Part shown: positions 1 to 33,696 of the stretch, piece after piece
Position numbering within the stretch: position 1 is the stretch's first letter
Layout of the letters: each line of letters starts with the position of its first letter
Source: Desulfurococcaceae archaeon
GTDB lineage: Archaea; Thermoproteota; Thermoprotei_A; Sulfolobales; Ignisphaeraceae
Reading direction: 5' to 3'
Assembly: GCA_020832925.1 (NCBI GenBank)
Contig: JAJHRF010000017.1
Span: forward strand, 1-33,696
DNA: 33,696 bases
Program-made: the position numbers and the translations under genes
Notes under the pieces: generated by a model
What the model saw: the letters and a program-made list of their open reading frames with translations, nothing else
What the model was told of the DNA's origin: nothing
Databases searched by the model: none

Positions 1-29
1 TATACAAGCTCAGAACACTTTCAGATCAA

Positions 30-1034
30 CTTTCTCTACCCCTTCCAGGAGTTTCAAGATTTATGAGCTCGCGTTCCCAGTAGTCACTGACTTAACGCTA
101 TCTTTCTACTCCCTTTTGGGAGTTTCGGTGAGGAAAGGGGAGGTGAGGGCCTGCTCTACCCAGATATAACTTTCTACTCCCTTTTGGGAGTTTCTAAAAA
201 AAATGTTTCGGCTCGGGGAGATCTACGGAAAGGTTTCGCTCTTTCTACTCCCTTTTGGGAGTTTCGGGATGCCTGTATTCACAAACGAGTTACAGGTAGC
301 GTGTGTTCTACTTTCTACTCCCTTTTGGGAGTTTCCTCTGTACATCTCTTTTTTCCTTATCTTCCCTTTGGTTATCTCGATAACCTTTCTACTCCCTTTT
401 GGGAGTTTCGCTTAAGAGGTTAGCATAATGCTGATCGTCATAGCCGTGGCTTTCTACTCCCTTTTGGGAGTTTCGGACATTATCTGCATCGTCTGCTGTT
501 GCATAGCTATAAATTGTGTTCTTTCTACTCCCTTTTGGGAGTTTCTATAGCTTATTTTTCTCTTTAACGAGTTGTTCAACCTCTTGCTCACTCTTTCTAC
601 TCCCTTTTGGGAGTTTCAAGGGTGATGTCTATACCGTGGCTAACTATGTGGGGATCACTAACTCTTTCTACTCCCTTTTGGGAGTTTCACCCCTTACATA
701 GTTGGCGGTACGGTTAGAGACTTCCTCATCTTTCTACTCCCTTTTGGGAGTTTCCTCTATTATAATTTCAGCATCCCCAACCTTCACACGTACTGCATTC
801 TTTCTACTCCCTTTTGGGAGTTTCGGGAGAAGATAGAGAGAACGGTAGAGGCATTCACATCGCTTCTCAACCTTTCTACTCCCTTTTGGGAGTTTCTGTT
901 TTTGATTTATTTACGGCAAAGACCAAACGACACAAGGTAGTACTTTCTACTCCCTTTTGGGAGTTTCTCTATTCGACTACAGCACAGCCAAAAACGTCAC
1001 GACACCGCTCTTTCTACTCCCTTTTGGGAGTTTC
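30..1034 (-). CRISPR. CRISPR array 1 (14 perfect repeats plus one degenerate), transcribed leftward
   Basis: Perfect 25-bp repeats start at 102, 170, 241, 311, 385, 450, 521, 593, 664, 730, 800, 872, 943 and 1010. In the transcribed (minus) sense each begins GAAACTCCC and ends GGGAGTAGAAAG, so CTCCC and GGGAG can form a hairpin around an AAAA loop and leave an AGAAAG-type 3' handle. Spacers are 40-49 nt. A diverged 26-nt copy at 30-55 lies farthest from the leader, as expected of the old trailer end. Orientation follows from the A/T-rich sequence right of 1034, which matches the leader of array 2 in inverse orientation. The array may continue left of the window, though the degenerate copy suggests it ends here. 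Confidence 0.98.
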
Positions 1035-1214
1035 CGATTCCTGTGCTATTTAAGATCTATATATGTTTATCTATAAAAATTTTTATGAATATGGTGAGAA
1101 CATCTATAAAATTATCACTTAATTATGCTATAATTGTTCTAATGAAATAGAATTGACTTAAAATAAGTGTTCTGATGAGCTGATGTAAAGAATTGAACTT
1201 GAATGTTCTGATGA
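1035..1214 (-). promoter_or_regulatory. Leader of CRISPR array 1
   Basis: Read on the minus strand, the 58 bp next to the first repeat (1035-1092) match the same stretch of the array 2 leader (12146-12203) at 50 of 58 positions by eye. They include TATA-like TTTTTATAG and CTTAAATAG. Farther out are three copies of the 11-mer TCATYAGAACA (minus sense) at 1135-1145, 1168-1178 and 1204-1214, that is 100, 133 and 169 bp from the repeat. The same interval is the upstream region of csa1, so the motifs could act on both the array and the adaptation operon. Confidence 0.85.
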
Positions 1215-1297
1215 TTAGGAGTTGAGAATACATCATAGATAGAATAGAATGAGATGAGCGAAACTGTGGTGTTCCTCGGCGACAGGTTTTTGTTTCT

Positions 1298-2116
1298 GTG
1301 GTAATACTTGCTGTTTTGGTGGTGTTTTTGTTCCCTAGGTGGGTTTGGGATTTTATCAGGGTTGTTGGTGGTGAGGTTGTTGCTGAGGTTAGGGGTTGGA
1401 GGTTTGATGTTGTTAGTCCTAGGTTTGTTGCTAGACCTAGTATATCTGATGTTACTAGTCCTTGTCTTGTTAAAAGAGATGTTTGGCTTAGGAAGGTTGC
1501 TAGGGTTAGGGTTGATAGCGTTGTTTTTGTTTTGGGTAGGGTTGTTCACGAGGTTTTCCTCTATCCGTTTAGGTATGTTAATGAATCTCTATGGGATATT
1601 GTTAGAGGTTTTGATAGGTTTCTCAATTCCTTGAATTCTTCTGTTAAAAAGTATAGAGATGTTTTTTACAAGTTGTTTAGGAAAGCTCTTGCTTTTGCTC
1701 TTTACAGTTCTGAGGAAGGTATACCTATATCTGTTGAGCCTATGATACCTGCTGCAGCTATAGGTTTATCGGATTATGTTAAACCTGATCTTATGGTGGG
1801 TTTCATACCTGTAGATATAGCTTTAGCACCTTCTAGTGATAAAGGGTTTGAGAGGAAAGAGCTTGCGTTAGCTGGATACGCTTTAGCTATAGAGGCATGG
1901 ACTGGTCATCCTGTAGACTACGGTGTAGCTATATATGTTAACCTAGGTGATGCATCTCTTAACTGGAAAGTTATCAGGATTGACGATAGCTTGAGGAGGG
2001 TGTTTCTAGAGACTAGGGATAGGGTAGCTATGATCTTGGAGCACCCAGAAGAACCTCCACAACCAGCTGATCAATGTCCTCAGACATGTCCATATTTCGA
2101 GGTTTGCAGAAGATGA
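1298..2116 (+). CDS. csa1: Csa1 (Cas4-like nuclease-family protein of type I-A adaptation)
   Basis: Csa1 is a Cas4/RecB-type protein found in type I-A adaptation operons, where it is thought to help prepare spacer DNA. Family marks visible here are the N-terminal VRGW segment, SISDVTSPCLVKRDVWLRK, then GRVVHEVF, and a C-terminal cysteine cluster CPQTCPYFEVC that would hold an iron-sulfur cluster with the earlier cysteine. It is the first gene of a tightly packed operon: its TGA overlaps the ATG of cas1 by 4 bp. The start is unsure. GTG at 1298 gives 272 residues and GTG at 1322 is an alternative; neither has a clear ribosome site. The first 300 bases are strikingly G+T rich on the coding strand, unlike cas1. 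Confidence 0.88.
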   Translation: MVILAVLVVFLFPRWVWDFIRVVGGEVVAEVRGWRFDVVSPRFVARPSISDVTSPCLVKRDVWLRKVARVRVDSVVFVLGRVVHEVFLYPFRYVNESLWDIVRGFDRFLNSLNSSVKKYRDVFYKLFRKALAFALYSSEEGIPISVEPMIPAAAIGLSDYVKPDLMVGFIPVDIALAPSSDKGFERKELALAGYALAIEAWTGHPVDYGVAIYVNLGDASLNWKVIRIDDSLRRVFLETRDRVAMILEHPEEPPQPADQCPQTCPYFEVCRR

Positions 2117-3105
2117 AGCTATTCTTTATTTCAACACCTGGCTCTAAGATTGTTGCTAGGAAAGGTGGGCTATACATAGTTAAGAAAACTAGCGGTGGTA
2201 TTGAGAGAATAGCTGTTCCTCCTGATGTCGATGCAATTATTATTGCTTCTTCTAGAGTAGGGATATCATCGAAAGCCATCAGGTTAGCAGCTTCCAGAGG
2301 TATAGACGTGGTTTTCCTCGATTTCGCTGGGTACCCGATAGCAAGGGTCTACCCTCCATATATAAACAAGACTGTTGCTACAAGAGTTGCCCAGTATAAA
2401 CTTTTCTTAGCGAGCTACGGTAGGAAGCTTGCTAAAGAGATTGTCTACATCAAGATCGTTAACCAAGCTGAGCTTGTTAGATACCTAGCTAAAAACTTTA
2501 GAGATCAATCTCTAAGAGAAGAAGCGTATAGAATAGACTCTATAGCTGTAGACGTGAAGAACATGGATAACGATAAGCTAGATCTAGATAACCTTAGATC
2601 TATAGAAGCTAGAGCTGCGAAGATATACTGGCAAGTAGTTTCCTACGTACTACCTAAAAACCTGATGTTCACAGGTAGAGACCACGATTCCCGAGACCCC
2701 TTCAACATGGCTTTGAACTACGGCTACGCAATACTCTACAACATCTGCGAGAAAGCTCTACTTCTCGCAGGTTTCGATCCATATCTAGGTGTTTTCCATA
2801 CACCTAAAAGCGGTAAACCATCTCTAACACTAGATTTCGTAGAGATGTTCAGAGTAGTAGCTGTTGATAAACCTCTTATAGTGAACGCTAAGAAGATAAA
2901 GTTTGAGATTTCCGAGAACAAGCTTGACTACGAAACTAGGAAAGAAATCGCGAAAATCGTTCTAGAGAATATCTCTACAAGCTATTTCTACCAGAAGATC
3001 GGTAGAAAACTCGAGCTAGGGGAGATAATTAAGAGAGAAGCTTGGGATCTTGCTAGCTGTGTTAGAGAAGCTAAGGATTACAGAGGATTTAGGGTGGTGC
3101 TATGA
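2113..3105 (+). CDS. cas1: Cas1 integrase of the CRISPR adaptation complex
   Basis: Cas1 with Cas2 inserts new spacers at the leader end of arrays. The start is ATG 2113 (MKLFFISTPG), which overlaps the csa1 stop as ATGA and gives 330 residues, a usual Cas1 length; a longer open frame to 2074 exists but would overlap csa1. Metal-binding residues are in place: Glu165 in SIEARAAKIYW, His229 in GVFHTPKSGK, and Asp241/Glu244 in LDFVEMFR. The N-terminal beta domain (about 1-85) precedes the helical catalytic domain. Its stop overlaps cas2 by 4 bp, so translation is probably coupled along the operon. Confidence 0.98.
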   Translation: MKLFFISTPGSKIVARKGGLYIVKKTSGGIERIAVPPDVDAIIIASSRVGISSKAIRLAASRGIDVVFLDFAGYPIARVYPPYINKTVATRVAQYKLFLASYGRKLAKEIVYIKIVNQAELVRYLAKNFRDQSLREEAYRIDSIAVDVKNMDNDKLDLDNLRSIEARAAKIYWQVVSYVLPKNLMFTGRDHDSRDPFNMALNYGYAILYNICEKALLLAGFDPYLGVFHTPKSGKPSLTLDFVEMFRVVAVDKPLIVNAKKIKFEISENKLDYETRKEIAKIVLENISTSYFYQKIGRKLELGEIIKREAWDLASCVREAKDYRGFRVVL

Positions 3106-3386
3106 CGAGCTACGTTATCGTAGCCTACGATATATCGGACGATAGGAAGAGGTTAGAAGCTTCTGAGAGACTTAAAGGGCTCGGTTTTACCAGGGTTCAG
3201 AAGAGTCTATACGTAGCTAGAGGAGGTTATACTCTAGCTAAAGAAGCTTTTAGAGCTCTCCTAAGGATAGTGGATAGTTCTAGAGATAGCCTTTTCGTTA
3301 TCGTAGTCCCTAGAGAGAGTTTCGAGAAAGCGTTTACCTACAAGTTGCAGAGTGAGCTAGGTGAGGATAGATCAAGAGTTCTCTAA
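3102..3386 (+). CDS. cas2: Cas2
   Basis: Cas2 is the small ferredoxin-fold partner that bridges Cas1 dimers during spacer integration. The 94-residue length is normal. The N-terminal strand YVIVAYDISDD carries the conserved aspartate (Asp10), followed by the basic helix DRKRLEASERLKGLGF and the strand RVQKSLYVARG. It starts with an ATGA overlap on cas1 and ends with TAA at 3384-3386, where the reading frame of cas4 continues. Confidence 0.97.
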   Translation: MTSYVIVAYDISDDRKRLEASERLKGLGFTRVQKSLYVARGGYTLAKEAFRALLRIVDSSRDSLFVIVVPRESFEKAFTYKLQSELGEDRSRVL

Positions 3387-3955
3387 TACCGATTACACTA
3401 CTTAAAGAGTATGCTTACTGCCCTAGGATAGCTTACTATAAGCTATTCAGTTTACACGAACCTGTTACAGAGTCTATGAGGTTCGCGAAGACAGCTACAC
3501 CAACTCTGGTAGAGTTGGTGGAGATAGTCAAGAACTTTATTGAAGAAGAGTTCACACTTCTATTCGAAGTACCTGTTGAATCTAGGTCTCTAGGGGTCTG
3601 GGGCAAGGTAGATGCTGTAGCTATAACGAAATCGGAGGCTATACCTATAGAGATTAAGCTTACAACATCTCCTGAGAAGCTAAAGAGATTCGCTATACAT
3701 CATGTAGTACAGATAGTTGCCTATGCATTAGCTGTTGAAGAGACTTTCAGGTTACCTGTTAGAAGAGTTCTCGTGGTATCGGTGGAAGGGAATACAGTTT
3801 TCCAGTTCACAGTAAACCCATCTTTTAGAGAGTACGTGTATAGATTATCTAGAGAACTTCGTAGAGTTGTAGAGGATGAGAAGATCCCTAGCCCTACCCC
3901 CAGTAGGAGGAGATGTAGAGCTTGTTTCTATAGAAAGTTCTGCTCTAGGTTGTAA
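3386..3955 (+). CDS. cas4: Cas4 exonuclease, start codon not canonical
   Basis: Cas4 is a RecB-family iron-sulfur nuclease that trims prespacers and selects those with a PAM. Visible marks are the first cluster cysteine in KEYAYCPRIAYYKLF, GKVDAVAI, PIEIKLT, the QIVAYALAVEE helix, and the C-terminal cysteines in CRACFYRKFC. The first ATG in frame (3476) would leave out the N-terminal cysteine, so translation must begin earlier. The frame is open from 3371, yet 3371-3475 contains no ATG, GTG or TTG. ATA 3386, which overlaps the last base of the cas2 stop, and ATT 3392 are candidate non-AUG starts. A frameshift out of cas2, a sequencing error, or loss of the true start are alternatives. The 3' end overlaps csa3a by 11 bp, tail to tail. 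Confidence 0.88.
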   Translation: MPITLLKEYAYCPRIAYYKLFSLHEPVTESMRFAKTATPTLVELVEIVKNFIEEEFTLLFEVPVESRSLGVWGKVDAVAITKSEAIPIEIKLTTSPEKLKRFAIHHVVQIVAYALAVEETFRLPVRRVLVVSVEGNTVFQFTVNPSFREYVYRLSRELRRVVEDEKIPSPTPSRRRCRACFYRKFCSRL

Positions 3956-4541
3956 ACATTCTACCTGTATCGTTTAAACAGTATGTATATCTCCTCCCAT
4001 TTCTATAGCAATCAACTAAACCAGCTCTCGATAACTCTGAAATTCTTCTACGAACAGATTCCACAGGTATAGAGGTTTTATTAGCTATATCGTTGCTCGT
4101 CGAACAGCCGAATCTTAGAGCTTTAACTATATCCAGATCTCTTAAACTTCTGATCCAGAGCCTAGGCTTACCGTAGAATTCTCTTAGCCTACCTCTGTAG
4201 TAGAGAGCGAGAGGTTCTAAAGAGAATTTGTTGAATGGTTCTAAAGTTGCTAAAGCTATGAAAGAGAATACCGTTGCTGTAGCTGTGTAAGGGTCTAGAG
4301 TTTCCGCTACAACTACCCTTACCTTCTCGAAGTTTGTTGCATAGCTTATAGCTGTTGAAACAGCTTTAACTATATCGGAAGACTCTACGAAAACCGTGTC
4401 AACATCTATATCTATACCTGTATCTACTCCCGAGCTTCTCCCGTAGAGAAAGACTATGGCGAGGGATTCCTCATCAACACCGATAGACTCTATAGCTTCT
4501 CTAAATCTCCTTGTGTAAGGTATAATTACTAGCTTTCTCAC
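3945..4541 (-). CDS. csa3: Csa3a-type regulator: CARF domain plus winged helix
   Basis: Csa3 proteins are CARF-wHTH regulators. In Sulfolobus, Csa3a activates adaptation genes, and the CARF domain senses cyclic oligoadenylate. The first ~125 residues look like the CARF fold, starting with the strand MRKLVIIPYTRRF. The C-terminal part (about 135-195) is a winged helix: IVKALRFGCSTSNDIAN, VESVRRRISELSRAGLV and the wing YRNGRRYTYCLN. It begins with GTG immediately after the TAG of cas6, so it is the last gene of the leftward interference operon although it faces the adaptation operon. The name Csa3a rests on position and fold only. Confidence 0.88.
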   Translation of the reverse strand: MRKLVIIPYTRRFREAIESIGVDEESLAIVFLYGRSSGVDTGIDIDVDTVFVESSDIVKAVSTAISYATNFEKVRVVVAETLDPYTATATVFSFIALATLEPFNKFSLEPLALYYRGRLREFYGKPRLWIRSLRDLDIVKALRFGCSTSNDIANKTSIPVESVRRRISELSRAGLVDCYRNGRRYTYCLNDTGRMFTT

Positions 4542-5366
4542 CTACCCACCCTCATCAGCTCTAGATGTTTTCCTACTTCTAGGTGGTAGAACTCTAAATC
4601 TATAGAATCCGAATCCTATACCTCTAGACTTACCTACACCTACAAGAGATCCAAACTTTAGTAGATCTACGAAATCCCTGAGATTCTCAAGCCCGGTAAC
4701 ACCGAAGAGTGCTCTACCCATAAAAGCTTTCACAACCCTACCTCTACCTATACCTATACCCACAACCTCTGTACAATCCTTAATAAGCTCGATATTCCTA
4801 GACAAAACCCTAGCTCTCCTCTTAGCTAGCCTAGGATCGAGGTTAAGAAGACCAGTTGCAAGTTTCAGTAAATTGAAAACTATTCTCTGAGGAGATGGGT
4901 ACAGAACTCTCCAACCACGGAAAACAAGTATAGTTGGGTAGAAGAAAACCTCTACAACACCTTTAGAATCAACATCGATAAAATTGATAAAATCCTCAGC
5001 CCTACCACCGGGAAACACATCGATAAACTCATAATCAATACTCTGAACAGTGAAAGGACCTACAACACCGTTACCTAAAGAGGTAAGGAAATGCGAAGGA
5101 AAGTTTCTACAAAAAGAAGTCAACCTAAACAAAACCCTAGACCCAGCATCAAGAACAACACCATCAGAATCACCAACAAAACCACTCAAAACAACACGCA
5201 AACCTTTACCAGAAACAACCTGAAGAGGAGATAAAGAAAAACCACATCCAACCTCATCAGAACTCATCAAATTTTTAACAATTGAAGCTAAGAAACTACC
5301 AGACCAAGCAACAAGAGGAACACTCTCCCTAACAACAGCAGAAACCCTAAAAACATGTAGAGGCAT
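4542..5366 (-). CDS. cas6: Cas6 CRISPR RNA endoribonuclease
   Basis: Cas6 cuts pre-crRNA within the repeat. The C-terminal glycine-rich loop GVGKSRGIGFGFYRF is the family signature, and the protein shows the two-RRM-fold length of about 275 residues. ATG 5366 (MPLHVFRVSA) is preferred over the longer frame to 5411 because it sits just after the cas3'' stop and has AGGAGAAGG upstream. The hairpin in the repeats is a plausible substrate. The 5' half of the gene is very G+T rich on the coding strand, unlike its neighbours. Confidence 0.88.
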   Translation of the reverse strand: MPLHVFRVSAVVRESVPLVAWSGSFLASIVKNLMSSDEVGCGFSLSPLQVVSGKGLRVVLSGFVGDSDGVVLDAGSRVLFRLTSFCRNFPSHFLTSLGNGVVGPFTVQSIDYEFIDVFPGGRAEDFINFIDVDSKGVVEVFFYPTILVFRGWRVLYPSPQRIVFNLLKLATGLLNLDPRLAKRRARVLSRNIELIKDCTEVVGIGIGRGRVVKAFMGRALFGVTGLENLRDFVDLLKFGSLVGVGKSRGIGFGFYRFRVLPPRSRKTSRADEGG

Positions 5367-5370
5367 AGAG

Positions 5371-6183
5371 CTACAACCTTCTCCTAGCTTGTGAAGCTGC
5401 CCAACCATCACATAAATTGATTAGACCTGTTATAGCCTCGACAATGCATTTGCCTAGAGTTACACGATTCAAAGCCTTGATATCGCGTTCTATAACATCT
5501 TTGTAGAAGCCCATGACAATCATTTCACTAGCCTTATAGCTATCACTTCCAAAGTACTTCCCAACATTCTCTAACGTGTTCATCAAGGCATTGGCAAGAC
5601 CCCTAATTCTCTCACCAAAACTAAACGTGTTTAGTGAGCTCCTTAAGCTTTCTACACATTCTGGGTAGATCCTAGGCTCTTCAAGGAATTCTAAAGCCTC
5701 TTCATGACCCTCTATGCTATAGCTTTTGTAGCCTCTGACCTGGTGATAGTGGTGAAGAATTACAGGTAGCAAGATCATCACCCCAATGATTTCCTCCTTT
5801 GAAAGCTTATCAAATTGATCCTCTAGAAATCTCTTTATACTCTCCTTGCTAACCTCTAACCCACTCAAATTAAGTGCTAAGCTGAGTAGGAATGCTGATA
5901 CTAGGTAGTGACCCTTAAAGCTTGTGCATAGACCCTTAGAGCACTTCTCCTGGTAGATGCTAGCAACCTTACCAATGTCGTGAGCCAGTGCAGCAAAGAC
6001 TATAGAGTCCTTAGCAGTGGCTGTATCTAGCCCTAGAAGCCTTGATACCTTCCTAGCTAATGCATCAAGCTCCCATCTCTTTAGGCAGTAACTCGCAGTT
6101 GCAGTAAGATGTTCAGAGAACTTCTCCTCTACACCCTTAGCACTCTCCCTATACGCGTAACACATAGGCTTACCGCCTAACAA
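5371..6183 (-). CDS. cas3'': Cas3'' HD nuclease
   Basis: In type I-A the HD nuclease of Cas3 is a separate protein that degrades target DNA with the Cas3' helicase. The HD pair is in ALAHDIGK (His68, Asp69), with further histidines at His25 (SEHL), His92 (KGHYL) and the LHHYH stretch. Length (270 residues) fits a stand-alone HD subunit. TTG 6183 is supported by GAGGT seven bases upstream and overlaps the cas3' stop; ATG 6165 (MCYAYRESA) is the alternative. It lies between cas3' and cas6 in the interference operon. Confidence 0.92.
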   Translation of the reverse strand: MLGGKPMCYAYRESAKGVEEKFSEHLTATASYCLKRWELDALARKVSRLLGLDTATAKDSIVFAALAHDIGKVASIYQEKCSKGLCTSFKGHYLVSAFLLSLALNLSGLEVSKESIKRFLEDQFDKLSKEEIIGVMILLPVILHHYHQVRGYKSYSIEGHEEALEFLEEPRIYPECVESLRSSLNTFSFGERIRGLANALMNTLENVGKYFGSDSYKASEMIVMGFYKDVIERDIKALNRVTLGKCIVEAITGLINLCDGWAASQARRRL

Positions 6184-7942
6184 GCCCTATACCTCTTCTA
6201 TAGCACTCCTCCCTAAAAACATAACCAACAAATACTGGTCTAATTTGCTTGCCCCTCTCCTTGCCGACCCTGCTAAAGAACTCTGCACACTCTCTCTGAA
6301 GCTCTGTAACATACCTTAGCTCTGCAGAGCATTTCGACACAATGGTTTCATCGATTTGCACTACACATGCTACTCCCTCTACACAACTCCTAAACAAGTT
6401 AAGCAAGTCGTAGGAGTATGATATGAGACCTGAGATAACATCCTGCACCGACTTTGCATCATAGAGCCTTTTCATGCCATATACATAGAACTGCGCTAAA
6501 GGGCTCCTCAAGATGCTGCCATACCTTCCATACTCACTCATAATAATGTCTATGTAATCTGAAGGAATTGTTACTGGTGTTACTAGCCACCTAAACATGT
6601 TCTCAGCTTCCTGATCCTCGCGAAGCATTGCTGATGAGAGCTCTAGAAGCTCCTGATACCCTTTAACCTCTTCTCCCCTATCACTGCTGTAGCTATAGGG
6701 AATCCTCCAATCAATGTTGCTGTGACTCTTAACGAAGGAGACGAGCTTCACAGCATCTGTATATGCTAACTCGTTAGGTGCCTTGCTAGGTTTTATAAGG
6801 TAGACACTGCCTTCACAATCATGCCTAGCTCTGCAAACCCTTCCAAAAACCTGTACAGCTGATGGAATGTTGGTGGCATCCCTAAACCCAGCATCGAAAT
6901 CCCAGTCAACACCCGCTTCAACAATTGGTGTTGCAACAACCACTTTAGCTCTTCTTGATGCATCTAATGCTTTCTCTCTATCCTCTAGACACAGCCTTCC
7001 ATGTATAAGCACCTTCTCACTCTCGTTCAGATCTAGCTTGCTGTAAAGCTCTACAGCATCCTCAATCCTATCCCTAACAACAAGCACCTTCTCACCTCTC
7101 TCAACATGCTCCATAACCTTAGACACTAGCTCACTCTCCTCAATAACTTGTGTATGCCACTTAATCGATTTTGCATGGTTTTCGAACTCTCTATCCCTAA
7201 CACAGATCCTGTGTCCATTCTTACCATCCTCTCTACATATTGTGAAGAACACAGCCCTATTACTGCTCCAACTAGCTACCTTTTCTCTAAACCCACTCCA
7301 TAGCGTTGCTGAAGCCACTATAAGTGGTGTCTCAGTTGTAAGGCTAAACTCGATCAAAAGCTTTAGAAATGCAAGCATCTTCCCCGAAGACTCGTCATCA
7401 AATCTATTAATCATGTGAGCCTCGTCAAGAAACACGGTGGATGTGAATATCCTTGTCCTCGGTATTGCGTAGTGCTTTATCTCCCTATACACCTCATTAA
7501 CTGGTATTCTCAGGAAGTTTAGCGCGAACGAGTCTAGGGTTGAGATAACGATTTTAGCATCGTATGCGGGGCTCTTAATACCAACGCCTCTGAGCATGTA
7601 GTCAAAGCCCATCTGGTAAGCAACATCATTCTCGCTCACTCCCATACTCCTTAAAGCTTCGTAAAATGGTTTTGGAGGTTCAGCTCTACATGCAGGGACA
7701 TTGCGTCCCAAGGCATAGAGGTATTTACATACGTAGAGATCCTCAACTATTGCTCGTAGTGGAAGAACATGGATGAGATTGTAGGAGAAACCCTTCTCAT
7801 TACTAATGTAAGCAATTATTGGTGCTGATACAGACTTTCCATACCCTGTAGGAGCCTCGATAACAGGTATAGCACTAACCCTATCCAACCTATTGATGTA
7901 ATTGATGACTTCATCAATGAGCTTCTTGCTAGACTCAATCAA
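6170..7942 (-). CDS. cas3': Cas3' helicase
   Basis: Superfamily 2 helicase that unwinds target DNA for the HD nuclease. Motifs run in order: Walker A APTGYGKS (about 30-37), DEAH (173-176), SAT (211-213), VVATPIVEAGVDWDFD (about 335-350) and the motif VI sequence QVFGRVCRAR (364-373). No HD domain is fused; that function is the next gene. The start is TTG 7942, with GAGGAGAT about eight bases upstream on the minus strand. Length 590 fits stand-alone Cas3'. Confidence 0.95.
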   Translation of the reverse strand: MIESSKKLIDEVINYINRLDRVSAIPVIEAPTGYGKSVSAPIIAYISNEKGFSYNLIHVLPLRAIVEDLYVCKYLYALGRNVPACRAEPPKPFYEALRSMGVSENDVAYQMGFDYMLRGVGIKSPAYDAKIVISTLDSFALNFLRIPVNEVYREIKHYAIPRTRIFTSTVFLDEAHMINRFDDESSGKMLAFLKLLIEFSLTTETPLIVASATLWSGFREKVASWSSNRAVFFTICREDGKNGHRICVRDREFENHAKSIKWHTQVIEESELVSKVMEHVERGEKVLVVRDRIEDAVELYSKLDLNESEKVLIHGRLCLEDREKALDASRRAKVVVATPIVEAGVDWDFDAGFRDATNIPSAVQVFGRVCRARHDCEGSVYLIKPSKAPNELAYTDAVKLVSFVKSHSNIDWRIPYSYSSDRGEEVKGYQELLELSSAMLREDQEAENMFRWLVTPVTIPSDYIDIIMSEYGRYGSILRSPLAQFYVYGMKRLYDAKSVQDVISGLISYSYDLLNLFRSCVEGVACVVQIDETIVSKCSAELRYVTELQRECAEFFSRVGKERGKQIRPVFVGYVFREECYRRGIGLVRR

Positions 7943-7969
7943 CTTTCTATCTCCTCTTTGGGGAGAGGT

Positions 7970-9043
7970 CTAGGCAACCAATCTATAGAAGTTCATTAGC
8001 TCTGCCACTATCTCGCTCCAGCCAGGAACCTTCCTACTCTTCACATAGTACTGCGCCCCCTCCTTATTCAGCTCATTTGATGTTAGGAACCTGAGGATTT
8101 CATAGATGTATATAGGCTTTCTAAAGCTTTGGAACTTGAGCAGGTTCTGCGATAAAACCTCTACAAATCTCCTTAAGTTGTTGAACTCTTCTGGTGGGTA
8201 ATTACGTAGAAGCATGTAAACAGTTCTCGATGTTCTGCTAGCCCTGAGTATCCTGATAAGCTGAATTATGTCCACGCTGTCAAAGCCCTTAAGCAAGACC
8301 TTCTTCTCTGTTCGCGAGATCCTAATGAAGTTTGCCACTACATAACCGCCTTTCTGCACAATATCTCTAGATATCTTTCCAAGGTGTAGAGAAGCTACAG
8401 AGGCTATACCAACAATAACAGAGGCTATGCTACCATTCCTCGCCATAATAGCTTTGGTAATGCTCTTTGCAGCTCTCTCCATCTTCCTCACTTTCTGAGT
8501 TATGGGAGCAAAGGGGGCTACATCTATGTATACATAGCCATACTCTCCGCCAATAGCATATGCATTAAGCAGGTAAGCACCTATAACTGATAGAGCTAGA
8601 ACCTCCTCATCCACTAGGAACAGATCCCTCTTAGCCTTTCCAGGACCCATAAAGGATCTTACATACTCAGCAAACTCTAGGGAGAGGGCTGGTGGAAGTA
8701 CCATTCCACCATGCATGTGACCCGTTAGGAACTCTGTCAATACTTTGTGAGCGTAGCAAAGATTTAGCTTGTCCTTGGGATCATTACGTGTTAAAGCGAG
8801 GGGGGCTATACAAGGATCCTTATTTCTGCTCCTAATAGCCTCTATCTCCTCAGAAACACATCTATTCACCTCACCAATAATCTGATACATGTTTTGAGCA
8901 TTCAACTCCTCAAGCCCTCTCTGCGCACAGAGCTTTAGCGCAGCTTCAGAGAAGTATGTGAAGATGTAGCCTCGGTACCTCAATAAGTTATCAAGAGTCA
9001 CTACAGCCTTGACATACGATTTTTTAGAGCCTTTGCCGGTCAC
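7970..9043 (-). CDS. cas8a2: Cas8a2 / Csa4, large subunit of the type I-A complex
   Basis: The 357-residue length and the position between cas5 and cas3' match Csa4 (Cas8a2), the large subunit that helps recognise the PAM and recruit Cas3. The sequence is a mostly alpha-helical protein without catalytic motifs, containing segments such as HMHGGMVLPPALSLEFAEYV. The start is GTG 9043, with GGGGTTGAT upstream. The assignment rests on context plus overall family look, since this subunit diverges fast. A Cas8a1-type relative is possible. Confidence 0.8.
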   Translation of the reverse strand: MTGKGSKKSYVKAVVTLDNLLRYRGYIFTYFSEAALKLCAQRGLEELNAQNMYQIIGEVNRCVSEEIEAIRSRNKDPCIAPLALTRNDPKDKLNLCYAHKVLTEFLTGHMHGGMVLPPALSLEFAEYVRSFMGPGKAKRDLFLVDEEVLALSVIGAYLLNAYAIGGEYGYVYIDVAPFAPITQKVRKMERAAKSITKAIMARNGSIASVIVGIASVASLHLGKISRDIVQKGGYVVANFIRISRTEKKVLLKGFDSVDIIQLIRILRASRTSRTVYMLLRNYPPEEFNNLRRFVEVLSQNLLKFQSFRKPIYIYEILRFLTSNELNKEGAQYYVKSRKVPGWSEIVAELMNFYRLVA

Positions 9044-9059
9044 AGCACATCAACCCCAG

Positions 9060-9842
9060 CTACATGAGGACCTTTCTTGGGACAGGAACCTCAAGAAGCT
9101 TATCATCTAGGTTTACACTAAGTACAGCACCATTCGCGTTTAGCTCAACGGTTGCTTTAGTGAGTATAGGTGTGAATGGCTTGGGAACCACAAACCTTTC
9201 GGTGGATACAGTCTTCTTTATGAAGTTCTCCTTTGCAAGTGTAGGCATCTCAACCTCTACCCACATATCCTTTGGATCATAGTCCTTGGCTATTGATAGC
9301 GGGAAGTAGAAGAATGTGTCACACCTCTTTTTGCTGAGATCAACAAGCTCCTTTACTGGTGCTACAAAGACTCTATCTACAGATACTAGAGACTCTTTCC
9401 TGCCAATCCTCGTCATTGCATAGCTGTATCGGGCCAAGATATCGCTAGCAACAATGAATAGTATGTAGAGTTTCCTCACTAAGACCTGATGCCTAACAGC
9501 CACAGTGTACGTCATCTCCTCTCTCTTCCAATGCTGTTTCCTTAGGTATGGATGCTGATACACTCTCTCAATAGTGCTGACAATTGTGAAAGGCTCGCCT
9601 ACACCTGCAACTGCGTAGCGAACCAAGCCCTGCTCTACAAGCTCAACAGCTGGCGATGCTCCATCATCCCTAAGCTCCCTGAAGTCACCAACAGACTTTC
9701 TATATGCATATGCTAGTGCTCCTACAAGTGTTGTTGGTGGTGGTAAGAAGTATGCATTTGCTGAAGTGCTTGAATATGGTGTGTACACAGATAAAAAGTT
9801 GTATGGGGTTACCTCAACTATTACCGTGTAGAGCTCTGGCAT
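9060..9842 (-). CDS. cas5: Cas5, type I-A complex subunit
   Basis: Cas5 caps the 5' handle of crRNA in the interference complex. The N-terminal RRM strand MPELYTVIVEVTPYNFLSV and the conserved stretch FLPPPTTLVGALAYAYRK are typical of crenarchaeal Cas5a. Length 260. It starts 2 bp after the TAA of cas7 and ends 16 bp before cas8a2, so it is co-transcribed. No catalytic role is expected because Cas6 is present. Confidence 0.93.
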   Translation of the reverse strand: MPELYTVIVEVTPYNFLSVYTPYSSTSANAYFLPPPTTLVGALAYAYRKSVGDFRELRDDGASPAVELVEQGLVRYAVAGVGEPFTIVSTIERVYQHPYLRKQHWKREEMTYTVAVRHQVLVRKLYILFIVASDILARYSYAMTRIGRKESLVSVDRVFVAPVKELVDLSKKRCDTFFYFPLSIAKDYDPKDMWVEVEMPTLAKENFIKKTVSTERFVVPKPFTPILTKATVELNANGAVLSVNLDDKLLEVPVPRKVLM

Positions 9843-9844
9843 GG

Positions 9845-10822
9845 TTAACCCTGGAACTTTTGCTCAACAACCTCCAAAACCTTTGCCACTAACTCAGATA
9901 CGCTATCAACCTTGGTAACCTCAACTGTGCTAGGCTTTACCTCCTGCACTACACCCTCTCTATCCATGTAGAACAGCTTTACCCACTCCCCAACATCACT
10001 AAAGAGCTTAACGAAGTTCTCTGTCCTGCTAATTGTCTTAGTGATGTAGTTACCGTCTCTAGATACCCTAGCTGGGGTAACCATGAATGGCACTGGATGA
10101 GATACTGCCGCTATTGCTCCAACAACCTCTTGTATTGGTAGGTACCTAGCCTTCTTAGCTCCGAACATCAGTCCCTCTACAAGTCCTGCAATAGCCTGTA
10201 TAGCTGTCTTTACCCTATCAAGCCTGTTAGCTACAACAGGTTTTGGCTTCCCATCCTTATCAGCTACAACACCTATCTTATCAATGTCTAGAGCTATGCC
10301 AAGCACGTAGATAGCTGTGCCTGCCTCTACCTGGAATGGCTGAGGCTTCTCACCAGGCTTAGCAGCTCTTACATGGAATTGAGGCTCTATAGCAGCTTCT
10401 GAGAAATCTATGTCTGGCACCATGTAGCTGAGCTGAATTGCTGATGTTCTTCTAACACCTGCTCTTGCTTGAGCGATCATGAACCCTGTCACATCCTCAA
10501 CAATGCAGTTCCTCACAATAGTCTCTTCATCTCCGCTAGTATCTGTACCATGCTTTACGAATCCTCCCTTAACCTCATAACCTCTACACTGATCACATAC
10601 AGGCAAGTTCTTCTGCAGAGCTAGAGCAACAAGAGTCTTCATGTAGCCATAGGCTATCGCCTGACCAGATACAGCAGGTGCTATGACAAGCCTGTAGCCC
10701 TTTCCATCACCCCTCGGCTTAAGCAAGGACACTGTCCTATGCCTGCTGTAAGCACCCATTGCCTCAACCATGTTTAGAGCTTCAACCTCAACCCTTAGCC
10801 TTAGGCTCATGGATAGGAACAC
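9845..10822 (-). CDS. cas7: Cas7 / Csa2, crRNA backbone subunit
   Basis: Cas7 forms the helical backbone along the crRNA. Family features are the N-terminal strand RLRVEVEALNMVEAMG, HRTVSLL, the PAVSGQAIAYGYMK segment, and GVRRTSAIQLSYMVPD. GTG 10822 has GGTGA six bases upstream and gives 325 residues; ATG 10810 (MSLRLRVEVEA) is an alternative inside the same frame. It follows csa5 by 19 bp and is in turn 2 bp from cas5. Confidence 0.95.
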   Translation of the reverse strand: MFLSMSLRLRVEVEALNMVEAMGAYSRHRTVSLLKPRGDGKGYRLVIAPAVSGQAIAYGYMKTLVALALQKNLPVCDQCRGYEVKGGFVKHGTDTSGDEETIVRNCIVEDVTGFMIAQARAGVRRTSAIQLSYMVPDIDFSEAAIEPQFHVRAAKPGEKPQPFQVEAGTAIYVLGIALDIDKIGVVADKDGKPKPVVANRLDRVKTAIQAIAGLVEGLMFGAKKARYLPIQEVVGAIAAVSHPVPFMVTPARVSRDGNYITKTISRTENFVKLFSDVGEWVKLFYMDREGVVQEVKPSTVEVTKVDSVSELVAKVLEVVEQKFQG

Positions 10823-10841
10823 TTCTTCTCACCCCCATAAC

Positions 10842-11123
10842 CTACTGAGTCTGAGTTTTTGGAGCAGATGTGAGTGCTATTATTGCTACTCTCTGTGCTA
10901 CACCAGGATTCTTTTCAGCCTCTGTCAGAAACTCATCAACCTCCTTATCTGGTGGCAGATTCCAGCCCTCTGTAGTGGCAATCCTCAATGCTTCGTATAG
11001 AGCCATCCTAATCATTTCAGGGGATAGTGCACGTGCAAGCCTGTCTATGGGTCCATACCTCCTGTTCTCGGCCAGTTTCTTAAACACCTCTACAATGTTT
11101 GGAAACCTCTCCAACACAGACAT
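10842..11123 (-). CDS. csa5: Csa5 (Cas11a), small subunit
   Basis: Csa5 is the small helical subunit of the type I-A complex. ATG 11123 (MSVLERFPNI) is chosen because GGTG lies five bases upstream; a GTG at 11138 would add five residues and use up that site. The 93-residue helical sequence includes RRYGPIDRLARALSPEMIRMA. It is the first gene of the leftward interference operon; a TATA-like element at 11158-11168 would put transcription start about 13 bases before the ATG. Confidence 0.85.
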   Translation of the reverse strand: MSVLERFPNIVEVFKKLAENRRYGPIDRLARALSPEMIRMALYEALRIATTEGWNLPPDKEVDEFLTEAEKNPGVAQRVAIIALTSAPKTQTQ

Positions 11124-11157
11124 TTTCGCACCAAGCACTTTATACTCTACATTGACA

Positions 11158-11168
11158 CTTATATAAAC
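11158..11168. promoter_or_regulatory. Palindromic TATA element between csa5 and the second csa3
   Basis: The sequence CTTATATAAAC contains the palindrome TTATATAA (11159-11166). On the minus strand it lies about 26 bp before a start point near 11136, giving csa5 a short leader with GGTG. On the plus strand it would give a start near 11188, upstream of the second csa3. A separate candidate for that gene is TTATTTTG near 11228. Confidence 0.55.
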
Positions 11169-11279
11169 CTGTCTCTAATCAGTTTAATGAGGAGTCCACT
11201 AACAATTTAAGTGAGTAAAGTAACAGCTTATTTTGCTGCACTCTTTACAGTCTACTGCAGTTGCATAGAGGTGCCGCGA

Positions 11280-11915
11280 GTGAACCTCATAACAACTCTA
11301 GGGTTTGACATTTCGCACACCCTCCTAGTACTAACAAAAGCAGGGGTAAAACCATCGAGGATAGTAGCAATTGTTGGCATGGTAAGAAACGAAATTGATT
11401 CAAGGGCTGAGACGGCATACACAATGCTGAAGCAATTTGCAAACATGATCGGCGTTAGCATAGAGAGAGTAGATGTTGAGGTTACAGACGTTGAGAAAGC
11501 CATTGAGAAGATACTAAGCGTACTCGATGAAAATGCACCAGCAGTTCTAGACATTGGCGGAGGCCTAAGACTACTTGTGCTAGAGACTTTCATAGCATAC
11601 CAACTCCTAAACCCGCAAAAGAGAAGCAGTATAACGCTCTACATAGCACTTGAAGGAAGAAACGAGGTTCTAAACATAGATTTCGAGAGAATTAGAAGAA
11701 GACTACTTGTAAGCAAAAGGCTTAGCGAAACACATAGAGAAGTACTGAAAATAATTGAGGAAAAAGGAGAAGCAACACCAAAGGAAATACTAGAAGAACT
11801 AAACAAAAGAGGAATCACCATGACAAAACAGAAACTATCAAAAATACTATCAAAACTAACATCACTAGGACTAGTAGAAAGAGAAGAAAGAGGAAAATAC
11901 AGGCACAAAACATAA
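11280..11915 (+). CDS. csa3: Second Csa3-type CARF-wHTH regulator (Csa3b position)
   Basis: The N-terminal half is CARF-like, beginning with the strand VNLITTLGFDISHTLLVL and carrying APAVLDIGGGLRLLVLE. The C-terminal half is a winged helix with THREVLKIIEEKGEATPKEI, a recognition helix in TMTKQKLSKILSKL, and the wing VEREERGKYR. I take GTG 11280 as start because GAGGTG lies at 11268-11273 and the CARF strand begins there. The frame is open back to GTG 11211, which would add 23 atypical residues. It is divergent from the interference operon and reads into the array 2 leader, the position where Sulfolobus Csa3b, a repressor of interference genes, is found. Its 3' half is A-rich compared with its 5' half. 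Confidence 0.85.
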   Translation: MNLITTLGFDISHTLLVLTKAGVKPSRIVAIVGMVRNEIDSRAETAYTMLKQFANMIGVSIERVDVEVTDVEKAIEKILSVLDENAPAVLDIGGGLRLLVLETFIAYQLLNPQKRSSITLYIALEGRNEVLNIDFERIRRRLLVSKRLSETHREVLKIIEEKGEATPKEILEELNKRGITMTKQKLSKILSKLTSLGLVEREERGKYRHKT

Positions 11916-12023
11916 ATATTTAAACATAGGATCATCTCTAAGCAATGCAATCCAAATGGATTAGTTTACCACAGTTTCACTGACCTCATTCAGCTCTTTC
12001 TTTAACAGTGTTTCTATTCTATT

Positions 12024-12203
12024 TCATTAGAACAGTTATGGAACATTGGATTGTACATAAAATTGGAACAAGTATTTTGTTTCAATTCTTTCTCATTAGA
12101 ACAGCCATTGCTTGGCTATGCAATGTTCTTACGATTGTTCTTATGATATTCATAAAGATTTTTATAGATAAGCATAAATAGTTCTTAAATAGCGCAAGGA
12201 TCA
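12024..12203 (+). promoter_or_regulatory. Leader of CRISPR array 2
   Basis: The 58 bp before the first repeat match leader 1. The 11-mer TCATTAGAACA occurs at 12024-12034 and 12093-12103, with a weaker copy (8 of 11) at 12060-12070. Their distances to the first repeat (169, 100 and 133 bp) equal those in leader 1. TATA-like TTTTTATAG and CTTAAATAG lie within 55 bp of the repeat. The 108 bp between csa3 and this leader show no gene. Confidence 0.85.
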
Positions 12204-13271
12204 GAAACTCCCAAAAGGGAGTAGAAAGGCACATCAAATATGCTTGGCTTCAGTAGCGTGAGCACAGTCGAAACTCCCAAAAGGGAGTAGAAAGCTGTGA
12301 AGGCGAAGGAGCTGAGGGGTGAGAAGAAATGATCATACGAAACTCCCAAAAGGGAGTAGAAAGTCCACGGGTATGGGATCCAGTGCCCCTTCTCCCAGTC
12401 AATTACAGAAACTCCCAAAAGGGAGTAGAAAGCCTCTAGAGACTTTTGCGAATGGCTCTGTCGCATAGGTTGAAGGCAGAAACTCCCAAAAGGGAGTAGA
12501 AAGCATGCTTGCTAGGGATGTTGTTGAGCAGGCGATTACAAGGCTCTTGAAACTCCCAAAAGGGAGTAGAAAGTAACACTGCTGCTTTCATACATAACAT
12601 CGCTTGTATCACCAGGAAACTCCCAAAAGGGAGTAGAAAGACACGATTACGAGCTTAACTATCTGGTCGAGTATTGCTGGGTCAGCTCCCTTAGCTAGAA
12701 ACTCCCAAAAGGGAGTAGAAAGAGAAAAAAAGATTGAGATAGATATTAAAAAGGTTGTGTTTTAGACCGAAACTCCCAAAAGGGAGTAGAAAGACCTGTT
12801 TGCCGAGCTAGAGCCCGGAATGACGTTTTGCGAGGGAAACTCCCAAAAGGGAGTAGAAAGAGTTCATCTCTACCGAATGGATCTAGACGTGGTCTACCTG
12901 CTGAAACTCCCAAAAGGGAGTAGAAAGGTTTCGAGAAACGCTCGATACCTGTCGTGGTATCGGTTCCAAGGAAACTCCCAAAAGGGAGTAGAAAGAGAAC
13001 TTGATTTGCTTCGGGGACCAGTTCGCTATATACTTCTCCGAAACTCCCAAAAGGGAGTAGAAAGTTTGCAGCATTTGCTTGTTCTTGCCATGCTCCTCAT
13101 CTTTTGCATGAAACTCCCAAAAGGGAGTAGAAAGAGCGAAGAGCTATACAGAGACGCATTAAACGAGATTCTTAAAATCATGAAACTCCCAAAAGGGAGT
13201 AGAAAGATCTTGATCAGCTCTTGTGCTAGCCACAGAGTTATCTTACGAAACTCCCAAAAGGGAGTAGAAAG
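12204..13271 (+). CRISPR. CRISPR array 2 (16 perfect repeats), transcribed rightward
   Basis: The 25-bp repeats are identical to those of array 1 and start at 12204, 12270, 12339, 12408, 12479, 12549, 12616, 12698, 12769, 12836, 12903, 12971, 13040, 13110, 13182 and 13247. There are 15 spacers of 40-47 nt, except one of 57 nt at 12641-12697. The last repeat is still perfect, so this array shows no trailer decay. I saw no spacer shared with array 1 and no obvious match to the rest of the window, but a search was not possible. Confidence 0.99.
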
Positions 13272-13450
13272 TTGGTTGTAGTGGTATATGTGTTGTTTAT
13301 GGGGTTGAAGAGGCTTGATTTTTGGGGTTGTGTGTTTATGGGTAAGATATTCGATTGCTTGTCAATGTGTTTAAGTTGTTGGAGGTGGAGTTAGAGTAAG
13401 CTATACTAGCTGTTTAGGAGAGAGTGTTTTGGTGAAGAAGTTTTTGATGT

Positions 13451-13879
13451 GTGTTTTGGGTGGGGTTTTTGAGGGTTGTTAAGGAGGTTGAGATTAGGTT
13501 TATGTATAGGGAGGCAACTGCTTTAGTGCTGTTCGATACTGGGACTAGCTATACTGTTGTTAGGAGGGGTTTCTTTGAGAAGGCGTTTGGAGCTACATGG
13601 ATTCGTTTGTCGAGGCTTGTGAAGCTCTTTCTAGTTGATGGAAGGTTTGTTTCTGCTGATAAGTATGCCGTTGTGACGATAGTTATAGACGGTGTCGAGC
13701 TTTCACTACCTGAAACAGTTCTGGTTCTGGACGAGTTTGCTGAGGAGATAGAGGTTGAGGGCAGAGAAATTAGAATGCCCGACATAATAATAGGTGCCGG
13801 GACAATGAGCAAGTACGGCATTGTCTTAGACCCTAAGGAAGGTGTCAAAGTTCTTGAAGCAGGGCTACTGCTATACTGA
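13451..13879 (+). CDS. Retropepsin-like aspartic protease domain protein
   Basis: The sequence LVLFDTGTSYTVVRRGFF has the Asp-Thr-Gly active-site motif of single-domain retropepsin-like proteases, and the C-terminal IIGAGTMSKYGIVLDPKEG matches the second conserved block of that fold, which is formed as a dimer. Length is 142 residues from GTG 13451; TTG 13469 with GGTGGGG upstream is an alternative. The 180 bases after the array and the first codons are G+T rich and hold no other gene. The substrate is unknown. A related C-terminal block is found fused to the HD protein at 18775-19518. Confidence 0.75.
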   Translation: MFWVGFLRVVKEVEIRFMYREATALVLFDTGTSYTVVRRGFFEKAFGATWIRLSRLVKLFLVDGRFVSADKYAVVTIVIDGVELSLPETVLVLDEFAEEIEVEGREIRMPDIIIGAGTMSKYGIVLDPKEGVKVLEAGLLLY

Positions 13880-13888
13880 GTAGAGGGG

Positions 13889-14077
13889 TTGAAGCAAATA
13901 CGAATCCCTTTACAGGATGTGTTTAGCTATAGAGTTGTAACGGCTTTGCCACCCCCCATACATGTTGCTAGGGCTGGGAAGACTATCAATACTCGCTTAA
14001 ACCGCTTAGTGAGGTTATGCCTAGAGAGAGGGATAGATCTATACAACAATGGGGCAAGGCATTTGCTTGGAAGGTGA
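13889..14077 (+). CDS. Small hypothetical protein
   Basis: A 62-residue frame from TTG 13889 follows the protease stop by 9 bp, with GAGGGG directly before it. The sequence is basic, with RLNRLVRLCLERGIDLY resembling a helix, and no family is recognised. Spacing suggests co-transcription with the protease, but it could be a remnant. Confidence 0.35.
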   Translation: MKQIRIPLQDVFSYRVVTALPPPIHVARAGKTINTRLNRLVRLCLERGIDLYNNGARHLLGR

Positions 14078-14084
14078 GGGTTTG

Positions 14085-14198
14085 CTACTTCTTTACCTGA
14101 GTAAACTCTATTAGTAGACAGGCTTCATTTAGCTTCTTCTCTAGCTCTTCAACGCTTGGCTTATATCGAAGTTTTGGTTTCTCATCCATTGCTAGCAT
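14085..14198 (-). CDS. Very small ORF with strong ribosome site, antitoxin-like tail
   Basis: The 37-residue frame begins at ATG 14198 (MLAMDEKPKLRYKPSVEELE) and ends at TAG 14085. GGTGA lies seven bases upstream, the best ribosome site in this accessory stretch. It is charged and probably helical (VEELEKKLNEACLLIEF), like the C-terminal half of VapB-type antitoxins, but no DNA-binding part is present. It may be a genuine small protein or the end of a deleted gene. Confidence 0.4.
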   Translation of the reverse strand: MLAMDEKPKLRYKPSVEELEKKLNEACLLIEFTQVKK

Positions 14199-14316
14199 AC
14201 ACACTTCACCAAGTAGAGTAAGAAGATGCAAACTGTGTTACGGAATACACAAATTAAGGTAGTGCAAGAAGGGGGAATAAAAACTTTTATAGTCAAGGTG
14301 TAAAACAGTGCTGCCT

Positions 14317-14565
14317 TCAATCATCAGCTAAAGCTTTTGAGATATTATCAAGATCTTCATCAGCAACACCGCATGAAACAATGTATACAGAGCTTATCAC
14401 TACTTTAATCTTGCATGTGCTTCCACCAACCATTCTCCTAATGTCATCCACATCAAATGTTTCACCACTACATGTAATTGCTAAGAGCTTCGACTTTGCA
14501 TACTCTATTATAGCGCTACAAATGGCTTTGTACTCCTCATTTACAGAAACCCGAAATCTCTTCAC
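14317..14565 (-). CDS. Hypothetical protein, 82 residues
   Basis: An open frame with coding-like composition, starting GTG 14565 (MKRFRVSVNEEYKAICSA). It overlaps the end of the upstream remnant by 29 bp. Two cysteines lie in the middle and the end is acidic (DEDLDNISKALADD). A pattern of strands and helices is plausible, but no family is recognised. Confidence 0.4.
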   Translation of the reverse strand: MKRFRVSVNEEYKAICSAIIEYAKSKLLAITCSGETFDVDDIRRMVGGSTCKIKVVISSVYIVSCGVADEDLDNISKALADD

Positions 14566-14849
14566 ACTCCTTACGAACGTTGGGGTATGGTTTTACATTT
14601 ACAGATATTCTAAAAAGAATGATGAACTTCGATATGTTAGGCTCTAATGGTGCTTGAGCAGCACGTTTAAGTAAATCCTCTAGGTATCCATATTGACGCT
14701 TCTGGAATACGTATGTATGTACCTCTCTTAACCTGTACAAGGATTGCTTTCACCTTTCTCATCATCCTGCGACCAATACTCCTAGACGCTATCCCGTGGC
14801 TAATATGATTGCATTATGTAGCTATGTTAAGGTCTAGAACTATATTCAT
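14537..14849 (-). pseudogene. Remnant of an unidentified gene with an in-frame TAA and a frameshift
   Basis: From ATG 14849 the frame reads MNIVLDLNIAT, then TAA (14814-14816), then continues coding-like as CNHISHGIASRSIGRRMMRK. Near 14740 the sense moves to another frame, LREVHTYVFQKRQYGYLEDL, which runs to TGA at 14537. The pieces look like one basic helical protein of roughly 100 residues. The family was not recognised. Confidence 0.45.
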
Positions 14850-14872
14850 ACCTAGTAACCTTATCTTCGTTG

Positions 14873-15347
14873 CTATGACTCTGCCCCTAAACTTAGCATG
14901 AGTAGAGAGGCTAGTGCAAATTCTCTTGCTGGCCAAGCTTCTTCAGCTTTGAATTTCCCTTTCCTCTTTGAGTACATGAAGTAGTATACCTTAGTGTTCT
15001 CAGCCCTTCTCATGCCGAGCGCTATGTATGGTGAGTGTGTGACTAGAATTATGTATGTGTTGTGCCCTAGTTCTCTAGCTCTATTCAGTACTTCCTCAAT
15101 GAATCTCGCTAAAATTACCTGCTGTATGGGTGCTAATGCATATTCAGGCTCCTCTACAAATATCAACTTCGGCTTAGGCACAGCCATTGCCAGTGCTAGA
15201 ACCTTGAATAGCAGCATTGATGAGACGCTAGTTGATATCGTCACCTCATCGATTTGCTCACCCGTTCTCCTATCAACAGCAATAATCTTCCTTGACGCTG
15301 ATTCTAGGCGTAGACCACCTAAACACTACCACATCCTGACCAGACAC
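14873..15347 (-). pseudogene. C-terminal remnant of an AAA/ABC-type ATPase (OLD/AAA_21-like)
   Basis: The main frame shows a Walker B region KPKLIFVEEPEYALAP followed by the switch strand YIILVTHSPYIALGMRRAE, as in SMC/OLD-like ATPases. No Walker A part remains. Upstream the sense continues in frame as IIAVDRRTGEQIDEVTISTS back to about 15300, and then switches to another frame, VSGQDVVVFRWSTPRISVKE, from GTG 15347. This is the end of a frameshifted, 5'-truncated ATPase gene. Such ATPases often belong to defence or mobile functions. Confidence 0.7.
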
Positions 15348-15498
15348 AAACCCTCACCACACAAAACACAGACGCCATAGTTAGCAGAGCATAAGAGGGG
15401 TATACACCTTCATGCCGCACCACAGAGACATACACTACTCTATCACAACCCAAAACCTCTGCAAAAACATGAATCGATAACCATATATTAGGTCTAGT
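15319..15498 (-). pseudogene. Open fragment of an unidentified gene
   Basis: Sixty codons without stop, coding-like, including SIHVFAEVLGCDRVVYVSVV and RHEGVYPSYALLTMASVF, but no start codon. It overlaps the ATPase remnant in a different frame. It may be a further part of that gene or of a neighbour. Confidence 0.35.
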
Positions 15499-15585
15499 TC
15501 ACGAACATTAGCTAGTCCACTTTAATCCCATACCACCAAGCCCCGTCATCTTCACTTCCCAACATACACCCCAGATAACCACAAT

Positions 15586-15610
15586 CTTCAATTCCATTTT
15601 ATAGATTTAC
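15586..15610 (-). repeat. Solitary CRISPR-like repeat (second family), copy 1
   Basis: On the minus strand the core reads AAATGGAATTGAAG after AAATCTAT. It agrees with the copy at 25463-25486 at about 20 of 24 positions. No second copy lies within 70 bp, so it is not part of an array. Confidence 0.55.
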
Positions 15611-15749
15611 CTTAACTAAAAACCAAGAAAAACAACATTATAAAATACCTTCACTAAACACCTCACACAATCACTCCAAGATATATCCCAATGCAACACA
15701 ATGTCCTAACAATACCACTGCTTTCAACTCCATAATACTGTGCATCCTA

Positions 15750-15886
15750 TTAGATGTATCCCCTATCAATCCCCAGATCATGGCAAGGCACCTGCTCTTT
15801 TGGTAGAATGTTCTTGCCATATCTTATAAGCTGATATTCTTCCAACCATTCAATTCTATTTTCATTTAAGCCGCGATGTGTCTACA
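15750..15886 (-). pseudogene. Fragment of an unidentified gene
   Basis: The frame reads THRGLNENRIEWLEEYQLIR, then YGKNILPKEQVPCHDLGIDR and TAA, with a TAG just upstream and no start. It is coding-like, but the family is unknown. A 24-residue frame (MHSIMELKAVVLLGHCVALG...) follows to about 15671. Apart from these pieces and the solitary repeats I see nothing between 15500 and 16070. Confidence 0.3.
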
Positions 15887-16041
15887 TTGCATGACGGCTA
15901 TGTGCACCCTGAAGACCTTACGATCATCGCCTTAACCATTGCGTTAAACAGCTAAAAAGCTTTTATACACGATTCAATCAAAAAGATATTGACACAGTTA
16001 CAAATCCGCGATGGAGAGTCCAAGGTTATTCCACGGCACGA

Positions 16042-16065
16042 GAATCCAATAAATGGAATTGAAAG
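16042..16065 (+). repeat. Solitary CRISPR-like repeat (second family), copy 2
   Basis: Twenty-four bases beginning GAATCCAATAAATGG and ending GGAATTGAAAG. It matches the copy at 25463-25486 at 22 of 24 positions. TCCA and TGGA can pair, and the 3' end ATTGAAAG is the handle type of many crenarchaeal CRISPR repeats. It stands alone. Confidence 0.6.
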
Positions 16066-16071
16066 ATAAAG

Positions 16072-16530
16072 AGAATCATTGTTGTATGCCTGAATTGTGA
16101 TGTAGCTGATGTTAGGAGGCTGAAGCTGATTGACGAGGTTGTGAGTGGGGGTTCTGGCGGTGCTTGAGCCATATACAGAACTTCTTTGGGGGTTGAGGTT
16201 TTTGAGGATCCTGATTGAGGCTACACAATATCAAATAGTCATTGAGACTAGTACTAGTATGTGCTTAAGCTAAACCTTGAGCTTCAGGAGATGTTCAGGG
16301 GGATACCAATTGTCGTGAATTGGACAGGTTCAAGAGATGTTCAGAATACATTGCTAGAATTGTGAGTGTTGGAGGGTTTAAGGTAAAGGCTTTAAAGGGT
16401 TTCAACAGCGTTGAAGCTGTTAATGATGTTAGGGGGAGCAGATAACGTATATCGACACTAATCAATTGTATGGTTAGAGATAGTCAAAGCAGTTAGGGTT
16501 GTTGATAAGGGATGTAGCGAGTCGAAATAG
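16072..16530 (+). pseudogene. Frameshifted gene remnant
   Basis: Several frames read as pieces of one protein in order: RIIVVCLNCDVADVRRLKLI (from 16072), then LELQEMFRGIPIVVNWTG, then RFKRCSEYIARIVSVGGFKV and KALKGFNSVEAVNDVRGS, then IVKAVRVVDKGCSESK ending at TAG 16528. At least three shifts or stops separate them. The protein would be about 150 residues, with an N-terminal strand and cysteines, and I do not recognise the family. Coding strand G+T rich. Confidence 0.5.
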
Positions 16531-16556
16531 AGGTGTTAAACTGTTTTTTGATGCTA

Positions 16557-17015
16557 TCATGTATCTTTCTTGATTATTGCTAAAACCTTTTTTGCTGCGT
16601 CAATTGCTTCTCTTAGTCTCTCCATATCTATGCTTACCTTCATTGGTGGTAATCCTTTCCAGGGTGAGCTGGTGAGGGTTACGTATGTAGGGTTTAGGGT
16701 ATAGTGATCTACTGCAACTCTGTAGAGATAGAGGATAAACATTTCTTTTTCTAGACCCTTCGAAACCATGTCTATATGAAAGTCTGTATAGCTGAATGCA
16801 TCTCCATATATTCCTGCACCTCTAACTCCTTCACCATACCTCTTCTCAGCCCAGTAATTGAAGAGTGCAAAGTAGATAGCGCTTATAGTTCTTCGAATAA
16901 TTACCTCATCAACAATGAGACCACTCTTTGCAGCTTTCTCAACAATTCTGAGGAACTCTTGTGGATCTAGTCTTGCTTGATCTCTATTCCCAGTTCCTTC
17001 AAGCCCTTCAGGCAA
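16557..17015 (-). CDS. HEPN-like protein with R-x4-H motif
   Basis: The 152-residue product has helices typical of HEPN proteins: IIRRTISAIYFALFNYWAEK matches the first conserved helix, and YLYRVAVDHYTLNP carries Arg99-x4-His104, the R-x4-6-H motif of HEPN ribonucleases. Its frame overlaps the end of the preceding gene by 49 bp, so the true start may be later. It is the last gene of a three-gene operon. By analogy it could be an RNase toxin or effector. The family call rests on motif recognition alone. Confidence 0.6.
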   Translation of the reverse strand: MPEGLEGTGNRDQARLDPQEFLRIVEKAAKSGLIVDEVIIRRTISAIYFALFNYWAEKRYGEGVRGAGIYGDAFSYTDFHIDMVSKGLEKEMFILYLYRVAVDHYTLNPTYVTLTSSPWKGLPPMKVSIDMERLREAIDAAKKVLAIIKKDT

Positions 17016-17491
17016 ATTATAGACACCCTTCCAGCGATATCAGCTAATCCATGTGAGTTTAGATAGCTCTTCACATCCCCTGCTATTTCGCTCCACTCAT
17101 CCTTGCCGCAGTTCTCTAGGAGAACACCAACTGTTAGGATATTGCCTGACTCAAACTCTCTAATTATGCTGAACCCCTTCAACCCGTATACACCGTAGCG
17201 CACCTCAAGCCATGCAAGGAACACTGCAAACCTATTGAGATCCACAAAGCTCTGCAGCTCCTTCAAAGCAGCGTCAACATCATCTACAAGCATATATCTC
17301 TTAACAACCTCAGCTAAGCTATTCCTAAGCATCTTGCTAACTTCATTATAGATGCTATTAGGTATGCCAATCAGTAACTGCGTAACTGCACTTGCTGATT
17401 CATTGCAAGATCCATACACAGTATTGCTAATGCTGGTCACTGTCGCTCCAATTATGCGGGGAACAGGGATTTCGTCCATTACACTGCTCAC
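16967..17491 (-). CDS. Hypothetical protein of a three-gene operon
   Basis: 174 residues starting with GTG 17491, whose GTGA overlaps the stop of the upstream gene, a sign of coupled translation. The middle is helical (FAVFLAWLEVRYGVYGLKGF), and the N-terminal third has many Ser/Thr/Asn. No catalytic motif or family was recognised. Confidence 0.65.
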   Translation of the reverse strand: MSSVMDEIPVPRIIGATVTSISNTVYGSCNESASAVTQLLIGIPNSIYNEVSKMLRNSLAEVVKRYMLVDDVDAALKELQSFVDLNRFAVFLAWLEVRYGVYGLKGFSIIREFESGNILTVGVLLENCGKDEWSEIAGDVKSYLNSHGLADIAGRVSIICLKGLKELGIEIKQD

Positions 17492-17838
17492 TGCTTCATC
17501 GCCTTTAGCCTTTCAACAACATTCTCAATGGATTTAGCGATTTCACTTAGTTCAAAAGCTAACCTTCTTTTTTCATTAGATGGAAGAGCCAGTGGATTCT
17601 GCACAGAAGCTAAAGCTGTTGCTAGCCTTAACAAAGCCGACATAAACTCGCCAAATACGTCAGACGGCAATTTCTGGCTCAGTTTTGCAAGGCTTTGAGG
17701 ACTTAACAACTCCTTTAAGAGCTCATCAGCTTTCCTACCACTGGCCTCCTCAATACCAGCAATTACGTTGAGCATATCAGCATAAAGCCTTAACATATTA
17801 GCAACAGTACTCAGCATTAGGACATCATGCTGAGACAT
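17488..17838 (-). CDS. Hypothetical helical protein, first gene of a three-gene operon
   Basis: I choose ATG 17838 (MSQHDVLMLSTVANMLRLYA), 116 residues, because a TATA box at 17874-17883 would start transcription about 15 bases before it; the frame is open to 18003 but that part precedes the promoter. The protein is nearly all helix, with KADELLKELL and RLAFELSEIAKSIENVVERL. The function is unknown. The stop overlaps the next start. Confidence 0.65.
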   Translation of the reverse strand: MSQHDVLMLSTVANMLRLYADMLNVIAGIEEASGRKADELLKELLSPQSLAKLSQKLPSDVFGEFMSALLRLATALASVQNPLALPSNEKRRLAFELSEIAKSIENVVERLKAMKQ

Positions 17839-17873
17839 AACGCAACCCCCAACAGAATCTCTACAGCAATGCC

Positions 17874-17883
17874 CCTTATATAG
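17874..17883 (-). promoter_or_regulatory. TATA box of the three-gene operon
   Basis: CTATATAAGG on the minus strand, centred about 41 bp before ATG 17838. The expected transcript starts near 17853 with a short leader containing GGGGGTT. Confidence 0.55.
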
Positions 17884-18083
17884 TGTGTTAAGCTGTTGCT
17901 CCAACGCGTTTTTTTGCGGTTTCATTCCTTTAGTGCCTTGTGGTCCGGTGGTTTTAGAGCTTATTTCTCTAGGAAGAGTCTTGTATCTAAGCATCTTATT
18001 CACAGCTCAATTAGGGTTAAATAGCTTTGGATGTGCAGAACACTGTTTGTGGCTCTATCTTTGCAGTGGTTGAAGGGGCTATG

Positions 18084-18821
18084 ATGTCTCTGAGAGTTTT
18101 GGTGTCTGTTAATCCTCGTGCTTTGTCTAGGGTCTTTGATTCTAGGGCTGTTGTATCGTTTGTTAGGTCTCCTGCTGTTGTTAGGCTTGATGGTGTTGGT
18201 TTTGGTAGGGTTTTGAGGGGTAGGCCTGTTAGGGATCAAAAGGTTCATGAGGCTCTTGTTGAGGGTTGTAAGAGGCTTGCGATGTTCTTCAACGCCTCTT
18301 TCTGTCATGCTGTAAGTGACGAGGCTAACCTCTACCTCTTCGGCTCTCTGCCTTATGGTGGTAGAGAGTTTAAGGTTGTTAGCATAGCATCATCTATTCT
18401 TTCAAGCGTTGCTAGCCTGCTTCTCAATCAGGAGCTATACTTCGATGCTAGGGTAATCCAGCTTGACAGTCCTTGGCAATCTGTTGCTTACTACCTCTAC
18501 AGGGCTAGGGTTGGTCTAAACAACTACGTCTCAAAGCTATACACAGAGCTTGTGTCTAAGGAGAGTAAAGGGCTTGGCTACATGATTGAGGAGCTCAGAG
18601 CTAGGGGCATAGACATAGACACTGACTGGAGATCTACAGGGACATGCATATATGCAGAGCTTGTTAAGAAGGAGGGCTTCAACCCATTGAAGAACGAAAG
18701 AGTTGTGGTTACAAGAAGGGTGCTTAGATCAAGCGACGATGTTGGTGCATGTCTAGAGAAGCTAATCAGCATTGCTAAGAGCTTTGAAGCGTGTAGAAAT
18801 AGGCGGTGTTCGGAGGCCTAA
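18084..18821 (+). CDS. Thg1-like 3'-5' nucleotidyltransferase (tRNA-His guanylyltransferase family)
   Basis: Thg1 and Thg1-like proteins add a nucleotide to tRNA 5' ends in the 3'-5' direction, giving G-1 of tRNA-His or repairing 5' ends. Conserved blocks are visible: SPAVVRLDGVGFGRVL with the metal aspartate, the SDEANLYLFG block with Asp-Glu, LPYGGREFKVVSIASS, and FDARVIQL. The second half (LYRARVGLNNYVSKLYTELV) matches the tRNA-binding part. Start ATG 18084 (MSLRVLVSVN) gives 245 residues, normal for the family; the frame is open to 18027. The 3' end overlaps the convergent HD gene by 47 bp. The 5' codons are G+T rich. Confidence 0.8.
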   Translation: MSLRVLVSVNPRALSRVFDSRAVVSFVRSPAVVRLDGVGFGRVLRGRPVRDQKVHEALVEGCKRLAMFFNASFCHAVSDEANLYLFGSLPYGGREFKVVSIASSILSSVASLLLNQELYFDARVIQLDSPWQSVAYYLYRARVGLNNYVSKLYTELVSKESKGLGYMIEELRARGIDIDTDWRSTGTCIYAELVKKEGFNPLKNERVVVTRRVLRSSDDVGACLEKLISIAKSFEACRNRRCSEA

Positions 18822-19518
18822 CAGGAACAAACCTCTTACCTGCAGGATCCACAGCAAGGCCTAGATCCTCCAAGGCCCTTACACCAATAACATTCTTAGC
18901 ACCTCTAAAGCTTGCAACTAATGTCGGTGCACACATATCCTCAATACAAACTATTGCTGCGCATATCTCAGCCTCAACAACTCTACCATCACCAAGCTCT
19001 AAAGAGACTCTAAATGGTGTTCTCCATGCAGAAACCCTCTCAACAATGTCTAGATCTAGAGATCTTCCCTTAGCACCGCTAAAAGCAAAGATCCTTGCAA
19101 CACCTATAGCCCTTAAAGCATCTAGCTTATCAGCATCGCTAAGAACTTTAGCCTCTATAGACACTGGCTTAAAGCCTTCGGAAAAGCTGTGCACCTGAAT
19201 AGTCTCTACAACCCTTTCAATTCTATCCCTAGAATGGTTAGCAAGCTCAAGAATTATGCGAGCGATTTCAGCACTGCGCCTAGCATAACCCTCATCACCA
19301 GAGATCCTACCAATATCATGAAGCAGAACAGCAAGCTCTAGAACCTCTCTATCCACTAGCTCAGGAACCTCCTCGCCAATCCTCAAAGCCAAGTCCCTAA
19401 CCCTCAATACATGGTCAAGACAGTGAACCATATCCCTAGGGTAAAGCTTCATAACAAGCTCCTCAACAAGATCAACAATTCTAGTCCTAGAACCGACAAG
19501 CATTGCTGAAAACCTCAC
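18775..19518 (-). CDS. HD phosphohydrolase fused to the second half of a retropepsin-like domain
   Basis: Residues 1-155 are an HD domain: DHVLRVRDLALRIGEEVPEL, the His67-Asp68 pair in AVLLHDIGR, His110 in IQVHSFSEG, and LSDADKLDALRAIGVARIFA. Such proteins hydrolyse phosphoesters, often of nucleotides. From about residue 165 the sequence is instead LELGDGRVVEAEICAAIV and GAKNVIGVRALEDLGLAVDP, followed by VRPPNTAYFY, the C-terminal block of archaeal retropepsin-like proteins. The Asp-Thr-Gly half is absent, so no protease activity is expected. The junction maps near 19030. It may be a deletion fusion or an established two-domain protein. Confidence 0.75.
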   Translation of the reverse strand: MRFSAMLVGSRTRIVDLVEELVMKLYPRDMVHCLDHVLRVRDLALRIGEEVPELVDREVLELAVLLHDIGRISGDEGYARRSAEIARIILELANHSRDRIERVVETIQVHSFSEGFKPVSIEAKVLSDADKLDALRAIGVARIFAFSGAKGRSLDLDIVERVSAWRTPFRVSLELGDGRVVEAEICAAIVCIEDMCAPTLVASFRGAKNVIGVRALEDLGLAVDPAGKRFVPVRPPNTAYFYTLQSS

Positions 19519-19600
19519 CTAGAAACCTTGTATATGCAGAAGCTAAAAGGTGAGAAGCTGAACAGCAACTACCTAAACCAAAGAAGTGTATGTAGAGGTC

Positions 19601-19705
19601 TTACTGCTGGCTTTGTTGTCTCTGTCTCTTCTTCTCCCTCTCTTCATACATTCTCCTAAGCGTCAATCCATAGACTATGCATGTGTATAGGTGTAGCTTG
19701 TACAC
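19601..19705 (-). CDS. Tiny basic ORF after the coiled-coil gene
   Basis: 34 residues from GTG 19705, seven bases after the stop of the coiled-coil gene. The end is strongly charged (RRMYEEREKKRQRQQSQQ). There is no ribosome site, so translation by re-initiation is possible. It could equally be untranslated. Confidence 0.25.
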   Translation of the reverse strand: MYKLHLYTCIVYGLTLRRMYEEREKKRQRQQSQQ

Positions 19706-19712
19706 TTCTAGT

Positions 19713-20165
19713 CTATCTACTCCAGTACTCAGCAACAGCCTTCCTACCAAGCTCTCTAAACTCCTCAGCTTCCTCAAGATTCGCTACGGTTTGTGATGAA
19801 AGCTTTGAGGCTTCGTTCTTAAGCATGGTAGCCTCCTCCTCACTAACAACACCCTTCACGGATAGGTACTCAACGAAGAACTCTTGATACGATGAAAATG
19901 CCTTACCAAGCCTAGTAATCCTCGTATCAACATACTCCTTTAGCTCGTTGAATCTCTTATCAACGTAATCCCTCAACTCATTGAATCTTCTATCCATATC
20001 ACTAAACCTTTTATCAATCTCGTTAAACCTTGCGTCTATGTATAGCTTTAGAGACTCGAACCTTTCATCAATGTGCTTAAACCTCTCCTCCATAGCACCA
20101 AACTTCTTACCCATTCTATACATGGCATAAACTACTGAAAGTACTGCTGATAGCGATGGAATCAC
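19713..20165 (-). CDS. Coiled-coil protein with N-terminal hydrophobic segment
   Basis: 150 residues. The N-terminus IPSLSAVLSVVYAMYRMG could be a membrane anchor. Residues ~25-90 are a regular series of RF..ID / RF.EL units about 7-11 residues apart (DERFESLKLYIDARFNEIDK and so on), a long coiled coil. A less regular helical tail follows. Similar proteins are frequent in crenarchaea, and their function is unknown. The 210 bases upstream hold no clear gene. Confidence 0.75.
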   Translation of the reverse strand: MIPSLSAVLSVVYAMYRMGKKFGAMEERFKHIDERFESLKLYIDARFNEIDKRFSDMDRRFNELRDYVDKRFNELKEYVDTRITRLGKAFSSYQEFFVEYLSVKGVVSEEEATMLKNEASKLSSQTVANLEEAEEFRELGRKAVAEYWSR

Positions 20166-20375
20166 AATACTCTTAGTATGGAGATTGCTAGTTCCTGACT
20201 CAAACTAGAGACCCTAAACACTCGCCTACTCAAAGCCTTTATAAACACTATACAACTACATAGCTCAGCTACTAGAGCTAACACATTTTTGCTATCCGTA
20301 GCTATTGCTAGGAACCAAAGAGACTATGAATACTGTTAAAGATATTTTAGCTTCTATTACTAGATTCTCTTATTG

Positions 20376-20468
20376 ATGAGTGTTGTAACCAAGATTTTGG
20401 AGTTCTTATCTAGGTTCCTTGATGGTGTTGCTCAGTCTGAGATTGCAAAGGCTTTATATTATAGCTAA
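20376..20468 (+). CDS. Short ORF or HTH fragment
   Basis: ATG 20376 opens a 30-residue frame (MSVVTKILEFLSRFLDGVAQ SEIAKALYYS) ending 3 bp before the convergent nadC stop. QSEIAKAL resembles the first helix of a helix-turn-helix. It is probably a remnant. Confidence 0.2.
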   Translation: MSVVTKILEFLSRFLDGVAQSEIAKALYYS

Positions 20469-20470
20469 CC

Positions 20471-21331
20471 TCACCTCCTAATCACCTCAACAACCTCGAG
20501 ACTCATGTCGAGAGCTCTAGCCGACAAAGTTATGTATCCATAGCTAATGACGTCTACATCAAGATTTGCGTACTCAGCTATGTTCTCAGCTGTTATACCT
20601 CCAGAAACCTCTATAACTACCTTGTCCCTCAAACCCCTTTTCCTAAGCTCATCAACAACCTTAGCAACCTCCTGAGGAGACATGTTATCTAGCATCACTA
20701 TGTCTGCACCAGCCTCAGCAACCCTTACAGCTTCATCAACTGTTGATACCTCAACCTCTACCTTATGAGCAAAGCTTGCTCTCGCCTTAGCTAGCTTAAC
20801 AGCTTCTTCCACGCTTCCAACAATCCTTACATGGTTATCCTTAATAAGGATTGCATCTGATAGCGATAACCTATGAATGTCTCCACCACCTATAGCAACA
20901 GCCTTCTTCTCAAAGTACCTGAGACCTGGTAACGTCTTTCTAGTTGCTGCTACCCTAACCCTTGGGTTAACCCTCTTAACAATTTCAACAAGTTTCCTAA
21001 CCTCTGTAGCAACACCGCTACAGTGCATCAATATGTTGAGAACTGTTCTCTCAACAGCTAGCACAGTCCTTGCATCACCAACTACTTCAAGTACTGGTGA
21101 ACCCCTATCAACTGTGTCTCCATCTCTAGCAAGCTCCTTGACCTCTAGACCAAGCCTCTTAAGGAAGTAGGCAACATCCTCTACACACGCAGCAATGCCT
21201 CTCTGCTTAGCTATTACTTGAGCTCTTACAGCAATGTTTCTAGGTATCAAAGCCTCTGTTGTTGCATCCCAGAACGGTATATCCTCTTCTAGGAACTCCA
21301 AGAACTTCCTAAATGTTATCTCCTCAGCCAT
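20471..21331 (-). CDS. nadC: Nicotinate-nucleotide pyrophosphorylase (carboxylating)
   Basis: NadC turns quinolinate and PRPP into nicotinate mononucleotide in de novo NAD synthesis. Landmarks are RDGDTVDRGSPVLEVVG, RTVLNILMHCSGVAT, the catalytic stretch AATRKTLPGLRYFEKKAV, GGGDIHRLSLSDAILIKDNH, DIVMLDNMSPQEV and VIEVSGGIT. The 286-residue length is normal. It starts with ATG 21331 inside the last codons of nadA (16-bp overlap), so the two form an operon. Confidence 0.97.
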   Translation of the reverse strand: MAEEITFRKFLEFLEEDIPFWDATTEALIPRNIAVRAQVIAKQRGIAACVEDVAYFLKRLGLEVKELARDGDTVDRGSPVLEVVGDARTVLAVERTVLNILMHCSGVATEVRKLVEIVKRVNPRVRVAATRKTLPGLRYFEKKAVAIGGGDIHRLSLSDAILIKDNHVRIVGSVEEAVKLAKARASFAHKVEVEVSTVDEAVRVAEAGADIVMLDNMSPQEVAKVVDELRKRGLRDKVVIEVSGGITAENIAEYANLDVDVISYGYITLSARALDMSLEVVEVIRR

Positions 21332-22253
21332 GGAGGCTCCCTTCCAAGAACCCTAAACGTGTTCTCTATAGCTTTCTTCACCTTCTCAGCTATTTCTCTA
21401 GGTACCTCAACCCTGTAGACACCGTCTCTAAGACTTCTATAGACCTTTTCAAGGGTTATCTTCTTCATGTTTATGCAGATAGCTCTTGTTGATGCTGGTA
21501 TGAATACCTTGTCTGGGTTCTCCTTAGCAAGCCTATGTATTATGCCAATCTCTGTACCTACAATCACCTTCCTACAATCACAGCCCTTAACAAATCTGAT
21601 CATCTGGCTTGTGCTACCAACAAAGTCTGCTAATGACCTTACCTTATCTCCGCAGGGCACTCTGGATGAGCGATAAAGGTGGCGTCTCTGTATATAGACC
21701 TCAGCATCCTCACCTCATCAGTTCTAAACCTTATGTGAACTGGGCAGTGACCGTATGGAGGTACTGGGATAACGATTTTGCCAGTCTTCTCAGCAATGTA
21801 CTCAGCTAAGTGCCTATCAGGACCAAAGATAACGACGTTGCTCTCCAAAGCCTTAACAATATCTACAGCATTAGCGCTTGTAACAACGTAGTCGGCCTCA
21901 GCCTTAACAACAGCAGGGCTATTAACATAGATAACAACTGGTGCTCTTGGAAACAGCTCCCTAGCTTTGCGAACATCATCAACACTTATCATTGCGGCCA
22001 TAGGGCACCTAGCATCTGGGTCAGGGTGAAGAACAGCTGCAGAGTCATTTATCATAGCAGCTTGCTTAGCCATGAAATCAACTCCGCAGAAGACAATTAG
22101 CTTAGCACCAACCTCAGCAGCCTTAATAGATAGCTCAAGGCTATCACCAACAAAGTCAGCTATATCCTGAACCTCTGGAAGCTGATAGTTATGCGCAAGA
22201 ATTACAGCTCCACGCTCCCTCTTCAACCTAAGGATCTCATCAACTAGACTCAT
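21316..22253 (-). pseudogene. nadA: Quinolinate synthase NadA, frame broken by a 5-bp tandem duplication
   Basis: NadA makes quinolinate from iminoaspartate and DHAP with a [4Fe-4S] cluster. The first frame (22253 to 21639) shows VILAHNYQLPEVQDIADFVG, the cysteine in VFCGVDFMAKQ and HPECP, then stops. The second frame (to 21316) continues LADFVGSTSQM, VGTEIGIIHRLAKENP and the third cysteine in CINMKKITLEK. At 21637-21646 the plus strand has CCTTA twice in tandem. Removing one copy restores ECPAEIRSLADFVGST, the expected family sequence. All three cluster cysteines are present. ATG 22253 has GGTGA seven bases upstream. It is a recent mutation or a sequencing error. Confidence 0.93.
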
Positions 22254-22314
22254 CAAAGAGTCACCAAAGGCAAAAACAATGGTTCACAGCCTAAGTAGCT
22301 GCTTAAGTATAGAA

Positions 22315-22323
22315 CCTTTTAAG
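22315..22323 (-). promoter_or_regulatory. Likely TATA box of the nadA-nadC operon
   Basis: CTTAAAAGG on the minus strand, with an expected start near 22293, about 40 bases before ATG 22253. The GGTGA ribosome site lies in between. Confidence 0.4.
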
Positions 22324-22671
22324 CTTTAAACAAACGTTTAATATATGAAGCCAGCACAGCTAATGCCCTACCCAAGCAAAATTACTACACTGAGTATGAA
22401 AGGGCTTAGTAATGAGTTTAATGGAGGGAGCTTGACAGATCAGTAGAACTTAAAGGTATCTGAATAAGGAACTCAAATCACTTAGGAGCAGAGTTGCTAC
22501 AGCTACAAGAAGTCTAGTAATGTGCTTGATTTACGCAAAGTTTTATGAATCATTTAAGAACTGAATTATTTCCTGAGACCCAGGGATCCAAGTCAGCTCA
22601 AAAACCTATTCACCATGCTTAGCAGTTCTAACCTCTACCATCCCCTGAGCCCCCTATAAGAAAACCCTTTA
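22324..22671. other. Gap without recognisable gene
   Basis: I see no reading frame with coding character on either strand, no tRNA and no repeat here; stops are dense in all frames. It separates the nadA promoter from a solitary CRISPR-like repeat and looks like decayed sequence. Confidence 0.5.
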
Positions 22672-22695
22672 GAATCCAAAAATTGAATTGAAAAT
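22672..22695 (+). repeat. Solitary CRISPR-like repeat (second family), copy 3
   Basis: Begins GAATCCAAAAATTG and continues AATTGAAAAT. It is the most diverged of the four copies: it lacks one base relative to the 16042 copy and the final G is changed. It stands alone. Confidence 0.45.
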
Positions 22696-22737
22696 ACTCC
22701 TAGTATTCCCAGTTTTTCCCTTACGTCCTCAAGCCCC

Positions 22738-22869
22738 GTGAAGCTCTCTGTAGTGCTTAACAGTAGGTCAGAGCTCTACGACACATTCATAGACTGTGCA
22801 GAGAAGTTGTCATCTGAGCAGAGGATTGGTGTTCTTAGGAATATTAGGAAGAGGGTTGGTAAAGGCTAG
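22738..22869 (+). CDS. Small ORF, probable 3' fragment
   Basis: 43 residues from GTG 22738 (MKLSVVLNSRSELYDTFIDC, then AEKLSSEQRIGVLRNIRKR). It ends 8 bp before the next gene and could be its operon partner or the tail of a lost gene. No family recognised. Confidence 0.35.
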   Translation: MKLSVVLNSRSELYDTFIDCAEKLSSEQRIGVLRNIRKRVGKG

Positions 22870-22877
22870 GAAGCTTT

Positions 22878-23306
22878 ATGGAGCTAAAAGCAGTTTTTAG
22901 AACTGCTACAGGTGTAAACATTGCGATTATGGTTAGTGATGAGGAGAGAGCAGCTCTAGGCCTAGCCATAGGCGATGTGTGTAGTGGTAGCAGAAGGCTT
23001 ATCTACGCAGAGCATATACTGCCTAGAATAAACCCTGCACTAGCACTTCACACAACCTCAATGCAGAGGTATGGGGATGGATGCACAGTTGTTCTACACC
23101 TCAACGAAGATCTATGGAGCGACATAGCGCATGTATGTAAACAGAGAGGGGTTGAGAACATGGATGAATGTGCAAAGATAGTTGTAAACACGTTGAGCAA
23201 CTTCATCGAGGCGTTGCTGAAAAGCGTTGAGGGAGGGATAAGCACTAGCCTATCCTCCTCAACCAACCTGCCGTTTAATCAAACACGGAATAAGAAGCTT
23301 CTTTAG
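22878..23306 (+). CDS. Hypothetical protein, 142 residues
   Basis: ATG 22878 with AGGAAG about 5 bases upstream. Residues 1-60 suggest strands (MELKAVFRTATGVNIAIMVS). The middle has HVCKQRGVENMDECAKIVV, followed by a helix and a Ser/Asn-rich tail. Four cysteines are present, without a clear metal motif. No family recognised. Confidence 0.55.
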   Translation: MELKAVFRTATGVNIAIMVSDEERAALGLAIGDVCSGSRRLIYAEHILPRINPALALHTTSMQRYGDGCTVVLHLNEDLWSDIAHVCKQRGVENMDECAKIVVNTLSNFIEALLKSVEGGISTSLSSSTNLPFNQTRNKKLL

Positions 23307-23454
23307 CTCATAACCAAAGCTCAGAACTAGAACCCTCTCTAATCCAGGGCCTCACCCTAAACAACAAGCTCCTACTATAGGTGGGTATAGAAATTGCTGT
23401 GATGCTACACGAGTTTAAAGCCCTTGTTAAAGGAAGTAAAGAGGAGTGTAGGTT

Positions 23455-24468
23455 ATGAAGAGGGTTAGGCTAAGCTTTGTTCCTGGGCTTGAGGTAGAGT
23501 TTGTTGATAGGGATAAGGCTATTCAACAAGTTGTTGAGTAGGGTGAGAATAGTACTAGGCTACCCATAGTCGTTTTCGGTCCTGAGGGCTACGGCAAGTC
23601 TGCTTGGCTTAGGCAAGCGGCTGAGGTTCTTAAGGAGATGAACTTCGATGTTATATACATAGATGCTCTTTACAGGGAGTTCTTCGCTCATACAGATGTT
23701 GTGGAGGTTAGTAAGAGGCTTTCTGAAGCAGTTGCAGATACCGTTGGCTATCCAGCTATAAAGCTTGCTGATCTGGTTATTCAGCTTGTTAAGGGGCTTA
23801 TGAGGAGGTTTAGGAAGAGAATTTCTATCCTAGTTGACGAGGTTTTCCAGGCAATTGGCTTGGAGAGGGCTGAGGCGTATGTAAAGTCTTTGCTTAACTT
23901 GATAGAGTACCCTCCAGAGCCATACGAAAGGATAGTCATTATTGTTGCTACTAGTGAGGGTTTCTCGAGGTGGAGGATAGGAAGACACCTATGGTCATGG
24001 ATAATGCTCGTGTGGAACATGAGCAGAAAAGGGTTTGAGGAGCTCTATGAAAGGGCTCCTGGATCAAAACCAAGCTTTGAAGATGTTTGGAGGCTTACTG
24101 ATGGAAACCCAAGAATGCTAACAACGCTTTACCTAGCTAATTGGAGTGCTGATAGCGTTGTCGAGTTTATTGTGAGGTCTAGAGCTATAACAAAGGATTT
24201 TGTCTCTTGGTGGAGGAAATACCTGGAGAAAGCGGTTGAGGATCCGGATGCATTGGTTTAGGAAGAGGTTCCTGAAGAACTTAGGCACAGCCTCATCGAG
24301 AAGAACCTGATAGTCTACGACATGTACTCTCGAAGCCCTGACCTATGGATAGACGAACCACCGCCAGAGAAAGACCCTGAAACTGGTATTGGCAAGTACG
24401 TTGCTTGGCAAACACCATTGCATAGAGAAGCTGTTAGAAAAGCTCTTCAAAGGTGCAAAGGTGCTTAA
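23455..24468 (+). pseudogene. Archaeal ATPase (ATPase_2 type) with two in-frame TAG codons
   Basis: One continuous frame of 337 codons apart from TAG at 23539-23541 and 24259-24261. It shows FVPGLEVEFVDRDKAIQQVVE, then TAG, then LPIVVFGPEGYGKSAWLRQA (Walker A), RKRISILVDEVFQAIG (Walker B), DGNPRMLTTLYLANW, the second TAG, and a C-terminal tail LWIDEPPPEKDPETGIGKYV with TPLHREAVRKAL. The first TAG stands where a Trp codon (TGG) would be natural. These are P-loop ATPases of unknown role, numerous in crenarchaea. The middle part alone would lack Walker A. Start ATG 23455. Confidence 0.85.
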
Positions 24469-24514
24469 GCAGTGATTTCTAATCAGTTGTGCAGAGGTTC
24501 GAAGGGTTTTGAGT

Positions 24515-24880
24515 CTAGAGCACCTTTACGAACTTTGCTTCTCTAAGAAGTGAGAGCTCTTCCTTTGTCATTAAGTGTATTTCGAATGGGTACCACCATG
24601 GCACTCCCCTAGCCTCCATAGCTCTCCACAACCTATCCAAAAGCTTTGCTCTTTCAATACCACTTCTAGGGATCTCCTTCAACACTATAGCTACGTCTAT
24701 ATCGCTATCAACTGTAAGCCTATTCTCAACAGCAGAGCCAAATACGTAAACCTCGACATCTTCTCCAAAAACCTCCTTAACAGCATCGATAAGGATCTTT
24801 ATGTATTCACGCCACTTTAACAACTCCCTAAGCCTCCAAGCCTGAAGCTCGATAACCTTGTCTATGCTAGGAGAAGACAC
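24515..24880 (-). CDS. MNT-type nucleotidyltransferase (antitoxin of a HEPN/MNT pair)
   Basis: The core YVFGSAVENRLTVDSDIDVAI is the Pol-beta superfamily motif GS-x-DxD of minimal nucleotidyltransferases. In HEPN/MNT toxin-antitoxin systems this protein neutralises the HEPN RNase, in known cases by AMP transfer. GTG 24880 (MSSPSIDKVIELQAWR) overlaps the HEPN gene by 14 bp and gives 121 residues; the frame is open to 24922. It is flanked on both sides by decayed ATPase genes. Confidence 0.87.
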   Translation of the reverse strand: MSSPSIDKVIELQAWRLRELLKWREYIKILIDAVKEVFGEDVEVYVFGSAVENRLTVDSDIDVAIVLKEIPRSGIERAKLLDRLWRAMEARGVPWWYPFEIHLMTKEELSLLREAKFVKVL

Positions 24881-25292
24881 TGCTCTCAACAGCCTCGACA
24901 ACCTTAAACAGCTCTTCAACAACCTTTAAAGCTTTCTCAACATCGCTTTTATCATAGATTCTCAGCAAATACCTAGAACCCGTATAAGCCTCTTCAACAA
25001 CCCTTAACTCACTTGTCCAAACATCAACAAACTGTTGAACCAGCCTAGCCAGCTCCTCCCTATTCAAAGACTCTAGGTACTTAGCTAGGATTCCCAGTAA
25101 CTCCCTGATCCTATGCTCCTTGGGGATAAAGCCGAGAAGCCTTAGTAAAAGAGCTTTTACACGAAGCTGAGTAGCTTGCTCAAGAAGAAAAAGCGCTAAG
25201 TCAAAATCACCTCTACTAAGGGCTTCTAAAGCATAGCTGTAAAAAGATTTGCTACGCCTAACAAGAATATCCACATGATCATGGGACCCCAT
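24867..25292 (-). CDS. HEPN domain protein of a HEPN/MNT pair
   Basis: The N-terminal helix HVDILVRRSKSFYSYALEAL and the following RGDFDLALFLLEQATQLRVK are the classic HEPN opening. The chosen start ATG 25292 (MGSHDHVDIL) gives 141 residues; upstream starts up to 25343 remain possible. An R-x4-6-H catalytic motif is not evident (the late helix reads SRYLLRIYDKSD), so RNase activity is uncertain. It is the upstream gene of the pair and overlaps the MNT gene. Confidence 0.85.
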   Translation of the reverse strand: MGSHDHVDILVRRSKSFYSYALEALSRGDFDLALFLLEQATQLRVKALLLRLLGFIPKEHRIRELLGILAKYLESLNREELARLVQQFVDVWTSELRVVEEAYTGSRYLLRIYDKSDVEKALKVVEELFKVVEAVESSVFS

Positions 25293-25462
25293 ACCCATGC
25301 CCCATTCCTGCTCAAACCCTTTACAAACCTCATCACACTCCACAAACTTTTAATCTTCATTACCCCTTTTAAGCACATCAAGCTCTATCACATCTATACA
25401 AAAATATTCTTCTGCGGAGAAAGCTCTTCACAAATCTTGTACACACCTCCAAGTGTAAAATA

Positions 25463-25486
25463 CTTTCAATTCCATTTTTTGGATTT
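25463..25486 (-). repeat. Solitary CRISPR-like repeat (second family), copy 4
   Basis: On the minus strand it begins AAATCCAAAAAATGG and ends GGAATTGAAAG. This is the copy I used as reference; the one at 16042 differs at two positions. It lies between the HEPN/MNT pair and a cysteine-rich ORF, with no neighbour copy. Confidence 0.6.
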
Positions 25487-25538
25487 GACAGCTCCTTAGG
25501 TGTTTGGAGAGTGGATTTCGGGAGGCTTCAGCAGGTAG

Positions 25539-25703
25539 TCAAGGTTTATCGAACACCTTACAAACCTTGAAGCACCTCCTGTTAAAGCAGTTTGCAACAC
25601 ATTCCATAGCACCTGCTACACAATGATAGTGAGCAGCATTAGTAATGTGAAAAGCGCATATCTTACAAAACCTGAATTCACAAGACCTTGAAATACAATG
25701 CAT
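25539..25703 (-). CDS. Small cysteine/histidine-rich protein, probably metal-binding
   Basis: 54 residues from ATG 25703 (MHCISRSCEFRFCKICAFHI) to TGA 25539. It has nine cysteines and four histidines, arranged C-x4-C-x4-C-x2-C-x2-H and then HYHC, C-x3-C, C-x3-C. This suggests one or two zinc or iron sites. The frame is short but its composition is far from random. A weak purine-rich site (GAGATGAG) lies upstream. No family is recognised, and it could be part of a larger decayed gene. Confidence 0.5.
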   Translation of the reverse strand: MHCISRSCEFRFCKICAFHITNAAHYHCVAGAMECVANCFNRRCFKVCKVFDKP

Positions 25704-25743
25704 AGTACTTTAGCTCATCTCTCAATCCCATAGATAAAATTGA

Positions 25744-25985
25744 ACTACGGGAATAGGGCGTAGAGGTATTGCAGAAGATGTTTGATAAAAATTTGTTGGA
25801 GTTTATGTGAAGAGTGTTTGCAGTAATTATTTTCTTCTCTTCTTCGCTGTTGAGGGTCTCTGAAGCAACTATCAAAAGAAGTTGTTGAGGTTACAGGAGT
25901 GCGGGAGCAACTCTATACAGATACCTATAGTGCTGCATTTACCTAACACCGCTTTATGGCTTCAGCTATAGTTCTACGAGTTAAT
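25744..25985 (+). other. Decayed sequence with helix-turn-helix traces
   Basis: Short coding-like pieces in different frames, such as KEVVEVTGV and SAGATLYRYL, resemble the helix-turn-helix of a recombinase or regulator. No intact frame remains. Confidence 0.3.
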
Positions 25986-26190
25986 AGGTCTATGGATCTA
26001 TTAGGTTCCAATTGAATGGTTCTATGGATCTACTTGAGAGAACCATCAATGGGTCTATCTGTATAGGTCTAAGGCACAACTCCTTGATGGTTCAACCATA
26101 GACCCATTAATGGGTCTAAGAAGCACTTGAAGCATTCAATTATTGAGAAGAACTCTTATGGATGTAGACCTATGCGATGGGTCTATGAGA
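25986..26190. repeat. Cluster of short direct and inverted repeats around GGTCTATGG
   Basis: CTATGGATCTA occurs twice, 32 bp apart (25990-26000 and 26022-26032). GGGTCTA or its complement recurs at about 26051, 26099, 26112 and 26179. TAGACCCATTAATGGGTCTA at 26099-26118 is a perfect 20-bp palindrome. GAACCATCAATGGGTCTAT at 26039-26057 pairs imperfectly with TTGATGGTTC and ATAGACCCATT at 26084-26108. No frame explains it. It could be a structured RNA, a protein-binding array or the remains of an element. Confidence 0.6.
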
Positions 26191-26284
26191 TGGTTGCTAC
26201 CTACCCCTAATAGCTTTAACGCTTTCTAGAGAACCTTCATGCAGTATTCACACTCTTAACAGTTAGCCTCTCTCCTTACCGGTA

Positions 26285-26734
26285 ATGGCGTCAATATCAT
26301 CTCTCAGAGTCCAAGAAGATCTCAAACAGAACAGTAGTATTGGGCAGGGGATACATAGCAACTGTAACAGTAGTTTAACAAAAACACTTTACCTAAGTGG
26401 ATGGAGTGTTGATGCTCTAATTAAAAGCCTTATCAAGTTGAGGAAACTAAATGAATTCGTTTTATCTCTGAGTAGTGATGAGAGGTTATGGTTTGTAGAA
26501 GCTGTTTAAGATCTAGATACCCTCTACCCTAGAGAAAGGATATCACTACTTTACAAATTTGTAAAGCTTAACCTTATTGTTGACGAGATCGAGTTTAGGG
26601 ATCCTGAGCTATGGGTTGATAAGCCGCTGCTAGAGAAAGATGTTGAGCTGGGGATAGGGAGGTTAGATGCTCGGCGAACACCTCTCCATAGAGAAGCTGT
26701 TAGAAGAACTATCGGTAAATGTAGAGGTATATAG
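26285..26734 (+). pseudogene. C-terminal remnant of a second archaeal ATPase
   Basis: The frame matches the end of the ATPase at 23455-24468: LTKTLYLSGWSVDALIKSL aligns with MLTTLYLANWSADSVVEFI, and after TAA at 26507-26509 the sense continues LLYKFVKLNLIVDEIEF, DPELWVDKPLLEKDVELGIG and TPLHREAVRR to TAG 26732. The Walker motifs are missing. It is a truncated paralogue with a nonsense codon. Confidence 0.75.
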
Positions 26735-26871
26735 ATTCGATAGAAAAGTTTAAGAAATCGAAGTTTATGTACTGATCTAAGCTCTTTCTAGCTTCTCTTT
26801 ATCACTTTGTAGATAACATGGTGTAGCAATGATATTAGTTGCTTCTCAGAATTCAATTGCGGTTCTTTAGG

Positions 26872-27666
26872 TTATTGCTTTGTTTCTTCGAGTAGCTGGC
26901 TATATTCATCGAATGCATCGTTAAGAGCTTTTAGTAGTACTTGTTTAACTCCGTAGGTATACAGTTTCTCTATAGCTTTTATTGTAACACCTTTCGGTGT
27001 TATTACGCTATCCCTTATCGTGGAGACATCTTTTATCTGTAGAAGGTTTGCAACTCCTTGAAATACATACGCAATTGCTTTCTTAGCTATGTTGTACGGT
27101 AAACCTGCTTTCAGTGCTGATAATAGGAATACATCGTAGAGTTCTGCAACTATTGCTGGTGTTGATGCTGAGTAGAATGTTAGTATATCTAGAAGTTCTT
27201 CACCAACCCATTCAACTTCTCCTAGAAGTTTAAACAAGTTCTCTACCTCGGTATCCTTTCTGTCATCCGGAGCTAGAGCTATAAAACCTTTGTTAACCTC
27301 TACCGCTATGTTAGGCATAGCTCTATAGATATCTGCATCAGGTAGAAGTTCTCTCAATGTATTCAACTTAATGAGAGCAGCTATAGATACAACTTTCTTA
27401 CCTTTAACAAATTCCCTAAGATTCTTAGCTACATCCTCAACATCTCTAGGTTTAACAGCTATCACGATTATATCTGAGTATAGAGCTAGATCTTCTAGAT
27501 TTGTAAATGTTTTGAAACCCCTCGACCTAGCTTCGTCGATAGCTTCTGGAAGTTTATCGTTTACAGCTATAAACTCTCTATCTACACTAGCTCTAGCTAA
27601 ACCTATAGCTATAGCTCTACCCATTCTACCGAAACCAACTATACCGATCCTGAGTTTTAAAGACAT
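26872..27666 (-). CDS. proC: Pyrroline-5-carboxylate reductase
   Basis: Reduces P5C to proline with NAD(P)H. The N-terminal Rossmann motif is IGIVGFGRMGRAIAIGLARA. AVKPRDVEDV, RAMPNIAVEVNKG, and the C-terminal block TFYSASTPAIVAELYDVFLL with ITPKGVTIKAIEKL are the ProC signature. Length 264 is normal. It follows the aminotransferase gene by 27 bp on the same strand; together they would convert ornithine to proline. Confidence 0.92.
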   Translation of the reverse strand: MSLKLRIGIVGFGRMGRAIAIGLARASVDREFIAVNDKLPEAIDEARSRGFKTFTNLEDLALYSDIIVIAVKPRDVEDVAKNLREFVKGKKVVSIAALIKLNTLRELLPDADIYRAMPNIAVEVNKGFIALAPDDRKDTEVENLFKLLGEVEWVGEELLDILTFYSASTPAIVAELYDVFLLSALKAGLPYNIAKKAIAYVFQGVANLLQIKDVSTIRDSVITPKGVTIKAIEKLYTYGVKQVLLKALNDAFDEYSQLLEETKQ

Positions 27667-27693
27667 AGAGCTCTAACCTCAGCTACTGTCTAG

Positions 27694-29040
<1,347 letters not shown>

Positions 29041-29286
29041 TCATATCACCTGTAGAGATCCTAGCTATGCAAATACTAAAAAGTTGATATACCTAAAGAA
29101 CACTTCTAAACCTTGACAAAATGCGATACCATCAATACTCATCTAATACATGAAAACTATAGATTTTTTTAAACATATATGTATAGAGTACATGAAGATT
29201 CTATAGAGATTCTTAGTACAGGCTATAGCTTATTTAAGAAGTGCTTATTTCTTAAACATCGTTGAACCTATAGATAGGGATAAGCT

Positions 29287-30293
29287 GTGTTCGATCTATC
29301 TATAGTGTTAGCGATGTTGTTGGCAGGGTTCTATGCTTTTTGGATGGGTGGAAACGATATGGCGAACTCTGTAGCTCCTCTTGTTGGTTGAGGTGTTCTA
29401 GATTTCAAGAAAGCTGCAATATTGTTCACTATATCTATGGCTATCGGAGCTTTTGTTCAGGGATACATGGTTACTGTAACTCTTGGCAAAGGTGTTGTAC
29501 CTAATATAAGAGTTTATGAAGGTATTGTAGCTAGTGTTGCTACGATTATATGGATAGCTATCGCTACTATCAAAGGTATGCCTATCTCAACTACCCAGAG
29601 TATTGTTAGCGGTGTTATTGGTGTAGGTTTATTCAGATTCCTAGTGAAAGGTATATGGTGTTTAAATCTAGGTGTAGTATGGAGGATTATATTGAGCTGG
29701 GTTTTATCGCCTTTAACAGCTATACTAATAGCTTAGGCAACATGTTCGCTGCCCCTAAGGTATGGTAGTAAGCTATCTCTTAAGGTGGTTAAAGCTTTAG
29801 CTATCTCAACCCTGATTTTCACAGCTTATTCTTTCGGTGCTAACGATATTGCTAATGCTATAGGTGTTTACGTAGCTTCTCTACTAGCAAGATACGGTTT
29901 ACCTGATACCCAAACACGACTACTTTTAACAGCTTATGCTGTTCTAGTGATTGCTTTAGGAGGGTTTATAGCTGGGAGGAAAGTTGTTGAAACTATTGGT
30001 TTCAGGATCACAAGGTTAACCCCATTACTATCGATACCCGCTAATACCGATGGTATAACTGTGTGGTTATTTACAACAGTACCGTATATACTCTTCGGCT
30101 ACGGAATGCCTATATCAACAACATACGCAGCTGTAGGAGCTGTGATAGGGATAAGGCTAGCTCGTTACGGACGCAACGGGCTCTCGATAAAACAGTTATC
30201 ATGATAATATCGAGCTGGGTATTTACACTACCTCTAGTAGCCTCTATAAGCATAGCTATAGCATATATATTCAAGATATTCAACATAATGTAG
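29287..30293 (+). pseudogene. PiT-family inorganic phosphate permease, broken by TGA, TAG and a frameshift
   Basis: Starting GTG 29287 the frame reads LAGFYAFWMGGNDMANSVAP (PiT signature GxNDxANS), then TGA at 29389, then transmembrane segments and GMPISTTQSIVSGVIGVGL. TAG follows at 29734, and then the second half: TAYSFGANDIANAIGVYVAS and GYGMPISTTYAAVGAVIGIR. Near 30170 the sense moves to another frame (LDKTVIMIISSWVFTLPLVA) ending at TAG 30291; one missing base explains it. Both repeat halves of a PiT carrier are present but cannot form one product without readthrough. Confidence 0.88.
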
Positions 30294-30304
30294 CGCGATA
30301 TCCT

Positions 30305-30880
30305 CTACAGCTGCTCCAATATCTTCCTCTTCTTCTCGTTGTACTCCTCCTCAGTCAGTATACCTGCATTCCTCAACTCCTTCAACATCTTTAAAAGAGT
30401 TAGAGGATCTCTCCTCCCCTCGACAACCTCTGGAACAGCACCTTGCATAATCTGTTTCGCACTTCGTACAATAATTTCTCTAGGTTTAAACAACGTTATC
30501 TCTTCACTAAACATGTGTCTCTTCTTAACCATGATCGGAGGTTCTATAGCTATACTCTTCAAAACATTGTATACAGCTGTAATTGCTTTCCTAGATTCTT
30601 CCTTATCCATCCACGTAAGCTCAACCTTGCCACCATCCTCGATCTCTAAGACAAACCTTGCCGCGAAAATCCCTATACGACAGTAGATCTTCTCAAGTTT
30701 TTCGAAAGGTATAGACTTCATCTCGTATCGACCGAGAACCTTTTCGTCGAAATATATAACTCTTCTATCTGTTACAATAAACCATTTAGGTTTCTCTAAA
30801 GCTAACCTCTTCCTAATAGCGAACAGGATATTCTCACCTTCTTCAAGATTCTCCTCTAAACTCTTGGGTATGTTAACCAT
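30305..30880 (-). CDS. PH-like domain protein with C-terminal SHOCT helix pair
   Basis: Residues ~15-110 form a bacterial/archaeal PH-like domain (KWFIVTDRRVIYFDEKVLGR is the hallmark strand pair). The last 35 residues, LKMLKELRNAGILTEEEYNE, are a SHOCT motif, an oligomerisation or binding hairpin. No membrane segment is seen. The role is unknown; such proteins may attach to membranes or partners. ATG 30880 has GAGGT seven bases upstream, and a TATA box lies at 30916-30927. Confidence 0.75.
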   Translation of the reverse strand: MVNIPKSLEENLEEGENILFAIRKRLALEKPKWFIVTDRRVIYFDEKVLGRYEMKSIPFEKLEKIYCRIGIFAARFVLEIEDGGKVELTWMDKEESRKAITAVYNVLKSIAIEPPIMVKKRHMFSEEITLFKPREIIVRSAKQIMQGAVPEVVEGRRDPLTLLKMLKELRNAGILTEEEYNEKKRKILEQL

Positions 30881-30915
30881 ATAACGAAACCTCTGTGTTT
30901 CGTATACAGGTGCAG

Positions 30916-30927
30916 ATCTTTTATAAC
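30916..30927 (-). promoter_or_regulatory. TATA box of the PH-SHOCT gene
   Basis: GTTATAAAAGAT on the minus strand, about 40 bp before ATG 30880; expected start near 30896 gives a 16-base leader with the GAGGT ribosome site. Confidence 0.5.
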
Positions 30928-31105
30928 AGGTTCATATCGTTATATAATCTTCTTACGAAAAGCTTTTTAACCAGTATAGATATAGTATTACTTGGAGTAT
31001 TACCTAGATAGAGTTACATATTAGATATACGTAAAATTATTTCATCTTGGAATTAGGTATAATGCTTGCCTCCTAATATAGTGTAATCCATGTAGATAGA
31101 AATCC

Positions 31106-31306
31106 ATGGATATAACGATGCAAAGATTTGACGAGGTGAAGTATATGACGTTCCCAACTATATATAGAATCTCTTGTGAAGAGCTTTGTAGAAGAAGAGC
31201 TGAACTTGAGAAAAGCTTGAACAACAACGTAAATTTCGATATAGATAGATGTGTAAGGATTTGTAGAGAGCTTACAGGAAATCGACAACCTTCTCCTCAC
31301 GCATAA
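31106..31306 (+). CDS. Small hypothetical protein, 66 residues
   Basis: The frame from ATG 31106 contains YRISCEELCRRRAELEKSL and FDIDRCVRICRELTGN, a helical pattern with four cysteines. The start could also be 31118 or 31145; no clear ribosome site. It lies on the same strand as the radical SAM gene, 48 bp before it, and may be part of that transcript. Confidence 0.4.
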   Translation: MDITMQRFDEVKYMTFPTIYRISCEELCRRRAELEKSLNNNVNFDIDRCVRICRELTGNRQPSPHA

Positions 31307-31354
31307 GATAAACTGAAAATCTTCTAAACATACTTTCTAAACCTAGATTACGCT

Positions 31355-32584
31355 ATGAAGATACGTAGAGTTGTTATAGATAGAGATATCTGTAGGAATT
31401 GCGGTTTCTGTAGCTTTGTAAATACATGTTACTCGTTGAGTAGATGTGTTGGTTGTTTATCTTGTTTCTATGCATGTCCTTACAACGCTCGTAAAGTTGT
31501 TATCGAAGATACTACCCCTAGGTATGTGAAGATATATGTTGATGGTATAGAATTCACTGTTCCCGAAGATATGACTGTTGCCGAAGCTTTAAAGAATTTC
31601 TGCGGCTATATCTTCAGCGATATAGATGGTAAGAAACCTTCTATAGCATGTGGTACTGGAGGTTGCTGGGCATGCGCTCTTGTAGTTGACGGCGAGCTTA
31701 AGAGAACATGTATAACACCTGTTAGAGATGGTATGAAGGTGGAGACAGATATCGAGAAATTCAAACCTTTGAGAATTGTCCACGGACCATCGCCTCACAC
31801 AGTAGGTGGCAAAGCTACACCTTGGTGGGAAGTTAACTACGTAAACTATGTCGAGGCAGCTATATGGGTTGCTGGATGCAATCTTAGATGTCCACAGTGT
31901 CAGAATTACCATGTTACGTACGACAACATCTCTATACCTATGACACCTGAAGAAGCTGCTGTAGCTGTTGTTGAATGTCATAAGAGGTACAATACCAAGG
32001 GTATAGCTGTAAGCGGTGGTGAACCTACAATTAATAGGAGATGGCTTGTAGAATTTTTTAGAGAAGTCTCGAAGAAGGTGAAGCCCAAGGTTAGAAGACA
32101 CCTTGATTCTAATGGAACTGTTCTAACACCTGATTATATAGATGAGATTGTTGAAGCTGGTTGTAATAATATAGGTGTTGAACCTAAGTGTCTCTATGTA
32201 GATACCTATATGAAGATAACAGGTATCGAGAATAGAGATCTAGCTAAGAAATATCTTGAAACTTCTTGGAGAGCTATAGAGTATATCTACGAGAATTACA
32301 GCGATAGGGTCTACCTAGGGGTTGGTCTTGTGTATAACAAAACATTGGTATCACTAGATGAGATAGCTGAAGCTGGTAGGAAGATAGCTTCTATAGATAG
32401 AAAGATACAGGTAACAGTTCTAGACTACTTCCCAGCGTTCAGAAGAAGAGATATCAAAAGACCAACGGTTTGGGGAATGCTAGAGGTTAAGAAGGTTCTC
32501 GAAGATCAAGGACTTGAAACAGTTATTGTGCAAACAGTTGCAGGTCATATAGGTCCTAAGAACTATAGAATGATTGAGCTCTAA
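31355..32584 (+). CDS. Radical SAM enzyme with N-terminal 4Fe-4S and 2Fe-2S ferredoxin domains
   Basis: A 409-residue fusion. Residues 1-50 have two cysteine groups for 4Fe-4S clusters (C-x2-C-x2-C at 13-19, Cys25, and C-x2-C-x2-C-x3-CP at 31-41). Residues ~55-135 look like a plant-type 2Fe-2S domain (ACGTGGCWACALV, Cys119). The radical SAM cysteines are Cys175, Cys179 and Cys182 in GCNLRCPQCQN, followed by the GIAVSGGEPTINRRW block. It resembles glycyl-radical-activase-like archaeal proteins; the built-in ferredoxins may feed electrons to the SAM cluster. Substrate unknown, and no glycyl-radical enzyme lies nearby. It ends in a 4-bp overlap with the convergent SixA gene. Confidence 0.85.
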   Translation: MKIRRVVIDRDICRNCGFCSFVNTCYSLSRCVGCLSCFYACPYNARKVVIEDTTPRYVKIYVDGIEFTVPEDMTVAEALKNFCGYIFSDIDGKKPSIACGTGGCWACALVVDGELKRTCITPVRDGMKVETDIEKFKPLRIVHGPSPHTVGGKATPWWEVNYVNYVEAAIWVAGCNLRCPQCQNYHVTYDNISIPMTPEEAAVAVVECHKRYNTKGIAVSGGEPTINRRWLVEFFREVSKKVKPKVRRHLDSNGTVLTPDYIDEIVEAGCNNIGVEPKCLYVDTYMKITGIENRDLAKKYLETSWRAIEYIYENYSDRVYLGVGLVYNKTLVSLDEIAEAGRKIASIDRKIQVTVLDYFPAFRRRDIKRPTVWGMLEVKKVLEDQGLETVIVQTVAGHIGPKNYRMIEL

Positions 32585-33051
32585 ACATTTGCAGAGATTA
32601 GTTTATGCAGAGCATCGGGGATCAGGATAAATATAAGTGCTCCGCAACCTCTACATATATTCGTAAGCTCTATACCTACAGCACTACCTGCTTTCAACTT
32701 AATATTTCCACCACCTATTAACTCACTCACTAAACTCTCAATACTAGGTGCATGACCTACAAGAACAGCGCTATCCACTACCCCCAGCTTAAGCAGGTTC
32801 TCTACAGATATTTGCCCAGGTCTAAGATAATCAGTTACAACAACATCAACACCATGGATACTAGCTATAATCTTAGCTGTTTCAACAGCTCTCAACAACG
32901 GAGAGGTATAGATTTTAGAAGGTTTCCACGGAAGTGCTCTAGCTACAACCTCAACATCTCTCCTACCCTTCTCAGTTAACCTCCTCTCCTCATCGCCCTG
33001 ACCAGGCTTCCTCTCCTCAGCTTCCCCATGCCTAAAGATAACAATCTTCAT
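32581..33051 (-). CDS. SixA-like phosphohistidine phosphatase (histidine phosphatase superfamily)
   Basis: MKIVIFRHGEAEE holds the catalytic Arg-His-Gly motif, and YTSPLLRAVETAKII and VLVGHAPSIESL (second histidine) complete the active site. Start ATG 33051 has GGTGGG seven bases upstream and gives 156 residues, normal for SixA; the open frame to 33108 adds an atypical hydrophobic stretch. The substrate in archaea is not known. Confidence 0.87.
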   Translation of the reverse strand: MKIVIFRHGEAEERKPGQGDEERRLTEKGRRDVEVVARALPWKPSKIYTSPLLRAVETAKIIASIHGVDVVVTDYLRPGQISVENLLKLGVVDSAVLVGHAPSIESLVSELIGGGNIKLKAGSAVGIELTNICRGCGALIFILIPDALHKLISANV

Positions 33052-33194
33052 AAAACTGCCCACCATAAATAGATAGTTAGAATATACAACAATTAAAACT
33101 ATTCTCAAAATAATCTCGAAGTAGCAAAGATTTCATACATCAATTCATCACCAGCTCTGTACCGTAGTCAGCTACGATGAACCCATTAATTAAC

Positions 33195-33551
33195 TTAGTA
33201 CACCATAATATAGAGGTATATCTCTAGACTTACTAGAGATAGAACCTTGTCTAAGTCTTTTCCCTGTTCTCCTCCAACCTTCTTCCTCTTCTGTTCCTCA
33301 AGCTTCCACCTCTGTGTTCTAGCAATTACATACAGTACGTATGCTCTTACTCAGAACTCAAACACTAGTTTATCTCCATTCTCTACTGTAAGCTTATCAG
33401 CAATCTCATCAATTTTCTCGAGGATAGATATAGAGATTTGTATGCTAAGATAAATAAGTAGAATCTTTTCGATAAATATCGAAATCTTAAATATGTAGAT
33501 GAAAACTATAGTAGATAACCAGTAATAGGAGGTAAAGTGGTATTGCAACAT
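33195..33551 (-). pseudogene. Small gene interrupted by an in-frame TGA
   Basis: The frame SILEKIDEIADKLTVENGDK LVFEF ends in TGA (33351-33353) but continues in the same frame as AYVLYVIARTQRWKLEEQKR and KDLDKVLSLVSLEIYLYIMV to TAA 33195. Coding character is equal on both sides. The start is unclear: the ORF is open to 33551, but its first ~35 residues are I/F/Y-rich and probably not translated. Family not recognised; a helical charged protein. The 140 bases between it and SixA hold nothing I recognise. Confidence 0.45.
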
Positions 33552-33570
33552 TTTATTGCTGTGTAAAACA

Positions 33571-33669
33571 ATGTTTACCTCAGCTAGGAAAACGGTTAAC
33601 TTTTTGTTAAAGAGCTTTAACTATGTTATTGAGGATACTAAGTTTATTAATGGTTTTATGTATTTCTAA
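33571..33669 (+). CDS. Short ORF at the window edge
   Basis: 32 residues from ATG 33571 (MFTSARKTVNFLLKSFNYVI). No ribosome site and no family recognised. It may be a fragment. Confidence 0.2.
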   Translation: MFTSARKTVNFLLKSFNYVIEDTKFINGFMYF

Positions 33670-33696
33670 GACTTGGTTATTAGGATGTCTTTGAGT

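Follow-up and report, generated by a model that had tools for sequence, protein, structure and literature searches.

A type I-A locus with two CRISPR leaders

The window (the whole stretch of DNA that was analysed, 33,696 nt) carries two CRISPR arrays, one on the minus strand at 102–1034 (14 repeats read, continuing towards the window edge) and one on the plus strand at 12204–13271 (16 repeats). The window also holds csa1, cas1, cas2 and cas4 together with cas3', cas3'', cas5a, cas7a, cas8a and cas6, the gene set of a type I-A CRISPR-Cas locus. The csa1 gene (1298–2116, plus strand; TIGR01896, start codon uncertain) is divergent from the leader of the first array (leader 1), with the cas1, cas2 and cas4 genes of the adaptation operon at 2074–3955 on the same strand. 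A csa3 gene at 11211–11915 (plus strand) encodes a CARF domain followed by a wHTH domain and scores above the curated cut-offs of the Csa3 family, with 62.2 bits to TIGR01884 (cut-off 60.2) and 53 to PF22662 (Csa3_N; cut-off 27). It lies 109 bp upstream of the most distal motif in the leader of the second array (leader 2), and is the best candidate reader of the motif series described below. A second, divergent csa3-like gene (3945–4541, minus strand) sits beside cas4 in the position of the Sulfolobus csa3a; its product has a wHTH match, and its matches to Csa3/CARF profiles are weak and confined to the wHTH part. A phmmer search of the PDB with both Csa3 proteins returned no Csa3 structure.

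Both leaders contain a series of an 11-mer, TCATYAGAACA (motif B). In leader 1, read on the minus strand from a first repeat whose last base is 1034, three exact direct copies end 169, 133 and 100 bp from that repeat; these are the distal (TCATCAGAACA, 1204–1214), middle (TCATCAGAACA, 1168–1178) and proximal sites (TCATTAGAACA, 1135–1145). In leader 2, on the plus strand, exact copies are found 169 bp (TCATTAGAACA, 12024–12034) and 100 bp (TCATTAGAACA, 12093–12103) from the repeat at 12204, and the site at 133 bp is a degenerate copy (AAATTGGAACA, 12060–12070), the counterpart of which is AAATCAGAACA in the leaders of a related genome (G001). All five exact matches in the window are these leader copies. 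The distances agree with a preliminary description of this DNA, which reported three copies per leader; the three direct sites are indeed present, but the total is four, as each leader has an additional inverted copy 57 bp from the first repeat (TGGTGAGAACA, 1092–1102, plus strand, in leader 1; TCATAAGAACA, 12136–12146, minus strand, in leader 2). This fourth site lies 41–43 bp downstream of the direct triple and directly upstream of the BRE/TATA region. The putative TATA boxes, TTTTTATA in both leaders (1072–1079, minus strand, with an A-rich BRE upstream; 12159–12166, plus strand), were assigned from the archaeal promoter consensus; sigma-70-like promoters or terminators, which are not expected in an archaeon, were not found. 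Leader 2 has an extra inverted site 69 bp from the repeat (TCGTAAGAACA, 12124–12134, minus strand), common only to G001 leaders of the same type. A second conserved box, TCAAYTCYTT (A box), occupies fixed leader positions, in most leaders near -112, -152, -181 and -204. In leader 1 it lies upstream of the proximal site (TCAATTCTAT, 1147–1156, minus strand) and again at 1187–1196, 1216–1225 and 1239–1248; in leader 2 it likewise precedes the proximal site (TCAATTCTTT, 12082–12091, plus strand), with others at 12013–12022 and 11990–11999.

Conservation and spacing of the four sites

The motif copies in the leaders are beyond chance. A tally over 11 same-genus genomes gave 29 exact matches in leaders and about 19 elsewhere, the latter against 24 for a reversed control pattern, which places the non-leader matches at chance level; for this reason a general transcription factor serving many targets was rejected. 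One leader taken alone is weak evidence, as in motif-agnostic shuffles three related 11-mers within 230 bp were equalled by 5 of 150 for leader 1 (moderately rare) and by 58 of 150 for leader 2 (not rare). The four-site geometry score was reached by none of 100 shuffles for either leader. When the two leaders are compared, one of 22 positions differs in the distal and proximal copies, against 28 of 47 in the flanks; the three-site comb is the most conserved of 88 shifts along the leader, and no leader windows are more conserved than those at -169 and -100. Within Cas1-positive groups the motif B columns vary less than the flanks, with p=0.00025 and 0.003 in two groups and 0.06 and 0.08 in two others. 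The view that the flanks have diverged while motif and spacing are selected is upheld by the shuffles and by the far lower divergence of the sites.

Of 21 leaders in eight genomes of the same genus (inferred to be Ignisphaera), 17 have exactly the 36/33-bp spacing, with diverged sequence between the sites, and the inverted copy is at the matching place in related leaders. The preliminary description had named motif loss or random distances in related leaders as grounds against its proposal; a check on these grounds left the proposal standing. The distance from the first repeat is not strictly fixed: within the genus it shifts by -3 to +11 bp (most leaders within 1–2 bp), and in a B12_G16 leader of another lineage (L232) the triple lies about 65 bp further from the repeat. 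The conserved quantity is the inter-site spacing, and the four-site block keeps its position relative to the TATA box, not to the leader-repeat junction: the distance from inverted site to TATA box is constant while the segment from TATA box to repeat varies by 11 bp. Binding on one helical face is not supported. With 10.5 bp to a turn, the spacing of 33 bp comes to 3.1 turns, but those of 36 and 69 bp come to 3.4 and 6.6, which do not fit whole turns. Every Ignisphaera csa1 locus with a readable upstream region has csa1 divergent from such a leader; a specific link to csa1 does not follow, because the same block also occurs in leaders distant from csa1.

A geometry scan, in which the spacing was assumed and the letters were left free, found the block in Thermoproteus sp. 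CP80, Vulcanisaeta distributa, a Guaymas Thermoprotei MAG and an uncultured Sulfolobales MAG. All four sites in CP80 read GAGG in place of GAACA, and across distant hot-spring archaea the spacing is nearly unchanged, also where the letters of the motif changed together. An earlier search with an exact-letter two-site pattern in 214 genomes of the order recovered only two genomes (G000 and G002) and missed relatives found by the geometry scan. A scan of viral contigs yielded no matches, a result that is given no weight. The four-site block was absent from the other tested I-A-like leaders, and its carriers all fall within one Csa1 clade.

Comparison with known leader elements

Type I-E and I-F leaders have an IHF site plus a phased upstream motif; IHF is not known from archaea. 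The block resembles such leaders in having motifs at conserved distances, but differs in comprising four copies of one motif that are locked to the promoter and not to the first repeat, as the shifts in the block-to-repeat distance indicate. In Sulfolobales, the CAPPa element (TCCCN8GGGA) is the reported Csa3a site of leaders and of the csa1 promoter (PMC8699464; PMC4333418; PMC9456107). In Sulfolobus a single Csa3a site serves control of array transcription and spacer acquisition. CAPPa itself can be ruled out for the block, as TCCCN8GGGA has no matches in the window. Like the Csa3a/CAPPa site, the leader part of which is bound by Csa3a at -143 to -94 (PMC9456107), the block is CRISPR-specific, lies in leaders upstream of BRE/TATA and is near a csa3 gene; unlike that one palindromic site, it consists of three direct and one inverted asymmetric sites with different letters. 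Cbp1/Cbp2 sites are also located in CRISPR promoters, where they raise array transcription (PMC10883916), but Cbp1 reads a repeat-like motif whereas the block sites have no resemblance to the repeat above shuffles. An origin of the units as inverted degenerate CRISPR repeats was similarly rejected (p=0.03 to 1.0 versus shuffles, nearly all not significant). Sulfolobales I-A leaders are conserved over about 230 bp and coevolve with Cas1 and the repeat, features akin to those of the block, and the available part of the source describes no series of tandem and inverted sites (PMC4390879).

Candidate readers of the block

Judging by its architecture and conservation, the four-site block is very probably where a single protein that controls CRISPR memory docks. 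We propose, with a probability of about one half, that it is the operator of a Csa3-family CARF-wHTH regulator that controls array transcription and probably spacer acquisition. One sequence-specific protein, the Csa3-family regulator encoded beside the leaders, would bind the tandem triple, whose sites start 36 and 33 bp apart, and the inverted site 41–43 bp beyond, which abuts the BRE/TATA of the array promoter. Occupation of the four fixed sites would form a nucleoprotein complex upstream of the promoter and thereby switch array transcription, perhaps under cyclic oligoadenylate control. If it behaves like S. islandicus Csa3a, the complex may also help to permit the insertion of new spacers at the first repeat, and where csa1 is divergent from the leader it could act on csa1-cas1-cas2-cas4.

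Several observations bear on Csa3 as the reader. At six Ignisphaera loci the gene immediately upstream of a block is csa3, csa3 remnants or fragments take that place in Vulcanisaeta and CP80, and full-length Csa3 is present in the genomes of the Guaymas Thermoprotei and uncultured Sulfolobales lineages; in L186 no csa3 adjoins the leader. Csa3a binds Cas1 as well as the leader, mutation of the leader site lowers acquisition (PMC9456107), and Csa3a activates adaptation genes (PMC4333418). The absence of TCCCN8GGGA from the window and the asymmetry of the motif, the latter unusual for a dimeric wHTH protein, count against Csa3, as does the non-specific DNA binding of purified S. solfataricus Csa3a (PMC8699464). 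A TTCTN8AGAA-like dyad is present in only two of three units, and a TTCTN8AGAAC dyad, seen in three of the six leader units, is no more than a lead. Csa3 and Cas1 co-occur within the genus, and therefore either could account for the motif constraint. In two genomes in which neither Cas1 nor full-length Csa3 was found (G004 and G005) the sites are kept, which speaks against Csa3, but constraint on the motif B columns is no longer detectable, which speaks for it.

The sites could instead be recognised by the adaptation proteins (Cas1-Cas2 with Csa1/Cas4) or by an archaeal host factor directing integration to the first repeat, in a role like that of IHF and the upstream motif in E. coli, a possible though somewhat unlikely reading. 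It would suit the confinement of the block to one Csa1 clade and the undetectable motif constraint in Cas1-less genomes, as well as the coevolution of leaders, repeats and Cas1 reported for Sulfolobales (PMC4390879) and the dependence of integration in S. solfataricus on a host factor and a leader of 400 bp or more (PMC5815122). However, a factor acting at the first repeat fits poorly with a block locked to the TATA box and with a triple displaced by about 65 bp in the B12_G16 leader, and in S. islandicus it is the leader-proximal end, and not the distal motif, that Cas1 binds (PMC9456107). The promoter-abutting inverted site and the kept block-to-TATA distance would be expected of a CRISPR-dedicated transcription factor or chromatin protein other than Csa3 (Cbp1/Cbp2-like or a lineage-specific wHTH protein) driving the array promoter. 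We regard such a protein as unlikely, although the sites persist in G004 and G005, some Sulfolobus CRISPR promoters carry sites bound by Cbp1 (PMC10883916) and the A boxes (TCAATTC) are similar to the Cbp1 core; the motif B sites are unlike the repeat read by Cbp1, their constraint is undetectable in G004 and G005, and the chance-level matches outside leaders argue against a general factor.

That the copies lack a function and only descend, through duplication of leaders, from one ancestral leader is very improbable. Leaders 1 and 2 are clearly homologous (a nearly gapless alignment over about 220 bp) and the statistics of one leader alone are weak, but the copies within one leader are alike, and inheritance as the sole explanation is refuted by sites that diverge far less than their flanks and by spacing kept in other genera with coordinated letter changes.

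The block bears on how archaeal type I leaders direct spacer integration and array transcription, the former of which requires a host factor in S. solfataricus (PMC5815122). An extended form of the Csa3 operator reading, which we consider unlikely but worth stating, is that the block would be the assembly platform of an archaeal counterpart of IHF, a multi-site and possibly cyclic-nucleotide-sensing Csa3 complex firing the array promoter and bringing Cas1 to the first repeat; this platform would be carried along with one clade of adaptation modules, its letters coevolving with the protein. The block is a precise cis-element with natural variants (GAACA, GAGG and CCGGACA) in which recognisable sites changed together, and these variants could be used to identify the reading protein by swapping sites and candidate proteins.

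Leader sites in the window and its genus

The type I-A locus of the window is set between two CRISPR arrays in opposite orientation, both with the repeat GAAACTCCCAAAAGGGAGTAGAAAG, and comprises csa1-cas1-cas2-cas4 (1298-3955), csa3 (11211-11915), a divergent csa3-like gene, cas6, cas3'', cas3', cas8a, cas5a and cas7a, with a small gene occupying the place of csa5. The same genome encodes a second, divergent Cas1 (39% identical; G000:C72:2852-3787, L134), and the start of a further array, lying at a contig end (G000:C86:14785-14885, L018), shows the variant repeat GAAACTCCCATAAGGGAGTAGAAAG, which two same-genus genomes, G004 and G005, also use. Re-reading both leaders (leader 1 upstream of array 1, 102-1034, minus strand; leader 2 upstream of array 2, 12204-13271, plus strand) showed that the preliminary description had placed the TCATYAGAACA copies (B sites) and their distances to the first repeat correctly. 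The leaders align almost without gaps across the array-adjoining 220 bp, and the proposed retention of the motif between diverged flanks holds, with 28 of 47 flank positions in the site region differing vs just 1 of 22 in the distal and proximal copies; in the middle copy 4 of 11 differ.

Arrays of the GAAACTCCCAAAAGGGAGTAGAAAG type occur across the genus, as found by repeat search, and we compared 21 leaders from eight genomes of the window's genus, probably Ignisphaera. The direct copies stand at -169, -133 and -100 bp from the first repeat or are displaced as a unit (-180/-144/-111, -179/-143/-110, -168/-132/-99 or -166/-130/-97). Of the 21 leaders, 17 keep spacings of exactly 36 and 33 bp; the motif and spacing do recur in relatives. 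Three leaders of genome G009 have the outer pair 70 bp apart and a degenerate middle copy, and the block is broken in one leader of G006. A fourth copy, TGTTCTNATNA, is inverted and separated from the proximal copy by 43 bp in 17/21 leaders; the separation is 41-42 bp in three others and reaches 58 bp in the broken G006 leader. Directly downstream of it are an A-rich BRE and a TTTTTATA-like TATA box, whose distance from the inverted site is constant in genus leaders (one base longer in G009); the TATA-to-repeat segment carries an 11-bp insertion in G004 and G005.

Most leaders also contain TCAAYTCYTT (the A box) at about -204, -181, -152 and -112. The TCAAYTC of these boxes (window 1147-1248 and 11990-12091) is the reverse complement of GARTTGA, a sequence similar to AATTGAA, the Cbp1 core in Sulfolobus repeats; this core is absent from this genus's own repeat. 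Searches of the near-complete genomes G004 and G005 for Cas1 and full-length Csa3 found neither; their arrays at L053, L055, L057 and L058 have 19-42 repeats and well-formed four-site leaders, with no cas genes alongside. At the contig end G008:C5:1-230 (L132), a Cas1 fragment runs up to or into the first CRISPR repeats, as though the adaptation operon had been cut into the array.

Selection, helical phase and other genera

Selection on motif and spacing is upheld by the three-tooth comb [169,133,100], which has the highest information content among 88 shifts, and the two most conserved 11-bp leader windows are those at -169 and -100; outside leaders the motif shows no excess over chance level. 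Among Cas1-positive close relatives 3/33 B columns vary vs 22/47 flank columns (p=0.00025), in another Cas1-positive group 1/33 vs 13/47 (p=0.003), and in two further such groups B columns again vary less than flanks (p=0.06 and 0.08); in G004/G005 B columns are as variable as flanks (6/33 vs 9/47, p=0.58). These comparisons are suggestive only, given the small numbers and the relatedness of the leaders in each group.

Binding on one face of the helix, which the preliminary description had drawn from these spacings, does not account for them. At 10.5 bp per turn, 33 and 43 bp correspond to 3.14 and 4.10 turns, but 36 and 69 bp to 3.43 and 6.57, so on linear B-DNA the three direct sites cannot all point to the same side; the spacing is kept, though one-face binding is not the reason.

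Csa1-anchored loci from 84,980 species genomes were scanned assuming geometry alone (35-38, 32-34 and 42-44 inverted), scoring the mutual resemblance of the four windows. Four leaders gave clear signals, at scores attained by no shuffle: Thermoproteus sp. CP80 (51 vs shuffle maximum 42; direct TCATCGGAGGC, TCTTTAGAGGT, TCATTAGAGGG, inverted TCATTGGAGGG), Vulcanisaeta distributa (44 vs 39; TCGTGGGAACA, ACAACAGAACA, CCGTGGGAACA, inverted CTATCGGAACA), Thermoprotei MAG B12_G16 (46 vs 36; ACCATCAGAAC, ACCATAGGAAC, AACATCAGAAC, inverted GTCATTGGAAG) and Sulfolobales MAG S1_Bin_78 (46 vs 38; distal degenerate, then CCATCCGGACA, TCATCCGGACA, inverted CCATCCGGACA), the last less independent than the others as its leader bounds were set after a repeated CATCCGGACA had been noticed. 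Every positive's repeat ends in TAGAAAG or TAGAAGG, and the positives share one Csa1 clade (100/100) whose sole tested negative, genome G022, scored 36 vs 35 off the expected place and was counted negative; all other leaders that could be scanned, whose repeats are of different types, were negative as well. Because the scan finds the block with changed letters in other lineages, spacing outlives letters across genera, and where letters differ, the recognisable sites have changed in concert, the pattern that reading by a single protein would produce. A second B12_G16 leader (L232:3222-3299) has three direct copies at 35/32 spacing, about 65 bp farther from the repeat than elsewhere, with no evident inverted site.

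A candidate reader and a possible role for the block

Six Ignisphaera loci (window genome, G001 twice, G002, G006 and G009) have csa3 about 30-130 bp upstream of their block, and in Vulcanisaeta and CP80 this place is taken by csa3 remnants or a contig-edge fragment; elsewhere the block is divergent from csa1, comes after cas4 (locus L186) or stands alone. The Vulcanisaeta csa3 (L181:4279-4904) appears to be split into overlapping frames (a frameshift or pseudogene), and its leader retains the block. Full-length Csa3 is encoded by the B12_G16 and S1_Bin_78 genomes. Cas1 and Csa3 co-occur among the genomes examined, and presence or absence does not separate the two. The csa1 promoter is a binding target of S. 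islandicus Csa3a (PMC4333418); this protein also binds the leader between -143 and -94 and interacts with Cas1, and leader-site mutation lowers acquisition (PMC9456107). The published case for Csa3a is likewise not closed, because in vitro DNA binding by S. solfataricus Csa3a, a cA4-binding protein, was judged non-specific (PMC8699464).

The dyad TTCTN8AGAAC, present in three of the window's six leader units, is comparable in size to the Csa3a palindrome of Sulfolobales, a resemblance we take as a lead only. Sulfolobales leaders are described as having a single Csa3a palindrome together with bracketed conserved motifs (PMC8699464, PMC4390879), whereas Ignisphaera leaders have a multi-site, orientation-specific block. 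No description of such operators was found in the I-A literature covered, which takes in few subscription papers and leaves novelty unproven. The four-site block is classed among CRISPR leader regulatory elements, and for the predicted operator a role first in transcription would be mildly favoured, because the position of the block follows the promoter and not the repeat.
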